Positions 1 through 64,000 of a DNA stretch of 64,000 nucleotides are shown piece after piece. The notes under the pieces are model-generated. The model was not told the origin of the DNA, did not search any database, and saw only the letters and a program-made list of their open reading frames with translations. Made by a program: the position numbers and the translations under genes. Source of the stretch: a virus; the IMG/VR virus record IMGVR_UViG_3300021963_000021, positions 235,944-299,943 of that record. One strand, given 5' to 3'. Numbering within the stretch: position 1 is the first letter of the stretch; the number at the start of each line of letters is the position of its first letter.

Positions 1-47
1 TGTTCCGCTAGACAGGCGGGCATAATAGACCGTTATATGAACGAGGC
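1..47 (-). tRNA. tRNA-Asp(GTC), partial
   Basis: The 5' half of a minus-strand tRNA runs off the left edge. The D arm and an anticodon stem-loop (CCGC, loop CTGTCTA, GCGG) are visible, giving anticodon GTC. The 3' half lies outside the window. Confidence 0.7.
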
Positions 48-57
48 AAAACTTGTT

Positions 58-133
58 TGGTAGCAGTAGTTGGACTCGAACCAACGATAAACACCGTATG
101 AAGGTGCCGCATTAGCCGCTATGCTATACTGCC
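58..133 (-). tRNA. tRNA-Met(CAT)
   Basis: A full cloverleaf with encoded CCA. The acceptor GGCAGTA pairs with TACTGCT (one G-U), and loop TTCATAC gives anticodon CAT. The anticodon stem GCACC lacks the three G-C pairs of initiators, so it is elongator Met, or tRNA-Ile2 if the C34 were modified to lysidine; the sequence cannot separate these. Confidence 0.92.
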
Positions 134-140
134 ATATCCA

Positions 141-279
141 TTTAGAAGTAACACAGTTTACTATTCTCTTGCTACCGAATGTGTAGTACCTTACAGGTCT
201 ACGTTACTAGTATCATCGGCTTTCCGCTTCGAACAAGGTTAGGTCTGATCATGACCCGACGAGCTGTGTTACTACTAAA
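141..279. ncRNA. structured RNA candidate between two tRNA genes
   Basis: The spacer between tRNA-Met and tRNA-Lys is closed by a 16-nt inverted repeat (141-156 with 264-279) with one mismatch. Read on the tRNA strand, it contains further hairpins: GGTC-ATGATCA-GACC, CGG-AAAG-CCG, and GTAG-ACCT-GTA-AGGT-A-CTAC. This resembles a closed multibranch RNA rather than a plain spacer. There is no tRNA cloverleaf, no convincing ORF and no family I recognise. It could be a processing element of the tRNA precursor or a free small RNA; the strand is inferred from the flanking tRNAs. Confidence 0.5.
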
Positions 280-285
280 TGGTAA

Positions 286-362
286 TGGTGTGCCCTCTGG
301 GATTCGAACCCAGGACCCTCTGATTAAAAGTCAGATGCTCTAACCTACTGAGCTAAGGGCAC
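286..362 (-). tRNA. tRNA-Lys(TTT)
   Basis: The acceptor GTGCCCT/AGGGCAC is perfect, CCA is encoded, and loop CTTTTAA gives anticodon TTT. The T arm is canonical. Confidence 0.96.
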
Positions 363-417
363 AATCGTTTACCAGATTTACCATCATCTCCCATGGTAAT
401 TTCCTCCTTAAAAAACT

Positions 418-493
<76 letters not shown>

Positions 494-499
494 ATTATA

Positions 500-575
500 T
501 GGTACACGGTACGGGAATCGAACCCGTCTTTCCGCCTTGAAAGGGCAGCGTCCTCAACCGATAGACGAACCGTGC
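500..575 (-). tRNA. tRNA-Glu(TTC)
   Basis: The acceptor is GCACGGT/ACCGTGT with one G-U pair, and CCA is encoded. Loop CTTTCAA gives anticodon TTC. Confidence 0.95.
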
Positions 576-603
576 GTAAAAAATTTTCAATTGTCAAAGA
601 ACG

Positions 604-680
604 TGGAGCACAGGGTGGGACTCGAACCCACGAATCAACAGTTTTGCAGACTGCGCCATTGGCCTCTCTGGTACCTGTGC
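604..680 (-). tRNA. tRNA-Cys(GCA)
   Basis: The discriminator U73 is a Cys identity element, CCA is encoded, and loop CTGCAAA gives anticodon GCA. The gene lies just downstream of a consensus promoter (695-723). Confidence 0.95.
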
Positions 681-694
681 GTTAAAGTCTATCA

Positions 695-723
695 AGTATA
701 TGATAAATCAAACAGCTTGTCAA
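695..723 (-). promoter_or_regulatory. sigma-70 promoter inside the tRNA array
   Basis: On the minus strand: TTGACA (718-723), a 17-nt spacer, TATACT (695-700). It lies about 15 nt before tRNA-Cys and would drive the distal tRNAs (Cys, Glu, Gly, Lys, Met, Asp) separately from the upstream promoters. The rest of the 128-nt spacer (681-808) holds only a tiny hydrophobic reading frame. Confidence 0.85.
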
Positions 724-808
724 CTACTATTTTAGGTTTTTGTCGATGATGATCATCAAAACCGCTAACATGATTAGAACTGCCAATGCCCCATGTGAGT
801 CTCCTTGT

Positions 809-882
809 TGGTGCTCTAGCCAAGAATTGAACTTGAAATTCAGTCTTACCAAGACTGTGTTATACCATTTAACTACAAGAGC
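809..882 (-). tRNA. tRNA-Thr(GGT)
   Basis: The anticodon stem CAGTC/GACTG encloses loop TTGGTAA, anticodon GGT. The acceptor GCTCTTG/CTAGAGC has one U-U mismatch at pair 6-67. CCA is encoded. Confidence 0.88.
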
Positions 883-883
883 A

Positions 884-962
884 TGGTACCCCTGCTCAGA
901 TTTGAACTGAGAACAACTTCTCCTTTTGAGAGAGACGACTTTACCAATTTGTCCACAGGGGC
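884..962 (-). tRNA. tRNA-Leu(CAA) with a shortened variable arm
   Basis: The acceptor is GCCCCTG/CAGGGGT with encoded CCA. The D arm is Leu-like, and the anticodon loop CTCAAAA gives CAA. The variable region is only about 7 nt instead of the long class II arm normal for bacterial tRNA-Leu, so recognition by LeuRS may be altered. The isotype rests on the anticodon and D arm. Confidence 0.78.
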
Positions 963-968
963 ATACTT

Positions 969-1044
969 TGGTGCTGCCTCCTGGGATCGAACCAGGTTCC
1001 TCGGTTCTTCAGACCGGTGCTATGACCACATCAGCTAAAGCAGC
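969..1044 (-). tRNA. tRNA-Phe(GAA)
   Basis: The acceptor is GCTGCTT/AGGCAGC with CCA. The anticodon loop CTGAAGA gives GAA. One C-A mismatch sits at the base of the anticodon stem. Confidence 0.9.
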
Positions 1045-1054
1045 ATTTAATCTT

Positions 1055-1129
1055 TGGTGGATCTTGTAGGATTTGAACCTACGACCAACAGCGTGTCGAG
1101 CTGCTACTCTACCACTGAGCTAAAGATCC
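1055..1129 (-). tRNA. tRNA-Val(GAC) with C33
   Basis: The acceptor is GGATCTT/AAGATCC with CCA, and the D and T arms are canonical. The only well-paired anticodon loop is TCGACAC, giving anticodon GAC but placing C at position 33, where U is nearly universal. Confidence 0.8.
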
Positions 1130-1130
1130 T

Positions 1131-1204
1131 TGGGGTGAAACCGGGAATCGAACCCTGTCTACCTGTTTCACAGACAGGTGTGCGACCACTACACTAGTAA
1201 CACC
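1131..1204 (-). tRNA. tRNA-His(GTG)
   Basis: Loop CTGTGAA gives anticodon GTG, and the His hallmarks G-1 (1204) and C73 (1134) are present with CCA. The acceptor has two consecutive U-U mismatches and the T stem one mismatch, so it is somewhat degenerate. Confidence 0.87.
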
Positions 1205-1209
1205 ATTAT

Positions 1210-1286
1210 TGGCCGGCCCGGAGAGACTCGAACTCCCAACCTCTAGTTTCGAAGACTAGCACTCTAATCCATTGAGTTACGGACCG
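1210..1286 (-). tRNA. tRNA-Arg(TCG)
   Basis: The acceptor is CGGTCCG/CGGGCCG, G73, with CCA. The anticodon stem CTAGT/ACTAG encloses loop CTTCGAA, anticodon TCG. Confidence 0.95.
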
Positions 1287-1292
1287 ATAACT

Positions 1293-1366
1293 TGGCTGGG
1301 GATGATGGATTCGAACCACCACAGACGGAATCAAAATCCGTAGTCCTACCATTAGACGAATCCCCA
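1293..1366 (-). tRNA. tRNA-Gln(TTG)
   Basis: The acceptor is TGGGGAT/ATCCCCA with U1-A72 and G73, typical of tRNA-Gln, plus CCA. Loop TTTTGAT gives anticodon TTG. Confidence 0.96.
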
Positions 1367-1370
1367 ATAT

Positions 1371-1444
1371 TGGCACCGGACCAGAGACTCGAACTCCGAC
1401 GAACGGTTTTGGAGACCGTCATGCTGCCATTACATCAGCCCGAT
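1371..1444 (-). tRNA. tRNA-Trp(CCA)
   Basis: The acceptor is ATCGGGC/GTCCGGT with G73 (a Trp identity element) and CCA. Loop CTCCAAA gives anticodon CCA. Confidence 0.93.
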
Positions 1445-1445
1445 A

Positions 1446-1799
1446 TTATTTGATTGTGTCGTACCGAGTATCTTCGGTTTCGATAAAGTTGACCATTCCA
1501 ACAGAGATATGATATCCTTCTGTTTTCATAGCTTGATATGCTTTTTGATACACGTCTGATTCTAAGAGATTCTTTTGAAAATCTCTAGCTTTAAACATGT
1601 CTTTAGAAAAGAAGTAGACGTTTTCTACTTGTGTTGTAGCATCCCAATCCCATGACTGCTTATCTTCTATAAGCCCTTGTTCTACACAGTCTTTTAGAAA
1701 CGCAACGAATTCTAAGGAGATATCTTCTCTAAAGTTGATATCATCTTGGGTCTGAAATTCAGCTCCGTAGTAAATTTGCTGTATTTGTGTAGCTATCAT
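1446..1799 (-). CDS. hypothetical protein, 117 aa
   Basis: A soluble, acidic protein with no recognised domain, sitting between tRNA-Tyr and tRNA-Trp. Start ATG at 1799 is preceded by an AAAGGAT ribosome site. A late-promoter-like GATAAATA overlaps the 3' end of tRNA-Tyr, so it can be transcribed independently of the tRNAs. It is probably expressed late; function unknown. Confidence 0.75.
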   Translation of the reverse strand: MIATQIQQIYYGAEFQTQDDINFREDISLEFVAFLKDCVEQGLIEDKQSWDWDATTQVENVYFFSKDMFKARDFQKNLLESDVYQKAYQAMKTEGYHISVGMVNFIETEDTRYDTIK

Positions 1800-1825
1800 G
1801 ATTGGGATCCTTTTAGCTATTTATC

Positions 1826-1912
1826 TGGTGGAGGAAGTAAGATTCGAACCTACTAGTCCCTAAGAAAACAGATTTACAGTCTGCCGCACCCCTCCAACTG
1901 TGCCGTTCCTCC
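1826..1912 (-). tRNA. tRNA-Tyr(GTA)
   Basis: A class II tRNA with a long variable arm. The acceptor is GGAGGAA/TTCCTCC, CCA is encoded, and loop CTGTAAA gives anticodon GTA. It is the first tRNA of the array in the direction of transcription. Confidence 0.96.
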
Positions 1913-2160
1913 ATAATAAGTTACGCACTCATAGTCTATGACTACCTGTCCTTCCAGTCAACGGAAGTAGAATGCGTGTATTGAAATGCTCTCCGCTACG
2001 CTGTCATGCCCGTTCCAAGGGTCAAGAGAAAGCATTTTAATACGCTACCATTTATACTCCTGCGTTTTCGCCACAGTTTCATCCGGTAGGCCGCCCGTTT
2101 GCTGGATGTTTAACGTGCCCAGCGAGGTCCTCGTTACCTCTTTTTCACACGTAGTACAAA
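1913..2160 (-). ncRNA. structured RNA region upstream of tRNA-Tyr
   Basis: About 250 nt without a convincing gene but with many nested inverted repeats. ACGCA (1923-1927) pairs with TGCGT (1973-1977), enclosing hairpins TAGTC/GACTA and CTTCC/GGAAG. AAATGCT (1984-1990) pairs with AGCATTT (2031-2037), enclosing CCC/GGG. CATCC (2080-2084) pairs with GGATG (2104-2108), and CGAG/CTCG forms a hairpin at 2123-2133. The base composition is richer in G+C than the neighbouring genes. It is probably a folded 5' part of the tRNA transcript or a separate small RNA. No family is recognised. Confidence 0.45.
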
Positions 2161-2191
2161 ATGAAAAACCCCAGGGTTTCTAATCCTGGGG
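2160..2191 (-). terminator. rho-independent terminator or attenuator
   Basis: The minus strand reads CCCCAGG, a 9-nt loop, CCTGGGG, then TTTTTCATTTT. This 7-bp GC stem plus T-run is a clear intrinsic terminator. It lies after the 45-codon ORF and before the structured region and tRNAs, so leaky termination would set tRNA dosage. Confidence 0.85.
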
Positions 2192-2216
2192 TCCTTTGGG
2201 TAAGTTTGTGTTGCTT

Positions 2217-2354
2217 TTACGCTACACGATCCTCCCGGGACCCCTGAATCTCTGGTGTACGATCATTTGATAGACTAATCGCAGACCAATAAGAGGGCAT
2301 AAAGCCGCCTTGTTTGGCTGAGCAATATTGTCTATGAAGTGATGTCGTTTTCAT
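2217..2354 (-). CDS. small protein, 45 aa
   Basis: A 45-codon ORF starts with ATG (2354) about 13 nt after an AAGGAAA ribosome site. It is placed between two tandem consensus promoters and a strong terminator, which together form a neat one-gene unit. The product is basic/polar with single Cys and Trp residues and no hydrophobic segment. I do not recognise it. The GC-rich 3' end could instead be part of an RNA leader. Confidence 0.5.
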   Translation of the reverse strand: MKTTSLHRQYCSAKQGGFMPSYWSAISLSNDRTPEIQGSREDRVA

Positions 2355-2405
2355 TTGATTCAAAATTTCCTTAAAAGTTACACGTTATCTCTAACGCATG
2401 TCCTT

Positions 2406-2434
2406 ATTGTACATTTATTTAGCCTGCTTGTCAA
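2406..2434 (-). promoter_or_regulatory. sigma-70 promoter (proximal)
   Basis: TTGACA (2429-2434), 17-nt spacer, TACAAT (2406-2411) on the minus strand. It would drive the 45-aa ORF and, by readthrough, the tRNA array. Confidence 0.88.
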
Positions 2435-2487
2435 CCCCTATTTTTCTTTCTGGAAAAATTTCTGGTCTTCTTACAAACTATGCTTCT

Positions 2488-2516
2488 ATTATATGTTCTT
2501 TTTATTTATGTGTCAA
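2488..2516 (-). promoter_or_regulatory. sigma-70 promoter (distal), perfect consensus
   Basis: TTGACA (2511-2516), 17-nt spacer, TATAAT (2488-2493), tandem with the promoter 82 bp downstream. Such a perfect host-type promoter suggests immediate early expression. Confidence 0.93.
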
Positions 2517-2545
2517 TTAAAATATACCCAGATTATGTGGCATTT

Positions 2546-3112
2546 TTACAACATTTGGCTAACATCTTCGTTGAACCTTATGGTAGCAACGACCCTTAGT
2601 GTGTCATAGGGATTGTGTACACCATGCGGAACATTGATGCGTAGTATAGCAGGTTTTGTTAGTTCAAGTCTATGGACTTCTCTTACCGAACTGTGTGAGT
2701 TGCCTCCGCAGTCATAGACTGGATAGAACACATCTGGATCGTCATTAACCTTTTCGTAGAACAGTGTTGTGGTGCCTTCGCAGTGTTCTAAAGGAAAATT
2801 CATAGCAAAGGTTGGTTCGTACAAAGTCCAATCTTCGTCTTTGGCATCAATGTGAATGAATACTGACTCAGGATTAGCAGGGTCTGTGATTTCCATACTG
2901 TTCTTTGGAATACAGAAAAAGATCAATTGTCTAATAGTAAGATTAAAGTTGTCCTTGAGCATCTTGACCAGGTCAGGAAGTTCTCTTTCGACTTCATCAG
3001 GGAAGTGGCACCACCAAAGAGTGTCGGTGTTTCCTTTGGTATTGCGAAAATCAATCAATGCCTGTCTATGTTTTTCAAAGTCAGGTATGTTTATAAATTT
3101 TGAATATTTCAT
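2546..3112 (-). CDS. putative 2OG/Fe(II) oxygenase-like protein
   Basis: 188 aa from the ATG at 3112, which overlaps the upstream stop (ATGA). The mid-region carries an HxD (FIHID, about residue 85), and the C-terminal part has a PHGVHNP segment followed by RVVATIRF. This is the HxD...H...R spacing of double-stranded beta-helix oxygenases. The order fits but overall similarity to a named family is not certain; a cupin is possible. It is the last gene of the 2.5-8.5 kb minus-strand operon, next to the SpoChoClust-like fusion. Confidence 0.6.
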   Translation of the reverse strand: MKYSKFINIPDFEKHRQALIDFRNTKGNTDTLWWCHFPDEVERELPDLVKMLKDNFNLTIRQLIFFCIPKNSMEITDPANPESVFIHIDAKDEDWTLYEPTFAMNFPLEHCEGTTTLFYEKVNDDPDVFYPVYDCGGNSHSSVREVHRLELTKPAILRINVPHGVHNPYDTLRVVATIRFNEDVSQML

Positions 3113-4233
3113 TCCCAAACGTGTGCGCCTTTTTTAGGTACAGCAAAATTCAAATAAGTTTCAATTTTAGCTAGATCTTCTTTGGTTTTCAACGAGCATA
3201 GTTCGTTAGCAAAGTGTAATTCAACACCCAAATCTAATGCTAGTTGTAGAAGTTCACTTCTACGCTCTACATCGTCGGTTAAACAGTACATGCTACACAG
3301 CACAATACCATCAGGGCGTTCTTTTATGTAGTGTTCTAGACCAGGTTGCCAGTCCATATGTTCGTTTTCAAACTCATAGCTGTTGTAACTGATCTTGTTT
3401 TTGACACAATATGGTTCTATAATGGCACGCTGCATTGGTAAGGGGATGTCTTTTGAAAACTTAGAATTCCAGCCAGCATAGGTAATAAAGCTCTTGCCAG
3501 TGTAGTCACCGGTCTGTGTTACTTCGTAGTCGCCAGGCAAGCGCATAAAGCCCCCAGGCAGTCGACGACCCCATTCTTCGCCTTCGATAAGGATACGCAT
3601 ATCCATACTAACACGAGTGTAGCCTTCTTCGTTGTTGACATTTCCGTGTATGTGTTCTTGGAAGAACAAATGACTCTGACCAGGTTTGAGTGTAACTGGC
3701 CATGCGTGTTTTAAACACTCATCTTCAAACTGTTCGAGACTCCACTTTTCAGCTAGTACACGTTTAGTGACTTCTCTACTGATATCCAGATCCATCATCC
3801 ACATGGTGTTAGTGCCTTTAGCTTCTGTAAAAGGTGTCCAAATGGTTCGGCAACCACGACCATTGCCAACAAAGATACCTTGGTGGAAGGCCAACCTACG
3901 ACCAACTTTGGCCTGCTGTGGAATCACTACACGCAGAGTTCCTTGGCGTTGTATCATGTAACGTTTGTTTTGTATACGTTGAGGTACAATACTTTGAGCA
4001 AACTCGTCAAACAGTTCCATAAAGTCTCTGCGTGAACAGGCATTTTGAACATGCTGGCTGACTTTAACAATCTCGGGAGGAGATAAAACTTCGTGTAGTG
4101 TCTCTAATTCTTTGACCTGTGGTGCGACTTCTTGTACGATCGACAGGGCCCATGCCGGCCAGTTGTACTTGTTTACATCATAGTTAAGGGTTTTATTATC
4201 CCAATGTTCCTGTAAAGGTGTTAAAGTTGCCAT
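3109..4233 (-). CDS. 2OG oxygenase fused to a LIC12192-like sporadic carbohydrate-cluster domain
   Basis: 374 aa from the ATG at 4233, chosen for GGAGAATAG just upstream; an in-frame ATG 12 nt earlier is possible. Residues about 1-240 look like a PhyH-type 2OG/Fe(II) oxygenase (FHQGIF, EHIHGN, then RVSMDMR). Residues about 255-370 resemble the small domain of sporadic carbohydrate cluster proteins (LIC12192, TIGR04323): the segment opens ITYAGWNSKFSKDIPLPMQR and continues with a Cys-rich strand and a late ELCSL. In Leptospira these are, as I recall, two neighbouring genes (TIGR04323 and TIGR04324). A fused version supports a role in glycan or surface-sugar synthesis. Confidence 0.65.
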   Translation of the reverse strand: MATLTPLQEHWDNKTLNYDVNKYNWPAWALSIVQEVAPQVKELETLHEVLSPPEIVKVSQHVQNACSRRDFMELFDEFAQSIVPQRIQNKRYMIQRQGTLRVVIPQQAKVGRRLAFHQGIFVGNGRGCRTIWTPFTEAKGTNTMWMMDLDISREVTKRVLAEKWSLEQFEDECLKHAWPVTLKPGQSHLFFQEHIHGNVNNEEGYTRVSMDMRILIEGEEWGRRLPGGFMRLPGDYEVTQTGDYTGKSFITYAGWNSKFSKDIPLPMQRAIIEPYCVKNKISYNSYEFENEHMDWQPGLEHYIKERPDGIVLCSMYCLTDDVERRSELLQLALDLGVELHFANELCSLKTKEDLAKIETYLNFAVPKKGAHVWE

Positions 4234-4257
4234 TCTATTCTCCATATATGCTAATTA

Positions 4258-5358
4258 TCACAAGGAATCACCTTGGACAAAATTTTTAATTTCAGATACT
4301 GCTGCTTGATTTAGTAAAGTCGATTCTCCGCACTGGTGAGCGCACCTATCTAATCTATTACAATTAGTCCAACTGTCTTTTATCTCGTTGAATATTTTAC
4401 TGTTGACGATGTCTGATAGGGCTGTGTGATTTAAATCAATGCTTTTTAGCCCACCATTGTTTTCTATCATTTCAAATAGTTTAGCTCTGTCTGGGTGAAG
4501 CTCGGGTTCGTAGCCATAGAAACGATCCAACAGCCATCCGCAGGGCAACACATAGCCTTCTGCTGACACACAGACTAGTCCAGTTTTCTGTGCCATACAA
4601 TTTATGTTAGTGTTCTTAAGGTACGAATCGTAATCGCCAAATTTCTCTACGATTTTGTCATAGACATCATAGCCTCTGTTGAGGTATTTTTTATCAGTGG
4701 CAGGTTTAAGCCATCTTATGATTTTGTTATCCTTGTCGTGTACAGGACTTGCGTCTATTTTTTTATGTGTTTTATCAATAAATCTAGAAGTGAACTTGAC
4801 TACGAATCCTTTGAATCCTAATTCAGTACTGAGTTTTCTTGCTGCGTTGACTTGATGTTCATTGTGCTGGAATACGATATAACTCCATACAGCGTTGCCG
4901 CCTGCTTGTATAAAGTTGCGAGCGTTGTCCATAATTTTATCAAAGTCTGTGCCTATCCTGTAGAGATGATTAGTGTCTTCGAGACCGTCTACGCCAAAAA
5001 ACACAGTATCCTGCGGTCTAAGAGTCTTGGCTAATTCTTTCCACCAAGCACTACTGCGAAGGCTTCCGTTAGTTCTTATGGTTATCTGTGCCTGAGACAC
5101 AGAGTGAAAGTGTTTAACGATATCTATTAGATCAGGATGTACACAGGGATCACCGTAGGTGCCACACAATCTTATTTCTTTCATGTGTGCTAGTTCTTTT
5201 TCTTTGAACTTTTCTCCAATCCATTCAAGGCTGAGATCCACTAACGGTAGTGTAGGCCAAGTTTTTCCTCCATAGTAATTTCTAATACATTGAGGACAAG
5301 ACGCATTACACCTTGTAGTGAGTTCAAATTCTATCTGTGTTAGTTTATCGTAGAACAT
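4258..5358 (-). CDS. radical SAM/SPASM-type protein
   Basis: 366 aa from the ATG at 5358, which overlaps the upstream stop as TAATG (a longer in-frame start at 5409 would run into the amidinotransferase gene). The N-terminal CNASCPQC gives the CxxxCxxC cluster motif of radical SAM enzymes, followed by a GTYGDP segment. The C-terminal half has CMAQ...CGW and C...CAHQC ligands for an auxiliary SPASM/Twitch cluster. It is closely similar in layout to the protein at 22386-23381. Its substrate is unknown; translational coupling to the amidinotransferase suggests one pathway. Confidence 0.85.
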   Translation of the reverse strand: MFYDKLTQIEFELTTRCNASCPQCIRNYYGGKTWPTLPLVDLSLEWIGEKFKEKELAHMKEIRLCGTYGDPCVHPDLIDIVKHFHSVSQAQITIRTNGSLRSSAWWKELAKTLRPQDTVFFGVDGLEDTNHLYRIGTDFDKIMDNARNFIQAGGNAVWSYIVFQHNEHQVNAARKLSTELGFKGFVVKFTSRFIDKTHKKIDASPVHDKDNKIIRWLKPATDKKYLNRGYDVYDKIVEKFGDYDSYLKNTNINCMAQKTGLVCVSAEGYVLPCGWLLDRFYGYEPELHPDRAKLFEMIENNGGLKSIDLNHTALSDIVNSKIFNEIKDSWTNCNRLDRCAHQCGESTLLNQAAVSEIKNFVQGDSL

Positions 5359-6413
5359 TAACTGTAGTCTAGTAATTCGCCACGACGTCTTAGGTCTAAT
5401 GTGGTACAATGAAAGCCGCCTGACAAAGTACTGGCGTGCCGCATAGGCAATGGAATCACATCAAAGCCGCGTGATTCTAACATTTTAATCAACGGCAACT
5501 GCTCTTTGCCTACCATTATTGTTTTTGGATCTACACTTAGTACATTCATGCCTATGAATCTACTGGTAGTTGCTAGTCCACCCGGGCACCATTTGCTCAC
5601 AGGTATTTCTACAACATCGTCAAAATATATTTTGTCCCACTTTTCAAATATTTTAGGACAGTTATTGGGATTTACCCTAGAGGAGTTTAATAACACAGTG
5701 TGATCGTTCAGTGGAATGATGGTACTGTCAAAGTGTCCGAAACTATAAATGTGTTCAGCCATGTGTATTCTATAGCCCAATGGTTCTAACAGATTCTTTA
5801 ACCACTTCATACCCCATTTATTTCCTGTGTTAGAAATTTGAAACAGAATGTCTTTGCCTAATCTCACACAGTTAGGAGCATCAAACACTGGCTCTAAATC
5901 TCTCAGTGTTGGTTTTGATAGGTCTTCAAAGGTATAACTCTCATCAGGCAGTATAGGTTTAGGTGCCGACACCCAAGCACATCCGTCTTTGATTGCGTCT
6001 AACATGATATCGTGATAGGCCCTTGTTTCAAAATATCTAGCTCGCATACAACTAGGAGTTTCTATCATGATGTTGCCTAATGGCAGTAACAGATCTCTGG
6101 GGCACCAAGTATGATACCCAGAAGTCTTCCAATCAGGAGTGCCGAATTCAGCATCGTGATTTATGTCTTTAGGTCTATGTACAATAACTCCTAGAGACTT
6201 TAGTGTGTCAGACATGACTTCTAGATCTTCATTAGCTTCGTCTATCAGTGCTTTTGGAAATGGTCCTTCTAGTCCTTTGATCTGTTCTTGTGAATATTCA
6301 GTGTAGACCATGCTGTGTGTACTGATGTCAATGTTGGCCATGCGAGCACCAGTGGCTGTGCCGACAATAATTTCCTCTAACGGATCCCAATGATTGTGAC
6401 TGGATATTTTCAT
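5358..6413 (-). CDS. glycine/inosamine-type amidinotransferase
   Basis: 351 aa, the usual length for the AGAT family. Signatures are WDPLEEIIVG near the N-terminus, HFDST (about 235) and the catalytic Cys in GGFHCTTLD near the C-terminus. The family moves an amidino group from arginine to an amine acceptor (glycine, inosamine or similar). It starts 1 nt past the previous stop with AAGGAGTAAC as ribosome site. Related genes occur in marine phages. In this operon it could guanidinylate an amino sugar or an amino acid. Confidence 0.88.
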   Translation of the reverse strand: MKISSHNHWDPLEEIIVGTATGARMANIDISTHSMVYTEYSQEQIKGLEGPFPKALIDEANEDLEVMSDTLKSLGVIVHRPKDINHDAEFGTPDWKTSGYHTWCPRDLLLPLGNIMIETPSCMRARYFETRAYHDIMLDAIKDGCAWVSAPKPILPDESYTFEDLSKPTLRDLEPVFDAPNCVRLGKDILFQISNTGNKWGMKWLKNLLEPLGYRIHMAEHIYSFGHFDSTIIPLNDHTVLLNSSRVNPNNCPKIFEKWDKIYFDDVVEIPVSKWCPGGLATTSRFIGMNVLSVDPKTIMVGKEQLPLIKMLESRGFDVIPLPMRHASTLSGGFHCTTLDLRRRGELLDYS

Positions 6414-6414
6414 G

Positions 6415-7566
6415 TTACTCCTTTACTGTAACTAGATGGGTAAAACTTTTCTGTTTAAACCATCTTGTTAATTCTTCTTCTGTTATGCTGTAATTATTAG
6501 ATAAAAAATCTAATAGGCTGTTGTTTCTTTCTGCTTCTTTAACAAATATGTTAAAGTTATGTTCTATGTCATTACGTATAGCTGCTTTATTTTGTTTTAT
6601 ACTTTGTAAGAATACTTCTGTGTTTAACACTATTAGATCAAAGCGATTGTTTTCGTTAGATAGATGTCCATACGGGAACATATATTCTTCAAATGTCCTT
6701 AATCCTTTTGACACTAGATATTGATATTGTTCTACTTCGCCTGCGAAAATAAAAGGATGTCTGTTAACCACAGTGCGCCATGTCTTTTCTGTTAGAAATT
6801 TATAATCTGTAGCAGGCGGGTAAGCATTGCCTTCGGATATGATACTGAAACAGGTGCCGTAAAACACACTGGGATCTATCCAACCAGGATTTTGACACCA
6901 ATCAGTTTCGTGTATTTTAGTTTCTAATAGCTCTGCTGAGGATAGCCTAGAGTAATCTTTGGCTGTTGAATACAGATCGTCTATGGATCTATCACAGTCA
7001 TTTAAGAATTGATCATAGTTATACATATCAGCTAAGGCATTTCTACACCATTCTTTATCTGACTCAGTCCAAGGAGGGAAAAAACTATACTCTGATCGAT
7101 TCAGCAGGCCGCTGTTGTAGAATTTACTCAACAATACTATTCTATTTGATCTAGATGGTACGCCACCTAGGAACAAAAACTTTTCTGCTGTTGGATTCCA
7201 CGTAGCAGTTTCTTTGTTATTGTAGCTTTGATAGACCATGTTTAAGTTGAAATCCCAAAACATGATCTTATAGTTTAGATTTCTTTCGTCTAACTTGTGT
7301 TGATAGTCATCGCACATGCCTACAATCAATACAAGATCATTTATATTTTTTGAATAGCAATAGTCTTGTATACGCTGTAACAGAGAATAGTATTCTTCGT
7401 TGTCTTTGTATAAGAATCCGTCAACTAACATTAGACCAATAATAGAATCGCAGCCTTCTTGGCTGGCAATATCTATTTCTTTTAACACTAGGTCTTTGGT
7501 TAGGTCTAAAATGTCTACAGATTTGGTAGTATATAACACTTCGAAATTTATTATCTTAGCTTTCAT
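6415..7566 (-). CDS. putative glycosyltransferase-like protein
   Basis: 383 aa, not firmly recognised. The C-terminal segment FLTEKTWRTVVNRHPFIF, then GEVEQYQYL and GLRTF, resembles the acceptor-side motif of fucosyltransferase-like and other phage GT-B enzymes (SEKxxxxL..G..PI..G). The N-terminal 130 residues are a separate region with LIVGMCDDY. The start overlaps the PLP-enzyme stop by 11 nt. The role is inferred from this motif and from the sugar-type neighbours. Confidence 0.5.
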   Translation of the reverse strand: MKAKIINFEVLYTTKSVDILDLTKDLVLKEIDIASQEGCDSIIGLMLVDGFLYKDNEEYYSLLQRIQDYCYSKNINDLVLIVGMCDDYQHKLDERNLNYKIMFWDFNLNMVYQSYNNKETATWNPTAEKFLFLGGVPSRSNRIVLLSKFYNSGLLNRSEYSFFPPWTESDKEWCRNALADMYNYDQFLNDCDRSIDDLYSTAKDYSRLSSAELLETKIHETDWCQNPGWIDPSVFYGTCFSIISEGNAYPPATDYKFLTEKTWRTVVNRHPFIFAGEVEQYQYLVSKGLRTFEEYMFPYGHLSNENNRFDLIVLNTEVFLQSIKQNKAAIRNDIEHNFNIFVKEAERNNSLLDFLSNNYSITEEELTRWFKQKSFTHLVTVKE

Positions 7567-8467
7567 CTATGCTACCTAGGTGTAAAAATTTATGAAAGCT
7601 GAGTCTATTGGTATTTCCGCCTCTGTTGTATTCTTCCCAACCTGCTCCGCCAATGCCGAATAACACTGTACTGCTAGGATCAACTTTTAATTGTTGGCAA
7701 AATTCTAATTGTTTTTGTTTATAACGATCTGGTATAAAGTCTGGGCTGAATGTTTCAATGAATTTCTTTCCTATATATGCGCCTAGACGGTTAACATATT
7801 TGCTTTTGTTCAGAACAAACATACTGTCATCATCATCTGTTTTAGTTAGACGCATACCGACTCGAGCATGAGCAATAGGAAATGTTTTTGATAGACTAAA
7901 CACTACGTCAGTTATACAGTTATAACTTAGATCAAACTCAATACCTGAACAAATTCCGTAATAAGCACAGTCTATTAACACAGGAATTTTCAACTGCTCA
8001 CACTGTCTTAACACTTCGGCATGTCTACTATGTTGATTTCCGGTGTCGGCAAATGGTATAGATATTACTACAGCATCGTTAGCGTCTAAAGGAGAGTTCT
8101 CGATGTGCTGCCAGTTGGGCCAACTGTTACGCCAAACCAATTGATGATACATATATTCGCCTTTGAAACATCTAAATCGTCTGGTATTGTTTTTCATGTA
8201 AAACTTATCAAATGATTCAGTGGTTCCGTTTGAATAACATCTATAGGTAAAATTATCCAAACCTTTGAAACTGTTTTTAGTACCAGATTTAATCCAATCT
8301 AAATACTCCGAACAGAAGTTGCCGACAACATTATCATCGTCCAACACATCGTGTACATGTTGGAGTGATTCATTAAGCACAGCCATAGTATCAGAATCTC
8401 TAATAGCAAAAGAGTTTCCAAATTTTAAATGGCGCTTGTCCATAGGCAATTTTTCTTCACGGTCCAT
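7556..8467 (-). CDS. PLP-dependent aminotransferase-like protein
   Basis: 303 aa from the ATG at 8467, chosen because an exact inverted repeat and late-promoter-like GATAACTA end just before it; an upstream in-frame start is less likely. The segment VLIDCAYYGICSG has the Asp that binds the PLP pyridine, and SLSKTF provides the Schiff-base Lys about 30 residues later, followed by R.GMRL. This is fold-type I. It is shorter than typical class I aminotransferases (about 390 aa), so some ends are trimmed. It heads the 2.5-8.5 kb operon and probably aminates a keto-sugar or keto-acid. Confidence 0.72.
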   Translation of the reverse strand: MDREEKLPMDKRHLKFGNSFAIRDSDTMAVLNESLQHVHDVLDDDNVVGNFCSEYLDWIKSGTKNSFKGLDNFTYRCYSNGTTESFDKFYMKNNTRRFRCFKGEYMYHQLVWRNSWPNWQHIENSPLDANDAVVISIPFADTGNQHSRHAEVLRQCEQLKIPVLIDCAYYGICSGIEFDLSYNCITDVVFSLSKTFPIAHARVGMRLTKTDDDDSMFVLNKSKYVNRLGAYIGKKFIETFSPDFIPDRYKQKQLEFCQQLKVDPSSTVLFGIGGAGWEEYNRGGNTNRLSFHKFLHLGSIDES

Positions 8468-8509
8468 ACTTGTAGTTATCTGCGCTGTTATTGTATAACT
8501 ACAAGTATG
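8465..8509. promoter_or_regulatory. perfect 15-bp inverted repeat spanning two divergent start codons
   Basis: CATACTTGTAGTTAT (8465-8479) is the exact reverse complement of 8495-8509, with a 15-nt centre. Each arm ends in a start codon, so both divergent genes are preceded by the identical ATAACTACAAGT. TATAACTA (8494-8501) and GATAACTA (8473-8480 on the minus strand) resemble the late core TATAAATA. It probably holds back-to-back late promoters and perhaps an operator. Confidence 0.7.
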
Positions 8510-9265
8510 ATATCGCAAGAAGCACTAGATTTTTATAAAAAGAACAAAGACCTGAAATGGCGGATGTATCCGATCCCTGAAAATCTAACCACGGATATTG
8601 AAAAGGCAAATTGGATACTAAACGAAGCCGAGTTTGGTTGGATAGAATTAGATCTATCTATCGATCTTGCTGGCTGGCAATTAGAAGCAGGTCAGTGTCG
8701 TGACTATTTTGTTGCCCACAGAGAAAACAGTTCTCATGGATGGCGCAGTTGTTGTATACATGGTATAGGTATTGATAAAACCGGTGCGTGGACCAACTAC
8801 GGTTATACCGACGAAGCAGACGTTCCTTACCGATGGACTGATCTAGCATACCGAGCTCCCCAGGTAACCAACTTCTGGAGGAATAATTTCCCTGCTGTTG
8901 ATTACCGAAGGATTCGATTTATGGATATCATTCCAGGTGGATCCATTAATCCACACAGCGACAGACCCGGGAATCTACCAGGCGAAGAAAACTTTGATGC
9001 TTTGACGTTTGGTGTTCCTGTTAACATAGCCGTGTTACATCCAGAAAGCTGTCACATGGTACTAGAAGGATTTGGCACTGTGCCATTCCAAGAAGGTCAA
9101 GCATTTATTATCAACATACGACACAGGCATTCTGTGATTAATTTTTCAAATAAACATCGTGTACACGTTATCGGCCACAGTAAAGGCTACGGTAAACGGT
9201 TAGAAGATTTTGCTAGTCTAGTAGTCAGGAGTTATCAGAAACAATATGAACATTATAAAGTATAA
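8507..9265 (+). CDS. aspartyl/asparaginyl beta-hydroxylase-like 2OG oxygenase
   Basis: 252 aa from the ATG at 8507. The core RFMDIIPGGSINPHSD gives HxD. VPVNIAVLHPE follows, then distal His in FIINIRHRHSV and Arg in HRVHVIGH: the full Fe/2OG facial triad plus cosubstrate Arg in the order of the Asp/Asn hydroxylase family. Family members hydroxylate Asp/Asn in proteins, peptides or free amino acids. It has no SD; the start codon sits 5 nt after TATAACTA. It overlaps the next gene by 20 nt. Confidence 0.82.
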   Translation: MISQEALDFYKKNKDLKWRMYPIPENLTTDIEKANWILNEAEFGWIELDLSIDLAGWQLEAGQCRDYFVAHRENSSHGWRSCCIHGIGIDKTGAWTNYGYTDEADVPYRWTDLAYRAPQVTNFWRNNFPAVDYRRIRFMDIIPGGSINPHSDRPGNLPGEENFDALTFGVPVNIAVLHPESCHMVLEGFGTVPFQEGQAFIINIRHRHSVINFSNKHRVHVIGHSKGYGKRLEDFASLVVRSYQKQYEHYKV

Positions 9266-10457
9266 TAGAAATAACGAAAAAAAGAATGTAGTCTATTGTA
9301 TGGTAGATAATTCTCGTGAATTCTCACCCAGAATTAGACAGATAATAAAAAACATAGCCGACTATACTGTGTCTAATCTGTATATAAAAAATATAGATCT
9401 CTTACAGGGAGAAGATGAAGATATACTTTTAGATATTGCCTGTGATTCTGGATACGATCACGCTGTGGTGTTCAACATAGGAACAGAGTTTATAGGCGGC
9501 AGTGGCTTCTTTAATGTTGTTGAAAATCTAGTCCAGCAGGATTATTTTATAGCAGGGCATATACTAGACAGAAAAGATGCTTACTATGAACTACACCATC
9601 AGTGTTACATTGTTAATCTGCGCTACTATAAACGATTAGGCAGACCGGAGGTAGGTAATCAAGAGCTAGGTGCGCAGCATCGTCAATGCGAACCCTGGAG
9701 AAGTCCAGAAAACTATCATGATGATTATACACCTATTTGGGTCTCCGGTGGTGACGAACATAAAACATACAATCATAAACTACACGGCTGGAATATACTA
9801 GGTATAGCCTTTGAAGAAGATTACAAAGTTGTGGTATTCGATGATGAACTAAGACAACACAAACGACATCACTATCCTGAGTCTAATAAGGATTTTAATA
9901 AATCCCTACAATGGTTACATTTTAGACAGAACTACTGTGCCAACGATTTTGTACATACGGAAAACACTGATTTAGAACACGACATTGGAGTTAGTGATCT
10001 ACAGCAATTAGTAATACCAGCCAGTGGAACTATGTATACAGATCTCTTGGTCGACGGAGGATCTGTAATAATGTATGATTACAATCAAAATTCTCTAGAC
10101 TATTGGAATGAACACTCCCCGTCTGATTATCAATTAAAAAGAGTAGATCTATTAGGAGCAGAGTTTGACCTCGATGATTTATTCGATACCAGCATACCAA
10201 ACACACTTATCAATCTAACAAATATTTTCTGTTATGAAGGAACCTGTGCGTTCGCAGACATTGACTACAGAGTCTATAAAGAAAATCAACTGTTGGAAAA
10301 ATTACAGTCACAATGCCCAGACGTATTTGTTAATTTTACAAATAGAGCAGCCATGGGATTTATCGATGATTTGAAGTTGTTTGGGAAAGCCAAGGATTTT
10401 GAGTTGACAGATTTAAAGAAGGCCTTTAAGCCGACATACTGGTTTTTAAATCGCTGA
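9246..10457 (+). CDS. conserved phage-type protein, possible glycosyl/methyltransferase
   Basis: 403 aa, not recognised with confidence. Residues 75-135 (HAVVFNIGTEFIGG, AGHILDRKDAYYELH) recall the nucleotide-sugar region of small glycosyltransferases. Residues about 275-300 (DGGSVIMYDYNQNSLDYW) look like the acidic loop of a SAM-dependent methyltransferase fold. The stop overlaps the convergent radical SAM gene by 32 nt. A two-domain transferase is the best guess. Confidence 0.5.
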   Translation: MNIIKYNRNNEKKNVVYCMVDNSREFSPRIRQIIKNIADYTVSNLYIKNIDLLQGEDEDILLDIACDSGYDHAVVFNIGTEFIGGSGFFNVVENLVQQDYFIAGHILDRKDAYYELHHQCYIVNLRYYKRLGRPEVGNQELGAQHRQCEPWRSPENYHDDYTPIWVSGGDEHKTYNHKLHGWNILGIAFEEDYKVVVFDDELRQHKRHHYPESNKDFNKSLQWLHFRQNYCANDFVHTENTDLEHDIGVSDLQQLVIPASGTMYTDLLVDGGSVIMYDYNQNSLDYWNEHSPSDYQLKRVDLLGAEFDLDDLFDTSIPNTLINLTNIFCYEGTCAFADIDYRVYKENQLLEKLQSQCPDVFVNFTNRAAMGFIDDLKLFGKAKDFELTDLKKAFKPTYWFLNR

Positions 10458-11580
10458 TTGCTTTATTGAAAAACTGTTGACTTTCTGACCAACTCGGGAC
10501 ATGTTGATAGTTTTCTATGTAGTTATGTAACCACGGATTCAAATCTTTTAGATCTTCGCTGCGTATTTCATTTAGCTTTCTATGAAAATTTATAAAGTGT
10601 CCAAACAGATCCTCTCCGTCTTGATCCATATAATTTAATACCTGTTCGTTGTTTATATAAGATCTAACAGCGTCTTTGAACTCTTTAGGTGTATTCTTTA
10701 AACTTAGAAACACAGGATATTGTATTACCTGATGTGTTCTAATAAACAACGGATAATAGTCTTTTATAAAATCGTCTAGTTCTTGAATCATGTTAGCATT
10801 ATAGACACTGACTGCGCTGTGTATCATAATAGTTGAACTATTCAAAGGACGATGTCTAGCAAGGTCGTGCCAAAAGTTCATCACATCTACTACATTATCA
10901 AAGTTAGATCCTGATCTAATTACATTGTTTAATTTTCCATAGGCATCTATGCTGAGGGCTATTTTTATTTTCTTGGCACCTTCAACGGCTTTTAGCACAT
11001 TACCACTTGGGATAGTAGTACAGTTAGTGCTCATTGATAACGTAATATTATCTAACTGTGGTAAGGATCCAAGAAACTCGTCAACATCATTGCTAATCGT
11101 AGGTTCGCCGCCATAGATATCTACCATCTCTATTTTGCTGATATCTAGTTCTTTGTAGATGGTATTTTTGTGATACTTCTTGTCGCTTAAGGTTTGTCCA
11201 TAAAGAAGTTTCTCTTCTTCGTACCAAAGATGACTGTAAGGACTAGCACAGCTACGACATTTGAGATTACATACATTGTCAAAAAATATTTCAGCAATCT
11301 TTAGAGTGTCAGAGGTATCAACACCAAACTCATCTATGGTCTTTTGACGCATAGATCTCATACCAGCAGCTTCCTCGGCAGGGCACTGGCAACCTATACC
11401 GTGCTGACCATTTAACATACGCTGTCTAAGATCTTCCATATACTTTCCTTGTCGCACTTCTTGTATAGGAATTATCTTTTGAAACGGTCCCGAGTCCATG
11501 TATTGTCCACAGGGCAGAACTGTGTTATTGGCCTGTAAACTTATACCATTAAATGGATACGGGCAGTAGGTGTTGCTCAT
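10426..11580 (-). CDS. radical SAM protein with N-terminal Twitch/SPASM-type cysteines
   Basis: 384 aa. It begins YCPYPFNG, with more Cys in LPCGQY and CQCPAE before the cluster motif CNLKCRSC (about 105). GGEP follows at about 155. This order (auxiliary Cys region first, radical SAM core second) defines the Twitch-containing subfamily, represented here also at 12068, 17783 and 20993. It is coupled by ATGA to the upstream 2OG oxygenase. Such enzymes commonly modify peptide side chains, but the substrate here is unknown. Confidence 0.85.
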   Translation of the reverse strand: MSNTYCPYPFNGISLQANNTVLPCGQYMDSGPFQKIIPIQEVRQGKYMEDLRQRMLNGQHGIGCQCPAEEAAGMRSMRQKTIDEFGVDTSDTLKIAEIFFDNVCNLKCRSCASPYSHLWYEEEKLLYGQTLSDKKYHKNTIYKELDISKIEMVDIYGGEPTISNDVDEFLGSLPQLDNITLSMSTNCTTIPSGNVLKAVEGAKKIKIALSIDAYGKLNNVIRSGSNFDNVVDVMNFWHDLARHRPLNSSTIMIHSAVSVYNANMIQELDDFIKDYYPLFIRTHQVIQYPVFLSLKNTPKEFKDAVRSYINNEQVLNYMDQDGEDLFGHFINFHRKLNEIRSEDLKDLNPWLHNYIENYQHVPSWSESQQFFNKAISDLKTSMSA

Positions 11581-12071
11581 AGGTATTCTGTTACCAACAG
11601 CATGATCCTAGGAGTATGTCCGATGTTGGCAGCACCGTGTATATCAGTAGGGTCGTCGAACTCAAACAAATCGCCTTTTTTGTAATTGTTAATTAACTGA
11701 TCTTTGTAGATGAATACATGACCGGCTTCGTAGTCTTGTAAAGGCATCCAGTATCTTTTACAGGGTTTATCGTGTGTGTGAGGATCGGCATGTATGGGCA
11801 TAAACTGTCCGGGCATCATTTTTGTAAACCAACAGTGCGAAGGACCCTGACACCAGGGTGGGAACATTTTAATGTTTAAATCTTTTTCTTCATATACCCA
11901 CCAGTTTACTGCTGTTAGATCATACCCGGCTTCTTTAGCTCTAGCATATTCAGCAACTTCTTGTGCGTATGCTGGCGGCCAATCTCTAGGTCTTGCTTGA
12001 CCTTCTTTTTCTAATATGGCTGTAATCCAAAGATCGTTGATCCAGCGGGCGTAGTTGTTTAACAGTTTCAT
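11577..12071 (-). CDS. small Asp/Asn hydroxylase-like 2OG oxygenase
   Basis: 164 aa. MMPGQFMPIHADPHT provides HxD. After KRYWMPLQDYEAGHVF come the distal His in DIHGAAN and an Arg in PRIMLLV. It is a minimal jelly-roll related to those at 23381 and 25007 (shared GHVFI plus late H-A-x-N). Sandwiched between two Twitch radical SAM genes with overlaps on both sides, it suggests sequential action on one substrate. Confidence 0.75.
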   Translation of the reverse strand: MKLLNNYARWINDLWITAILEKEGQARPRDWPPAYAQEVAEYARAKEAGYDLTAVNWWVYEEKDLNIKMFPPWCQGPSHCWFTKMMPGQFMPIHADPHTHDKPCKRYWMPLQDYEAGHVFIYKDQLINNYKKGDLFEFDDPTDIHGAANIGHTPRIMLLVTEYL

Positions 12072-13207
12072 GTCTTAAGACCTCTAATCTGATCTATGAA
12101 AAATATTTTACTATCTACTCTATTAGGATTCTGTTTTTTGTATTGTTCTATGTATTCGTAGAACAAAGGATTTGCGTCTTTTAATGTTTCTTGCCTCAGA
12201 AAATCTAACTTGGTATGTGCGTTTATAAAATGCTCGAAATGATCTTCGGCATCTTGATCTAAGAAATTTAAAATCTCAGCGTATTCATTGCCGTATGCTT
12301 CGACGATGGGTCTGATTATCTTTTTATAATCAGCAGGCAAATGATTGATAGAAAGATAGTTAGGCCACATCAGCAATCTTCTGGTATGTTTGAATCTAGG
12401 AAAATTCGTTTCGGTGAATGTTTTTATAGGTGCTAAAAGATTAACATTATATGCGCTGACTGTGGTATGTAATTGTATTTCAGTTAGCCCAGTTCGTTGA
12501 TCAAATAGACTGTCAAACACTTTCATGATTTCGCAAGACGACTCAAAATCAGCACCACTTCTAAAATAATCGTTGATGCCTCCATGACCATCTATACTCA
12601 ATGTTATCCAAAGGTCTTTGGCTCCCCTAAAAATTTCCATCCATCTCTCTGAAGGGACCACTGTACAATTCGTGGATATTCCTAGGAAGATATTTTTAAG
12701 TTTTCCCTGCTGTAACAAATCATACATGAAGTTTTCGGCTTTTTTGCTTAGGAGAGGTTCTCCTCCTGAAAGATTAATTTCAGCCAGTTCACTGTAATCT
12801 AAATTTTCTTGATATGTGCTAGTGACATACTTTGTGTCAATGAAAGTCTCACCGTAGAGTTCTTTTTCATCTTCAAATATTAAATGGCTGTTAGTGCTGA
12901 CACAGCCTCTACATTTGAGATTACACACATTGTCAAAACTGATGTCTAAAACTTTTAGTTTAGATTTGTAGGTAACACCATATTTTTTAATATAGTCAGT
13001 ACGTCTAGAATCTTTACCATGCTCTTCGTCATGGTAGCATTGAGCGCAGTTGGGAACACGCTCTCCATTGATCATTGCCTGTTTTACTTTTTCAAAATCT
13101 ACAATGCCTGTGATTTCGTCGTGTGCCCAATAGCAACAGGGTGCTACTAGATTAGGCACTACATTAAGACCGATCCACGGAAATGGACAATATGTATTAG
13201 AAGTCAT
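12068..13207 (-). CDS. radical SAM protein with N-terminal Twitch/SPASM-type cysteines
   Basis: 379 aa; starts TSNTYCPFPWIGL and has CCYW and CAQCYHDE before CNLKCRGC (about 105) and GGEP (about 155). It is a paralogue of the gene at 10426-11580; the two flank one 2OG oxygenase. It overlaps the upstream gene as TAATG. Confidence 0.87.
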   Translation of the reverse strand: MTSNTYCPFPWIGLNVVPNLVAPCCYWAHDEITGIVDFEKVKQAMINGERVPNCAQCYHDEEHGKDSRRTDYIKKYGVTYKSKLKVLDISFDNVCNLKCRGCVSTNSHLIFEDEKELYGETFIDTKYVTSTYQENLDYSELAEINLSGGEPLLSKKAENFMYDLLQQGKLKNIFLGISTNCTVVPSERWMEIFRGAKDLWITLSIDGHGGINDYFRSGADFESSCEIMKVFDSLFDQRTGLTEIQLHTTVSAYNVNLLAPIKTFTETNFPRFKHTRRLLMWPNYLSINHLPADYKKIIRPIVEAYGNEYAEILNFLDQDAEDHFEHFINAHTKLDFLRQETLKDANPLFYEYIEQYKKQNPNRVDSKIFFIDQIRGLKT

Positions 13208-14022
13208 TAATAACTACCTAAGTTTCCTATGCCGATTTTATTTCTAAAATCGTCTGTGAATTTACAATCAATCCTTAGACCATATTCTTGCTCTAGGCTG
13301 TGTTCCCCGCCATGCCAATCTTGATCATTCCAGAAAGCAGCGTGTGAGTTCACATAGTGCTTATCTTGTGTGTCTGGATCCCATATATAGAATCCACGTT
13401 TTGTACGATATCTAATGTGTATAAATTCGTTGTTATGTGGTGTATAGTAGTCGTTCTCGAATACACCATTCTTGGCATCTAGATCTCTGTGTTCAAATGC
13501 CTTGCCGTTGTGATCGCATAAGAAGAATATCACACGACCTATTCTGTCTATGATATTCTGCTGCTGTAGATTTTCCACCCAACGTACTACGTTAGGAAAA
13601 TGTTGGCTTTCTTCGGTCTTTTGGCGTTCGGAATTACGTTCATTCCAATCTCCCTCATTCCACAAGAAGTAATATATGTAAGGGTCATTGGCACCTAGTG
13701 CTGATTTAAGATATCTAGTAAACAGATTTCTTTGTTTGTAGTCTTTGAAATCTTTAGGGTATATTTCTTTTCCCTGTACTTTGATAGGATGGTCGTCTGC
13801 TAATGCTAGGTATTCTTCATGTGCTTTGTATATTGGTTTCCAGTCCCATTTGTAACTGCCACGGCTTTGATCAAAGCCCGGCGCCATCCAAGTTCCTTCT
13901 TTGGCATAATCTCTAGCCAACGCAAGGCCTTTACATATCTCAGGATGTAAATCTATGAACCCTTGTATGTCCAAATAAGGGTCTAAATTAATATAAGGGT
14001 GTCCACCAATACCGCGAATCAT
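13207..14022 (-). CDS. putative 2OG/Fe(II) oxygenase-like protein
   Basis: 271 aa. The C-terminal half shows RVIFFLCDHNG then EHRDLD (HxD), EFIHIRYRTKRGFYIWD, distal DWHGGE and LRIDCKF, consistent with a jelly-roll oxygenase. No named family is recognised. The start at 14022 has no SD and lies 5 nt after AATAAGTA, a late-promoter variant. It is first gene of the 10.4-14.0 kb operon. Confidence 0.58.
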   Translation of the reverse strand: MIRGIGGHPYINLDPYLDIQGFIDLHPEICKGLALARDYAKEGTWMAPGFDQSRGSYKWDWKPIYKAHEEYLALADDHPIKVQGKEIYPKDFKDYKQRNLFTRYLKSALGANDPYIYYFLWNEGDWNERNSERQKTEESQHFPNVVRWVENLQQQNIIDRIGRVIFFLCDHNGKAFEHRDLDAKNGVFENDYYTPHNNEFIHIRYRTKRGFYIWDPDTQDKHYVNSHAAFWNDQDWHGGEHSLEQEYGLRIDCKFTDDFRNKIGIGNLGSY

Positions 14023-14048
14023 ACAACTACTTATTCGCTATATACGAT
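14023..14048. promoter_or_regulatory. 26-bp divergent start region
   Basis: Only 26 bp separate two divergent start codons. AATAAGTA (14028-14035, minus strand) and TATATACG (14039-14046, plus) are degenerate late-promoter cores, implying nearly leaderless mRNAs in both directions. Confidence 0.45.
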
Positions 14049-14744
14049 ATGAACAACGACTTTGAATATTACTATAACAATGTTCCGGGCAAAGGTCTCT
14101 GTCGGAATAATCTAATCTATACCAGTTTTATCAACAAAGAAAGAACGGTATTTTGCCAAAGGTATCACAACGACACTGATTATCATCGTGGACAGAATCA
14201 AGTAGTAGATCCATCATTGATGGAAGAAAAATGGTTACGTGAAGTAAACTACATTACACAAATGCGTAACGTTTATCCTGATCTAGTACCAAGAATTTTA
14301 AATATAAAACTTCAAGAACGTGAGCTGTATTTTGAAATACAAGGTGTTGATTTTTGGCAACAGACCTTAGACAACAACTGCTCATACGATGACATACTGC
14401 CTGACTGGCGTGAACAGATGCTGGACATATTTAAAGCCCATAAAAGTTTAGGCATTTACAAATACAGTTTACATCCTAGCAGCTACTTTATTGTTGACGG
14501 ACAACTTAAAAGTATTAACTACTTCTTTTGTTATAACAACTTAAGTGCCCCTATAAGCCTACGTAGTGTAATGAGTCACATCAGCGAAGACCGACAAGCT
14601 GACTTGTTTCCTAAAATGGCTGCGATGGGTATCAATGTAGATGCTCCTACACCCCACAGTCAAATACAACAGTTGGCATTTGAAAGTTTTAAAACAAACT
14701 TCCCCACTGACTTCATGGACGAATGTAAAAAGCTGTATGTATAA
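14049..14744 (+). CDS. degenerate kinase-fold protein
   Basis: 231 aa, clearly paralogous to 25572-26258: both share a W.....I...H/Y.LG.YK motif followed by HPxxxxIxDGQLKSxNxF. That segment resembles the catalytic and metal-binding loops of aminoglycoside- and LPS-type kinases (HPxN...DGxLxxIDF), but the usual Asp/Asn residues are replaced. It may be a pseudokinase that binds a small molecule or partner. It overlaps the next gene by 8 nt. Confidence 0.5.
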   Translation: MNNDFEYYYNNVPGKGLCRNNLIYTSFINKERTVFCQRYHNDTDYHRGQNQVVDPSLMEEKWLREVNYITQMRNVYPDLVPRILNIKLQERELYFEIQGVDFWQQTLDNNCSYDDILPDWREQMLDIFKAHKSLGIYKYSLHPSSYFIVDGQLKSINYFFCYNNLSAPISLRSVMSHISEDRQADLFPKMAAMGINVDAPTPHSQIQQLAFESFKTNFPTDFMDECKKLYV

Positions 14745-15291
14745 GATTGTACCTTGGTCGGAAGATTTAGACTTAACTGAGTTCTATGCGGAAGCAGAAA
14801 GCCGTGGCTTTGCTAACAATGCTAGCCAGAAGGTAATGATTGATTGTTTTCGCAACGAGCCAGAATGGGCAGCATGGATACTATACAAAGACGACAAGGC
14901 TGTCGGTAGTGTGGCCGCACATTCATTTAATGTAATGGGAACAAATTGTTATCGTGTACTAGCACGTACTTGTACGTTCGGCGAAGCAAGGCAGAATGGC
15001 GGACTGATTACGCCTAAGAAGTTAATTGCCGAACATCAGAACTTAACGGATCAGTTCTTGTTGCCTGTGTGTTTAGGGTGGACTGGAAATAATCGTGTGT
15101 TTGCCACCAGCAACGAAAGCCAAGTAGCAAGTCAACGACTTGTACATAGACATTACTTTCCTACGCTAGAGAAGTTAGGCATTGTAAGTCGTGTAGGTGA
15201 TATGGTATATCGTAATACTGAACAAACTGTCTGGGAAATACATCCAGACGCTTTCCTTGAAAACTTAGAACGATATCCTAGATGGATCTAA
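14737..15291 (+). CDS. GNAT-like protein (weak)
   Basis: 184 aa from the ATG at 14737, overlapping the upstream stop by 8 nt; a longer frame from 14641 is an overlap artefact. WAAWILYKDDKAVGSVAAH followed by RVLARTCTF looks like the beta-strand core of GNAT acyltransferases, and a C-terminal SQVASQRL follows. There is no clear acetyl-CoA P-loop. It ends 27 nt into the convergent SDR gene. Confidence 0.45.
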   Translation: MYKIVPWSEDLDLTEFYAEAESRGFANNASQKVMIDCFRNEPEWAAWILYKDDKAVGSVAAHSFNVMGTNCYRVLARTCTFGEARQNGGLITPKKLIAEHQNLTDQFLLPVCLGWTGNNRVFATSNESQVASQRLVHRHYFPTLEKLGIVSRVGDMVYRNTEQTVWEIHPDAFLENLERYPRWI

Positions 15292-15852
15292 TCCTGGATT
15301 GATTCGTTTTAATTCACGATAGACAAATGGTGTTAACTTCCAAACAAATTCCATCTGTCTAATATTTGTGTTGTTGATCCAAAAATTTACAGCACCTATT
15401 ATTTCATCGTATTTGATGGTCCAGTCACTGGTAAATGCTTCCGGATCGTTTTGATTTATTTCTGTGCTTTCTATAAAACTAAGATCCAGGTGTAGCACAT
15501 CTGGTCCATATGGATCTATGCTAATCAAGCGACAGGCTTCTGCTAGTTCTTGTTTATCGTGTACATACTGTGTAGGAATAAGATCCGGATAAAATCTACT
15601 AACAGATCCCATGACTATGATCCTAGGCACATAGTCTTTGACTGCTAACAATAATTTTGTCTGCTGCTGGTCTCGGTAAGCATTATTGATAAACAAATCG
15701 CAGCCTTTGATTTCTTCTACAACTCGATCAAAGTCTTTGTCTATGTCGTAGCCGTTTGATCTACTGAGTCCTTTGACTTCTGCTCGCTCGTAGAAAAATT
15801 CCCAAAGGGCTTTTCCTATACCGTGAGTGTGACCTGTTATTACGACTTTCAT
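15265..15852 (-). CDS. short-chain dehydrogenase/reductase
   Basis: 195 aa. TGHTHGIGK is the Rossmann nucleotide motif, INNAY the NNAG equivalent, and the YxxxK catalytic pair is in YVHDK with Ser in MGSVS. It is shorter than typical SDRs (about 250). It is tandem and paralogous with 15849-16337. These are probably sugar- or peptide-modifying reductases of the island. Confidence 0.82.
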   Translation of the reverse strand: MKVVITGHTHGIGKALWEFFYERAEVKGLSRSNGYDIDKDFDRVVEEIKGCDLFINNAYRDQQQTKLLLAVKDYVPRIIVMGSVSRFYPDLIPTQYVHDKQELAEACRLISIDPYGPDVLHLDLSFIESTEINQNDPEAFTSDWTIKYDEIIGAVNFWINNTNIRQMEFVWKLTPFVYRELKRINPGLDPSRISF

Positions 15853-16337
15853 TTGTAAGTAACGTTGAATTTAACTGTAATGATGCTGGGATTGTCTAGC
15901 CAAAAGTCTACTAGATTGATTACAGATTTTTTGTCTTTGTATGAACTGCTGGTTAGTTTAATTAACATGAGGTCAGTGTCTACATTCTTTTCTTTGGACA
16001 GAGTTTCGCACAAGTCATCTAATTCTTTTTTATGTTGACTGTATTCTGGTCTATCTGGGTCTGGGTATTCGCTGGCTACGCTGCCGCAGACAACCATGCC
16101 CTGTACCTTGCCAAACAATGCTTTAACTAAAGGTATCTGTGCTCCGTTAGCATAGGCATTGTTAATGAACAGATCGCAGCCCTTTGCCACTGATGCTATT
16201 TTGTCAACATCCTTTTCTATGTCCCAACCGTTGCTGCGAGAAAATCCCTGTACTTCCCAACCTATATCTACAAAGTAGTCGTAGAGGGCTTTACCTAGCC
16301 CGCTAGTATGCCCAGTTATAAAACAAGTCTTATTCAT
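15849..16337 (-). CDS. short-chain dehydrogenase/reductase
   Basis: 162 aa. It has TGHTSGLGKA, INNAYANGAQ, Ser in GSVAS and YSQHK as the catalytic YxxxK. It is even shorter than its downstream paralogue, with a trimmed C-terminal substrate lobe. ATGA coupling downstream and an 8-nt overlap upstream with the 2OG oxygenase place it in one operon. Confidence 0.8.
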   Translation of the reverse strand: MNKTCFITGHTSGLGKALYDYFVDIGWEVQGFSRSNGWDIEKDVDKIASVAKGCDLFINNAYANGAQIPLVKALFGKVQGMVVCGSVASEYPDPDRPEYSQHKKELDDLCETLSKEKNVDTDLMLIKLTSSSYKDKKSVINLVDFWLDNPSIITVKFNVTYK

Positions 16338-16998
16338 AATTTACTTTGAACTCCGGCGTTACAAGTTGTTTAAATTCATCTAACAACTCTCGCTCTAATT
16401 TAAATTTTAAACTAAATGTGTTATGGGCAAAGTCTGCTAACTTGTATTTCTGATTGGCACGATTTAAGAACGGGCTAAAGATTTTATCGAACTTGTATCT
16501 AAAGTCGTGTTGTTCATATGCTGGCTCCATACTAATGCTGACTAAGTCTACAGGCTGACGACTACGGCGTAGTGGTTCGCGTACTACTAACTGTAGTCGT
16601 GAAATTGATCCGTAGTTTGTTGCCGCATGTATGCGACTAGCATCCATATACGCCCAACGATTATCTCTCTCACATTTGTACATAACTTCATTGTCTAAAT
16701 CAATCAAGTATGCTTGCTCACCTGTTAAGTTTAAGTGCCACCGATTGTCTATATCAGCATGTGCCATATAACTCTCACCAGGTTCCATTTTAATAATACG
16801 TGCTTGTCCAATAGTCATTGGCATAGAGTCTAATACTTGTTGCCAAAGTGTATCTTTGTACAAGTCTTTAATTTGCCAGCTATCGTAAAAGAAATCACCT
16901 GTTGGTTCATTAAGAACAACACTGCCCGTAATAGGATGCTCTTTTAGTGCTTGCTCTATGAGACCTTCTGGGCAGGTCCATATCTGTTTAGTAATCAT
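16330..16998 (-). CDS. Asp/Asn hydroxylase-like 2OG oxygenase
   Basis: 222 aa. MEPGESYMAHADIDNRWHLNL holds HxD, with the distal His in RIHAATNYG and Arg in SRLQLVV. A C-terminal extension of about 85 residues is rich in aromatic and charged residues. CATAAATA lies 4 nt before ATG, so the transcript is predicted to be leaderless. Heads the 15.3-17.0 kb operon with two SDRs. Confidence 0.78.
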   Translation of the reverse strand: MITKQIWTCPEGLIEQALKEHPITGSVVLNEPTGDFFYDSWQIKDLYKDTLWQQVLDSMPMTIGQARIIKMEPGESYMAHADIDNRWHLNLTGEQAYLIDLDNEVMYKCERDNRWAYMDASRIHAATNYGSISRLQLVVREPLRRSRQPVDLVSISMEPAYEQHDFRYKFDKIFSPFLNRANQKYKLADFAHNTFSLKFKLERELLDEFKQLVTPEFKVNYE

Positions 16999-17037
16999 GA
17001 AATATTTATGTGCTACTATAACCCGTGTAAATACTTC
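16999..17037. promoter_or_regulatory. divergent late promoters, 39 bp
   Basis: CATAAATA (17003-17010, minus) and TGTAAATA (17026-17033, plus) each end 4 nt before their start codons. Both are followed by (T/C)TTC-ATG, an almost symmetrical arrangement. They match the T4-type late core TATAAATA. Confidence 0.7.
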
Positions 17038-17799
17038 ATGAATTCATTCACAGTAAATGATGTTGAAATACCCTTTGATCACAATTGGTCCAGTGTTGCC
17101 ATAAGCCTCAGTGGAGGTGCTGACTCTGCGCTATTAGCATACCTTTTATGCGATCATGTTCGACAGAATCACATAGAACCATTTACCGTACACATCATAA
17201 GTCATACACGTATGTGGAAAACCAAACCATGGCAAGAGCATGACAGTTTGGCTGTGTTTAGGTGGCTGTTAAACAAATTTACACATATCACATTTCATAG
17301 GCATACTAACTTCATAGCACCTGAATTAGAATGGGGAGACAAAGGCCCGACTATAGTAGACGAATATGGTAAACTAGTCAGCGGCGACAATGTTGAACTC
17401 AGAGCATTTGGAGAATACGTCTGCCATCATAACAAGGTAAATGCCTATTATAACGCAGTCACTAGAAATCCAAAAAATGTCAGCTTCAAGGGCATGCCAA
17501 CTAGAGATATAGATCCAACCGATGATAATCAACATCTTAGGATAATGGAACACATGGGTGTGATGGCCTGTCATCCATTTAGATTTGTTGATAAAAGTTG
17601 GGTGGTTAAGACTTACAATAAATTAAACCTACAAGATCTATTCTACATGACTCGTAGTTGTGAAGGTGACAACTCAACTAGACCGGAAGTATTTTTAGAT
17701 TTAGATTACAAAACATACAAGCCAGGGCAACCAGTACCAATTTGCGGTCGTTGTTTTTGGTGTAAAGAAAGGGCATGGGCAATTGAACAGTCAAAGTAA
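17038..17799 (+). CDS. QueC-like PP-loop ATPase
   Basis: 253 aa from the ATG at 17038. SLSGGADSALLAYLL is the PP-loop (SGGxDS), and the C-terminus has SCEG and CGRCFWCKER, matching the four-Cys zinc site of QueC/ExsB. QueC makes preQ0 from CDG for queuosine or for 7-deazaguanine DNA modification. None of the partner genes (queD, queE, folE, dpdA) was seen, so a different amide/nitrile-forming or thiolation reaction in the island is possible. A TTG-started radical SAM gene overlaps its end. Confidence 0.75.
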   Translation: MNSFTVNDVEIPFDHNWSSVAISLSGGADSALLAYLLCDHVRQNHIEPFTVHIISHTRMWKTKPWQEHDSLAVFRWLLNKFTHITFHRHTNFIAPELEWGDKGPTIVDEYGKLVSGDNVELRAFGEYVCHHNKVNAYYNAVTRNPKNVSFKGMPTRDIDPTDDNQHLRIMEHMGVMACHPFRFVDKSWVVKTYNKLNLQDLFYMTRSCEGDNSTRPEVFLDLDYKTYKPGQPVPICGRCFWCKERAWAIEQSK

Positions 17800-19051
17800 A
17801 ACATTTTGTATGCACCCTTTCACAGGGCTAGCAACACGCGAAGATGGCGCTGTTAAAGTCTGTTGTCGCAGCCACCCTGTTGGCTTTATACAAGACTCCA
17901 GTCTAGAAGATATATGGAACAACGATAATATGCGTCGGATACGCAGTCAAGTATTGTCTGGAGAACGTCCGCCTGAATGCGAACCTTGCTTTAGTTTAGA
18001 AGATCAAGGAGTTGAAAGTCTTCGCCAGCGACATATCAAAGGTGAAATACCAGAAGCACGTATTAACCTGTACCCTCGAGCATTTGAGAATCTACATCCA
18101 GAGATGACTATGCCGTTTGAAATTCCTACTATGGAAATCAAACTCAATAACCTGTGTAATTTAAAGTGTCGCATGTGTCATCCAATGGACAGCACTAGTT
18201 GGAATGATTGGGATCAAGTAGAGAAATTCTATAAGAAAGAAAACAATTATCTAGTGCCAGTCATTGATCGACTAGGTTTAAAAACCAACAAGTATCTGTG
18301 TCCTTTCGAAGACAGTGATAATTGGTGGTCTAGTTTTGAGAAACTATTACCACACTTTAGGCGTGTAGAATTTGCTGGCGGTGAACCTCTAATGGATCCA
18401 CAGCATTATAAGATATTAGATATGTTAAAGCCCTATGGTGCTAACATAGAAATCAAATATGCCACTAATGGCACAACACTAGGAATCAGCAAAGGAAGGA
18501 CTATTCATGACTATTGGCCACATTTTAGATCAGTTGCCGTTAATGTCAGCATTGACGGCATTCATGATGTTTACAATTACATACGCGGCAACGGCAATTT
18601 TAATGACATTGAAAAGAACGTTAAAGAGATCAAAAGTATCCCAAATGTAAGTCGTGTAGTTGGTGCGTTCACAGCACAGGCAGGAAATATATTACAGGCA
18701 GCTGAGTGTATAGAATACTTTACAGAAACAATGGGTATAATTTTTTACAGTCATAGAGTCAGCTATCCTTCCTGTCTATCAGCACAGGTGTTACCGGAGC
18801 CATTAAAAGAGCTAGCCTACAGCAGATTAGAAGCAGTAAAAAGTAAATTACAAAACTTTAGTTCTGTAAAAAATAATCCTAAGTTGGGAAATTTCTTAGA
18901 AGGGCAGATTCGAGATAATCAAAACTATCTACGTGCCAAGGACCAGAATCATCTATGGAAAGATTTTGTAGAGTTTAATCACAACTTAGATAAAACTAGG
19001 AAACAAGGACCATTGGAAATAATAGTTCCGGAGTTTGCTAACTATGTATAA
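17783..19051 (+). CDS. radical SAM protein with N-terminal Twitch/SPASM-type cysteines
   Basis: 422 aa. The TTG at 17783 is taken as start because the conserved FCMHPFTGLA motif, equivalent to YCPFPW in its paralogues, would be lost from the first ATG (17810). CCRS and CEPC follow, then CNLKCRMC (about 131) and GGEP (about 200). It is the largest Twitch-type member apart from 20993. It overlaps the PP-loop gene by 17 nt and the next radical SAM gene by 8 nt. Confidence 0.84.
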   Translation: MNSQSKTFCMHPFTGLATREDGAVKVCCRSHPVGFIQDSSLEDIWNNDNMRRIRSQVLSGERPPECEPCFSLEDQGVESLRQRHIKGEIPEARINLYPRAFENLHPEMTMPFEIPTMEIKLNNLCNLKCRMCHPMDSTSWNDWDQVEKFYKKENNYLVPVIDRLGLKTNKYLCPFEDSDNWWSSFEKLLPHFRRVEFAGGEPLMDPQHYKILDMLKPYGANIEIKYATNGTTLGISKGRTIHDYWPHFRSVAVNVSIDGIHDVYNYIRGNGNFNDIEKNVKEIKSIPNVSRVVGAFTAQAGNILQAAECIEYFTETMGIIFYSHRVSYPSCLSAQVLPEPLKELAYSRLEAVKSKLQNFSSVKNNPKLGNFLEGQIRDNQNYLRAKDQNHLWKDFVEFNHNLDKTRKQGPLEIIVPEFANYV

Positions 19052-19943
19052 AATTACTAGTGCGTGGCCTCACCAGGATCAACTTAAAGTAGAATGGAAC
19101 CTTGGCAAACGCTGTAACTACGATTGTAGCTATTGTCCTAGCAGCATACACGACAGTCATAGTCCCCATACAGATATAAACATACTCGAAGCCACTGTAG
19201 ACAAACTCTGTCAAATAGAAAAACCATTGCGAATAAGTCTAACCGGCGGTGAGCCCTGTGTTCATCCTGACATAGAAGACCTGTTTGAATACATGAAACG
19301 CAAAGGTGTATTTTGGTTGAATGTAACTACTAATGGGACTAGAGCAGCTAAATGGTATGCTGACAATTCAGAATTTTTTCAACATCTAGTAATTAGTTTA
19401 CATTTTGAACATGACTGGAAACGTGTGTTGACTACGATCCATGACCTACACTTCATGGCTGGGAATTTAGATTTTTTTGTAAATGTCATGGCACATCATA
19501 ACTACATGGAAGAAGCAAAAATAGCCGTAGATCAGTTAACACGCATTGGTGTGAAGTTTGCGGTCAGACGTGTACGCTGGACCGAAGGTGATCACAATGT
19601 CTTTGATGACATGCGCTATGACGGTAATGACCTACAATGGATATTGGATAATGATGCCACAGCGAAACCCAATGTTCGCATAGACGACACACAAATCATA
19701 CACGCCAATGATGTTATTAAAAAGCATTTAAATCAGTTTAACGGATGGACATGCAGCGCCGGTCTCGAAAGCCTCATGATTAATTGGGATGGGGAAGTAC
19801 ATCGTGCTACTTGTAGAGTAGGAGGTAGCTTGGGCAACATATACCACGGTACGTTTGTTGTACCCAACGAACCCGTTATATGTACTAGAGACTGGTGTAC
19901 ATGCGCTGCTGACATTCCTCTTACAAAGATAAAAAATGATTGA
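19044..19943 (+). CDS. radical SAM protein
   Basis: 299 aa from the ATG at 19044. The cluster motif CNYDCSYC (about 25) is followed by SLTGGEP (about 68) and TTNGT. The C-terminus contains WTCSAG, ATCR and CTRDWCTC, likely ligands for an auxiliary cluster. It belongs with 19936 and 27054 to a second radical SAM subfamily in which the core comes first. It overlaps both neighbours, so the three plus-strand radical SAM genes form a tight trio. Confidence 0.87.
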   Translation: MYKITSAWPHQDQLKVEWNLGKRCNYDCSYCPSSIHDSHSPHTDINILEATVDKLCQIEKPLRISLTGGEPCVHPDIEDLFEYMKRKGVFWLNVTTNGTRAAKWYADNSEFFQHLVISLHFEHDWKRVLTTIHDLHFMAGNLDFFVNVMAHHNYMEEAKIAVDQLTRIGVKFAVRRVRWTEGDHNVFDDMRYDGNDLQWILDNDATAKPNVRIDDTQIIHANDVIKKHLNQFNGWTCSAGLESLMINWDGEVHRATCRVGGSLGNIYHGTFVVPNEPVICTRDWCTCAADIPLTKIKND

Positions 19944-21042
19944 TACTGAAGCCATACGTTTAAGAAATCCTGAACCTTTTCTAGTCACTTGGGAAATACT
20001 AAGAAGGTGTAATCTAGACTGTACTTATTGTGAAAGCACTAGGCACGATAATCACAGTCCATTGCCTAGCATAGAGGAACTCAAGTGGACATTTGATTTT
20101 ATTAAAGATTACACTTCTCTATATCTTAGCAAGAAAAAAATGAACAGAGGAGTGTTCATAGATTTTACAGGTGGCGAGCCAACAGTAAACCCTGCGTTTT
20201 GGGAACTGCTAGATTACATTAGACAGCATCCAGACTTTGGCATGACGCTAACTACCAACGGAACTTGGGGTAAAAATTTTACAGAAAAGATTGCCGACAA
20301 TTTCAAACACGTTACCATAAGCTGGCATGCCGAGGCAAAGCCAGAACTTAAAGAACGTACTGTAGATAACATCCTAGCGTTACACGACATGGGAGTTTCT
20401 GTACAGGCTAATATTATGCTTCATGTTGACTACTTTGACGAAGCCAAAGAACTGTGTCAACGATTAAGAGCCTATGGGATACGTGTACATCCTACTCCCA
20501 TAGGTGACGGAAATATTTTACGCAAGGGTTGGTTTGTTGACACAGATGGCACTAACAGAAGGACCAGCCACGAATACACTACAGAACAACAAAATTGGTT
20601 TTTTGAGTTTCAAGGGCTACCTAAGAAAATTGATGTTGTACAAGAAGGCACTAATGTAGGTAGAGCCTGCTGTGGCGGACGATGTACTCAAGGGCTAGTA
20701 AACGAAAAGTGGCAGGACGTTAAATTAGTCAACACATTTTTCAAAGATTGGTACTGTATGATCAATTGGTTTTTCTTACATATTGATCAACAATCAGGAA
20801 ACATCTTTCATCACCAAACTTGTAAGGCCACGTTCGAAGGAATAGGTCCCATTGGACATATATCTGATCCTACAAGTTTGTTAAAGAAAACATACGACTT
20901 ATTGTCGCAGGAATCTATAAAGCCTATCGTGTGCCCTAATCAGAGATGCGGCTGCGGCATGTGTGCGCCTAAGGCAAAGAATTTAACAGACTTTAAGGTG
21001 CTTTGGAATAATTCAGTAAATGTTCCAATTCAGGAAACGTAG
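19936..21042 (+). CDS. radical SAM protein
   Basis: 368 aa. CNLDCTYC at about 28, FTGGEP at about 75 and LTTNGTW are the core motifs. Cys-rich stretches follow (ACCGGRC, HQTCKAT) and a C-terminal PNQRCGCGMC probably binds an auxiliary cluster. It is an enlarged relative of the preceding gene. Its last 50 nt overlap the convergent gene at 20993. Confidence 0.87.
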   Translation: MIDTEAIRLRNPEPFLVTWEILRRCNLDCTYCESTRHDNHSPLPSIEELKWTFDFIKDYTSLYLSKKKMNRGVFIDFTGGEPTVNPAFWELLDYIRQHPDFGMTLTTNGTWGKNFTEKIADNFKHVTISWHAEAKPELKERTVDNILALHDMGVSVQANIMLHVDYFDEAKELCQRLRAYGIRVHPTPIGDGNILRKGWFVDTDGTNRRTSHEYTTEQQNWFFEFQGLPKKIDVVQEGTNVGRACCGGRCTQGLVNEKWQDVKLVNTFFKDWYCMINWFFLHIDQQSGNIFHHQTCKATFEGIGPIGHISDPTSLLKKTYDLLSQESIKPIVCPNQRCGCGMCAPKAKNLTDFKVLWNNSVNVPIQET

Positions 21043-22393
21043 ATTTAAAATCTGTTCCCCTTAGAGTTTCCATACGTTCTATGTATTCACGGAACGCAGG
21101 CAATAAATGAGTATGATCCTCGCTGTCCATAAATTTTAACACAGCTTGCCAACGCTGCCAACCGTAGGGATTTTCTTTCCAGAAATCCTCATCCTGTCTA
21201 TAATTTATATACAGCCAGTTTGCCAACATAGCAAAGTTTTCTCTAACCTCAGCTTTGTCCTCGTCGGGTAACGCCTTGATGCTTAAGAATGTAGGTATGT
21301 ATAATAAGTGCATATTAAACAATCCACCGCCTGCTTGTATGCCTCCAGTGACATTTTCAAAATTAATTTTTTTGAAACCTTCACGCACTTTCCATTTGGC
21401 AAGATCGGGTAAGTGTTTAATATTCAATATCTGTATAGCTGTGGCAATACTAGCCTGTATGTTGGCCGGAGCCTTGTCGAGCTTGTGTAGATTTTTTACC
21501 ACAGTGTCCCAATCAGTAGGAAACCGTATATAACGATTTTTCTCTCCTACTGCGTCGATGCTTACACCGACCTTAACTAATCTAAACTTAGACCAAAGAT
21601 CGATTATCTCGTCATCTATGAGTAGACCGTTAGTATTGTATCTAACTAATATTTTATCAGCATATCCTTGACGTATGATTTCTTCTAAGAACAGTTTATG
21701 TTCTTTAATCATCAAGGGTTCGCCACCTGCGAAGTATACCTGTTTTAGATTAGGAATCTGCGCATACATTTCTTTCCAGAAGTCTGGATTCTCGTGCCAA
21801 AAATTATTGAAGTCTCCACGACCCCAGGCCATTTGTTCTTTTAACTCTTTGGCTTGGAATAACGGATAGACTTTCTTGTGATCCGCTACCCACTGACTGC
21901 TGTCGTGTGGACTACACATAATACATTTTAAATTACAGGTATGCCCTAGTCTAAGATCTAGGTAAATTAACTGTTCTGGTACTGTGCCATCTTCTTCAGT
22001 TTGTTTAACTAGTTCTTCTAGGTCTATACCTTCCTCAACCCATGTACCTGTTTCCCAAATGCGCTTGCTGGCTACACCGCGACTTTCTTCTTTATAACAC
22101 TTGGCACAACTGGCTGGAATGTTGCCGTCTAGCATGGTTAGGCGCACATCCTTCATATAGTCGTTGTTCCAAGCACTCATAGGAGTTTCCCGACCAAAGT
22201 TAGCAGGTTTGCCTGTTTCGTTTTTTACTAGCCCTATCTCATGATCTGTGCCTGCGCCGCTGCTGTTAGAATTACAGCACAACCTCATATCACCGTTTGG
22301 TCTTGTGGCAAAGTGTATCCATGGTAATACACAGAAAGTTTTACTGCCAGTCAACTGCTCAATCTTGTCTTGCCAATGTTTGATTTTATCCAT
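20993..22393 (-). CDS. radical SAM protein with N-terminal Twitch/SPASM-type cysteines
   Basis: 466 aa, the longest Twitch-type member. FCVLPWIHFATR, then LCCNS and CAKCYKEE precede CNLKCIMC (about 155) and FAGGEP (about 220). It overlaps the upstream SPASM gene by 8 nt and its 3' end overlaps the convergent radical SAM gene by 50 nt, so both ends are shared coding sequence. Confidence 0.86.
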   Translation of the reverse strand: MDKIKHWQDKIEQLTGSKTFCVLPWIHFATRPNGDMRLCCNSNSSGAGTDHEIGLVKNETGKPANFGRETPMSAWNNDYMKDVRLTMLDGNIPASCAKCYKEESRGVASKRIWETGTWVEEGIDLEELVKQTEEDGTVPEQLIYLDLRLGHTCNLKCIMCSPHDSSQWVADHKKVYPLFQAKELKEQMAWGRGDFNNFWHENPDFWKEMYAQIPNLKQVYFAGGEPLMIKEHKLFLEEIIRQGYADKILVRYNTNGLLIDDEIIDLWSKFRLVKVGVSIDAVGEKNRYIRFPTDWDTVVKNLHKLDKAPANIQASIATAIQILNIKHLPDLAKWKVREGFKKINFENVTGGIQAGGGLFNMHLLYIPTFLSIKALPDEDKAEVRENFAMLANWLYINYRQDEDFWKENPYGWQRWQAVLKFMDSEDHTHLLPAFREYIERMETLRGTDFKSTFPELEHLLNYSKAP

Positions 22394-23381
22394 TACAGTT
22401 CTTTGCGCATACCCACGGCTTGTCTTGGCTAGCCCATAGGTCTGACAAATTTCTCCACTCGATGTCTTTTATGTTAGTATTCTCTAAATTAGCGATGCCC
22501 ACGTCTTTGAATTTTTCTTTGGTATCGCTGACCAATGTGTTTCTCAATTTACGCAGTTCTGTATTTTCTTCGATAGACTCTTCGATCCAATCACTGCCCA
22601 CCCAACAGCAAGGAAATACATTGCCACGGGCGTCTACGTAAACCTCATTGCTTTGTTTACACTTAGGGACTATGTTTACGTTTTTTGTCCATTGCTCAGG
22701 ACTCCTAATTATTTCATCGATGTTAACTTTTGATACTGTTTTAATAGAACTAGGTTCAAGTCTATATTCTATATTTCCGTCTGTGTTCTGTACAGGAAAA
22801 CTTTCCATGTTATAGAAACGACCTGTGTATTTAAAATTAATTTTACTAACGCCAAGTTTTTTTAAAAATATTTCTAGAGCTTCTACTTGATGTTCGTTGT
22901 GCTTGAACACTAGACAGTCAACAACAGCAACACCGCCAGTATGAATAAAGTCTACCATGTTATCTATGATCCTAGACCAATTGGTATTTCTTCGATACAG
23001 CTTGTGTGTATCTTCAAACCCATCTATACCAAATGACACTTCTACTTTTAACCTTGCTAGAGACTGCCACCAGTCTGCCGTCCTAGCACTGCCATTAGTG
23101 TGTATAGATAGTCGTGCTGTGGGATTTACTTCTCGTACATATTCAAATATTTCTAAACAGTCTCTGGCTATTATAGGATCACCGTAATTGCCACAGGCAT
23201 AGAAGTTTTTTAAATCCCTAAGAAACGACGGCCCGAACCATTTTTTAAATTTGTCTAGAGTAATTTCATGCTGACCTACAAAGGCACGTTCAGCGCCGCC
23301 GTTGTAATTTCTAGCACACATAGGGCAGCTGGCCTGACACTGGTCTGTGAGTTCTATATGTAGGTCTGTGATTTTATACAT
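22386..23381 (-). CDS. radical SAM/SPASM-type protein
   Basis: 331 aa from the ATG at 23381 (TAATG overlap with the upstream 2OG gene). CQASCPMC (about 15), CGNYGDP (about 65) and HTNGS form the core. The C-terminus has CKQ...CCW and CAKNC for an auxiliary cluster. It is the closest paralogue of 4258-5358 (both have a CxxxCPxC motif, an RNYxGG stretch and FxHNEHQV). Confidence 0.87.
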   Translation of the reverse strand: MYKITDLHIELTDQCQASCPMCARNYNGGAERAFVGQHEITLDKFKKWFGPSFLRDLKNFYACGNYGDPIIARDCLEIFEYVREVNPTARLSIHTNGSARTADWWQSLARLKVEVSFGIDGFEDTHKLYRRNTNWSRIIDNMVDFIHTGGVAVVDCLVFKHNEHQVEALEIFLKKLGVSKINFKYTGRFYNMESFPVQNTDGNIEYRLEPSSIKTVSKVNIDEIIRSPEQWTKNVNIVPKCKQSNEVYVDARGNVFPCCWVGSDWIEESIEENTELRKLRNTLVSDTKEKFKDVGIANLENTNIKDIEWRNLSDLWASQDKPWVCAKNCNG

Positions 23382-23917
23382 TACCAAAAATTCAAAATGT
23401 ACTTGGGTGTTAGGCCGCAGTTAGTTCCAGCATGCCACAGCTTTCTGCTAGACCATTCATAGGTAGCACCTTGCGGCTGATTATATAAACATTGATGCCC
23501 GACTATAAACACATGACCAAATGCTGGCTGACCTATATGACAATGATATCTTTTAACATCAGGCATTTTAGATTCATCGTCCATGACATCCCAATGCTGT
23601 GGAGCAAAGTATCCTGGCCATATCCTGCTGATCCATGCTGTGGTATATTTTTCTACTCTAACAAACTCAGCGAATCTATCGGCGATCTTAGGATCAAAGT
23701 TGTCTCCGGGAAAGAACATGTCCCATGATACTGTTCCGCCATCCTGTTTGGTTTTGTACCCTGCTTGTTGCCATAGGTCTGTGACTTCTTTTAATTCAGG
23801 AATAGGATCGCCGGCTTTATGCTTGGGTCCTATGTAAGCAGGCTTTTGAGATTCGAGATCTTTTACAACGAGATCCCAATTTATCAACGGAGCACAGTTA
23901 CCAATGTAGTTAATCAT
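23381..23917 (-). CDS. small 2OG/Fe(II) oxygenase, Asp/Asn hydroxylase-like
   Basis: 178 aa from the ATG at 23917 (ATGA coupling). RIWPGYFAPQHWDVMDDE holds HxD, followed by RYHCHIGQPAFGHVFIV and the distal His in LWHAGTN. It is a near paralogue of 25007-25579. It is directly coupled to a SPASM radical SAM gene. Confidence 0.78.
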   Translation of the reverse strand: MINYIGNCAPLINWDLVVKDLESQKPAYIGPKHKAGDPIPELKEVTDLWQQAGYKTKQDGGTVSWDMFFPGDNFDPKIADRFAEFVRVEKYTTAWISRIWPGYFAPQHWDVMDDESKMPDVKRYHCHIGQPAFGHVFIVGHQCLYNQPQGATYEWSSRKLWHAGTNCGLTPKYILNFW

Positions 23918-24831
23918 TTTATGATACTTTCCCACACGTCAATGGTCCTGTCTAGCCCTTCGTCTAAACTTACCTTAGGTGCCCACCCAGTGACTTTGGT
24001 TATTAGATTGTGATTGCTGTTTAACCAATATATTTCGCCGGGTCTAAATAATTTAGTACCCCATTTTATTTCGCCATTCCAGTTTAGCTTTTTAGCTATC
24101 TTTAATGCGTAGTCTCTGATCTTGATAGGATCGTCTGGACCTATAGTAAAGATATATCCATCATTAACTAACTCGGGATTGTTAATCACAGTCATCCAAG
24201 CATCTAATAAATCATCAATGTAGATAAAATTACGATACGGCTCTGCGTATCCAAACCCTACTTGGTTAGGATTCTCTAACATTTGACTTATGATCTGTTC
24301 TGTAACAAAAAACTTGTTGTCTTTGCGACCGTAGCTGTTAGTCTGTCTAATAGCAGTGAACGGTAGATTCAAACAACGGTGTGCGTATTCTAGATACTTC
24401 TCACAGCCATACTTGGCCACAGCATACGGTGCGTTGGGATTAGGCTGTGTGTTTTCGTCAAACGCTACAAACTCTTTAGGAATGATGTTGTTCTTGACTT
24501 CATCACTGATTGGTTGCCATCCATAGACTTCCATGGTGCTAGCAAACACAAAGTTTTTTAAATTCTTTACTCGAGCAGCACCTTCTATTAGATTGACTGT
24601 GCCTACATAATTAATTTCACTGAAGGTCAGCTGTTCATAGAAACTCTGTTCTACTTCAGTTCTAGCGGCCAAGTGAACAATGATATCCGGGGATACCGCT
24701 ACTACTTCTAACTGTACTGCTTTGTGATCTCTTAGATCGCTTTTTAAATGATATACTTCATGATCCTGTTCTAACAGTGGAGTTAGATGCGATCCTATGA
24801 ATCCCGAAGAGCCTGTCATTAAAATTTTCAT
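23914..24831 (-). CDS. NAD-dependent sugar epimerase/dehydratase
   Basis: 305 aa extended SDR: TGSSGFIGSHL at the N-terminus, Ser in FASTMEVYG, and YAVAKYGCEKY with the catalytic YxxxK. It is typical of UDP-glucose 4-epimerase/dTDP-glucose dehydratase relatives that remodel nucleotide sugars. It fits the UGD-like gene at 29817 and the glycan reading of the island. Confidence 0.9.
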   Translation of the reverse strand: MKILMTGSSGFIGSHLTPLLEQDHEVYHLKSDLRDHKAVQLEVVAVSPDIIVHLAARTEVEQSFYEQLTFSEINYVGTVNLIEGAARVKNLKNFVFASTMEVYGWQPISDEVKNNIIPKEFVAFDENTQPNPNAPYAVAKYGCEKYLEYAHRCLNLPFTAIRQTNSYGRKDNKFFVTEQIISQMLENPNQVGFGYAEPYRNFIYIDDLLDAWMTVINNPELVNDGYIFTIGPDDPIKIRDYALKIAKKLNWNGEIKWGTKLFRPGEIYWLNSNHNLITKVTGWAPKVSLDEGLDRTIDVWESIIK

Positions 24832-25010
24832 CGAGGCGCCCTTTCAAGCTCATCAAAAAAATCTATGCCAAACTCTTTTTCTACTTGTTCTTTTAATTGA
24901 GGGTTCTGTTGTATGTTATAGAGTTTACGCCATAGCACAATATTTTGCTGCTGTATCTCCATAAATTTTTTTACATAAAACGGTTCTGTTAAAACTGGTT
25001 CTTCAGTCAT
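24828..25010 (-). CDS. small hypothetical protein, 60 aa
   Basis: 60 residues, highly charged, probably helical (Gln-rich middle, acidic C-terminus). Overlaps both neighbours by 4 nt (ATGA on each side), which supports translation. No family recognised; perhaps an adaptor for the epimerase or the 2OG enzyme. Confidence 0.65.
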   Translation of the reverse strand: MTEEPVLTEPFYVKKFMEIQQQNIVLWRKLYNIQQNPQLKEQVEKEFGIDFFDELERAPR

Positions 25011-25579
25011 CTAGGTCTTCCTAAAAAATGAAATAGATAATATGGCTCACTGCCACAATTGGTTCCTGCGTGGTGTGACCTATAGGAATCCCAAACATAT
25101 AACTCGTTTTGAGGCACGTTATAAAAACACTGTTCTTCTAATATCAAGACATGACCAAACTTTGGCTTGTCTATAAAACAAACATATCTGACCAAGGGTC
25201 CTTGTGCCAGCCATTCTTTTTCTTTGTCTTCGACGTCCCAGTGATAGGGCACACAAGCACCCGGCATTACTTCGCTGACAAATACACGTAGGGGATCTGC
25301 GTTAACTAGATTAGCAAACTTGGTCTGTATGTCTATGGGGAAATGCTCTCCGGGGTAATAGTCCCACCATTCAATTTTAGTAAGGTCGTAACCAGCCTTT
25401 TCCCAAGTACTGATAATTCCTCTATAGGAATTTAAAAGTTCCTGATCGCCTACGGCTTCTGCTTCGGATCTATCGACTACAGATGTAACAGTATTGTGAT
25501 CACCTGTTCTAGGAGTGATGGCACCTAGGACTGTGTCCCAATCTATTACTCCTTTAGTTGTTCCAATATGCTTAGGCAT
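25007..25579 (-). CDS. small 2OG/Fe(II) oxygenase, Asp/Asn hydroxylase-like
   Basis: 190 aa from the ATG at 25579, which overlaps the upstream stop by 8 nt. VMPGACVPYHWDVEDKE contains HxD; RYVCFIDKPKFGHVLI and the distal His in HHAGTNCG complete the site. Paralogue of 23381-23917 with the same YNxPQ stretch. Confidence 0.78.
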   Translation of the reverse strand: MPKHIGTTKGVIDWDTVLGAITPRTGDHNTVTSVVDRSEAEAVGDQELLNSYRGIISTWEKAGYDLTKIEWWDYYPGEHFPIDIQTKFANLVNADPLRVFVSEVMPGACVPYHWDVEDKEKEWLAQGPLVRYVCFIDKPKFGHVLILEEQCFYNVPQNELYVWDSYRSHHAGTNCGSEPYYLFHFLGRPR

Positions 25580-26258
25580 CTTCAGTTCCAAACATTTTAA
25601 CGTATAACCAATTAAGATTTTCTTCGCCCCATTGAACGTGTGTGCTCATAGAACGTTTGAACATCTTTTCTAGATTATAATATGTATCATTGCTGTCAGT
25701 TTCGTCTAGTCTAAATCTAGCAGTTTCGTGTACGATCCCGTCCATGGCATATTTAGGAATCCACGGACTATCTGTATCTACGCAGCCATACATATCGAAG
25801 GTCTTGAGTTGCCCATCGTAGATATAATGACAATGCGGATACATTGTTAGTTTATATGAACCTAGATTATAACAGTCAGTCATAATACATTGTAACTGAT
25901 TTTTCCATTCTGGGCAATAGTCTTGTAAAGATTTGCCGCTGTAGATAATTTCGTTACAGGTATCTCCCTGCCATTTGAAAAATATATGTAGGTGCGTTGT
26001 ATCAATGTCAACGATTTCTGGACACCACGGCTGGTTTTGAAATTTTAGAAAATGCTTGATTTCATTGTCAAAGAACCAATCTACGACTTCTTTGGTGTAT
26101 CCTTCGCGAGCTTGATACTTGTTGTTATAGTCGTAGTTGGCACAGAACAATTTCTTATCTTGACTGATAAGAGGTTCGTAGGTCTGTTGTGCCATAGCAC
26201 GTTGACCTAATTCGTTTAGTTTATAATAGGGAGTCCACTTAGAAGTTTCTAGGATCAT
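25572..26258 (-). CDS. degenerate kinase-fold protein, paralogue of 14049
   Basis: 228 aa from the ATG at 26258. LGSYKLTMYPHCHYIYDGQL followed by KTFDMYGC parallels the 14049 protein and the kinase catalytic/metal loops. The D of DFG-like FDMY is retained here, so this copy is less degenerate. It lies between the P4H fusion and a 2OG oxygenase. Confidence 0.5.
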   Translation of the reverse strand: MILETSKWTPYYKLNELGQRAMAQQTYEPLISQDKKLFCANYDYNNKYQAREGYTKEVVDWFFDNEIKHFLKFQNQPWCPEIVDIDTTHLHIFFKWQGDTCNEIIYSGKSLQDYCPEWKNQLQCIMTDCYNLGSYKLTMYPHCHYIYDGQLKTFDMYGCVDTDSPWIPKYAMDGIVHETARFRLDETDSNDTYYNLEKMFKRSMSTHVQWGEENLNWLYVKMFGTEDA

Positions 26259-27054
26259 ACCCCACCCTCGGTCTATCACTAAAGAAGCAACTGGCTATCC
26301 ATTTAGTACCTTTGGTAATAAGTTTGCTTTCGTGGATAGTACTCCAATTAGTTTCTTCGTCATAGCCCTGTTCGAAATACAGCAAGGAACCAGTTTTAGG
26401 TTTTATCTCAACTCCTAGTTTAGGAAACAGAGTTTCTCCGCCCTCAAAGTCGTCATTGAAATAAAATATACCTGTACCTACTCTATCACCGCCATACTTG
26501 TAATAATGTATCTGTTTTGGATCGTAGGGATAGTCGTGGTGTAGATCTAAAAACTGTCCTGTTTCGTAATTATAGACATCAATGGCTTCTATGTGACTAT
26601 AAGGTACACGAGCATATGTTGTTATAGCAGTGGCCAGGACATCATAGTCGTAGGGGTCGACTCCGAGACTGATTCCTCTATTCTCTACTAGTTCTGTTAC
26701 CTGAGCATACGACTCTGTTCGAGACTGACCGCCTGAATTAGGATTCATGCCCGCAGATGAATGTTTGGCAATTATGCTGGCACAATACTCAGGAGTTAAA
26801 ACATTTTCAAAAACAGAAATACGTGGTCGAGCAAAATGCTTTACTTCCTGTACTGTAGATCTTACTTTGCTAGCCCTTACAGGTATGCCGGGAGAAAATA
26901 CTCTAAAGAATTCTATTGGCTGTAATTCAAACACAACCTTAGGGTCATCTAAAATATCTTCTTTGGTTATCAGCAGGTCAGCCTGATCTAAGTCTGCGGT
27001 TATGAATCCGTAGCCTTTAGCATCATTGTACCATTTTACTTTTCCTGTTTCCAT
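26239..27054 (-). CDS. cold-shock domain fused to prolyl 4-hydroxylase-like oxygenase
   Basis: 271 aa. Residues 1-65 are a cold-shock/S1-like OB fold (GKVKWYNDAKGYGFI carries the RNP1-type motif). Residues about 80-270 are a P4H-type 2OG oxygenase: DLHHDYPYD (HxD), FYFNDDFEGGETLFP, distal His in STIHES and Lys in TKGTKWI. P4H-like genes are common in marine phages, but joining one to a nucleic-acid-binding CSD is unusual. It may direct hydroxylation to ribosomes, mRNA or an RNA-bound nascent peptide. Confidence 0.85.
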   Translation of the reverse strand: METGKVKWYNDAKGYGFITADLDQADLLITKEDILDDPKVVFELQPIEFFRVFSPGIPVRASKVRSTVQEVKHFARPRISVFENVLTPEYCASIIAKHSSAGMNPNSGGQSRTESYAQVTELVENRGISLGVDPYDYDVLATAITTYARVPYSHIEAIDVYNYETGQFLDLHHDYPYDPKQIHYYKYGGDRVGTGIFYFNDDFEGGETLFPKLGVEIKPKTGSLLYFEQGYDEETNWSTIHESKLITKGTKWIASCFFSDRPRVGYDPRNF

Positions 27055-28016
27055 TATCTACTCTTTGGTATCTTGCTGTCTGCTGAACTAACACAACTAG
27101 GAGTCGCACATTTTTTAGATTCTTTAAACAACTCAAATCCATCAGTTAGTGTGCCTAGCGGCTCGTCGTGACAACTATACCCTCTTTTAACTTCATTGCT
27201 TCTAATGATTAAACTTTGATAACCAGCATTACAATTCCATCCTTGGAATTTATTAAATTCAAAAGCATTAAATCTCTCTGCTTGATCAATGTAGTAATCT
27301 TTAACACCATCGGACAATCTTATCTGATATACATCTTGATCTTGTGATTTCTGTGGAAACCCTTGTCGCATGATATCTATCATTTCTTGTGTGTAACCAC
27401 TGACTATCTGACTAGCAGTTTCGTTGCTCTGTGGTTTAAGTGTTACGTTGATACCACGTTTGTGAAATCGTTCCATGCGTTCATACAGTTCATAAAACTT
27501 TTCTGGCACCATTACTTGATTGATTGTAACATGTACCAGTTCATATTGTAACTGTAGACACTTGTCTCCAAACTCTTGCTCTTTGGCAAACTCATCGTGA
27601 TAACTGGCTGTGATACTACGGCGTTGTAACAGGCTAGTATTGTTACACCATGTGTTCCACCACTTGCTGCCGGGCGACAGGTTAGTAGTCATGTGTACGC
27701 TTTGATAGCTGCTTTCTGTTTCGTCTAGATGTTTGATTAGATCTAACAGATGTTTGTAGGCTGTTGGTTCTCCGCCACTGAAACTCCAATGGAAAGCATT
27801 GAACCCATTTAGTCTAGCCTGTCTTTTTATTTCATCAACTGTTTTGATATAGACATCTAAGTCTTGATAGTCGAGTTGATCGCTTCTGGCATATGGCCAG
27901 CAGTAAGAGCACTTGTAGTTACAGAACCTGCCTAGTATCCAACTTACGTTAAACAACTGCTGGTCTAACATAGTCTGCTGCCCAAAGGATTTTATTTCAT
28001 CAAATGGTACTTTCAT
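27054..28016 (-). CDS. radical SAM protein
   Basis: 320 aa. CNYKCSYC (about 33) and FSGGEP (about 83) with TTNL are the core; the C-terminus has WNCNAG, YSCHDE, and CATPSC, suggesting an auxiliary cluster. It is a subfamily mate of 19044 and 19936. Overlaps by 1 nt (TAATG-type) with the P4H fusion and by 4 nt with the HExxH protein. Confidence 0.86.
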   Translation of the reverse strand: MKVPFDEIKSFGQQTMLDQQLFNVSWILGRFCNYKCSYCWPYARSDQLDYQDLDVYIKTVDEIKRQARLNGFNAFHWSFSGGEPTAYKHLLDLIKHLDETESSYQSVHMTTNLSPGSKWWNTWCNNTSLLQRRSITASYHDEFAKEQEFGDKCLQLQYELVHVTINQVMVPEKFYELYERMERFHKRGINVTLKPQSNETASQIVSGYTQEMIDIMRQGFPQKSQDQDVYQIRLSDGVKDYYIDQAERFNAFEFNKFQGWNCNAGYQSLIIRSNEVKRGYSCHDEPLGTLTDGFELFKESKKCATPSCVSSADSKIPKSR

Positions 28017-28678
28017 ATATAGGGTCTGTGTACTATCCGGCCCTGTTTGATAGATTCTAAATTTTGGTATATCATTTTTAACAACTTATTAAACTGTGGG
28101 GTTTGATAAAGCAGAGAATAGTAGTCGGCTAAGTATCCGTCCTCTTTCACTGCTTCGTCTATGTTATTCATTTTGCTTAGGGCACCTTCACCATATTTGC
28201 GATTAAGATTGTGTGCTATATTTACAGCATAGGCAAACATCTCATCCGGATCAATATAGTATTCGATTCCATTATCGTCATCTCTATATTTGTCAGGATC
28301 GTAGTATCTAGCCGAATACTGGTATCTATGTATGCTTTCGTGGCAGAGCGCATCAGCGACTTCGGTGATGAGATGATGATATATTTTTTCATCCATAGTG
28401 AAGCGTTTTTTGTAGCTGCTACACATTAGGGTTATTATTATGGATTTTTTGAGTTGATCGTCAAACAGTCCATGTACAACGAAGCAATCTTTGAAACCGC
28501 CAGATCGACGATAATTGATACGGACCCCTTTGATCCGTTTACACATTTTTTTTATTATTTTAAGAGTGTCCTCGGCATTGACATTTTTTCTAGGAAGATG
28601 ATTCAAAAGATATCTAATGACCCAGTTCGGGTCAATGATGTCATTTTCTGAAAACGATTCTTCCTTTAGAGAGGTCAT
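28013..28678 (-). CDS. putative zincin-like metallopeptidase
   Basis: 221 aa from the ATG at 28678 (a GTG 6 nt upstream is possible). HESIH at about residue 115 is an HExxH zinc site within a helix, and [18 protein letters not shown] about 30 residues later could supply the third ligand. There is no signal peptide, so it acts in the cytoplasm or is packaged. Family not identified. In a peptide-modification reading it could be the leader or maturation protease. Confidence 0.55.
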
Positions 28679-28856
28679 ATACACTCATTTCCATTTTAAC
28701 ACTATCGCCTAACAATACTTTAATATTGTGTTGACGCATCTTACCGCTTAGGTGTGCTAGAATTTTTTGTCCTGTTTCTAGCTCTACCTTGAAAGTAGTA
28801 TTCGGCAATACCTCTACTACTTTCCCTTCCATCAAGAGAATATCTTCTTTAGCCAT
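28641..28856 (-). CDS. infA: translation initiation factor IF-1
   Basis: 71 aa, the exact length of bacterial IF-1, a single S1/OB domain. Recognisable are [34 protein letters not shown] and the conserved basic C-terminal [10 protein letters not shown]-1 binds the 30S A site during initiation. A phage copy is very unusual; with S21 (56299) it suggests tuning of the 30S subunit. It overlaps clpP as TAATG. Confidence 0.93.
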
Positions 28857-29428
28857 TATGACAACAAATGATCGGCAACGCCTAGTTGGATTACTTCCTC
28901 AGCAGACAAATATACATCGCTAGCTGGCAGCAGCTTTTTTCTAATAACACTTGGTGCTAGTCCAGTAGCGTCTTTTAAAATTCCTATCATTTTGTCATTA
29001 CAAAGGTCGTTCTCTTTCATAGTGGCTTTGAGATCGTGATACTTATTATCCATGGCTTCCGTAAACTGATGGCACATAAAACTGGTATTTTTGGCCGCAT
29101 ATCTTTCGCCTTTGTCTCCGCTGGCAAATATCAAAAATGCTGCGCTCATTACAGCGCCAACGCCAATAGTTCTAACTACGTGTTGACTAGAATGCATAAC
29201 ATCTATCAACGCAAATGCTTGATACAAATCACCGCCGGTTGAATTAACATACAACGTTAATACCTTTTCTTTAGAATCAAGATTTTCGTAGGTTATCCAT
29301 TTGATAGCAGAACCGATATTATCTTCAGAAATTTCCCCCGTAAGGAAGTGAATTGAATTTTCCAGCAATTTTAAGTCAATCCGATCTTCGGCGTTAAATT
29401 CGTCGATCTTTTTCAATCTATGCTCCAT
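28856..29428 (-). CDS. clpP: ATP-dependent Clp protease proteolytic subunit
   Basis: 190 aa, family length. The catalytic triad is visible: Ser95 in GAVMSAAFL, His120 in FMCHQF, Asp171 in [20 protein letters not shown] forms the oxyanion-strand region. The usual GQAASMG and MIHQP are altered, so the phage enzyme is divergent. No ClpA/ClpX is encoded here, so it would use host unfoldases; ClpS is encoded at 52565. Confidence 0.9.
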
Positions 29429-29445
29429 GGTTTACTGTGTACTTA

Positions 29446-29814
29446 TCAAAACAACAACCATACTATCCATACGTATGTTAGAGAATGTAAAAGTTGATCT
29501 AGCCCTAACCACATCCAAAATTGATGTTGTTCTACGGTATAATTCCAAATCCTATTAATGTTTATCTTTGCCCAATCTATATGATAGTGAATAACTCCAT
29601 CAATTAGACTAATTAACGCTGCTACTTCAAATCCAATAAACGTCCACAGCATCAAACCAGTTCCTATGGCATGTTGTAAGGAATGTTCTATTCCTTTTAG
29701 ATGACCATAGGTTCCTTTGTGTTTGACGTGATCGCTGGTCTGGAAAACAAAATCAACTAAGAAATGTTTTATAAACAGCAACGCCAAAATAATTGGCAAA
29801 TCAACGTATGACAT
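29446..29814 (-). CDS. DUF3307-like integral membrane protein
   Basis: 122 aa with three to four hydrophobic segments (about 5-22, 50-75, 100-122). HFLVDFVFQTSDHVKHKG and HSLQHAIGTG fit DUF3307, a family found in phages and bacteria. Function unknown. It sits 3 nt after the UDP-sugar dehydrogenase stop. Confidence 0.7.
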   Translation of the reverse strand: MSYVDLPIILALLFIKHFLVDFVFQTSDHVKHKGTYGHLKGIEHSLQHAIGTGLMLWTFIGFEVAALISLIDGVIHYHIDWAKININRIWNYTVEQHQFWMWLGLDQLLHSLTYVWIVWLLF

Positions 29815-29816
29815 TA

Positions 29817-30566
29817 TTAGTCCCTTATTGATTTATTATACGCTAATATCGTTTTCAGGAAAACATTGTCTTTAGCCAAGTTACTAACCGCAGCTACATC
29901 TTTGGGCAAACATTTTCCGCCAAAACCAAATTGTCCATCTGGTCCAGGTACCATAGTCTGGCCAGTGCCAATACGAGGATCTGCTCCGATCGACAACCGA
30001 ACCATTTCCCAGTTAGCACCGCTGGCCTCACTGATTTCATGTATGGCATTGAAGGTAGCCACTTTGGCTGCTAGAGCTGTGTTCAAACCTAGTTTGATAA
30101 CCGCAGCAGTAATTACATCAGTAACTGCCCATTTGGCTACACCGCCGTGATTAAGGCTTTCTAGATCTGCCCGGAATGTTTCTGTGAGATAGCTGGTACC
30201 GCCTAGCACAACAAGACCGGGTCTTGTACAGTCGTAGGTTGCAGTGCGTTCTCTTAAGAATTCAGGCCAATAAAGAACGCTGTGATATCGTGTGGTTAAT
30301 TTTGAAATATAATCTGGCTCGCAGGTGCTGCGAACCACGAGAACTCCTTTGAAGTTCTTGCTTTCTAAATCTGCTAACACAAAGTCTATGGCACTGTGAT
30401 CCAAACCTTTTCCGGTCGTAGGTGTTGGAACGCAGACAACTGCGTAATGATAATCAACAAAATCGTTGATAACGAATCCCTCTCCGTAGTCGTGGATGTC
30501 TGGGTCCTCAAATATCTTAGCTGTGTTCCCGCCAACAATACCATGCCCAATTATGGCAACTTTCAT
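29817..30566 (-). CDS. UDP-glucose/GDP-mannose dehydrogenase-like, short form
   Basis: 249 aa. VAIIGHGIVGGNT is the Rossmann motif, VCVPTPT the second NAD-contact, STCEPDY the equivalent of the STV[PC]PG motif, and FGGKCLPKD carries the catalytic Cys. The C-terminal UDP-binding domain of full-size UGD (about 400 aa) is absent. The short form is known in phages. It would oxidise a nucleotide sugar to a uronate for surface glycans. Confidence 0.85.
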   Translation of the reverse strand: MKVAIIGHGIVGGNTAKIFEDPDIHDYGEGFVINDFVDYHYAVVCVPTPTTGKGLDHSAIDFVLADLESKNFKGVLVVRSTCEPDYISKLTTRYHSVLYWPEFLRERTATYDCTRPGLVVLGGTSYLTETFRADLESLNHGGVAKWAVTDVITAAVIKLGLNTALAAKVATFNAIHEISEASGANWEMVRLSIGADPRIGTGQTMVPGPDGQFGFGGKCLPKDVAAVSNLAKDNVFLKTILAYNKSIRD

Positions 30567-30952
30567 ACAGATTCCTTTCTAGATCTATTGTAGTCGAACC
30601 AGCCCACCACTGTGCTTGGTTCATTTTTCTCAATTAACTTTGAGACATGTTCTTTCATGATTCTCTTGAGGTAGGGATATAATGGACTACCATCTACCCT
30701 ACTATCCCAAGCCCGAGTGTTAAAGGCACCGGCATAATAAAGAATTTCGTAATTCTTTTCCATAACTGTTTTCATTTCAGGAGTAGGATAAATTCCAAAA
30801 TATTCCATGGCCATACATAATGCCATACTGTGCGGCATCACAACGCCATTCCAATACACTATATAGTCGTCATGATTGTCTAGATACAACAATACAGGTT
30901 TAGGATCAATTAGACTCCAGCTTTGTTCAGAACGCATTGTGATAGTCTCCAT
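30563..30952 (-). CDS. hypothetical protein, 129 aa
   Basis: Start at the ATG 30952, overlapping the upstream NTase stop; another in-frame ATG lies at 30937. Soluble and aromatic-rich, with no motif recognised. Overlaps UGD by 4 nt. Confidence 0.65.
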   Translation of the reverse strand: METITMRSEQSWSLIDPKPVLLYLDNHDDYIVYWNGVVMPHSMALCMAMEYFGIYPTPEMKTVMEKNYEILYYAGAFNTRAWDSRVDGSPLYPYLKRIMKEHVSKLIEKNEPSTVVGWFDYNRSRKESV

Positions 30953-31595
30953 CGATTTCAAATTCCCATTTTGCCACAGGATTATTTTGGATAGCTTCTA
31001 AAGTACCTTCCACTGGTCGATATCCATACGTCCAATATTTGGTCAAACGCTTAAGAGCATCTGGTTGTAGTGGCATACGGAATCGTAGATTTTTTTCACG
31101 GATATCTTTGGCTGTGTGCTCGCCTAGAGATAGAGTGTTGCCGTCAGTGACCAGTCTACATACAGTTATGTCAAAGCTGTCAATGACATCTTGTGGACTA
31201 TTAAAAAACCTACGTTTAATAATCTGTAAAGTCCAATTCTGTTCGCCGTTGTGTGAGGTGTAACTCAATGTGGTGGCATTTTCACTTTCAAACTTTGTAG
31301 TATATCGCCCGTAGCCTTTAATACTCTGTATTACCTGATCTGCTTGTTGAGCAGAAGAACAGAAGATATCAATATCACTTTCGCCGACTGGTTGATTTTG
31401 ATACCAGCGTAGCACAGCACCCCCGGCAATCCATGGTCCTGTCTGCCAGTTTGGTTTAATAATATTCACAGGCTCGCGATCAGTTACGTGAACACTGCGA
31501 CAGCTTTCTGATGGTGGCGCAACAGTTCCACCAGATTTCCAACTAGTTACTTCTTGAATGTCATCTAAGAAATCAAACAGCGTTTTCGTTTTCAT
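30927..31595 (-). CDS. nucleotidyltransferase-fold protein
   Basis: 222 aa. WIAGGAVLRWYQNQPVGESD continuing into IDIFC contains the GG...DxD signature of Pol-beta-type NTases, including the poly(A)/CCA-polymerase head domain. Similar head-only proteins are frequent in marine T4-like phages. Substrate unknown. It overlaps both neighbours (23-26 nt). Confidence 0.7.
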   Translation of the reverse strand: MKTKTLFDFLDDIQEVTSWKSGGTVAPPSESCRSVHVTDREPVNIIKPNWQTGPWIAGGAVLRWYQNQPVGESDIDIFCSSAQQADQVIQSIKGYGRYTTKFESENATTLSYTSHNGEQNWTLQIIKRRFFNSPQDVIDSFDITVCRLVTDGNTLSLGEHTAKDIREKNLRFRMPLQPDALKRLTKYWTYGYRPVEGTLEAIQNNPVAKWEFEIDGDYHNAF

Positions 31596-32046
31596 CTTTG
31601 GCCTTTGAAAGTTGACACATTAATATAAAATGTTCATAGGCTTTACGAACACTTTCATTGCTCATCATTTTATCTGCTTCTAGTTCCATTGCTCGAACGC
31701 CAGCTTCGGCAATGTCTCGAGCACTGCTTATGTTCAATGTAGCAAGCTCGTCACCAAACTCTTTGGCCAGTTTCTGCCAAGCCTTGCGTTGGCCGTCTGT
31801 GATAGGAGTTTGCCGTGGACGTAGTTCGCTGGCTGCTTGAATAGCTCGACACATAGCATCTTCAGCAACACGACCAGCGGCAATCATTGCCGCATAGTTT
31901 GGATTGATTCTAAATCTACGACTAGAGCCGCCCGGGTAGACACTGACCAAGTGATCACCTTTTGGGAAGCTGTCTAGTAGGTCATTGTCATATTCCGCTA
32001 CAGGAACATACCTACGACCTACTTTTTCGTAGAAGATTTTTTTCAT
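31573..32046 (-). CDS. hypothetical protein, 157 aa
   Basis: Basic N-terminal beta-rich part, then a helical, Ala-rich region from about residue 60. No known domain. Overlaps by 4 nt upstream and 23 nt downstream, within the 30.5-32.8 kb operon. Confidence 0.65.
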   Translation of the reverse strand: MKKIFYEKVGRRYVPVAEYDNDLLDSFPKGDHLVSVYPGGSSRRFRINPNYAAMIAAGRVAEDAMCRAIQAASELRPRQTPITDGQRKAWQKLAKEFGDELATLNISSARDIAEAGVRAMELEADKMMSNESVRKAYEHFILMCQLSKAKDENENAV

Positions 32047-32315
32047 TGTAGTTTACGAGTTCGGGGCATACCCATTTTTTCAAGTTCAGATAATTCTTCC
32101 TCATCGCAGAAGTGTTCGGCTAACTGAGCAAGCACTTCTGGCGGAAGCTCGTCAGGGTCTACAATTCTGCCCTCAGCTTTAATTTCTTCATGAGTCTTGC
32201 CCTCAAACATTTGGGTGACTTCTTTGATCAATTGATCTAGTTCTTCCTGTGTGCCTTCAAAACTATCAAAGGCGCCCGGGGCAAATTCAACCTTAACGAT
32301 TTCTTTTTTAGTCAT
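32043..32315 (-). CDS. hypothetical acidic protein, 90 aa
   Basis: Very rich in Glu and Asp with short helices. ATGA overlaps on both sides support translation. Could be a DNA-mimic or adaptor, but there is no direct evidence. Confidence 0.6.
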   Translation of the reverse strand: MTKKEIVKVEFAPGAFDSFEGTQEELDQLIKEVTQMFEGKTHEEIKAEGRIVDPDELPPEVLAQLAEHFCDEEELSELEKMGMPRTRKLQ

Positions 32316-32833
32316 AGTGATGCTTTCTGTATAGCGTGACGTAGTGCTTCCTCTACAAACTGATTAAACGTTTGATCACGTTGATGTGCCATTATCATGT
32401 ATTCTAGCAGTTCTTCGTCTGTGAAATCCACAGGAACACTTACACGAGTGTCGTAGTCTTCTTCATTAGCGATAGCGCGAGCTTTTTCTAACCAATCTTC
32501 TTCAACTTCAAGATCAGTGTACTGGACTGGAGATCCATCATCACGTTCCCATGCCATATCGTCGATCCCTCGATCTTGGACTTCGTCTTCGAAGTCTTGC
32601 TTAAACTCTGGATTTGTAAACCGATAAGCACGTTCGTTCTTATAGTCGATGGCTTCTACCTGATACACTGCTTGTGTGCGAGTGTCAAACAGAATACTAA
32701 GTGTGTGACCATCTTGATCACCGTTCCAACTATCTAGACGATATGCGTCTGGGCCAAAACACTGCCAACCATATTCGCTACCTTCAGTGATGCGATAGTT
32801 ACAGGTATCCATAAACTGTTTAAGGGTAATCAT
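32312..32833 (-). CDS. hypothetical protein with ribbon-helix-helix-like C-terminus
   Basis: 173 aa. The last 45 residues (TRVSVPVDFTDEELLEYMIM, then FNQFVEEALRHAI) match the beta-helix-helix pattern of RHH DNA-binding proteins. The N-terminal two-thirds is acidic and not recognised. It is first in its operon with a consensus promoter 30 nt upstream (32863-32891). Confidence 0.55.
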   Translation of the reverse strand: MITLKQFMDTCNYRITEGSEYGWQCFGPDAYRLDSWNGDQDGHTLSILFDTRTQAVYQVEAIDYKNERAYRFTNPEFKQDFEDEVQDRGIDDMAWERDDGSPVQYTDLEVEEDWLEKARAIANEEDYDTRVSVPVDFTDEELLEYMIMAHQRDQTFNQFVEEALRHAIQKASL

Positions 32834-32862
32834 TGGAGAGCTCCTTTAGCTGTTGATACTAC

Positions 32863-32891
32863 ATTATAGCAAAGGATAGAGATTTTGTCAA
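32863..32891 (-). promoter_or_regulatory. sigma-70 promoter, perfect consensus
   Basis: TTGACA (32886-32891), 17-nt spacer, TATAAT (32863-32868) on the minus strand, driving the 30.5-32.8 kb genes. Confidence 0.92.
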
Positions 32892-33136
32892 ATAAAAATT
32901 TTGGATTCCTGCTCTTTTTGATAACGTTCTTTGAACATTTCTCCGCAGGCTTTTTTGACTTCAATTGGGATATCTGGATGCCAGTGAGCATCGCGACAGT
33001 CGTAGACCACTACACGGCCGTCTCTTCCAAAATCTGTAAAAATTAAAAAGAATATACAAGCAATAGCTACTACAGTCAAAATTATCTTATCTCGATGTAG
33101 TAGTGCCCAATCGATAATTTTAAAAATATATCTCAT
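32888..33136 (-). CDS. small single-pass membrane protein, 82 aa
   Basis: One hydrophobic helix at about 17-34 after a basic N-terminus, then a soluble part with two Cys (CRD and ACG). Its stop overlaps the -35 of the downstream promoter. Not recognised. Confidence 0.6.
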   Translation of the reverse strand: MRYIFKIIDWALLHRDKIILTVVAIACIFFLIFTDFGRDGRVVVYDCRDAHWHPDIPIEVKKACGEMFKERYQKEQESKIFI

Positions 33137-33146
33137 TAAGTAATTA

Positions 33147-33548
33147 TCACTTAAATGGTTCTAAAGCATCTTGATCGACGTTTTCGGTCATGTGTAACAT
33201 GAAGCGATAAGCGTCCCAGGCTTTTTTCACAGCATCGTTTTCGCTGAGCTCTGTAGGGAACATATCAACCCAAATGCTGTTCTCTGGCTGTTTGTGACGA
33301 TGAATACCTTCACGACGAGGTTGGATTAGTTTATTGCTGTTCCAAAGACTACGGGCAACACGCTTACATTCTTCTTCATCTAATCCGTAAAGATAATCAC
33401 TGCGTAACATATAATCTTCAATGACACGATCTAACTGTTCTTCTTCACGGATACAGGTAGCACCAATGATAAAAGCAACCTCATCTTCGCTGATCTTGCC
33501 CATAACGATATCGCGGACACAGCGACCAAGACTAAAACCGATTTTCAT
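33147..33548 (-). CDS. conserved phage-type hypothetical protein, 133 aa
   Basis: Starts MKIGFSLGRCVRDIVMGKIS. The general layout (a short signature repeatedly seen in marine T4-like phages, then an acidic helical region and a basic HRHK segment) suggests a conserved early phage protein of unknown role. ATGA overlap upstream. Confidence 0.65.
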   Translation of the reverse strand: MKIGFSLGRCVRDIVMGKISEDEVAFIIGATCIREEEQLDRVIEDYMLRSDYLYGLDEEECKRVARSLWNSNKLIQPRREGIHRHKQPENSIWVDMFPTELSENDAVKKAWDAYRFMLHMTENVDQDALEPFK

Positions 33549-33727
33549 AGAGAGACCTGTCCAATCATTGAAATTAACATATACAAACTAAACAAACCTA
33601 GCGCCATACTAAATGCTAAAAATCTACCAGACGGCTTGTCTTCGATCTTACTGATTCGATAAGCAGTCCAAAACATTCCGCTTTGGAACATCATTATGGA
33701 ACCCAAAGTCAAATAAATCAAAATCAT
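33545..33727 (-). CDS. small two-helix membrane protein, 60 aa
   Basis: Hydrophobic segments at about 2-22 and 38-58 separated by a charged loop. First gene after the promoter at 33760-33788. Function unknown. Confidence 0.6.
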   Translation of the reverse strand: MILIYLTLGSIMMFQSGMFWTAYRISKIEDKPSGRFLAFSMALGLFSLYMLISMIGQVSL

Positions 33728-33759
33728 TTTTGAACCTAATTAGTAGTTTCTATAATATA

Positions 33760-33788
33760 GTATAGCACCAATTTAGGATTTTGTCAAG
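33760..33788 (-). promoter_or_regulatory. sigma-70 promoter
   Basis: TTGACA (33783-33788), 17-nt spacer, TATACT (33760-33765), overlapping the 3' end of the upstream gene. Confidence 0.88.
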
Positions 33789-34821
33789 CTGGTTGTTCTT
33801 GCCAGGTGTAATCAAATGTTCTAGAATGGACAACATTACCATCATCGTCCTTTAGTTGTATTTGATATAGATCGTTGCGCAATCGTAGTTCGGTTGCTAC
33901 CTGTTTACGAGTCTGCGATGTATCTATGTCAGCTACTACAGGAAATCCTATGCCAAGCATTTTATCATTGATATCAAAATCATTCTGCTTGAGCCATTTT
34001 TTAAATTTCTTACTGATCTTTGCTTCTGGCTTGATTGGAAGATTAACAACAAACTCTCCAGTTAAGTATTTCCAACTGCTGATATTATTTTTATCTATAT
34101 GTTCGTCTTTATCGTTAAAGGCATCTAGGTGAGTTTTTCCTAGTTGTGCGTAGTAAATGAACACATTGCCCCAATGGTATTGATCAGTGAAACATTCGTA
34201 CTGTTCCAGTGTGATTTCATCTTTCTGTTTGTTTAAAAAATATCTGCCATCAAAGTCTGGACAGTTCATACCCACGTTAATAGACATGCCCGGATGAAGA
34301 TCAAAGAAAGGGATCATGTTCAACATCTTCTGTTCATTTATAGCTGCGACTATGCCTTCGATCTCGTGACAGTAGTTGTTCAACATACGTATAGACATAC
34401 GGGTAGTTTCATCTGCTTTTTGATACCATTCGCTGATATTCCAACTCTGCCCAATCAATATCTCGAAGTGATGATGTATGTCATTCATCAGCTGTTGGTA
34501 TTGTTTAGACATCAGCTTTTCTACAGTGAACTCTAAATCAATATGCGGATACCCGTGTTCTTTCATTCTGTAGTTGACAAAATTTATAGCACCATTGAGC
34601 TTTTCGCAGATGTAGTGTAGATTCCTTGGAGAGTTAGATTCCCAGGTAGTCTGCCAGCCGTGTAGACTGTAAGGTTTTTCAATAGGATGGCCAGTGGTTA
34701 GAAGATTCTTTATTAGCAGATCAGTCCAGTGCTGTGCTAGACTGTTGTCTCGTATATTGAAGTTGAGATCATACGTATCATGTATGTTGTTAGTATCTCT
34801 GAATACCAGTGTCAGTTTCAT
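33784..34821 (-). CDS. hypothetical protein, 345 aa
   Basis: Start at the ATG 34821, in ATGA overlap with the upstream gene. A large soluble protein with scattered His and Trp (HHHFEILIGQSWN, HPGMSINVGMN). No domain recognised. Last gene of the 33.8-38.9 kb run; its stop lies on the -35 of the next promoter. Confidence 0.65.
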   Translation of the reverse strand: MKLTLVFRDTNNIHDTYDLNFNIRDNSLAQHWTDLLIKNLLTTGHPIEKPYSLHGWQTTWESNSPRNLHYICEKLNGAINFVNYRMKEHGYPHIDLEFTVEKLMSKQYQQLMNDIHHHFEILIGQSWNISEWYQKADETTRMSIRMLNNYCHEIEGIVAAINEQKMLNMIPFFDLHPGMSINVGMNCPDFDGRYFLNKQKDEITLEQYECFTDQYHWGNVFIYYAQLGKTHLDAFNDKDEHIDKNNISSWKYLTGEFVVNLPIKPEAKISKKFKKWLKQNDFDINDKMLGIGFPVVADIDTSQTRKQVATELRLRNDLYQIQLKDDDGNVVHSRTFDYTWQEQPA

Positions 34822-35087
34822 GCCCACCTCATAGCAAACATTGTAGCATCATGTTCATTTTCAAAATACCAAATTCTACCATGTTGGTCGCTGAGATCTC
34901 TAAACTTATTTTGACAGTGTTCTAAACACCATGTGAGTTTATCTGAAAAATAGTCATCATTGGTTATCAGCACAGAGTGATATGATTCTAATAATTCCAT
35001 CAGTCGACTATCAGTCTTTAGTGACTGCTCTGATTGAAATGGTTTGAACAGCGTACTAGTTCTTGCCTCGTATGGAGTCCTGCTCAT
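34818..35087 (-). CDS. small protein of the F-x-L-R-W family, 89 aa
   Basis: C-terminus IWYFENEHDATMFAMRWA matches the motif (aromatic)-F-x-(D/E)-x-x-x-A-x-x-F-x-(M/L)-(R/K)-W shared by five neighbouring genes and 52305. A CLEHC-like pair lies about 30 residues before it. Role unknown; see the separate finding on this family. Confidence 0.65.
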   Translation of the reverse strand: MSRTPYEARTSTLFKPFQSEQSLKTDSRLMELLESYHSVLITNDDYFSDKLTWCLEHCQNKFRDLSDQHGRIWYFENEHDATMFAMRWA

Positions 35088-35464
35088 TTATCTCCGTACC
35101 TTAACAACCATTCTGTTAGAGCAGGGCCCATTAGTTTAGCTCGGATCTGATATTGGTATCCGTAGCTCATTGGGTCTGCCATTCTGTACCACGTCGGCGT
35201 GTCTGCAGCATTTTTCATAATCCACTGTCCCTGATCACTTTTTTCCCATTCGTACAAGGGCTGGGCAGCATACAGGTCTGGGTCCTCTACATCTCCCAAT
35301 GAAAATTGATGAACAACAACTTCTTTACATTCTTCCACACGATCTCCTACGATGTTGTACTTATAACGTGGTGGTGTATGAGTATATGGAGAATGATGTT
35401 TAAAATAAGAATCAGCCAAATACTGATTAACACTGGCAGATCTATCCGGCCCATTTGGCCACAT
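35084..35464 (-). CDS. hypothetical protein, 126 aa
   Basis: Start at the ATG 35464 preceded by AGAGAGCAT; a longer frame to 35542 would overlap the upstream gene. Tyr/His-rich N-terminus, no motif of the neighbouring family. Unknown. Confidence 0.6.
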   Translation of the reverse strand: MWPNGPDRSASVNQYLADSYFKHHSPYTHTPPRYKYNIVGDRVEECKEVVVHQFSLGDVEDPDLYAAQPLYEWEKSDQGQWIMKNAADTPTWYRMADPMSYGYQYQIRAKLMGPALTEWLLRYGDK

Positions 35465-35480
35465 TATGCTCTCTTTGACT

Positions 35481-35747
35481 TTACCCACGTAAGCCCCATG
35501 CCATAATAAACAGCAGTGCTTCTCGACTGTCTTCGAACACAAACTTTCTGCCTACATGATGATAACCTGAATTACAGTTTGCTTCACACCATTCTAGGAT
35601 GTTTATTGATCGCTTTCTGCTGCCAAGGGTTTCTAGTACAACTGATTGCCAACCAATCTCTTTGTAAAGTTCAAACAGTATTTCCGCATCTATTTCTTTG
35701 GCTATTTCTTTGCCTAGTTGTTCTGTTATTTGTTCTTCTAGGTTCAT
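35481..35747 (-). CDS. small protein of the F-x-L-R-W family, 88 aa
   Basis: CEANCNSGYHHVGRKFVFED followed by ALLFIMAW is the family C-terminus, with a Cys pair as in 36710. Acidic helical N-terminal half. ATGA overlap upstream. Confidence 0.65.
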   Translation of the reverse strand: MNLEEQITEQLGKEIAKEIDAEILFELYKEIGWQSVVLETLGSRKRSINILEWCEANCNSGYHHVGRKFVFEDSREALLFIMAWGLRG

Positions 35748-36136
35748 AGTCTGCTCTCCAACTCTTTTTCAAAAATACCCCACCCTAGTCTACTCTTCGG
35801 TGTATTTTTTCTAGCCTGTACACACAGATATCCTTCATTATCTACAGTAACATCCCATCTATAATATTGTTCACTGTATAGGTAATCTTTAAGGTCTCGT
35901 AACAATCTTATCGGATAAACAAAATCTATATCTATAGTCGATAAAGCACTGTTCCTTTTTCCTTTTAGGATATCTAACAGTTTAAGTTTCTCTAGATTTT
36001 TTTCATTTAATGGCTCGAACGATACACGGTCGTAGAGAGCATAACCATCATAATGCTGCCCCAATGCTTCATCTTTGATTTTATTAAAGTCATATTCGCG
36101 GATGATGACTTTTCTTCGTAGTGTTCTTATCGCCAT
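35744..36136 (-). CDS. hypothetical protein, 130 aa
   Basis: Start at the ATG 36136, overlapping the upstream stop. Basic N-terminus. The C-terminus ARKNTPKSRLGWGIF lacks the family motif. Unknown. Confidence 0.6.
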   Translation of the reverse strand: MAIRTLRRKVIIREYDFNKIKDEALGQHYDGYALYDRVSFEPLNEKNLEKLKLLDILKGKRNSALSTIDIDFVYPIRLLRDLKDYLYSEQYYRWDVTVDNEGYLCVQARKNTPKSRLGWGIFEKELESRL

Positions 36137-36516
36137 TTTAATATAAAGATAGTTCTGTCCATTTCGCTGCGAAACCAAAACTTGCGATTATTAGCGTACC
36201 AACGCTGCTCAGGTTCTGGCGCTTTGTTTTCTGCCCATATAGAATGTTCCGCTGATCCGAACATCTCTACACACCATTGTTCCATTTCATGCCAATCACC
36301 GCCGAGAGGTTCTGCGGTGTAATATCTAGCACCGTAGACTTTTCCTTCAGACAGTCGTATATCGATCAGTGGCTGTGAGTACACATCCTGGAATAAACGA
36401 TTAAGAGCATTCAAAGCACTTTTGCCCATTTGTCGTCCAGTAATCTGAACCACTCCTTTGCCTTTGTATTGTGCCATCTTATCTAATAAGTCTTTCTGCC
36501 AAGGTTGTATATTCAT
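36127..36516 (-). CDS. P-loop-like N-terminus joined to an F-x-L-R-W domain
   Basis: 129 aa from the ATG at 36516 (ATGA). ITGRQMGKSALNALNRLFQ near residue 25 resembles the RQxGKS-type Walker A of large terminases. It is followed by the family C-terminus KFWFRSEMDRTIFILKWR. It is too short to be a terminase; probably a nucleotide-binding fragment captured by the family. Confidence 0.6.
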   Translation of the reverse strand: MNIQPWQKDLLDKMAQYKGKGVVQITGRQMGKSALNALNRLFQDVYSQPLIDIRLSEGKVYGARYYTAEPLGGDWHEMEQWCVEMFGSAEHSIWAENKAPEPEQRWYANNRKFWFRSEMDRTIFILKWR

Positions 36517-36713
36517 GACGACCAACGTAAACAGAACATCATAAACTCTTTGCCGTCTTTGAAACACCAAGTATTAGTATCACTGTTGTAATACCAATTG
36601 GGTTCATAGTAGCCACCGTGATAGAGCTTTTCTTCGCACCAACGATAAATGTCATCACTGTTACCTTTGGCACGAGTTTGGAAAGGCCAAATTGACTTGT
36701 TCATAACTCTCAT
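36513..36713 (-). CDS. small protein of the F-x-L-R-W family, 66 aa
   Basis: Start ATG 36713 (ATGA with upstream). RWCEEKL then TWCFKDGKEFMMFCLRW gives the family signature. Basic N-terminus. Confidence 0.62.
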   Translation of the reverse strand: MRVMNKSIWPFQTRAKGNSDDIYRWCEEKLYHGGYYEPNWYYNSDTNTWCFKDGKEFMMFCLRWSS

Positions 36714-36967
36714 TTCAACTTGTTGCCTTCTGCTGTGGCCCAACGAAGCATAAACATCGTAGCATCGTAGTCATCTTCGAACTGCCAATACAATGCGTGA
36801 TAAGTTTCTTGTCGCCATAATCCGTTACAGTTTTCTTCACACCATGATTTCATTAATTCGACAGTTTCGTATCCGACCGTTTCAAAATTAACTCGATGAC
36901 TAAAGGTGGCACGAGCTCTTGTTGCCAAGATCTCGTTCACACTACCAACCTTTAATCCTCTACTCAT
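36710..36967 (-). CDS. small protein of the F-x-L-R-W family, 85 aa
   Basis: Start ATG 36967 (ATGA). KSWCEENCNGLW then YWQFEDDYDATMFMLRWA: the clearest family member, and the N-terminal half has its own LATRARATF segment. Unknown role. Confidence 0.65.
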   Translation of the reverse strand: MSRGLKVGSVNEILATRARATFSHRVNFETVGYETVELMKSWCEENCNGLWRQETYHALYWQFEDDYDATMFMLRWATAEGNKLK

Positions 36968-37227
36968 AACCATTTCAACATAAACAGTTCACAAGTTGCT
37001 TCATCTTGAAAAATGATAGCCCATTCTTCTCTGGCCTTTATAGTAACACAGTTCCAATCTTTTTGATATGTGTGGCCACGTTCTTCCATCCATTCATGTA
37101 TGGGCGGAATTGGGTGTAGCTGCTCAAAGCCTGTTTCGTAGTAAAGTACATCATACACTTCCGGAGCGGTAAGAATCAGCGCATACGGACACTTACCAGT
37201 CCATGTATTTCTGTATACCACAGGCAT
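36964..37227 (-). CDS. small protein of the F-x-L-R-W family, 87 aa
   Basis: EWMEERGHTYQKDW then WAIIFQDEATCELFMLKWL. Start in TAATG overlap with the metallophosphoesterase stop. Confidence 0.62.
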   Translation of the reverse strand: MPVVYRNTWTGKCPYALILTAPEVYDVLYYETGFEQLHPIPPIHEWMEERGHTYQKDWNCVTIKAREEWAIIFQDEATCELFMLKWL

Positions 37228-38081
37228 TACACTTCCAATATAAGATTGTCGTCATAGCCAGTTTGCTCGCTGTATCCTTCATTTTCATAACCACGTGGAT
37301 TACAGACAACTCTAGTGTCGCCGATCATGTAATCAAAACAGTGATGCGTGTGGCCGTGTGTCCACAGTTTGATCTGAGGATGATCCATGATAAACTCGCT
37401 GAGTTCGCTATGATAACCACCGTTCATCAGTGTGTCGTGTGCGTACTGCGGATGTATACTTTGATGGCTAGGACTGTGATGACCGACTACAACACATTTA
37501 CTATCTTTGTTATCAGCTAACACCAATTTAAAATACCGTAGAGTCTTGACATGCCGTTCAAAGATATCCTGTGTAGACATAGGAGCGTAGCCACGATGTT
37601 CGTTGCGAATGATGCGGAAGTCGTTCATCATATCTTTCAAAGCGTGCATAGTCAGTGGGTCGTGCTTGTTACAGTCAGTCCACAGTGTGGCACCTAAGAA
37701 CAACACATCGTCGATTTGTTTGACTTCGCGCTCTAAGAAATAGACGTTAGGGAATTTGTTACATTCTTCTCGTAGATAATCTAGGCCAGCATGAAACTTG
37801 CCATGATAGAACTCGTGATTGCCAGCCACGTAGATCACGTGAGGAAACTGAAAACTCACACGCTTCAAGAAATCACGAAAGCGTAGAGCAGCGGCCTGCC
37901 TGCGTCCAAGACCTGCTAAGTCCACGTGAGAATACATACCGTACTCCATGTGTGGATGGTCATGGAGATCCTGTGCGACCATGATGTCGCCGCTGAGAAT
38001 TAACACATCGTAGTTGTGATTGTTTGGGACATTGAAGTCACTGAATTCTAGATGTATGTCCGATACTAATTTGATTTTCAT
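37227..38081 (-). CDS. metallophosphoesterase
   Basis: 284 aa from the ATG at 38081. All calcineurin-like motifs are present: SDIHLEF (DxH), LSGDI, AGNHEFYHG (GNHE), VVGHHSP and THGHTHH (GHxH). Probably a phosphodiesterase/phosphatase acting in the cytoplasm; possibly a cyclic-nucleotide or nucleic-acid phosphodiesterase. Interesting beside a phage adenylate cyclase, but no substrate can be read from sequence. Confidence 0.9.
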   Translation of the reverse strand: MKIKLVSDIHLEFSDFNVPNNHNYDVLILSGDIMVAQDLHDHPHMEYGMYSHVDLAGLGRRQAAALRFRDFLKRVSFQFPHVIYVAGNHEFYHGKFHAGLDYLREECNKFPNVYFLEREVKQIDDVLFLGATLWTDCNKHDPLTMHALKDMMNDFRIIRNEHRGYAPMSTQDIFERHVKTLRYFKLVLADNKDSKCVVVGHHSPSHQSIHPQYAHDTLMNGGYHSELSEFIMDHPQIKLWTHGHTHHCFDYMIGDTRVVCNPRGYENEGYSEQTGYDDNLILEV

Positions 38082-38097
38082 TTTTAATTCTTTCTGT

Positions 38098-38328
38098 CTA
38101 AGTAGACTGTTCGATACGAGCTCGAATACTAGCGTCAACGCAAGTACCTTCCATTACTGTGATAGTGGCATTTTGCTCTGCTTCTTTAACTAACTCACGC
38201 ATATGTTCTTTTTGTCGTTCTAGGGATGATCGACATTGTTCTTCATGTAAGAAATAAGTCTTGGCCTGCATAAACTCGCAATGAGTATTAACACAGATCC
38301 ATAATATTGGAATAAAGATTTCAATCAT
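38098..38328 (-). CDS. small protein with N-terminal membrane segment, 76 aa
   Basis: A hydrophobic stretch at about 1-14, then a charged helix and several Cys. It may be periplasmic. ATGA overlap with the upstream gene. Not recognised. Confidence 0.58.
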   Translation of the reverse strand: MIEIFIPILWICVNTHCEFMQAKTYFLHEEQCRSSLERQKEHMRELVKEAEQNATITVMEGTCVDASIRARIEQST

Positions 38329-38906
38329 TCTTCTAGTCCGTTTTGTTTTGCGTAGGCAGCTCTGGCCTCTTCACGCTTGATTTCGCATGGCGCACAGATA
38401 GTACGAATCCATCCTTGGCCGCCTGTGGTAGCTGGATTACCGCATTCTTCGCAGGTACAGCCGCTCATGCTTTCTGCCATACGAACCATGCCGTTGATAT
38501 GATCGTCACCGCCTGTGTAATAGAAGCGCAGTGTGCCAAACTTCTCTTTGACTTGATCTACAGTGACCTGCGGTACGATAGGGCGCACATCACGGAATCC
38601 TCTTTCAAGAGTTTCTTTCATACGGTCATCTGCGTCCAGCCAGCCACCGTAGTATTTTTCAAGCTCAGTGATATCCCCGGCCATGGCCGCAGCGATCATT
38701 TCATTGTACTTGGTATCGCTGTTATAATTTTTAACACTCCAATCGATGTGATGTTGGATGTTAGAGCACAGGCTACGAAGTATGTTATACCAACCATCGC
38801 CACACTCGAATCCCCAACACATACAAGTTTCAGTCATAGACTTGCGTCTGTTTACAAACAGCTTGGGGAAATCACTACAGAGTTTTTCATCTAGTTCTTG
38901 ACGCAT
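38325..38906 (-). CDS. zinc-ribbon-containing phage protein, 193 aa
   Basis: Start at the ATG 38906 preceded by GGAGCTCCT; a longer frame would begin inside the promoter. The C-terminal CTCEECGNPA ... CAPCE is a Cys4 zinc ribbon, preceded by EKFGTLRFYY, a phrase common in phage proteins of this type. Function unknown. First gene after the promoter at 38938-38966. Confidence 0.72.
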   Translation of the reverse strand: MRQELDEKLCSDFPKLFVNRRKSMTETCMCWGFECGDGWYNILRSLCSNIQHHIDWSVKNYNSDTKYNEMIAAAMAGDITELEKYYGGWLDADDRMKETLERGFRDVRPIVPQVTVDQVKEKFGTLRFYYTGGDDHINGMVRMAESMSGCTCEECGNPATTGGQGWIRTICAPCEIKREEARAAYAKQNGLEE

Positions 38907-38937
38907 AGGAGCTCCGGATATGGGATAATATGCTATT

Positions 38938-38966
38938 ATTATAGCACCGACTGGTTTCTCTGTCAA
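38938..38966 (-). promoter_or_regulatory. sigma-70 promoter, perfect consensus
   Basis: TTGACA (38961-38966), 17-nt spacer, TATAAT (38938-38943). Drives the minus-strand run from 38906 down. Confidence 0.93.
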
Positions 38967-39003
38967 CGGTTAAATACACATATAACAACTGTTGGAGCGA
39001 AAA

Positions 39004-39285
39004 ATGGGCGACATCTTTAAAATTATAGGCGATTTGGGTATGCCAATCGCAGCAGCGTTAGCAGGCGGGTATTTTGTATACTTAACAATCAAGCTGCTTT
39101 TACAGGGCGTTTTAGGCAGTATAAAAGGCATGGCCGGTATTATTACTGCGTTGGACAACCGTGTAAAAACAATGAACCACGATGTTGTACGTATTGATAC
39201 TATTGTATCCAACGCACTAGGATTGCGCCCAGATGTAGATCGTATTGCTAGAGCGGATGGAAAGAATGATGCGAGAAGGGACTAA
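39004..39285 (+). CDS. small membrane protein, possibly holin-like, 93 aa
   Basis: Start ATG 39004 after GGAGCG. GMPIAAALAGGYFVYLTI is one membrane helix, followed by an amphipathic helix (LDNRVKTMNHDVVRIDTIV). The same architecture occurs at 39627-40001 (FPIVMAVGLGFIIKYV plus LDNDLIRLNQKV), so the two are paralogues. A late-like GTTAAATA lies about 30 nt upstream. Holin/spanin-type role is a guess. Confidence 0.65.
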   Translation: MGDIFKIIGDLGMPIAAALAGGYFVYLTIKLLLQGVLGSIKGMAGIITALDNRVKTMNHDVVRIDTIVSNALGLRPDVDRIARADGKNDARRD

Positions 39286-39287
39286 AA

Positions 39288-39488
39288 ATGTTATATTTTG
39301 ATTACAATTGGGATTTAAGCCCTGCTGGAATAAGGCTCGACGAGGAACTCGATACAGATAATCTAGGTTGGAAGGGCGGCGACTATTTTCAACTGGTAAA
39401 CATAAACGGTAAACAGATGTTGAAACGAGTCGATCCGTTGGTTAAATTTATTAAAGATGGAGAAAAGGTAAATGTTCAAACCAAGTAA
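39288..39488 (+). CDS. hypothetical protein, 66 aa
   Basis: Starts MLYFDYNWDL, soluble, beta-rich, with a KGGDYFQLVNINGKQML segment. Follows the holin-like gene by 2 nt and overlaps the next small gene by 17 nt. Unknown. Confidence 0.6.
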   Translation: MLYFDYNWDLSPAGIRLDEELDTDNLGWKGGDYFQLVNINGKQMLKRVDPLVKFIKDGEKVNVQTK

Positions 39489-39627
39489 ATTGGAGAGTTG
39501 GTATGACAGTTTACCTGCCCATACAAAAGAATATATAAAGAACCAACCAGTATGGCATGATAGAGACATCTATAAAGCACTTGCTATAGGATTTTTTGTA
39601 GGATTAATTGTTGGAGTGATGTTATAA
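39472..39627 (+). CDS. small membrane protein, 51 aa
   Basis: ATG 39472 within the end of the previous gene, GGAGAAAAGG just upstream. 51 codons, ending TAATG over the next start. Charged N-terminal 32 residues, then one C-terminal membrane helix (ALAIGFFVGLIVGVML) with GxxxG-type spacing. Fits the membrane-protein cluster here. Confidence 0.7.
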   Translation: MFKPSKLESWYDSLPAHTKEYIKNQPVWHDRDIYKALAIGFFVGLIVGVML

Positions 39628-40001
39628 TGGATGTAGTAGAGTTAGTTAATAAGTATGGTTTTCCGATTGTCATGGCAGTGGGCCTTGGCTTCATTATTAA
39701 ATATGTTTGGACATGGGCCACCACTGAAGTTAAGCCGGTAATCTCAGATGCTAATACTGTGTTGATCGCTCTGATTGATCGCATTCGTATGTTAGACAAT
39801 GATTTGATTCGTTTAAATCAAAAAGTAAACACAGTATTACATCTGCGTGGTAAGATGATTGAAAGTGACCGCGTTATGGAAACAGCATTAGTCGAAGCAC
39901 AGGCAAATAAGAAATTTCACGAAGCCATGGACGAAGCGGATAAAATATCAAAGAAGCCAGAAACTTCAGATGACAAAGAATCAAAGAGCGGAAGCTCATA
40001 A
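39627..40001 (+). CDS. small membrane protein, possibly holin-like, 124 aa
   Basis: N-terminal membrane helix at about 12-30, then a coiled-coil-like helix and a lysine/serine-rich acidic tail. Paralogue of 39004-39285 with a longer tail. Start overlaps the preceding stop (TAATG). Confidence 0.65.
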   Translation: MDVVELVNKYGFPIVMAVGLGFIIKYVWTWATTEVKPVISDANTVLIALIDRIRMLDNDLIRLNQKVNTVLHLRGKMIESDRVMETALVEAQANKKFHEAMDEADKISKKPETSDDKESKSGSS

Positions 40002-40002
40002 A

Positions 40003-40100
40003 GAACACACCTTAGGACCCGTTTAATTACGGTGTGTGTGCCCGGCTGCTGGGCGAGGATGATAGTAGGAGTCGTGCCCGAGGGCATCCTCAAGTGAGCT
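40003..40100 (+). ncRNA. structured leader or small RNA
   Basis: Three consecutive hairpins in the 116-nt gap: ACACAC/GTGTGT closing CCGT-TTAATT-ACGG (40005-40037), GCCC-GGCTGCT-GGGC (40040-40054), and GAGGAT/ATCCTC closing GCCC-GA-GGGC (40055-40091). It is followed by AAAGGA and the amidotransferase start. The density of pairing, GC-richness and position fit a riboswitch-like leader or a processed RNA; I cannot match it to a known class. Confidence 0.45.
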
Positions 40101-40117
40101 TTATGAAAGGATCGGAA

Positions 40118-40768
40118 ATGAAAGGCAAAATCGCACTATTCATTCATCACCCTAAGTGTTCAATTGAATGTGGTAACGGAATTCTAGAAGCCCTTCAACC
40201 GTATTATAAATTTAAAATATTCACACGCTGGCATCTTGATGCCAATTTTTTTGACGATGTCGATATGATAGCAGTGCCCGGAGGCATCGGAGATTCAGAT
40301 AGCCACGAAGCACTCTTTAGAGAAAACGGAGAACGTGTACGTAACTTTGTAAAAGGTGGTGGCAAGTATCTAGGAATATGTATGGGAGCATACTGGGCGG
40401 ATCAGTATTATTTTGATCTGTTCAAAGACATACGTGCTAGCCAATACATCACTCGCCCTGGCACAGATACAAAAAGACCCCATGCCAAGGCGCAGCGAGT
40501 GTTATGGAAAGGTCAAGAAGAACTCATGTACTTCTACGATGGCTGTGCTTTCCATGGAGAAGGTTTAGATACAGCAGATATCTATAGCCTTTATCCAAAC
40601 GGAGATCCTATGGCAATAATACAGGATAATGTAGGTGCTATAGGATGTCATCCAGAAAGTGAAATCAGTTGGTATACAGAATATCACAGTTGGATGAAGC
40701 CCTATTATCACGGTGGGCGACACCATGAATTATTGCTAGACTTTGTTAACGATTTATCCAAGCGATAA
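40118..40768 (+). CDS. class I glutamine-amidotransferase-like (BPL_N) protein
   Basis: 216 aa from the ATG at 40118 (AAAGGA 7 nt upstream). IAVPGGIGDSD, GGGKYLGICMGAYWA with the nucleophile Cys, and GCHPESE with the catalytic His are the glutaminase-like site. Layout resembles biotin-protein-ligase N-terminal domain proteins. Substrate unknown. Confidence 0.75.
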   Translation: MKGKIALFIHHPKCSIECGNGILEALQPYYKFKIFTRWHLDANFFDDVDMIAVPGGIGDSDSHEALFRENGERVRNFVKGGGKYLGICMGAYWADQYYFDLFKDIRASQYITRPGTDTKRPHAKAQRVLWKGQEELMYFYDGCAFHGEGLDTADIYSLYPNGDPMAIIQDNVGAIGCHPESEISWYTEYHSWMKPYYHGGRHHELLLDFVNDLSKR

Positions 40769-40771
40769 ATA
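40764..40771 (+). promoter_or_regulatory. late promoter core GATAAATA
   Basis: GATAAATA ends 4 nt before the desaturase ATG (40776), the same arrangement as at 17003-17010; a leaderless mRNA is predicted. Confidence 0.6.
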
Positions 40772-40775
40772 TTTC

Positions 40776-41489
40776 ATGGATAAAATTATAGCAACGTTAG
40801 TGATGACGCACATCACGATAATCGCAGTTACCTTATATCTACATAGAAGTCAGGCACACAGAAGTGTAGAGTTTCACCCTGCGGTTAATCACTTTTTTAG
40901 ATTCTGGTTATGGCTAACAACAGGCATGACTACTAAGGCTTGGGTAGCAGTACACCGCAAACATCATCAAAGCACAGATGTAGAAGGTGATCCACATAGC
41001 CCACATATCTTTGGTATATGGCGACTATTAACAGGCGGCTGGAGTCTGTACCACGAAGCTACCAAAGATCCTAGATTCGTTTTAAAATACGGAGTAGGAA
41101 CTCCTAAAGATAAGATAGAAACATTCTACACTAGATATCATCGCCACGGCATTCTCTTAATGTTAGTCATAGACTTGTTATTATTTGGGCCGTGGGGTTT
41201 TCTAGTGTGGGGTGTACAGATGATATGGATACCATTTTGGGCTGCTGGCTTTATCAACGGTATAGGACATTGGTGGGGATATCGCAATGGACACACTGAT
41301 GACCACAGTCGCAATGTAAGTCCTTGGGGCATATTGATTGGTGGGGAAGAATTACACAACAACCATCATTTAAATCCAGCAAGTCCTAAACTAAGTCGTC
41401 GATGGTTTGAATTTGATGCTGGTTGGTTTTGGATTAAGGTTTTAAGTTTTGTAGGGCTTGCAAAGGTTAGAAATCTTAACACCGTTTAA
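40776..41489 (+). CDS. fatty acid desaturase
   Basis: 237 aa from the ATG at 40776. The three histidine boxes of membrane acyl-CoA/acyl-lipid delta-9-type desaturases are present: HRSQAHR, HRKHH, and HNNHH. Four hydrophobic segments. It inserts a double bond in acyl chains and could change host membrane fluidity. Shorter than most bacterial forms (about 300 aa). Convergent with the small gene at 41442. Confidence 0.9.
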   Translation: MDKIIATLVMTHITIIAVTLYLHRSQAHRSVEFHPAVNHFFRFWLWLTTGMTTKAWVAVHRKHHQSTDVEGDPHSPHIFGIWRLLTGGWSLYHEATKDPRFVLKYGVGTPKDKIETFYTRYHRHGILLMLVIDLLLFGPWGFLVWGVQMIWIPFWAAGFINGIGHWWGYRNGHTDDHSRNVSPWGILIGGEELHNNHHLNPASPKLSRRWFEFDAGWFWIKVLSFVGLAKVRNLNTV

Positions 41490-41618
41490 ACTAAAAGTCT
41501 TTAGGTAAGTTTCCATGTCGCTGTTATATGCGATCATCTTGGCTGGTGCCATAAATTTAAATTGTAGCATCAGCCAAACCGAATAATCAATCCACCAATC
41601 TATTGGAGTGTACATCAT
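41442..41618 (-). CDS. small hypothetical protein, 58 aa
   Basis: Start ATG 41618 in ATGA coupling with the adenylate cyclase stop. N-terminal part is aromatic and hydrophobic (DWWIDYSVWLMLQFKF), possibly membrane-associated. Its last 48 nt overlap the convergent desaturase gene. Confidence 0.55.
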   Translation of the reverse strand: MMYTPIDWWIDYSVWLMLQFKFMAPAKMIAYNSDMETYLKTFSLNGVKISNLCKPYKT

Positions 41619-43663
41619 TTTTCGTGAGCGATAAATTCGCCCTGCCAGTTTGGACCTAGATCTTGTTGCTTCATAAACTCGCAACGTTCGATCCAGATCT
41701 TGTAATACTTGTCCATTTGTCCACCGAATGTACCTTTTAACTTAGAACACATGTCGGCTGCTTCGTCGAACTTCTTAGCTTTATATAACGCTTGCATTTC
41801 GTTGTACTTTGCTAAATCTTTACTCCAGTCTGCTCCGTTAGGACGTAGTGCTGTATAGATTAAGTCTGCCACTGACTTGCCCTTAGGTTGTAAGTTATCA
41901 ATCATCAAATAGAAGAAATCATCTTTAGTTCTGTTGTAAGTTTCGGCACCGATAATACATAGCACACCATAAGCCTTACAACGTGCTTCTAGTCGAGCGG
42001 CTGTTGAAACCATGTCACCTAGAATGTCATAGCTATGTCTGTCAGTTGATCCCATCTCACCAATAAAGCCAATACCTGTATTACAGCCCCAACCCATTGC
42101 GGCTGGTGGTAAGCCTTGTGCTTCCATTTCTTTTGTATAAGCATCAACAGCGTCTAACATCTGTAAGCCAACAGCAACAATAGTTCTAGCATGATTAGGA
42201 TCTTCGATAGGAGCACCATGTATGTGCATTGACGCATCGCCTACATACTTGATAACCATACCTTTGTTGTCCATAATAGGACGACTGATAGCATCCATGT
42301 AGCCGTTCATATACTTGCCTAGTCCAGCAACGTCATCACCGTAGTGTTCACCAATTGGAGTAAAGCCACGTAGGTCACTGAACATGACTGATACGTCTTT
42401 ACGCACACCACGTTTGATTAGGTCTGGATCTTTTTGTAGCATCTCTACTACTTCTTTAGAGCAATAACCAGCAAACTGTTTCTTGATAGCTTGCTTCTGT
42501 AAGAACTCGCTTACAAACTTAACGCCATAACAATGAAGAGCAACGAGCCCAAGGCCAATCGAGATCGCAGTCGCGTCTCCCAAGACAAGCCAATTACTGA
42601 AAGCGTACATAGTACCAGGAATAACGGCACCAATAATAACCACAGTAGCACCAATGCCAACATAAGTCCACCTCGATAAGAAAATTAATAATAAACCAAA
42701 TGCTGCCAATGCTAGTATTTCAACACCGTCGGCATAATCCGGACGCTGTATAACCACTCCATTAATCATAGTTGTAATAACCGCAGCCTGTAGTTGATGC
42801 GGAAATACTGCGCCCACTGCTGTTGGTACTGGATTGCTGATACCTGCGGCAGTAGGACCTACTACAACAACGGCACCTTCAAAGTCTTTAGGCAAATTAG
42901 TTAAATTGTACGACTTGTTGGTTTGACTCCAATCAATCCATACACGGCCTAGATTGTCTGTGGTAACAGGACCAAATTTAGGCACACGCATTTTCTCAAC
43001 GCCGCCTTCGAATAGTTTTACTTGGAACGTAGTGTCACCTGCGGCTACACGTAGGGTTTCCATAGCTAGGCTAGGATATAATTTTTCATCAACAGCAACG
43101 ATCAGCGGCATACGACGATTAACACCATCTACTTCTGGTAGTGTGTTTACAATTCCAACACCAGCTGCGGCACTTTCTAATTGTGGTACGTTAGCAATAA
43201 GTCCCGGATATGCGACGATTTGATCTAACCATTCTGGACCTAATACAGCACTACCCGGAACACGGGGTGTATTTTTTGTTTTATCGCTGGGGATACTAGG
43301 AAGTATTACTGGATAATTTTTAAGAGCGGCTCCAAGATCCCTATCTCCACCAGTGCGATCGCGATCAGCCATGAGCACATTGAGAACAACAAGGCCAGCG
43401 TTACGATGATACAGGTCTTCAATAATTTCAGCATAGTTAACCCTCGGTAGTGGCCATTGACCATATTTGTCTAATGCTGCTTCGTCTATGTTTACTGTAA
43501 CAATATTATTTGGAGCAGCAACTTCTTTTGGTTGTGTGATTAGTGTATCGAAGTAACGTAGTCTTACGCTTTCGACAAATGTGGGGTCTGCTACACGTAT
43601 GCCCACTACTAAGGCTAGCGTTAGTAGAGCAGTCCAAGGGCTTAAAAGGATTTTTTTTAGCAT
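41615..43663 (-). CDS. CHASE2-domain class III adenylate/guanylate cyclase
   Basis: 682 aa from the ATG at 43663 (4 nt after AATAAATA; a GTG at 43666 is possible). Residues 8-25 are a membrane anchor, about 30-320 an extracytoplasmic CHASE2 sensor, about 325-400 three membrane helices, and about 415-610 the cyclase (SVMFSDLRGFTPI with the metal-binding Asp, KYVGDASMHIHG, and a C-terminal STAARLEARCK). It would make cAMP or cGMP in response to a periplasmic signal. A sensor cyclase in a phage is rare. Confidence 0.9.
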   Translation of the reverse strand: MLKKILLSPWTALLTLALVVGIRVADPTFVESVRLRYFDTLITQPKEVAAPNNIVTVNIDEAALDKYGQWPLPRVNYAEIIEDLYHRNAGLVVLNVLMADRDRTGGDRDLGAALKNYPVILPSIPSDKTKNTPRVPGSAVLGPEWLDQIVAYPGLIANVPQLESAAAGVGIVNTLPEVDGVNRRMPLIVAVDEKLYPSLAMETLRVAAGDTTFQVKLFEGGVEKMRVPKFGPVTTDNLGRVWIDWSQTNKSYNLTNLPKDFEGAVVVVGPTAAGISNPVPTAVGAVFPHQLQAAVITTMINGVVIQRPDYADGVEILALAAFGLLLIFLSRWTYVGIGATVVIIGAVIPGTMYAFSNWLVLGDATAISIGLGLVALHCYGVKFVSEFLQKQAIKKQFAGYCSKEVVEMLQKDPDLIKRGVRKDVSVMFSDLRGFTPIGEHYGDDVAGLGKYMNGYMDAISRPIMDNKGMVIKYVGDASMHIHGAPIEDPNHARTIVAVGLQMLDAVDAYTKEMEAQGLPPAAMGWGCNTGIGFIGEMGSTDRHSYDILGDMVSTAARLEARCKAYGVLCIIGAETYNRTKDDFFYLMIDNLQPKGKSVADLIYTALRPNGADWSKDLAKYNEMQALYKAKKFDEAADMCSKLKGTFGGQMDKYYKIWIERCEFMKQQDLGPNWQGEFIAHEK

Positions 43664-43688
43664 CACATATTTATTGATAAATTACTGT
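43664..43688. promoter_or_regulatory. divergent late promoters
   Basis: AATAAATA (43668-43675, minus) lies 4 nt from the cyclase ATG; GATAAATT (43676-43683, plus) lies 5 nt from the SGNH-like gene ATG. Only 25 bp separate the two start codons. Confidence 0.6.
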
Positions 43689-44495
43689 ATGATTCTAAGA
43701 ATAGTTGGTGACAGTTTTGCGTCCACAGAAATGGGCGGCTACGGCAAAGATCGTACTTGGTTCTCGCAGCTAGGCGAAATGCTAGGTGCGGAAGTTATGA
43801 ATAACAGCATGATTGGTGCTCCGCAGGATTTCTCCTGGTATAGTCTACATGACTGGGCACCGTTCGTTTCGCCAGATGATTATCTTGTTATTATACTAAC
43901 ACACCCTGCGAGATTTTGGTTTGTGGAAGATGATCCTACTATGGGCAAGGCAGATCATCTTAGAGAGTTTGCTTTTAAGTACGGACAGGGAGTAGCCGAT
44001 GCCGCAGGACTTTATGTTACCTATCTACAAAGACCTAAACTAGATACAGTATTCCTAGAAAATCGCTTAGGTTGGTTGGCCTATAATGCTCACTATCGAG
44101 GTTGGCGCAGACCTTTAGTGATCAAAGCATTCCCACAGACTATGCCTATGGCCGAAGAATACCCTATATTAAATCTATCCAAAGGTGACCTTACAGAAGT
44201 ATCGAGTAGGGAAATCATTGGTAGAGATTTTAATAAATGGTGTAAAGGCTACGACATTAGATTCAATCACTTGTGTATGAGGAATCATACAGTATTAACA
44301 GACAAAATCTATCACAGTCTAACCACAGACACGCAGTTAGATCTAACCACCGGTTTCCATGAAGATTTTTTAGATGAGACTGTTTTTAAAAATGAAAAAT
44401 TCTTAGAAGCAGAATGTTCATTAGAAGCGGTTGATCGTAGAAAGAGGGAGATGAAAGCCACCTCCCTCGGTCTGTTTAACTTCCTAAAAAATTAA
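43689..44495 (+). CDS. SGNH-hydrolase-like protein
   Basis: 268 aa from the ATG at 43689. RIVGDSFA at the extreme N-terminus is block I (GDS) with the nucleophile Ser; a conserved N (NNSMIGAP) follows, and a late D/H pair may lie near RFNHLCMRNH. Such proteins act as esterases or acyltransferases on sugars. The C-terminal catalytic block is not clear, so the call is moderate. Confidence 0.6.
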   Translation: MILRIVGDSFASTEMGGYGKDRTWFSQLGEMLGAEVMNNSMIGAPQDFSWYSLHDWAPFVSPDDYLVIILTHPARFWFVEDDPTMGKADHLREFAFKYGQGVADAAGLYVTYLQRPKLDTVFLENRLGWLAYNAHYRGWRRPLVIKAFPQTMPMAEEYPILNLSKGDLTEVSSREIIGRDFNKWCKGYDIRFNHLCMRNHTVLTDKIYHSLTTDTQLDLTTGFHEDFLDETVFKNEKFLEAECSLEAVDRRKREMKATSLGLFNFLKN

Positions 44496-46543
44496 AATCT
44501 AATAATACCGCGTAGGCTTATAGTATTATTATTGATATTGTTGCCTTGCTGTGTTGCCGCTGTTAAAGCAATAGAACCTTTCTTTGTTGGAGCATAAGCA
44601 ATAGTAGCAGCACCTGTTGTTACAGAGTCTGTTGTTGTGCCAATATCACCAATTAAGCGGAAATCGTTAATTGCTTTTTCGTAACGTACACCGGCTTCAC
44701 CGTATGTGTAGTTGTCTGTAGTTTTAGCTACAGTTCTAGCACTTTGGATGTCACCAGCTTCTGTGTAACCACCTATTGTCGAACGACCAACAGTAACACC
44801 AGCGTAAGGACGGAATCCTTTTGTATCTGGAGCATACACTCTGTTGTTCAACCACACATTGTCACCCTTAGCAGAATGACTGTTGTTAAACACATTTTCT
44901 ACAGTACGATTGCCTTTGATGTTATTGTCAGCATAACCTAAGTTGTTGACAATAGTTGCGCCATTTTCTAAGTTGTAAACTGAAAACAATCCAACGTGAT
45001 TTTTGTCTTGTGCTGTTTTAGAATCTGTGCCATCCATTGTTGTGTTAACACGATTGTATTGAGCACCTAGTCTCCAGTTCGGCTTGATTTCTTTTTCAAC
45101 GCCTAGACCATATATTTGACTATTCGCGTTGTAGCCGTTGTTAATGTTTGCCTTAGCGCCACTGGCATTTACATACATTGTTATTTTCTTTTCTTCGTCA
45201 GTATAACCATCTGTACGGAAAGCATCCATGTTCAATCCACGATCTAACTGTTTGTTTAGATTGTTCAAGTATGCCATTTGATCAACACGACCACTGAAAC
45301 TATCGTTAGCAACACTAGTATTAACACTGTTAGACAATGTTGTGTTAGATGTTGTAGCACTATCAGAGGTTGTTGTAGTACCATCACTCCATGTAGTTGT
45401 TGTTCTTACTTTAGTTACTACAGTACGCTCCATTGGAGTAGTTACATTTGTTGTTGTTTCGCGAGCAATAGTCTGCTTGCCACCAGCTTCGCTGGCATCG
45501 TGATGCGCTAGGCTAGCTGTGATCACAGGCAATGTTGTGCTGACTGCTGTTGTATCGCTGACTGTAATAATTGCTGTTGATGTTCCTGTTACTGTTGGGG
45601 TAGCAGGTGTTGTTGGTGCTGACGCTGCTGATGTAGCACTACCAACGTCAACTAATGTACCGCCACCAGGAGCCGCACCAGGAGTACCGCCACCAGCACC
45701 ACCGTCAATAGCATAGGTAGCTGCTGCAAAAGCACTTGGTCCAAATATGTAAGCATAGTTCCAAGTAAGTATGTCGCCTACTGATACGTTAGCAGCATAA
45801 AAACCAATACCAATAGTGTCATCAGCTCGTTTAACATCAACTGTGCCGCCACTGTAGTAATTTTTAGGATCGCTGGTCCAACCTTGTATAGCAGTATTGA
45901 CGTTGCCGGATTGCGATGAATATAATCCTAAAGCATAGCGGCTCACAGTTGCTTCTGAGAACACTACGTTAGTCTTAGGAATAACACCGTAACCACGAAC
46001 GTTGTCAGTTGCTGAACTATCGCCAGGTGCTGCTACAGCATCTGGATCAATGTAACGACCAAAATATAAATGTGGCATTGCTGTTTTAGCATCTAGTCGT
46101 GTAGTAATGTCTAGATATTTCTGTGCTGAAGGTAAACTGTATGTATGACGTATATCAAATTCTGTAGCACTACCAGCCCATACTGCTGAGCTTGCTGTAG
46201 GTGTTCCTACCCAAGCACCTGATACAGCAGTATTGCCATCCATTTGAAATCCGGCATTATTATTACCGTACAGTTTGAGTTTTGTTCCTGTTGAATCATC
46301 AATTCGCACAGCCCAACCCTCATAAGGTGAACCTGGCGTTAGATAATCGTAGCTAGGGTTAAATGTTCCAGTTCCTGTATTGTCATACTGTAGTCCTGGT
46401 TTAGTGTTTCCACCACTTCCAAGTGTACCTGTCGTTTCGTTTACACCTGCTTTGATGTATTCATTCTGTAGTATTGAATTGCCGGCCAAAGCAGACGTTG
46501 ATATAATTGTGGCCAAGAGACCACTTATAATAGTTTTTTTCAT
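44492..46543 (-). CDS. secreted autotransporter-like outer membrane protein
   Basis: 683 aa. Signal peptide at 1-20 (ends SALAG), a passenger-like beta-rich region to about 290, a Ser/Thr-rich linker, a helix around 400-430, then about 230 residues of alternating strands that end GIIRF, the C-terminal Phe typical of beta-barrel proteins recognised by BAM. It is last in the curli-type operon. Probably inserted in the host outer membrane; role could be adhesion or superinfection control. Confidence 0.75.
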   Translation of the reverse strand: MKKTIISGLLATIISTSALAGNSILQNEYIKAGVNETTGTLGSGGNTKPGLQYDNTGTGTFNPSYDYLTPGSPYEGWAVRIDDSTGTKLKLYGNNNAGFQMDGNTAVSGAWVGTPTASSAVWAGSATEFDIRHTYSLPSAQKYLDITTRLDAKTAMPHLYFGRYIDPDAVAAPGDSSATDNVRGYGVIPKTNVVFSEATVSRYALGLYSSQSGNVNTAIQGWTSDPKNYYSGGTVDVKRADDTIGIGFYAANVSVGDILTWNYAYIFGPSAFAAATYAIDGGAGGGTPGAAPGGGTLVDVGSATSAASAPTTPATPTVTGTSTAIITVSDTTAVSTTLPVITASLAHHDASEAGGKQTIARETTTNVTTPMERTVVTKVRTTTTWSDGTTTTSDSATTSNTTLSNSVNTSVANDSFSGRVDQMAYLNNLNKQLDRGLNMDAFRTDGYTDEEKKITMYVNASGAKANINNGYNANSQIYGLGVEKEIKPNWRLGAQYNRVNTTMDGTDSKTAQDKNHVGLFSVYNLENGATIVNNLGYADNNIKGNRTVENVFNNSHSAKGDNVWLNNRVYAPDTKGFRPYAGVTVGRSTIGGYTEAGDIQSARTVAKTTDNYTYGEAGVRYEKAINDFRLIGDIGTTTDSVTTGAATIAYAPTKKGSIALTAATQQGNNINNNTISLRGIIRF

Positions 46544-46602
46544 ACCGATTTCGCTCCCGGTTAGTATAGTTATTTAAAGGGAAGGCAGAAAAAATTAAAC
46601 TA

Positions 46603-47700
46603 TCACTTTTGAGTTATGCTGATGGTACTGGTAGCACCTTTATTAACCTGTTGAACAACCTGTTGGCCGTCTTGGTTAATACTCAAGGTAGTATTTTGAG
46701 TAGTGGGTAGTGTAACTGTGGCATTATGATTTGTTACACGATATAATGTTATCTTACTTTGGTCTTCGTTAAAGTAATAGAGTAAACCACTGGAGGCATT
46801 GTAGTTAGGTAGCAAGGCAACATCTATTTCATTGCTTAATAGTGTTTTGTTTTGTGCGTCAAGTTCATTCCAACTATAAAATGCCAATAGGTCAGCATTA
46901 AGGTCATTTCTATCTAATGCTCTGTTGTCGTCAAGTTTATTTTCATCTAGTTTGGTGAACTTTAATAGATCAACATCTAGTTTATCAAAATCTAATAGAC
47001 CTCTTTCTTTCAATGCTTTTCTATGTTCGTTACCGTCGTCTTGTATTTCTGGTGGCTTGCTGATAATCAGCATATTGTTTATGTTAGCTTGATCTAGTTT
47101 TACTACCACAGGCTGGCTAGGAGTCTGATAAGCAGACACAACCATAGTTGCCTGATAGGGTACATCTAATATCACGACTCCGCCTTCGTTGCGTACTTCA
47201 ATGGCACCTGTCACACAGCCTTTGCTGTCGCAGCTAGGTAACAGCACTATTAGACTGCGACCCATTTCGTCTACGGTCATAGAGAAGTCTGTACCACGAA
47301 CACCTACACTGGCTGTGGGAGTGTTGATTGCTACCTGTTGTGGATTGTTTTTAGCTATCTGTCCACTGGCATACCGAGCTGTGCCTAGTGTTAATTTCAT
47401 AGCCAGTTTACCTGATCCTTTGTTAGGATCGTAGACGAAATCATCTATGACTATCTTACTGTGTTCGTTTATTTTCACAGTGGTTTTATCGTCAAAGGTC
47501 AGCTGTGCTGTAGCCTTGGCAGTTGAAATTGCGTCATTCATTTCAACTGCCGTGTTTAGGCTAGATGCTATAGATTTTTTAGACCTTAATATTTCCGTTG
47601 GGCCAGTTTGTTCAGTTACTTTACCTACACCCGCCCAGAGATTAGTCTGACTGAGTGACAGAAATATTAACGCCAGCGCCTGAGCTAGTGATATTCGCAT
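46603..47700 (-). CDS. FecR-domain secreted protein
   Basis: 365 aa with a signal peptide at 1-23. Residues 40-180 show the FecR/iron-dicitrate-like fold (AQLTFDDKTTVKINEHSKIV, TPTASVGVRGTDF). A Lys/Asp/Leu-rich repeat follows (DFDKLDVDLLKFTKLDENKL) and a Gln/Thr-rich tail. Start overlaps the curlin gene by 59 nt with GGGAGCGAC as ribosome site. FecR-type proteins accompany secreted surface proteins; not iron regulation in the classical sense. Confidence 0.78.
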   Translation of the reverse strand: MRISLAQALALIFLSLSQTNLWAGVGKVTEQTGPTEILRSKKSIASSLNTAVEMNDAISTAKATAQLTFDDKTTVKINEHSKIVIDDFVYDPNKGSGKLAMKLTLGTARYASGQIAKNNPQQVAINTPTASVGVRGTDFSMTVDEMGRSLIVLLPSCDSKGCVTGAIEVRNEGGVVILDVPYQATMVVSAYQTPSQPVVVKLDQANINNMLIISKPPEIQDDGNEHRKALKERGLLDFDKLDVDLLKFTKLDENKLDDNRALDRNDLNADLLAFYSWNELDAQNKTLLSNEIDVALLPNYNASSGLLYYFNEDQSKITLYRVTNHNATVTLPTTQNTTLSINQDGQQVVQQVNKGATSTISITQK

Positions 47701-48304
47701 TCTTCGCAGTCGCTCCCGATTGTGTTAGGACTATTTGATTAGGTGATGAAACAGTCGATGTGCTAGTAATAGCAATTTCACCTCTGTGAGCTCCTGCTCC
47801 TGTTTGTGTATGCGAAACGGTGTTGTAGTTTCCAACGATATCTATTTTGCTGAAATAGGCACCAGACCCTGTTAGAGTCTGTGTTACCGCGTTATTATCA
47901 CCTAATATGTCTTGTCTAATTACGGACGCATTACATGAAGCATTTAGAGCAGTACCGCACTCTACAGTTGACACGTTGTCACTGCCTAACTGATTGATAG
48001 TTAGGGCTGTACCTGTGCCTACACCGCCTAGATTAGGATTGTTCAATGATAGTGATATCAAGTTACCGACACCAACTTGTTGTATATTAACGGTATTGCC
48101 ACCACCACCGATATATGCGTTGTCGCCTGTGTTTAACCCTTCTATCTTATTACTGGCACCATCCTGAAGGATAGTCACAGCCGTATCGTCACCGACTTGC
48201 TCGATATAAAGGTCATTGGCTAACGATACTCCTGAGAATAGTAATGTTGCCATCAAGGCAATTGTGCTAGGTTTGCCTATTATACCCGTCATTCTTTTTT
48301 TCAT
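47642..48304 (-). CDS. curlin-repeat (CsgA/CsgB-like) protein
   Basis: 220 aa with a signal peptide (to about 29). The mature part is built of curlin-like repeats with Q/N ladders (IEQVGDDTAVTILQDGASNK, VNIQQVGVGN, INQLGSDN, DNNAVTQTLTGSG, NYNTVSHTQTGAG). These stack as amyloid beta-strands. It lies downstream of csgF and csgG, i.e. a full export module. No CsgE is seen. Confidence 0.88.
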   Translation of the reverse strand: MKKRMTGIIGKPSTIALMATLLFSGVSLANDLYIEQVGDDTAVTILQDGASNKIEGLNTGDNAYIGGGGNTVNIQQVGVGNLISLSLNNPNLGGVGTGTALTINQLGSDNVSTVECGTALNASCNASVIRQDILGDNNAVTQTLTGSGAYFSKIDIVGNYNTVSHTQTGAGAHRGEIAITSTSTVSSPNQIVLTQSGATAKNANITSSGAGVNISVTQSD

Positions 48305-48335
48305 TTCGCTCCACCTTGATCATCTGCTGATCTTG

Positions 48336-49463
48336 TTATTTTTTCACTTCTAGTTGTATGCTTTCTCTCTTAACATATCCTTTCTTGCCGTCCTCGGCAA
48401 TGATCTTAATCCACTCCCCTTGCTCTTCTTCTACTTGTATTGCTGTGTTCTTTGTAAACAACCAAACTCGGGTCGAGGTTTCGTTAGGTTCTCTCCTAAC
48501 ATAATGCGTGTCCTTCATTACTGCTTTTTTACCTACTAGTGTGTCTGTGTTCTTTTTTTCTGCGGCAGGAGTCTCTCCCTGCTTATCTAACGTTGGGAAT
48601 CGAACCCAATCATCTTTTTTATCTTCTGTCTTCAAAGGAAATTCCTGGCTTGCGGAACTTTCGGAAACTGCGGGGTGTTGACGCATAGGAGTTTTAAAAC
48701 GCCAAATTCCTTTTTTCTCACCTTCGATAATCATATCAAATACTGCCTGTTCAATTGCTACACGAACAGCATAAGTTGTTGGTTCATTTAACGCAGCACC
48801 ATTTTCCAATTCAACTGCTTTAGTACCTGCGTCCACAAATCGTAGTACACCTACGTTATGCTGTGTACTGTAAATTGTTTTGCTCACTGAAGTAGTCAAT
48901 AGCACTTCGCCTGAGCTTACGCTTATTAGACGTATAGAAACTACTATCTCATCAACGCGGTATTGTTGGCTTCCACCTATGCCTAGGAATCTTGCTCCAC
49001 TACCGCCCGAGCGGATGTTGCTGTCAAATCCTATAATGCCTCCCTCGATCATAGCACCTGCTACGGTCATTGGCTTTAAAGGTTTGGCATCCTTGCCTTC
49101 ATAAACTTCACGTTGATTGCGTATCAGCTGACGTTCTTTGATAAGATTATCTAAGCCCACACGCTCTACTACACGGAACCAACTAGGAGTATCCTGTAGA
49201 CTTTTAATTAAAAATACTTCAGCACCCTGTGTTACTGCTTTACTAAAAACAGCTAACCTATCGTTGGGTTTCATTTGTCCTGTTTTATCAGTGAACCCGT
49301 ATACCGCAATGGTCATTGGCGGTCCTTCTAGGGGAGGTATCCTGTTGTATAGATTTTCTTTTGGCTTAACAGCTATCGGTTCTTCTTTGACCAATTCCAT
49401 TTGTACACTGGCACACCCAGATAACAAAGTAGCTATCAGCGATAATAAAATTAATTTTTTCAT
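48336..49463 (-). CDS. csgG: CsgG-like curli secretion channel with C-terminal SH3 domain
   Basis: 375 aa lipoprotein: lipobox LLSGCA (Cys17). Residues 20-260 are CsgG-like (MTIAVYGFTDKTGQMKP, ARFLGIGGSQQYRVDEIVVS, VRVAIEQAVFDMI). Residues about 310-375 add an SH3b domain (HYVRREPNETSTRVWLF, GEWIKIIAEDGKKGYV). CsgG forms the nonameric outer membrane pore. The SH3 fusion is not part of E. coli CsgG. Confidence 0.9.
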   Translation of the reverse strand: MKKLILLSLIATLLSGCASVQMELVKEEPIAVKPKENLYNRIPPLEGPPMTIAVYGFTDKTGQMKPNDRLAVFSKAVTQGAEVFLIKSLQDTPSWFRVVERVGLDNLIKERQLIRNQREVYEGKDAKPLKPMTVAGAMIEGGIIGFDSNIRSGGSGARFLGIGGSQQYRVDEIVVSIRLISVSSGEVLLTTSVSKTIYSTQHNVGVLRFVDAGTKAVELENGAALNEPTTYAVRVAIEQAVFDMIIEGEKKGIWRFKTPMRQHPAVSESSASQEFPLKTEDKKDDWVRFPTLDKQGETPAAEKKNTDTLVGKKAVMKDTHYVRREPNETSTRVWLFTKNTAIQVEEEQGEWIKIIAEDGKKGYVKRESIQLEVKK

Positions 49464-49909
49464 TAGAACGCAAAGCTCGCTATAGGTACAGTAATTTCTG
49501 TACGACTACCATTTGACTCAATGATAGTTAAAGTAACTTCAGTTCCGGTTTTAACCCAGCTGATGTTTGTTCCCTGGAAATTCATAGTTCCGTTGCTTGC
49601 TCCGCCCTCAGCAAATAACTGATCAGCTAACTGTTTAGATAACTGCGCATATATCCTTGCTTCAACGTTGACCAAGAACTTAGATAAGTTGCTGTTCTTT
49701 TTGGCCAATTCAGCTGCGTCAGCAGCGGCTTTGGCGTCATCTTTGATTTTTTGTCTGCGCTGGGATTCTAGCTGCTCGATAGCCAATACGTGAGAAGAGT
49801 ACCCGTTACCTGGTATAAACGATGGGCTTTGGAAAGTATGTACTAGTTCAGCAGCACTGGCATTAGATAAGCATACTACCGCTAGTAAGATACCGATTTT
49901 CTTATACAT
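49463..49909 (-). CDS. csgF: CsgF-like curli assembly protein
   Basis: 148 aa with a signal peptide (to about 19). The mature start ELVHTFQSPSFIPGNGYSSH matches the N-terminal segment of CsgF, which plugs the CsgG pore, and SRTEITVPI ends the domain. TAATG-coupled to csgG. A late-like TTTAAATA is upstream. Confidence 0.9.
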   Translation of the reverse strand: MYKKIGILLAVVCLSNASAAELVHTFQSPSFIPGNGYSSHVLAIEQLESQRRQKIKDDAKAAADAAELAKKNSNLSKFLVNVEARIYAQLSKQLADQLFAEGGASNGTMNFQGTNISWVKTGTEVTLTIIESNGSRTEITVPIASFAF

Positions 49910-49989
49910 TTAGACGCTCCCGGCAATACTATAATTGTATTTAAACCGAAAGCGTCAAAAGTTAAGTATTGAGTTTAACCTAGATTAAA

Positions 49990-51066
49990 TTAAGGTGTAT
50001 AGACCTGTACACCCTGTTGTTGGCTTGAATAAAAGCCATATGATATGTCTACTTTTTCAGCAAACAATTCCGGACTGTCAACATATGTTACTGTCATCTT
50101 TTGTGAATTAAACAAGAACATGCCAGCAAATTTAGATTCAGCTTGATAATAGCTATAAACGAATTGTTTTAGATAGGCTTTGAAATTGGCCCAATTAACT
50201 ACTCCATTACCGTCGATCGTACTGTGGAATCCTGCCAGTTGGTCTCTAGATATGCTAGGATACAAACTGGTAATAATATGTGTCATAGCATCTACTATAA
50301 GATTGCGAACTTCGGCATGGTTTACACCCATCTGTACGATCTGAGGACCCATTGAGTACAAATTAGACTTGGGACCTAACACTACTTTGATTGTTTTAGG
50401 ATCTAGATCTAACTTGCGTTCTTTGATAAAAACAGCAACTTCTGTCTGAGCTGCTTTAATTCCGGGCTCTACCTTACCGTAGGCAGCACTGCTACCGTAC
50501 ATTCTTCCTTCGTTGTCCTTGACTTCAAACCCCTTGCCAGCAATAGTAATATCGCCAGCACCGCCAATAAGAATTTCAGGACTTAGTAATGCTAGGAAAA
50601 ATTCTCCCTTGCCGCGATTAAGTGTCTTTTCTTTTACTTGAAATTTTCCAGCTATAGACATCAGCGTAGGAGCAATGTCTTGATAAAGTGTTGGATAGTT
50701 TGTAACAACAAGAGTTTCGATAGACTGTGTTTTACCCGGAGACATCAACAGTCCAACATCAATAATTCCAGTTTCTGATAGCTCTTTGGCAAAACCAATC
50801 TTCTCATCGACAGAAGCTGGTGAATTTACAATAGCGTGTGACAGTGTACTCTGTACGCTGCGCAGATCTGGGTCTCGTTGGAATATAGCATCAAAGCCTT
50901 TACCGATATCAATTTTGCTTACATAGCTGAAAATTTGATTCAGTTCTTTGATGTCAAATATTCTGGAAATTTTAGACTGTATCTTTGCCTGTACAACTGA
51001 AGGATTTGCTCCCTGTGTAGTAGCAGCGTTAGACAGTTTTTCAAATAGGAATTCAAATGCTCTCAT
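49990..51066 (-). CDS. hypothetical protein, 358 aa
   Basis: Start ATG 51066 with GGTAAATA 5 nt upstream. A soluble protein with an N-terminal helical region and a central glycine-rich part (SPEILIGGAGDITIAGKGFE, SSAAYGKVEPG). No domain recognised. Its late promoter suggests a virion or lysis-stage protein. Confidence 0.65.
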   Translation of the reverse strand: MRAFEFLFEKLSNAATTQGANPSVVQAKIQSKISRIFDIKELNQIFSYVSKIDIGKGFDAIFQRDPDLRSVQSTLSHAIVNSPASVDEKIGFAKELSETGIIDVGLLMSPGKTQSIETLVVTNYPTLYQDIAPTLMSIAGKFQVKEKTLNRGKGEFFLALLSPEILIGGAGDITIAGKGFEVKDNEGRMYGSSAAYGKVEPGIKAAQTEVAVFIKERKLDLDPKTIKVVLGPKSNLYSMGPQIVQMGVNHAEVRNLIVDAMTHIITSLYPSISRDQLAGFHSTIDGNGVVNWANFKAYLKQFVYSYYQAESKFAGMFLFNSQKMTVTYVDSPELFAEKVDISYGFYSSQQQGVQVYTP

Positions 51067-51071
51067 GCGTA

Positions 51072-51079
51072 TATTTACC
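51072..51079 (-). promoter_or_regulatory. late promoter core GGTAAATA
   Basis: The core lies 5 nt before the ATG at 51066 and overlaps the bilin reductase stop. Confidence 0.55.
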
Positions 51080-51755
51080 TGATTTCTGGAAACAGACAAT
51101 CCTGTATAAACACACTTACATCGTCTTCGCTGAGCCCTAGACTAACCATTACACGCGGTGTGTGCGGGTTTTGCTTTTGATTTTGAGCGTAGAAGTTTTG
51201 CTCAAATGTAGTGTCTGCTACTTTGTTGTTAGTTTCGCCTACAGTTTCTAGATAATGATTTATCAGTATATGTGCTAGGCTACTGATCTGTGCTAGTTCG
51301 TGTTCGTCACTGACATTGCCAGCAGCTATCATACTGGTACTGAATATGCGCTGCGCCCAGTCTGGAAGCTCTCTTTTTTTGATCCATTCATATCTGCTGA
51401 CTTCTTCAGCAAAATATTCTATCATAGGATGTGTACGATCTGCGGTAGGGCTGTAGTCAATAAAACAGCCCGTGATCTTATTTTTTCCTGCGATCACATC
51501 GAACCCAAAAATAGGTGCCGGGTTATGGGTATGCGGGAATATACAACAGTGCATCATCCAGAGGCCCTTTGTGGATCGGGCGTCAACTACATCGACGTGA
51601 GCTCTTCGATAATTTTCACTAGTCCAAACACGGTTAACCCATCCCGGCTGATTGAATCGCGACATCCCGGGCTCGTGTACTTCAACACCCGTTTTGCCAA
51701 ATTGATCTTCCAACAGGTGTTGGATATCAATTAGAGTTGACCAAACTTGACTCAT
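51075..51755 (-). CDS. ferredoxin-dependent bilin reductase (PcyX/PcyA-like)
   Basis: 226 aa. WMMHCCIFPHTHNPAPIFGF has the conserved His and P-x-FG motif, and DVIAGKNKITGCFIDYSPTA aligns with the FG-x-D-(I/V)-V...DLSP core of FDBRs, placing the catalytic Asp in FGFD. FDBRs reduce biliverdin to phycobilins with reduced ferredoxin. The overlap with the heme oxygenase gene makes a heme-to-bilin pathway. Marine phage FDBRs known as PcyX pair with HO in the same way. No phycobiliprotein or phytochrome is here. Confidence 0.82.
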   Translation of the reverse strand: MSQVWSTLIDIQHLLEDQFGKTGVEVHEPGMSRFNQPGWVNRVWTSENYRRAHVDVVDARSTKGLWMMHCCIFPHTHNPAPIFGFDVIAGKNKITGCFIDYSPTADRTHPMIEYFAEEVSRYEWIKKRELPDWAQRIFSTSMIAAGNVSDEHELAQISSLAHILINHYLETVGETNNKVADTTFEQNFYAQNQKQNPHTPRVMVSLGLSEDDVSVFIQDCLFPEIR

Positions 51756-52284
51756 TCAATTCCTTCATGATAGCAATAGCATGATCAAATGCTACATTGG
51801 CTTCTTCACCTAGACTGTCGTCGATCTTAGTTCTAATCTTAGCGACTAGTTCGTCTTTGTTACGGAATTGATAAAACTTACCGGAACCAGGAACCCGTTT
51901 GGCAATCATCTGCCCGCCATATAGGTCGCCCATGTGACGAACATAAAGGTGTGCCATTAATAAATGACAACGGTCTGGATCTGTACCGAGTTCGTTGAGA
52001 TATTTGATGTAGGCAGTTGTGGCAGGAACTAGAGTTAATTGGTTTTGTGGAATTTCTAGTTCTTCGAGATCTTCGTAGATCGCCATTACTCTAGGAAGGC
52101 CGGATAGTTCTGTGAACAATCCGTTTGTTGCTGCCTGATATTCTAAGGCACTATAGACTTCCAACATCTGTAACAGATATTGAGCATAGTGTTCTTTACT
52201 GATACTGCCGCTCAATAAAAGTTTAGCAAATGCTGTTCGCTCCGCATCGTGATGTTTCTCTGCGGTTAATTCTTTAAGACTCAT
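51727..52284 (-). CDS. heme oxygenase
   Basis: 185 aa. AEKHHDAERT contains the HxxAE proximal heme ligand (His11), and YVRHMGDLYGGQ is the GDxxGGQ distal helix. Converts heme to biliverdin, CO and iron. Overlaps the bilin reductase by 29 nt. Ribosome site AGGAAGGGAG; late core AATAAATA at 52312-52319. Confidence 0.92.
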   Translation of the reverse strand: MSLKELTAEKHHDAERTAFAKLLLSGSISKEHYAQYLLQMLEVYSALEYQAATNGLFTELSGLPRVMAIYEDLEELEIPQNQLTLVPATTAYIKYLNELGTDPDRCHLLMAHLYVRHMGDLYGGQMIAKRVPGSGKFYQFRNKDELVAKIRTKIDDSLGEEANVAFDHAIAIMKELNESSLVNSN

Positions 52285-52304
52285 AAGGACTCCCTTCCTA
52301 ATTG

Positions 52305-52568
52305 TTAGCGATATTTATTAGGATACTTCAGGAGCCAAAATAAAAGATCTCTTTCTTCTTGGAAGCGAATGATCGGACGTTCGCCATTGGCAGTCCATGT
52401 CCAGCGAGTACCTTCCGGACCAAACATAGACTCCATAGTAGATACTAGATTTTTATTTTTCTTTTTACGTGTTTCACCTTCAATAAGACCTTCTACAGTG
52501 ATCCAGTGTGTAAACCGGCGACCTGTATAAGAATTATATTTTAGCGTGTTAATCTCTTGTAGATTCAT
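52305..52568 (-). CDS. small protein, distant F-x-L-x-W family member, 87 aa
   Basis: Starts MNLQEINTLKY, has a basic KKKNKN loop and a C-terminal IRFQEERDLLFWLLKYP that echoes the family at 34.8-37.2 kb. ATGA coupling to clpS. Function unknown. Confidence 0.5.
   Translation of the reverse strand: MNLQEINTLKYNSYTGRRFTHWITVEGLIEGETRKKKNKNLVSTMESMFGPEGTRWTWTANGERPIIRFQEERDLLFWLLKYPNKYR
52312..52319 (-). promoter_or_regulatory. late promoter core AATAAATA
   Basis: It lies 27 nt before the heme oxygenase ATG, inside the 3' end of the upstream gene, with a ribosome site between. Confidence 0.55.
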
Positions 52569-52867
52569 TCTTCCTCAACACGGATCTGTAACGGAAATCC
52601 GTTTTCCTGTGCTAGTTTAGTTGCTTCAACACCTTTGTGTTCTGCGATTTCAAAAGTGTATACTCCGGCAACAGCAGAACCTTCATTGTGAATTTCCATA
52701 GTCAATTGTTGTGCTGTAGATTCACTGTGTTTAAAAATACCCATTAGTAGTTCGATAACAAATTCCATAGGTGTGTGGTCATCATTTAAAAAGATTACCT
52801 TCCACATTTTTGGCGGTTGAAGTTCAATCTTAATTTTGTTATCAATTTGGATATCTGTAGTTGCCAT
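52565..52867 (-). CDS. clpS: ClpS adaptor
   Basis: 100 aa. WKVIFLNDDHTPMEFVIELL is the hallmark of ClpS (N-degron-binding), with the metal/N-terminus-binding H around residue 65 (EIHNEG) and the C-terminal LRIxVEEE-type end. ClpS delivers N-end-rule substrates to ClpAP. With phage ClpP at 28856 this could redirect host proteolysis. A strong hairpin (52883-52902) sits before the gene. Confidence 0.92.
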   Translation of the reverse strand: MATTDIQIDNKIKIELQPPKMWKVIFLNDDHTPMEFVIELLMGIFKHSESTAQQLTMEIHNEGSAVAGVYTFEIAEHKGVEATKLAQENGFPLQIRVEEE

Positions 52868-52882
52868 TTTATGCTCCCTAGT

Positions 52883-52902
52883 TGGGGGAGTTGCCTCCCC
52901 CA
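52883..52902 (-). promoter_or_regulatory. intercistronic hairpin before clpS
   Basis: The minus strand reads TGGGGGAG-GCAA-CTCCCCCA, an 8-bp GC stem with a GNRA-type tetraloop and no following T-run. More likely an mRNA-stabilising or processing hairpin between hsp20 and clpS than a terminator. Confidence 0.65.
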
Positions 52903-52912
52903 GTTTACACTA

Positions 52913-53353
52913 TTACTTAACCTCAACCACTTCAATAATACGTGGTTTCAGCTCTTCTGGGACGATTCTTTCCAGTTTAACTGTTAAGATCCCGTCTTTG
53001 ATTTCTGCGCCTTGTACTTTGATGTGCTCAGCAAGCGGAAATACTCTGTTAAAATTACGTGAAGCTAGCCCACGATGTAGATACTGGATTTCAGCATTTT
53101 CATCGATCTCAGCTTTTTCGCCTTTAATGGTAAGCTCGTTATCTTCCAAAGAAACGGTTACTTCATTCTTGGCAAAGCCGGCCACAGCTACTTCGATCAA
53201 GTAAGTGTTCTCACCTGTACGAATTATGTTGTGTGGAGGATAGTTGTTAGATACTTGATTTGCGAAACGACGCTCGAGTTGATCGAACATAGTATCAAAA
53301 CCAATTAGTGCTCTATTTAGAGCGTTTGGGTCGAAACGATTAATTGCATTCAT
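52913..53353 (-). CDS. Hsp20 small heat shock protein (IbpA-like)
   Basis: 146 aa from the ATG at 53353 (AAGGAGATAAAC). N-terminal ALNRALIGFDTMFDQLERRF and PPHNIIRTGENTYLIEVAVA are IbpA-like. The alpha-crystallin domain follows, with LxLRGLA-like YLHRGLASRNFNRVF. Holds unfolded proteins for DnaK. Leader hairpin shared with dnaK. Confidence 0.92.
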   Translation of the reverse strand: MNAINRFDPNALNRALIGFDTMFDQLERRFANQVSNNYPPHNIIRTGENTYLIEVAVAGFAKNEVTVSLEDNELTIKGEKAEIDENAEIQYLHRGLASRNFNRVFPLAEHIKVQGAEIKDGILTVKLERIVPEELKPRIIEVVEVK

Positions 53354-53384
53354 GTTTATCTCCTTATGATTAAGCAAGAGTTTC

Positions 53385-53411
53385 ATGAAGGCCCCACCTG
53401 GGCACCTTCAT
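53385..53411 (-). promoter_or_regulatory. leader hairpin of hsp20
   Basis: ATGAAGG and CCTTCAT form a 7-bp stem around TGCCCAGGTGGGG. The 12-mer CCCACCTGGGCA (53393-53404 on the plus strand) recurs exactly in the dnaK leader (55372-55383). Confidence 0.65.
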
Positions 53412-53420
53412 TATAATAAT

Positions 53421-53449
53421 ATTATACAATCTCTGTGTGTGTTTGTCAA
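53421..53449 (-). promoter_or_regulatory. sigma-70 promoter, perfect consensus
   Basis: TTGACA (53444-53449), 17-nt spacer, TATAAT (53421-53426). It lies at the 3' end of dnaK and drives hsp20. Confidence 0.93.
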
Positions 53450-55320
53450 TCTGTTTGTTTGAAGTCAGCATCCACTACAGTTTCACCTTCTGTTTTGGAT
53501 TCTTCTTTTTTGGCTTTCAAATCAAACAATGGCTTGGTGGCAGCAAACAAGTCACTGATCTTTTCAGATATTTTGTCCTTGTCGGTTCCTTTGAGTTCTT
53601 CTTCAAGAGCCTTAACAGCATCTTCAAGTTTGCTTTTTTCTTCTTCAGATAACTCGGAACTAAACTGCTCAATATCTTTCTTGATAGAATGGATCTGTGC
53701 TTCTGCTTGATTTTTAGTTTCAATCAGATCACGTGCCTTCTTATCTTCCTCGGCATTGATTTCTGCGTCACGGATCATATTTTGGATCTCTTCGTCAGAC
53801 AATCCGCTGTTGGCTTTGATCGTGATCTTGTTTTCTTTGCCTGTGTTTTTGTCCTTGGCACTTACTTTTAAAATACCATTAGCATCAATATCTAGTGTAA
53901 CTTCGATCTGTGGAGTACCACGAGGTGCCGGAGCAATACCTTCTAGATTAAATTCGCCTAAGAGTTTGTTGTGTTGTACAAGCTCACGCTCGCCTTGGAA
54001 CACTTTGATTGTAACAGCAGGCTGATTGTCGTCAGCTGTTGAGAATGTCTGTGACTTCTTAGTTGGGATCGTTGTGTTCTTGTCAATCAACTTGGCCATT
54101 ACACCGCCCATTGTTTCAATACCTAGGCTCAATGGAGTAACGTCAAGTAACAGAACGTCTTTGCGATCGCCTGCTAGAACAGCACCTTGGATGGCAGCGC
54201 CGACAGCAACTGCTTCGTCTGGGTTAACGTCTTTACGTGGTGCTTTGCCGAACAGTTTCTCAACTGCTTCCTGTACCTTAGGCATACGTGTCTGTCCACC
54301 AACAAGAATAATCTCATCAATGTCAGCTGGAACAACACCAGCATCTTTCATAGCAGTACGGCAAGGAGTCAACGAACGCTCAATGAGATCTTCGACTAGG
54401 CTTTCTAACTTGCTGCGTGTAAGTTTAACAATCAAATGCTTAGGACCACTAGCGTCAGCAGTGATGTATGGCAAGTTAACTTCTGTTTGATTGTTGCTAG
54501 ACAATTCAATCTTTGCTTTTTCAGCTGAATCTTTCAAACGCTGTAATGCCAGTGTGTCATTCTTAAGATCGACACCTTGTTCTTTCTTGAACTCGTCGAC
54601 CAAATAATCCATGATACGTTGGTCAAAGTCTTCGCCGCCCAGGAATGTATCACCGTTGGTGCTCAGTACTTCGATCTGTTTGTCGCCATCTACGTTAGCA
54701 ATGTCGATGATACTAACGTCAAATGTACCACCACCAAGATCGTATACAGCAACCTTACGATCCTTGCTGTCACGCTTGTCTACTCCATATGCTAGAGCAG
54801 CCGCAGTTGGCTCATTGATAATACGTAGTACTTCTAGGCCAGCAATCTTACCAGCATCCTTGGTTGCCTGTCTTTGGCTGTCGTTAAAGTAAGCAGGTAC
54901 TGTGATAACAGCCTGTGTTACTTCGTGGCCCAGATAGTCTTCAGCTGTGGACTTCATCTTGCGAAGAACTTCTGCTGAAATTTGTGGGGGTGCTAAATTA
55001 TTGCCCTGTGCTTCAATCCAAGCATCACCGTTCTTTGCTTCAGTGATTTTGAATGGCATTAGGTCTATGTCTTTTTGTACAGCCTGTTCTTTGAACTTAC
55101 GTCCGATTAAACGCTTGGCTGCGTAGATAGTGTTCTTGGCATTAGTCACTGCTTGACGTTTTGCTGGAGCACCTACTAGGATTTCATCGTTAGCGTAGGC
55201 AACGATACTAGGCGTAGTTCTTGCGCCTTCTGAGTTTTCTAATACTTTGGGGATTCCGTTTTCAATAACGGCTACACATGAATTTGTGGTACCCAAGTCG
55301 ATACCGATGATTTTACTCAT
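53446..55320 (-). CDS. dnaK: DnaK (Hsp70) chaperone
   Basis: 624 aa, essentially full length (E. coli 638). [40 protein letters not shown], and [13 protein letters not shown] are the ATPase motifs; [14 protein letters not shown] begins the substrate domain; the tail ends VVDADFKQ as in bacterial DnaK (VVDAEFEE). No dnaJ or grpE here, so it would use host co-chaperones. A full-length phage DnaK is very rare. Confidence 0.97.
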
Positions 55321-55350
55321 AATTTTTCTCCTTAATTAAGCGAGTAGGTT

Positions 55351-55387
55351 GGGCAACTGCCCTGTAAACAGCCCACCTGGGCACTGT
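55351..55387 (-). promoter_or_regulatory. leader hairpins of dnaK
   Basis: GGGCA-AC-TGCCC (55351-55362) and GCCC-ACCT-GGGC within ACA/TGT (55368-55387). The second shares 12 nt exactly with the hsp20 leader, and both leaders continue with GCTTAAT...AAGGAGA. Points to co-regulation or shared mRNA processing. Confidence 0.65.
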
Positions 55388-55396
55388 CTACGAATT

Positions 55397-55404
55397 TATT
55401 TATA
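55397..55404 (-). promoter_or_regulatory. late promoter TATAAATA
   Basis: An exact T4-type late core 76 nt before the dnaK start, suggesting late expression of dnaK, while hsp20 has a sigma-70 promoter. Confidence 0.65.
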
Positions 55405-55689
55405 TCAGATAATCTCTAAATTCTCAATTTTTGACCATTTTTGTAACTTAGCGATTTTATTATCAGCAGCTATGCTGATCTGCTCACTGCCTACTATGTT
55501 AAATTTAATACATAGATCAATCATGGCCTGTAGATCGCCTAGCTCTTCAGCTAAATGCGCCCTGTTTGTTTTGGGCTTACCTGGCTTGACGTTGTCTAGC
55601 CCAAAACGGTGACACTTGCTAATAGCCTGTATCACTTCCGCACATTCTTCGGAAAGAATGTTCATTACTTCGCGTTCTTGTTCGTTCAT
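55405..55689 (-). CDS. MazG-like nucleotide pyrophosphohydrolase
   Basis: 94 aa. SEECAEVIQAISK and HLAEELGDLQAMIDL form the ExxE...ExxD metal site of the all-alpha NTP-PPase fold. Such phage proteins hydrolyse dNTPs or (p)ppGpp-like nucleotides. The start overlaps the exonuclease stop (ATGA). Confidence 0.82.
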   Translation of the reverse strand: MNEQEREVMNILSEECAEVIQAISKCHRFGLDNVKPGKPKTNRAHLAEELGDLQAMIDLCIKFNIVGSEQISIAADNKIAKLQKWSKIENLEII

Positions 55690-56267
55690 TTGAATTCCTT
55701 AAAGGGCTGGATCATTTCGCCGTTGAACATAGTCGACGAACGTAATCTTTTGAGAACATTTTGTACACCCACTGCTTGGCTATAAGCATCTTGTAGAGCA
55801 TGATGTTTTAGTACGTCAGGGCGATGATTTTCAATCCCCAGGTCAAAAATAGTTCGTGTGTCTCTGACCTGCCAAAAATTCCAAGGAACAGCTTTGCTGA
55901 CTTTCCTAAAGATATTTTCACAGATAGGAACATCAAAGCCTGCGCCATGACTCCATACACGTTTGGCACCCCAACAGAATTTGTAGAGTTGATTCATCGC
56001 TTCGTGTACTGGCAAGCGACCTTCTGAACCAAATGCTTCGTCCTGGGCTTCTTGTGCCTGCTGTGACCACCAGCGAAGTGTATCATCGCTGACTTCTAGT
56101 CCAATGGCGTCGCAACTGTCTAAGTCAACTTTGACATAGAAGCTTTCTGCCGATGGCTCTTTCATTTCATCACCAAATGGGTCAAACCTAACGGCACCTA
56201 TAGTCAGTACTGCTGCGTTTGGAGTGGTGGCAAGGGTTTCTAAGTCGATCATGATGTCTGTATTCAT
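55686..56267 (-). CDS. DEDDh 3'-5' exonuclease/exoribonuclease
   Basis: 193 aa. DIMIDLETL is ExoI (DxE), WSHGAGFDVPI ExoII (D), and HHALQDAYSQA ExoIII (HxxxxD). It resembles the phage/Rv2179c-type exoribonuclease family. May process RNA or degrade host nucleic acid. Promoter at 56274-56302 directly upstream. Confidence 0.87.
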   Translation of the reverse strand: MNTDIMIDLETLATTPNAAVLTIGAVRFDPFGDEMKEPSAESFYVKVDLDSCDAIGLEVSDDTLRWWSQQAQEAQDEAFGSEGRLPVHEAMNQLYKFCWGAKRVWSHGAGFDVPICENIFRKVSKAVPWNFWQVRDTRTIFDLGIENHRPDVLKHHALQDAYSQAVGVQNVLKRLRSSTMFNGEMIQPFKEFK

Positions 56268-56273
56268 AATATC

Positions 56274-56302
56274 AGTATAACAGAGTAATTAGATCGTGTC
56301 AA
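56274..56302 (-). promoter_or_regulatory. sigma-70 promoter
   Basis: TTGACA (56297-56302), 17-nt spacer, TATACT (56274-56279), overlapping the end of the S21 gene; drives the exonuclease/MazG pair. Confidence 0.88.
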
Positions 56303-56547
56303 TAGTTTTTTGGTGGTAATTCTTGAGAACGGATATATTTTTTCCAGCGAGCCTTGGCTGCTGATTTTTTACGCTTGCGAATGCTGGTAGGTTTTTCATA
56401 GAACTCTTTGGCTCGTAGAGTTTCCATGAGTTTACTGTCTTGGATTTTCTTCTTGAGTTTACGAATGGCTTTTTCAACAGGCTCGCCTTCTCTTAGAGTG
56501 ACGATCATACCTTTTACCATTCTATTGTTTTGAAAATTGTCTTTCAT
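56299..56547 (-). CDS. rpsU: 30S ribosomal protein bS21
   Basis: 82 aa. LREGEPVEKAIRKLKKKI and a basic C-terminal part (RKRKKSAAKARWKKYIRSQ) are diagnostic of bS21. The exact start is uncertain: the ATG at 56547 gives a 13-residue extension, ATGs at 56520 and 56508 give a conventional N-terminus. bS21 contacts the anti-SD region and may bias initiation. Phage S21 is known in marine phages. Confidence 0.92.
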   Translation of the reverse strand: MKDNFQNNRMVKGMIVTLREGEPVEKAIRKLKKKIQDSKLMETLRAKEFYEKPTSIRKRKKSAAKARWKKYIRSQELPPKNY

Positions 56548-56923
56548 ATGTGTTTACGGCTTCTCCTAAAAGTTTATAACAAGTATCTACATCAAATAAA
56601 GCACGGTTGTTAATAGGTTCAAGTTCACGCAATATTCCAAAATAATAACTGTTTGGCTGCGCAGCCATGTACCCCATTAATTCTGGACTAAGATTGTCAG
56701 CATCAAAAATAATAATATCACTCTTTTGCTTCTTATCAAATAACCAACCACGGTCTTCTCCTCTGTTCCAAACGTAGACTACAGTAGTTGGCACAGATTC
56801 CAATCTAGTTAGTGCGGTTGATACTCTTTCTGAATTTACTTGATCAAGTCCCACTAACAGTATTCTAAACCCATCATCTAGGATATCATCAGGAGCAGTA
56901 ACTAAGGTTAGTTTATTTGTCAT
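56522..56923 (-). CDS. hypothetical protein, 133 aa
   Basis: Predicted alpha/beta: FRILLVGLD and KSDIIIFDADN look like strands of a receiver- or P-loop-like fold, but no catalytic motif is clear. The start overlaps the end of the -1-frame extension of the upstream gene (56913). Confidence 0.6.
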   Translation of the reverse strand: MTNKLTLVTAPDDILDDGFRILLVGLDQVNSERVSTALTRLESVPTTVVYVWNRGEDRGWLFDKKQKSDIIIFDADNLSPELMGYMAAQPNSYYFGILRELEPINNRALFDVDTCYKLLGEAVNTYERQFSKQ

Positions 56924-56995
56924 TCTTTTCTTTTGATTCTTTTATCTTTGCCCATAGTGTCGAAGCATTCTGTTCAGAATTTTGTTCATAGCCCT

Positions 56996-58429
56996 TTAAT
57001 CTTCTTTGAACTGTTTCGTCACTTGATCCTTGCCTATCTTCTCTATGTAGGTTGATGTCTTTTTTTTTAGGTCTGAAAGTTTTGTAGATATTCCTGTGCT
57101 TTCGTTTTCTACAACTTCAGTGAGATCAGGTTTGTATCGATCGTCTGCCTTTAACTGTGCTTCTAGGTCTGGAAAAATTTGATATCCTTTTGCGATATCT
57201 TCTGGTGTTGATGCCTCAGCTGGCCAATATTTTTCATCAGTCCATGGTAGTGTGTCTATGGTTCCGTTTTCAAATAGTTTGCGTTGAAATTTTAGACTGC
57301 CTTCTGGATGATCGATTTTCCACGATCTCATAGCTATCTTTTCTTCGCTGGTAGCCGAGTCTAAAACTTCGTCATCGTCTTTGGCTACTTCTTCGCTGGC
57401 TGCTTTTTCTGCTTCAGCAATCATTTTGTTCCATTGTTCCAGTGGTAATTCCTCTACTACTGTTTCTGGCTTTTCCTCTACTACTGTTTCTGGCTTTTCC
57501 TCTTTGAGTAGGGCATCTAGCTCTTCTTGTGTGACTGCGGCAGAAGGAGTGACTTTCACTTCTGGTTCTGGCTCGGGAATATATTCTTGCGGTTGTGGCA
57601 CGAAGTCGTTGATACTCACCTGCTTAACAGGGATATCTTCTTCCTCTTCTTGTTTGCGGAACCACTGGAAGCTGTATTGACTGGCTAACAATAATACCAC
57701 AGCCAGCGGATCAAAGATAACCACAATTAATATGATAACAGCTCGTACTGCTTTTTCTAATAGGTCTTCTCCGGGATTGTCTCCGTACAACAGAGCTGCG
57801 ATATATTTGATTGGGCCAACCTCTGCTTCTACTTTACGTAGTTCTTTGGCAATTGGTGCTCTTTCTTCATTGAGCTTGGCAATTATTTCTTGTGCTCTAG
57901 ATATATCTTTTTGTAGAGCTTCACGTTCTTTGGCCTGGGTTCGTCTTATCTGTACAGCACGTTCTGTGCCTTTGGTGTCGTTGCTACGACTGATAGTTTC
58001 GTTGACCTGAGCATCCATTTGAGCTAATGCTTTTTTAGATGCGTCAATGTTGTCTCGTTGTGTCTTAATCTTTTCATCAATCAGTGCGACTTTGTCTGCG
58101 ACATCGCCTGTGGGCACAGATTGATCTAAATGTGCTTTACTTAGGTATCCAAAAATACCCATCGATGTGATCATCATTAAAATGAGCACAGCAATCATTA
58201 GGTATGCTCGTATGAGCTTAGGTGCTATGGACCAATTCTGTTTTAACCAAACAGTGGCCACTAGTTTGCTGACTTCAAGTGTTACACCCATTATCATGAT
58301 AGGTATAGCAGCGGCAGCAAAGATTGAAACCAAACCAGCTACAGAATAATAAACGGCCACTGCCGAAATTGACAGGCCGCTTATAAGTGCTAGATAGGCT
58401 ATGAATTTATCGCTAATAGTTATTCTCAT
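56996..58429 (-). CDS. large membrane protein with coiled coil
   Basis: 477 aa. Membrane helices at about 10-30, 35-55, 75-100 and 235-260; a coiled coil at about 115-200; then an acidic, Glu/Pro-rich cytoplasmic tail with a 9-residue repeat (EEKPETVVE twice). The type is common in T4-like marine phages, function unknown. Near its C-terminus an A9 run with the dnaX-type slippery heptamer allows a -1 shift (see finding). ACTAAATA lies 6 nt upstream of ATG. Confidence 0.78.
   Translation of the reverse strand: MRITISDKFIAYLALISGLSISAVAVYYSVAGLVSIFAAAAIPIMIMGVTLEVSKLVATVWLKQNWSIAPKLIRAYLMIAVLILMMITSMGIFGYLSKAHLDQSVPTGDVADKVALIDEKIKTQRDNIDASKKALAQMDAQVNETISRSNDTKGTERAVQIRRTQAKEREALQKDISRAQEIIAKLNEERAPIAKELRKVEAEVGPIKYIAALLYGDNPGEDLLEKAVRAVIILIVVIFDPLAVVLLLASQYSFQWFRKQEEEEDIPVKQVSINDFVPQPQEYIPEPEPEVKVTPSAAVTQEELDALLKEEKPETVVEEKPETVVEELPLEQWNKMIAEAEKAASEEVAKDDDEVLDSATSEEKIAMRSWKIDHPEGSLKFQRKLFENGTIDTLPWTDEKYWPAEASTPEDIAKGYQIFPDLEAQLKADDRYKPDLTEVVENESTGISTKLSDLKKKTSTYIEKIGKDQVTKQFKED
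57060..57068 (-). other. candidate -1 frameshift site (A9, A-AAA-AAG)
   Basis: In the zero frame the codons read CTA AAA AAA AAG, which includes A-AAA-AAG, the E. coli dnaX slippery heptamer. A -1 shift replaces the last 20 residues by 48 others and moves the stop from 56996 to 56913, overlapping the next start. Confidence 0.6.
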
Positions 58430-58435
58430 GGCAAG

Positions 58436-58443
58436 TATTTAGT
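58436..58443 (-). promoter_or_regulatory. late promoter core ACTAAATA
   Basis: The core is 6 nt before the ATG at 58429, overlapping the stop region of the upstream gene. Confidence 0.5.
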
Positions 58444-58885
58444 AAGTTTTAACCCACTCCCATTGGTTTTGATAGTTGTCATGACAGGCCAACCCTGTGA
58501 ACGTTTCTTCTATGTTAAACGCAAACACCTTCGACATCAGCACTCGACAGGTCTTGTCGCTAGACACTACCCTGGTTTCTAACGGTACTGAGTATCCAGA
58601 CGCATCGCCCTTGACCCATTCTACACGTTGTCCATTTTGAGCCTGTCCTAGAGCAACGATCTGGGAATCGAAGTACAACTTAGTCTGTTCCTCGGTTAGA
58701 GTTTTAAACCAGCCAAGACTTAACCTTTTAACAGATTGATATCTGCGCTTCTCTTGGTACTCAGTGGCATCAAATGCCACAGCAACATTAACGATACATG
58801 TCGCCAGTAAACAGCCTAATATTGCCTTTGTTATCAATTTCACAAGCGACTCCTTTGAATCGTACTTCACCAATTTGATGGCCAA
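58439..58885 (-). CDS. surface-antigen (RT0821/17-kDa type) protein
   Basis: 148 aa with an uncleaved or late signal (hydrophobic at about 20-36). ALGQAQNGQRVEWVKGDASG and a C-terminal CRVLMSK...LACHDN...WEWV match the small surface-antigen fold that follows a lipoprotein/OmpA-type anchor. Periplasmic or outer membrane. Coupled to the lipoprotein at 58788. Confidence 0.65.
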   Translation of the reverse strand: MAIKLVKYDSKESLVKLITKAILGCLLATCIVNVAVAFDATEYQEKRRYQSVKRLSLGWFKTLTEEQTKLYFDSQIVALGQAQNGQRVEWVKGDASGYSVPLETRVVSSDKTCRVLMSKVFAFNIEETFTGLACHDNYQNQWEWVKTY

Positions 58886-59114
58886 GATATTCTCGGCAAC
58901 GGGTTTTGTCTATTCCTGGTTGTGTTTTAGCTACTTGAACTACTGGACTGTCGTCACACTCTACTACAGTTTTACTGGAGACGTTAGTCCCGTCTACTAC
59001 AGACACTGTTTTTTGAGTGTAGCAATACTGTGCGGTAGGCCTATAAGAAGTAGGTGCTGTCGAACAACCAGACACTGCTATAAGGAGAAATACTAGACAT
59101 ATAACAGTCCACAT
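58788..59114 (-). CDS. small lipoprotein
   Basis: 108 aa from the ATG at 59114 (AAGGAGATC). Signal peptide with lipobox AVSGC (Cys17). Cys-rich mature part (CYTQ, VECDDS, RCREY, ACEIDN). Similar to periplasmic lipoproteins of bacteria; probably a host-like surface protein. Confidence 0.75.
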   Translation of the reverse strand: MWTVICLVFLLIAVSGCSTAPTSYRPTAQYCYTQKTVSVVDGTNVSSKTVVECDDSPVVQVAKTQPGIDKTRCREYLGHQIGEVRFKGVACEIDNKGNIRLFTGDMYR

Positions 59115-59140
59115 GATCTCCTTTACACGGTAGGAGTTCA

Positions 59141-59617
59141 TTATTGCCCCTTAGACTTGGCTTCTTGTATCAGTTGCTCAAAAGTATCTTTAGGCATCTC
59201 GAGTCGAACAAACGTGTAGTGACGTCCGCCCATTGTGAAATGACCTTTTTCGGTTTTGACATGTTTACGGATAGACGTGTTATCTACTTTGTAAGAAATT
59301 ACTGTACGAGTAGATTTCTTGTCGTCTTTGATGTCGATGGTAGTTTCGCTGTTCACTGTGCCGTTGATGCGTTTGGCAAAGTTATTCATAGCGATAGCGT
59401 CCATCTGTTCTTCTGCGGCCTGCGAAAAAGCTGACTCACCTGCGCCACAGGCATAAACATAATCTTTGGACCACCAGAACCAACCTTTAACGCCTTCTTG
59501 TGCGCAGTCTGAATACCAACTGGGCTGAGCGTAGGTTTTACGTTCTTGAACTTCTTTCATGCCAGCGCAGCCAACCAAGGTTGCAACCAGCGGAGCGATT
59601 AATAGTGCCTTTTTCAT
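59141..59617 (-). CDS. LPP20-like lipoprotein
   Basis: 158 aa from the ATG at 59617. Lipobox LVGCA (Cys17). PSWYSDC, YACGAGESAFSQAAEEQMDA and an internal strand-rich part fit the LPP20 lipoprotein family. Promoter at 59655-59683 directly upstream. Confidence 0.78.
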   Translation of the reverse strand: MKKALLIAPLVATLVGCAGMKEVQERKTYAQPSWYSDCAQEGVKGWFWWSKDYVYACGAGESAFSQAAEEQMDAIAMNNFAKRINGTVNSETTIDIKDDKKSTRTVISYKVDNTSIRKHVKTEKGHFTMGGRHYTFVRLEMPKDTFEQLIQEAKSKGQ

Positions 59618-59654
59618 GTGTGCCTTTCTGTGTGTGTGAATTACAACAATATAA

Positions 59655-59683
59655 AGTATAACACCTTGGCTAACCAAAGTCAA
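59655..59683 (-). promoter_or_regulatory. sigma-70 promoter
   Basis: TTGACT (59678-59683), 17-nt spacer, TATACT (59655-59660). The spacer contains the dyad CCTTGG(N)CCAAGG overlapping the promoter, a possible operator. Confidence 0.8.
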
Positions 59684-59700
59684 CCAAGGTGTTTACCAAA

Positions 59701-60018
59701 TTATTTAAAAAATATCAATGCCACTAATGCTGCCTGTAAAATGAAACCAAACCCAATGGTTACCAAATTAAGCATGTCTTTGAGCACTGCGGCTCTAACA
59801 AACAATAGTGTAAGTCCTGTCCAAACTAGCAGTACCATATCTAATGGAGGCATACGATCTGTAAAGCCTCCCATTACAGCAACTAGACTAGGAACAGTTG
59901 CCGCATGTAATAAAAGTATTGCTAGCCACCCTAGCGTTTCGCTAGACACATGACTGATCTTTTCTGAAACAAAGTTTTTAAGATTGCTCAAATCAAAATT
60001 AAAATTAAATTCTTTCAT
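59701..60018 (-). CDS. small membrane protein, 105 aa
   Basis: Start ATG 60018. Membrane helices at about 30-50, 60-80 and 82-104. The stop is reached just before the promoter at 59655. It follows the SleB lysin gene with a 14-nt overlap, so it could be a holin-type partner. Confidence 0.6.
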   Translation of the reverse strand: MKEFNFNFDLSNLKNFVSEKISHVSSETLGWLAILLLHAATVPSLVAVMGGFTDRMPPLDMVLLVWTGLTLLFVRAAVLKDMLNLVTIGFGFILQAALVALIFFK

Positions 60019-60565
60019 TTGTGTCTTTGCCTTTATAAAAAACGTGGGCACCTATTTTTCCAATTTTTGGTAAGCCCCAACGAGGGTTAACGTACTCAGC
60101 ATGATAATACAATGCGTCTTTCAAAATGTCAAGTCTAAAGTTTTCTAACAAAACTTTTTTAGCTACTTCATAACTTTCGTTATAAGCTACCTTGTTAACA
60201 GGTCGTGTCTTGACAGCACTGTCGCAGAACCATGAGAACTGGCAAACGACTTTGTCCATAATGACATTTTTTTGGTAGATAACACCGCAGATGTCTTTGG
60301 GAAATTGCGGATGATTAACACGGTTCATTGTAACCTGTGCGACTGCGACTTTACCTTCGAACGGCTCTGAGCCAGCTTCACGGTAAATGTTCATAGCCAA
60401 GCAGTCTAATTGCTTTTCACGGGTTTTGATTGAAACAACGTCTGCGCTGTAAAGAGCATTGTCGTTTTTGAGTTTGACTATCTTAGCTTGAGTGATAGCC
60501 GATACAAAAGTCATACAGCAAGCAAAGCCGATGGCGGCAAGACTGTATCTAATAAATTTTTCCAT
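60005..60565 (-). CDS. SleB-type cell wall hydrolase (endolysin)
   Basis: 186 aa with an N-terminal membrane/signal segment (about 7-25). CLAMNIYREAGSEPFEGKVA (catalytic Glu region), VTMNRV, CGVIYQ and QFSWFCD are the Hydrolase_2/SleB signatures. Cleaves peptidoglycan; probably the lysis enzyme. The signal-anchor suggests a SAR or secreted endolysin. Confidence 0.88.
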   Translation of the reverse strand: MEKFIRYSLAAIGFACCMTFVSAITQAKIVKLKNDNALYSADVVSIKTREKQLDCLAMNIYREAGSEPFEGKVAVAQVTMNRVNHPQFPKDICGVIYQKNVIMDKVVCQFSWFCDSAVKTRPVNKVAYNESYEVAKKVLLENFRLDILKDALYYHAEYVNPRWGLPKIGKIGAHVFYKGKDTNERI

Positions 60566-60607
60566 AGTGTCCTCCTTTCACTTGGTGTCGCTTTATATCA
60601 AAATGAT

Positions 60608-60636
60608 ATTATACGACATTACATTAAGGGAGTTAA
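60608..60636 (-). promoter_or_regulatory. sigma-70-like promoter
   Basis: TTAACT (60631-60636), 17-nt spacer, TATAAT (60608-60613), 43 nt before the SleB start. The -35 is weak. Confidence 0.65.
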
Positions 60637-60803
60637 CTTCACGAGGCTCTAATGATGAACCCTGGGTTCGTGTAGTTGATCTCCATTGGACGCATGATCT
60701 CATAAATCATGTGCCTTTGGCGAGCATGGCTTCCCGAATCTCACGGGTTTCTCATTGGCCAAGACTCGCGGGTTTGGTCTTTTACAAATCGCTCCGACCA
60801 AAC
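60637..60803. ncRNA. structured RNA candidate
   Basis: A closing stem CACGAG (60640-60645)/CTCGCG (60765-60770) encloses three domains: GAACC-CTG-GGTTC (60657-60669), ATGAT/ATCAT (60694-60710), and TTGGC/GCCAA (60717-60762) with CCCG/CGGG inside. A separate hairpin GTTTGGTC/GACCAAAC lies at 60772-60803. No convincing ORF in the 310-nt gap 60566-60875. Both strands fold about equally well, so strand is unassigned; neighbouring transcription is minus. Family unknown. Confidence 0.5.
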
Positions 60804-60875
60804 CAACTATCTTAGTTTCTTGCGAAACGTATTTTATATAGTTCATTTTTAAGATTATAACATCAAAACCGGTAA

Positions 60876-61268
60876 TTATCGACGCATTTTGGCAATTTCT
60901 GTAGCCTGCTCTTCATTCAATACCGGAACAGCGTTGCTTTTATGCATAGTTGCGATGCCCTTGATCAGTGTACCTGTGTATACAGGACTAGGCTTTTTGG
61001 CAGCAACACCGCAGCTATCTGGACTGTTCAAACTAGGATAATGCGGAGTCTGTCGCTGATAGCTAGGAGATGACTGATAAGGAGGAGCTTTCAGGCCTCT
61101 TTCTTTTCGAGTGTTCTCCAAATTGATCTTATGTTTCTTTAACAGTTCTTCCCAAGACTTCGCTGCTTCTAAAGCCTTGGCTTTGTGTTCTGCGCTTTTA
61201 AACTTTGGCTTCTTGCGCTTTTTGGTATTGGTTGTTGACAACCACGGACCTTCTAAGTGCATTGACAT
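60876..61268 (-). CDS. conserved marine-phage hyp. protein (MHLEGPW type), 130 aa
   Basis: Start ATG 61268 after GGAGATAATA. MSMHLEGPWLSTT opening, a basic KKRKKPKFKS segment and Pro/Ser-rich C-terminus; this opening recurs in marine T4-like phages. Function unknown. Promoter at 61300-61328. Confidence 0.75.
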   Translation of the reverse strand: MSMHLEGPWLSTTNTKKRKKPKFKSAEHKAKALEAAKSWEELLKKHKINLENTRKERGLKAPPYQSSPSYQRQTPHYPSLNSPDSCGVAAKKPSPVYTGTLIKGIATMHKSNAVPVLNEEQATEIAKMRR

Positions 61269-61299
61269 TATTATCTCCAAAATACAACAAACAGTTACT

Positions 61300-61328
61300 A
61301 GTATACGCTCTTTCAAAGATAAAGTCAA
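61300..61328 (-). promoter_or_regulatory. sigma-70 promoter
   Basis: TTGACT (61323-61328), 17-nt spacer, TATACT (61300-61305), immediately after the pqqA terminator. Confidence 0.85.
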
Positions 61329-61329
61329 G

Positions 61330-61350
61330 AAAAAGCCCACCGAAGTGGGC
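61330..61350 (-). terminator. rho-independent terminator of the pqqA-like gene
   Basis: GCCCAC-TTCG-GTGGGC followed by TTTTTC on the minus strand, a UUCG-capped stem with T-run, 20 nt after the pqqA stop. Confidence 0.92.
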
Positions 61351-61369
61351 TCTTGTATGATAAGAACAA

Positions 61370-61441
61370 TTATCTGTTCATTACATACATGGTTACTTCA
61401 AATCCGTAACGCATTTCAACTGCTTCTGGTTTTGTCCACAT
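61370..61441 (-). CDS. pqqA: PqqA-like peptide (PQQ precursor)
   Basis: 23 aa, ATG 61441, AGGAG 6 nt upstream. It begins MWTKP, has R11, then GFEVTMY at 13-19 and ends NR, matching bacterial PqqA along its length. The crosslinked pair is present: Glu15 and Tyr19 (E-x3-Y), joined by PqqE during pyrroloquinoline quinone synthesis. It has its own leader and terminator, so it is an independent transcript. No pqqB, C, D or E is seen in the window; none of the nine radical SAM proteins looks like PqqE. Host enzymes would be needed, or the peptide acts as decoy. Confidence 0.9.
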   Translation of the reverse strand: MWTKPEAVEMRYGFEVTMYVMNR

Positions 61442-61567
61442 AGTCGTTCTCCTTTGTTCAACAAATTTAAAAACATACTGTCTGTGTAACTGTATGTATC
61501 TATATTGTATAGGAAAAAACGTCTATTTCACATACAGAAGATCATTAAAAGATACTAGCTAGGCTCT

Positions 61568-62131
61568 TTAGAATCTAACCAAGTATCCGACGTTGGCGCC
61601 TGTGTAATCTGAATCACCACGTGCTCTGTCGATTCCAAAAATCACTGCCTGTGTCTTAGACACAGAGTATTCGGCACCTAGCTTCCATGTACGTGTTAGG
61701 TCAGCATTAGCAGTTGGGTCAAAGGCATCGCGGAAACGATAACCAACCTTGACAGCTAGTGCTGGACTCACAGCGTACTTAACGCCAGGCTCGACTGAGT
61801 AGTATGCGAACTTGTCGCCAGGAATAAACTTTTCACCAGCAGCCACACGAGCATAAGCAGTGATTCCATAGTTGAAATCAACACTAGGTGTTAGGCCAAG
61901 TTCCAAACGAGTTTGGTTGGCGCCATTGCCGTCTGTGAAAAGCGATTCACTGAACACGTCTGCCTTTAAACCTTTGACAACATCTGTGCCAAAGTTTACT
62001 TGATAGCCCTGACGATTGGCTGCGCCACCGACAGGATCTTCAAAACGGTAAGACATGCTAGCAAAGCTGTCTGCGAAAGCAGGAGCAGCAGATACTAGAG
62101 CGAACAAAGTTGCGATCAAAATTTTCTTCAT
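61568..62131 (-). CDS. small outer membrane beta-barrel protein
   Basis: 187 aa with a signal peptide (to about 20, AFAD). Alternating strand pattern throughout and C-terminal GYLVRF with terminal Phe, consistent with an 8- to 10-stranded barrel (OmpW/OmpX-like). Likely delivered to the host outer membrane. Perhaps superinfection exclusion or permeability control. Confidence 0.78.
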   Translation of the reverse strand: MKKILIATLFALVSAAPAFADSFASMSYRFEDPVGGAANRQGYQVNFGTDVVKGLKADVFSESLFTDGNGANQTRLELGLTPSVDFNYGITAYARVAAGEKFIPGDKFAYYSVEPGVKYAVSPALAVKVGYRFRDAFDPTANADLTRTWKLGAEYSVSKTQAVIFGIDRARGDSDYTGANVGYLVRF

Positions 62132-62186
62132 AATATTTCCTTTTGTGTGTGTTTAGTCTCTAGAATAAAGACCAACACAATATATA

Positions 62187-62546
62187 TTAAGCCTGTCGAG
62201 TTAGATAGCTAATTCTGACATTATCTGCGCCAAAATATTCCATAACGCTGGCTTCACAGACTTCTATGGCAAATTCCTTACAACTAAAGATATCGATGTA
62301 AGCATGTCCAAAACTAGGAACGAAATGCCCAGTGATACTGGAAGTCTCGATTAACTGTACCAAACTGTAGCCTGCCTTGGCAGGATCATGTTCGGCAAAA
62401 TATTCGATAATGGGCTCACCGTAGGCCTTCATATCGATACGGCTAACCAATCTCTTAACAAAGGCTTCGATGTTTTCTCGATCGTTGATAAGATCGACAT
62501 CGCAACCTGAACAGTCTAACATCAAATGATAACCCCAATATGCCAT
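62187..62546 (-). CDS. speD: S-adenosylmethionine decarboxylase proenzyme
   Basis: 119 aa. LIETSSITGHFVPSFGHAYI spans the autocatalytic pyruvoyl-forming site, and DIFSCKEF follows, as in marine phage SpeD. Produces decarboxylated SAM for polyamines. It follows the tmRNA by about 20 nt with AGGAGAAAG, so it may share its transcript. Confidence 0.87.
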   Translation of the reverse strand: MAYWGYHLMLDCSGCDVDLINDRENIEAFVKRLVSRIDMKAYGEPIIEYFAEHDPAKAGYSLVQLIETSSITGHFVPSFGHAYIDIFSCKEFAIEVCEASVMEYFGADNVRISYLTRQA

Positions 62547-62565
62547 TTCTTTCTCCTTTTGGCAA

Positions 62566-62870
62566 ATGGAACAGGCTACCGAAGTAGCCTGTTCTGGAAG
62601 TTTCTGTTGCTAGGTATTCCTACCCCAGGCAGGGTTTAAGCTGCCAATGCGTAAACGTTGTCGTTTGCGTTTAGTTTGTTTGCTTGATTTAGGGTCATCG
62701 CCTACCCTGCTGTCCACTTTGATACTCAATACCCTGTCGAACCTAATTCAGGCCCATCAAAAGCACTTCTCGATTTACATTCCCCCGAATACATCATTTC
62801 TGGTTCGGCTAATACGCAAATGCTTTTGGTGGACCTGGCCGGTACTGCCCCGGCGTCCAGAACACCTTTT
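62566..62870 (-). ncRNA. ssrA: permuted two-piece tmRNA
   Basis: On the minus strand the acceptor piece comes first: GCCGG-loop-CCGGC T-arm, CAGGTCC, A73, CCA (62827-62829). After a short spacer, the coding piece begins GGGCCTG (62749-62755), which pairs with CAGGTCC, followed by GAATTAGGTTCGACAGG as in tmRNA 5' ends. The tag frame (62636-62668) encodes ANDNVYALAA then TAA. A UUCG-capped 11-bp hairpin (62570s-62590s) ends it. This order (acceptor before tag) is that of two-piece tmRNAs. It rescues stalled ribosomes. The outer ends are approximate. Confidence 0.9.
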
Positions 62871-62896
62871 TCATTGCTTCACACAGCAATAATACT

Positions 62897-62925
62897 ATTT
62901 AACAGTCTTTGTTGACAGTTGTCAA
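62897..62925 (-). promoter_or_regulatory. sigma-70 promoter of the tmRNA
   Basis: TTGACA (62920-62925), 17-nt spacer, TTAAAT (62897-62902). The -35 is inside a short TTGACAACTGTCAA dyad. Confidence 0.78.
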
Positions 62926-62927
62926 CC

Positions 62928-63554
62928 TTAAATTTTGAGTTCACTATTTCCGCCTGGCCCAATTATGCCTCTTGGAAATACATTGAAAGCCAAACTGTAA
63001 CGATTCTCTTTGGAAAGATTTTCTAAAACACTGTGATTTAACAGAGATGGAAATAACAATAATGTATTGTTTTCGGGAGATATGCCCATGTCCGAATTGT
63101 ACTCTGTGTCTTTGCCGTTGTCAATACAAAAAGTATCACGCCAGAGATTGGTATGTCCTCTTTCTCTATGGAAACAGATAGCACCCGAATTGGCAGGAAC
63201 TTTTGGGTACCAAACTCCACTGATCATGCTGTTGCTGTGCCAGTGCATGTCATGTTTGCCGCCAGTCATTGCTAGATTTAACCAACTGGTCGTAATTTCC
63301 CAGCGTTGGTCACGTGTGGCACCTATTACTTCGTGTACGAAATAGTCTATGTGTTTCTGTATCTGAGACTTGAGTCCTTTCAATTGAGAAGCGTCAAGCA
63401 GAGTTCGTTTCGGTGATTCGAGGTGCGTATAACTCGTTTCGTCAAAGTTACTGACTTCGAGATTCATGAGGTACTCAAATGCTATAGGATCTATGCTGTC
63501 TGTCTTGGTCTGATAGACAGGTATAGGCCAAAGATTGTGTACCTTATAGTTCAT
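62928..63554 (-). CDS. 2OG/Fe(II) oxygenase, TIGR02466-like
   Basis: 208 aa. WLNLAMTGGKHDMHWHSNSM contains the metal-binding region; YPKVPANSGAICFH, and LLLFPSLLNHSV with the distal His, then RYSLAFN with the cosubstrate Arg complete it. Widely found in marine T4-like phages. Substrate unknown. It overlaps the DUF454 gene by 4 nt. Confidence 0.85.
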   Translation of the reverse strand: MNYKVHNLWPIPVYQTKTDSIDPIAFEYLMNLEVSNFDETSYTHLESPKRTLLDASQLKGLKSQIQKHIDYFVHEVIGATRDQRWEITTSWLNLAMTGGKHDMHWHSNSMISGVWYPKVPANSGAICFHRERGHTNLWRDTFCIDNGKDTEYNSDMGISPENNTLLLFPSLLNHSVLENLSKENRYSLAFNVFPRGIIGPGGNSELKI

Positions 63555-63961
63555 TTCAACCAGCCTACTTTTTCTCCACTGTCGAGTCTGCGTTGGTGTT
63601 CTTCAACGCTCCCAGGAAAACGCCAAGCCCAAACGGCAACAAGGGCCATAAAGCCAGCAGTACTGATAATTCCAATTGGTTTTACTCCTGTGAAAAACAT
63701 AATGATCAAACTAGTCGACATCATGAATAACATAAAAAATTTCATCTTAGTTGGAAATACTCTACGCTCATTCCAGTTAGTAAGGAATGGTCCGAACAGT
63801 TTGTGATTGTAGATCCATCTGTGCATGCGTTCGCTACCTTTGCTAAAGCAGTATGCGGCAAACACCACAAAAGGACTATAGGGTATTCCTGGAGTGATAA
63901 CTCCAATATAGGCCATGCCCAGAGACAAGAAACCTAATGTTGTCCATAATAATTTTTTCAT
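63551..63961 (-). CDS. DUF454 (YbaN-like) membrane protein
   Basis: 136 aa. GVITPGIPYSPFVVFAAYCF and SKGSERMHRWIYNHKLFGPF are DUF454 signatures; hydrophobic segments at about 5-35, 75-92 and 96-112. Function unknown. RBS AGGTGG. Its promoter lies off the right edge or in 63962-64000, where I see nothing definite. Confidence 0.85.
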   Translation of the reverse strand: MKKLLWTTLGFLSLGMAYIGVITPGIPYSPFVVFAAYCFSKGSERMHRWIYNHKLFGPFLTNWNERRVFPTKMKFFMLFMMSTSLIIMFFTGVKPIGIISTAGFMALVAVWAWRFPGSVEEHQRRLDSGEKVGWLK

Positions 63962-64000
63962 TATCCACCTATAATAATATCTGTGTTGCCCGATATTACA

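Follow-up and report, generated by a model that had tools for sequence, protein, structure and literature searches.

Why a virus would carry pqqA, the gene for the peptide from which PQQ is made, is the question raised by a very short ORF in the 363,943-base virus contig IMGVR_UViG_3300021963_000021. The analysis was centered on a window of 64,000 nucleotides, bases 235944-299943 of that record. On the minus strand, window positions 61441..61370 hold 23 codons plus a stop and translate to MWTKPEAVEMRYGFEVTMYVMNR; the first-pass annotation had given these coordinates exactly but had named no strand. The product is a genuine PqqA by both family profiles. Pfam PqqA (PF08042) matched with an E value of 7.1e-9 and 35.9 bits (curated cut-off 21.1) over all 19 profile positions, and NCBIfam TIGR02107 with 1e-8 and 34.9 bits (curated cut-off 20) over all 21, so that the profile search proposed earlier upheld the likeness to PqqA. 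As predicted, the Glu-x3-Tyr pair crosslinked by PqqE is retained, as E15 and Y19. The pattern encoding GFEVTMY had a single occurrence in the window, none of 100 shuffles contained it, and the copy at 61370-61441 was the only pqqA in the whole record.

The ORF is flanked by a series of putative signals on the same strand. The Shine-Dalgarno sequence AAAGGAG (61449..61455), read from the sequence 7 nt before the ATG, agrees with the good ribosome-binding site claimed before, and such a site was present upstream of 135 of the 144 viral pqqA with a full upstream region among the matches listed. A promoter-like site at 61504..61531 (-10 TACAAT, weak -35) is a consensus match only, and its -10-like hexamer aligns with TATAAT of relatives. 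Across viral pqqA a -10 element was counted in 67 of 144 cases versus 51.8 in shuffles (among the matches listed); as this slight excess is barely above the shuffles, no general promoter is claimed. A stem-loop in the 5'-UTR (ACATAC...GTATGT, 61473..61497) begins 6 nt past the -10-like hexamer. Its stem was kept in 9 of 10 jumbo-phage cassettes compared (this record and L006, L117, L300, L301, L327, L340, L349, L353 and L358), with paired changes C-G/A-T, A-T/G-C and T-A/C-G, and may act either as an RNA hairpin or as a DNA dyad. Downstream of the ORF, folding (dG -17.3 kcal/mol, z -4.4) and comparison with relatives both indicated an intrinsic terminator at 61331..61354, with the stem AGCCCAC-UUCG-GUGGGCU and a U-rich tail. 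The UUCG terminator expected from the first inspection thus exists, but it lies 15 nt after the stop codon and not 20. GCCCAC(TTCG)GTGGGC was nearly constant 3' of pqqA in most relatives, with compensatory changes, and a terminator-like hairpin followed 66 of 147 phage pqqA (among the matches listed) versus 3.2 expected. Directly past the terminator, a promoter-like TTGACT-17-TATACT (61300..61328, minus strand, consensus match) precedes the next gene, and TTGAC also comes after the terminator in most relatives. The terminator core CCCACTTCGGTGGG occurred a single time in the record, and the upstream element, sought elsewhere in the record as a repeated phage promoter element, was not found. 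Because neither recurs, the cassette looks like one inherited unit.

The terminase, tail sheath, head protein and DNA polymerase of the record match phage families, and the large terminase shares 48-53% identity with its counterparts in PA5oct, Phosso and Atu_ph07, all jumbo phages, which places pqqA inside a jumbo myophage. Misassembly of the contig or contamination with host DNA was considered, as such errors exist in sequence collections. The longer of two contigs labelled Acinetobacter phage MD-2021a (CAKLQF020000010.1 105210-111275, L295) holds ppk and a pqq operon, with pqqB, pqqC and pqqD next to a gene for a radical SAM protein, and is evidently bacterial sequence in a phage collection. 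For the present record the probability of such an error is practically negligible, given its phage structural and replication genes, the syntenic pqqA copies in other viral contigs and the counterparts in isolated phages. Other genes were noted in the record. The window contains fourteen tRNA genes and an asterisk-flagged tmRNA gene (ARAGORN; tag ANDNVYALAA) at 58-1912 and 62545-62919, as well as a full-length DnaK at 53446-55320 on the minus strand (TIGR02350, 918.9 bits, over the cut-off). A ClpA-like ATPase (L131 1035-3377) scored below the equivalog cut-off, and a NodU-like carbamoyltransferase-like protein (L124 16995-18821, minus strand; 141 bits) far under the NodU cut-off. A 5-aminolevulinate synthase (L135 9201-10379, plus strand; record 328201-329379) reached 574.8 bits with TIGR01821 (cut-off 338.6); this enzyme opens the C4 route to heme. 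Its matches in the phage collection were all below 60% identity, and several were annotated as or resembled BioF or host sequence.

Conservation among related phages was assessed through the neighborhood. The gene downstream of pqqA (60876..61268, minus strand, likely start ATG 61268) belongs to phrog_27048, a family of unknown function, and is a syntenic neighbor of pqqA in relatives. When loci were collected through this neighbor and not through pqqA, 7 of 80 had pqqA upstream on the same strand; all seven kept E-x3-Y, and the terminator was mostly kept. Large related records, 44 in total, were gathered via the terminase, the phrog_27048 gene or the adjacent beta-barrel gene. Three carried pqqA and 41 did not, and among those found via the terminase the count was 0 of 29. 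In L033 and L035 pqqA adjoins a different part of the genome, matching the record at 20-40 kb. Thus, the expected conservation was seen in place, strand, E-x3-Y and mostly terminator near the phrog_27048 gene, but not across the clade, where pqqA is an accessory gene; for viruses represented by fragments, not finding it is no proof that they lack it. Such coming and going is expected for a gene tied to host metabolism. Two further minus-strand genes lie close by: an S-adenosylmethionine decarboxylase (PF02675, 62187-62546) and, beside pqqA, a beta-barrel-like protein with a signal-peptide-like start (61568-62131), which had one relative (38%) among viral contigs.

To which bacteria the peptide points was examined by a genome scan for EMRFGFEVTMY. 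Among the matches listed, most came from Methylophilaceae or MAGs of that kind, with the host consensus MWT[TK]PAATEMRFGFEVTMYVMNK. Judged by its residues, the window peptide is of the Methylophilaceae type; it has the length, W2, P5, R11, G13, E15, Y19 and N22 in common with the host peptides but V8 and Y12 instead of T8 and F12. Sampled Methylophilaceae genomes carried pqqA in 100 of 100 cases, with 1-12 copies (median 4, two or more in 95), and PqqE in 97 of 100. Several pqqA beside a single pqqBCDE have been described earlier for this family (PMC4109929). Among the matches listed, PqqE was present in 20 of 118 host pqqA stretches, and a terminator-like hairpin followed 105 of 127 host pqqA versus 2.2 expected. 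Host pqqA is therefore mostly apart from PqqE and equipped with its own hairpin, and the phages carry the same type of free-standing unit as the hosts; the copy studied here differs in being phage-borne, with no pqqB-E partner found in the record. We infer that the phage most likely infects a Methylophilaceae methylotroph. By terminase, the closest named relatives infect Pseudomonas, Sinorhizobium and Agrobacterium, which counts against such a host. The earlier suggestion of a PQQ-using host gains indirect support, as all cultured carriers found infect Methylophilales or Methylophilaceae.

These carriers were identified with tblastn over 50,697 phage records, which returned 12 records with pqqA. 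Nine belong to six cultured Methylophilales or Methylophilaceae phages, MEP401, MEP402, Venkman, P19250A, MEP301 and Melnitz (four strains); the other three are one uncultured podovirus and the two contigs labelled Acinetobacter phage. Other named Methylophilales phages, MEP431-434, Venkman EXVC038S, MG-MTP1, RSA-MFP1 and the partial HIM624-A, were left aside. The cultured carriers span at least four lineages (Zobellviridae MEP401/402; Kyanoviridae Melnitz; Venkman with P19250A; MEP301). Viral contigs were additionally scanned with degenerate DNA patterns in two overlapping scans. The GFEVTMY scan gave at least 120 stretches, and all those listed carry a PqqA-like ORF of 23-25 residues. The second scan fixed codons 1-11 only and also gave at least 120 stretches, with 119 full ORFs and one (L144) cut by the contig end. 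Together at least 150 distinct contigs with pqqA were obtained. DNA clustering of the pqqA contigs yielded 12 components, which is not a lineage count because shared genes can merge lineages.

Viral pqqA is under purifying selection, including at the crosslinked residues. E15 and Y19 were invariant in 119 of 119 complete ORFs from the scan of codons 1-11, which did not select on them, and positions 4, 6, 7 and 21 were variable in the same set (in both cases among the matches listed). For codons 12-23, outside the selection of the scan, 104 distinct viral sequences among the matches listed gave a pS of 0.71 and a pN of 0.047, a ratio of 0.066. Six distinct viral peptides were identical to host ones, and some viral copies equaled host copies base for base. 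These data bear on two other readings. Phages carry small host-takeover peptides, and the sequence would be compatible with a decoy or regulator that holds PQQ production down, by competition with host PqqA or by signalling. In a decoy, the Glu and Tyr should be lost or altered, whereas the unselected set keeps both without exception, and the copies identical to those of hosts also speak against this very unlikely role. Alternatively, pqqA could be a passenger without benefit, acquired repeatedly since Methylophilaceae have many free-standing pqqA mini-genes. The abundance of host pqqA, mostly away from PqqE, and the differing places of pqqA in the related jumbo contigs L033 and L035 would fit such a history. 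It is nevertheless unlikely in view of the high synonymous divergence with a pN/pS of 0.07, the conservation of the 5' stem and terminator with compensatory changes, and the occurrence in unrelated phage lineages having compact genomes.

To define where the peptide could be processed, the record was searched for the remaining components of a PQQ pathway. No PqqE (best score 22.5 bits versus a cut-off of 381) and no PqqD were found in the record as available, itself possibly an incomplete genome, which carries the absence of other pqq genes, first noted for the window, over to the full contig. The proposed look-up of pqqD and pqqE was thus negative for the phage record and positive, for PqqE, in the presumed host family. 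No PQQ alcohol dehydrogenase or methanol dehydrogenase was found in the record; a weak PF13360 match within a long ORF (22.4 bits) was rejected as methanol dehydrogenase because TIGR03075 found none. Among other pqqA-carrying viral records, many of them fragments, 0 of 50 had PqqE over the cut-off and 49 lacked a match even at 1e-5; likewise, none was found in 150 viral pqqA stretches among the matches listed. Of 48 other pqqA-carrying viral records tested, one encoded a PQQ alcohol dehydrogenase resembling methanol dehydrogenase in type. This 72-kb contig (L043, IMGVR_UViG_3300025120_009955) encodes the enzyme, with 608 bits over the frame, together with pqqA; it shares short DNA stretches with the window and resembles Baikal viruses in this gene pair.

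A 24-kb part of the window (4258-28016) encodes nine radical SAM proteins that exceed the Pfam cut-off. As a second possibility, the first-pass annotation had offered a RiPP precursor role, in which radical SAM enzymes of the phage itself would convert the peptide into a phage-specific product, and the presence of nine such proteins is in its favor. Such a system would comprise a cognate PqqE-like maturase and a PqqD-type partner encoded by the phage. Of the nine, however, none is PqqE and four belong to the twitch-domain subfamily NF033640; 33 kb separate pqqA from the nearest one. With no PqqD in the record, no PqqE-like match in 49 of 50 other viral carriers tested and a peptide that retains the canonical host sequence, this possibility was abandoned as extremely unlikely. 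As the record lacks PqqE, PqqD and methanol dehydrogenase and no radical SAM protein is PqqE, feeding of the host pathway is the best supported role. It was also the first suggestion made for this locus, and it is supported by the Methylophilaceae type of the peptide, the retained Glu and Tyr, and PqqE in the host family but none in the phage record.

The solo pqqA is thus very probably an auxiliary metabolic gene of a jumbo myophage with a likely Methylophilaceae host, through which the phage restocks the substrate for host PQQ synthesis. As befits an auxiliary metabolic gene, it is of host type, resides in a genuine phage genome and is under purifying selection in phages. It is established biochemistry that PQQ synthesis uses up PqqA as a substrate, while the remaining Pqq proteins can act again (compare PMC9851590). 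In the proposed mechanism the host would provide the enzymes PqqB-E and the phage only the substrate peptide, which would be spent at one molecule per PQQ. Extra phage PqqA during infection could maintain the PQQ supply after host transcription declines and thereby keep methanol dehydrogenase and its electron flow supplied; pqqA alone would be the cheapest route to this end. What we infer here is which host is infected, that pqqA is expressed during infection, that its product is turned into PQQ and that the phage gains in fitness. Because the hosts already own several pqqA, the marginal gain from a phage copy is unproven. Overall, viruses of methanol-eating bacteria probably carry pqqA to keep the infected cell burning methanol. 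With less assurance, we lean toward the broader view that solo pqqA is a near-general trait of Methylophilaceae phages, a promoter-hairpin-peptide-terminator cassette in unrelated lineages that serves as a substrate-only auxiliary gene and was overlooked because 23-codon genes escape gene callers. Existing genome annotations largely miss the gene: in MEP401, MEP402, Venkman, P19250A, MEP301, Melnitz-1 and the podovirus, no CDS is annotated over pqqA on its strand.

Phage pqqA as such is of a kind already known. The Lake Baikal methylotroph virus VP_266 encodes a PqqA for which a boost to PQQ and to methanol oxidation was proposed (Coutinho et al. 2020, PMC7678222); VP_139 and VP_266 encode methanol dehydrogenase as well (PMC7678222), whereas this phage does not. 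A reservoir study (PMC13188868) also names it in its list of viral genes, and a keyword search of the OM43 phage papers PMC9004378, PMC8024684 and PMC8163748 gave no mention of a phage pqq gene. The OM43 medium published in PMC9004378 has PQQ among its components. The breadth of occurrence, the solo cassette with conserved flanks and the logic of restocking a consumable substrate appear undescribed, no description having been found in the available papers. PA5oct, Phosso and Atu_ph07, alike in their terminase, differ in having other hosts and no pqqA match in the phage collection by tblastn. Because every cultured carrier found infects a methylotroph of Methylophilales, its presence could be used to infer the hosts of uncultured viruses. 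A similar logic, and only that, is found in cyanophage psbA (D1 protein; PMC2570332), where the phage likewise carries a used-up part of a host energy pathway. The product of psbA is a protein subunit, whereas PqqA is a peptide substrate turned into a cofactor. In the carbon flow of coastal waters and freshwater, one step is the PQQ-dependent oxidation of methanol by OM43-type bacteria. Should their phages routinely carry the one part of PQQ synthesis that is consumed, this oxidation may be sustained by infection, much as photosynthesis is thought to be sustained by cyanophage psbA. Venkman, Melnitz and the MEP phages, which are cultured together with their hosts, make this idea directly testable.
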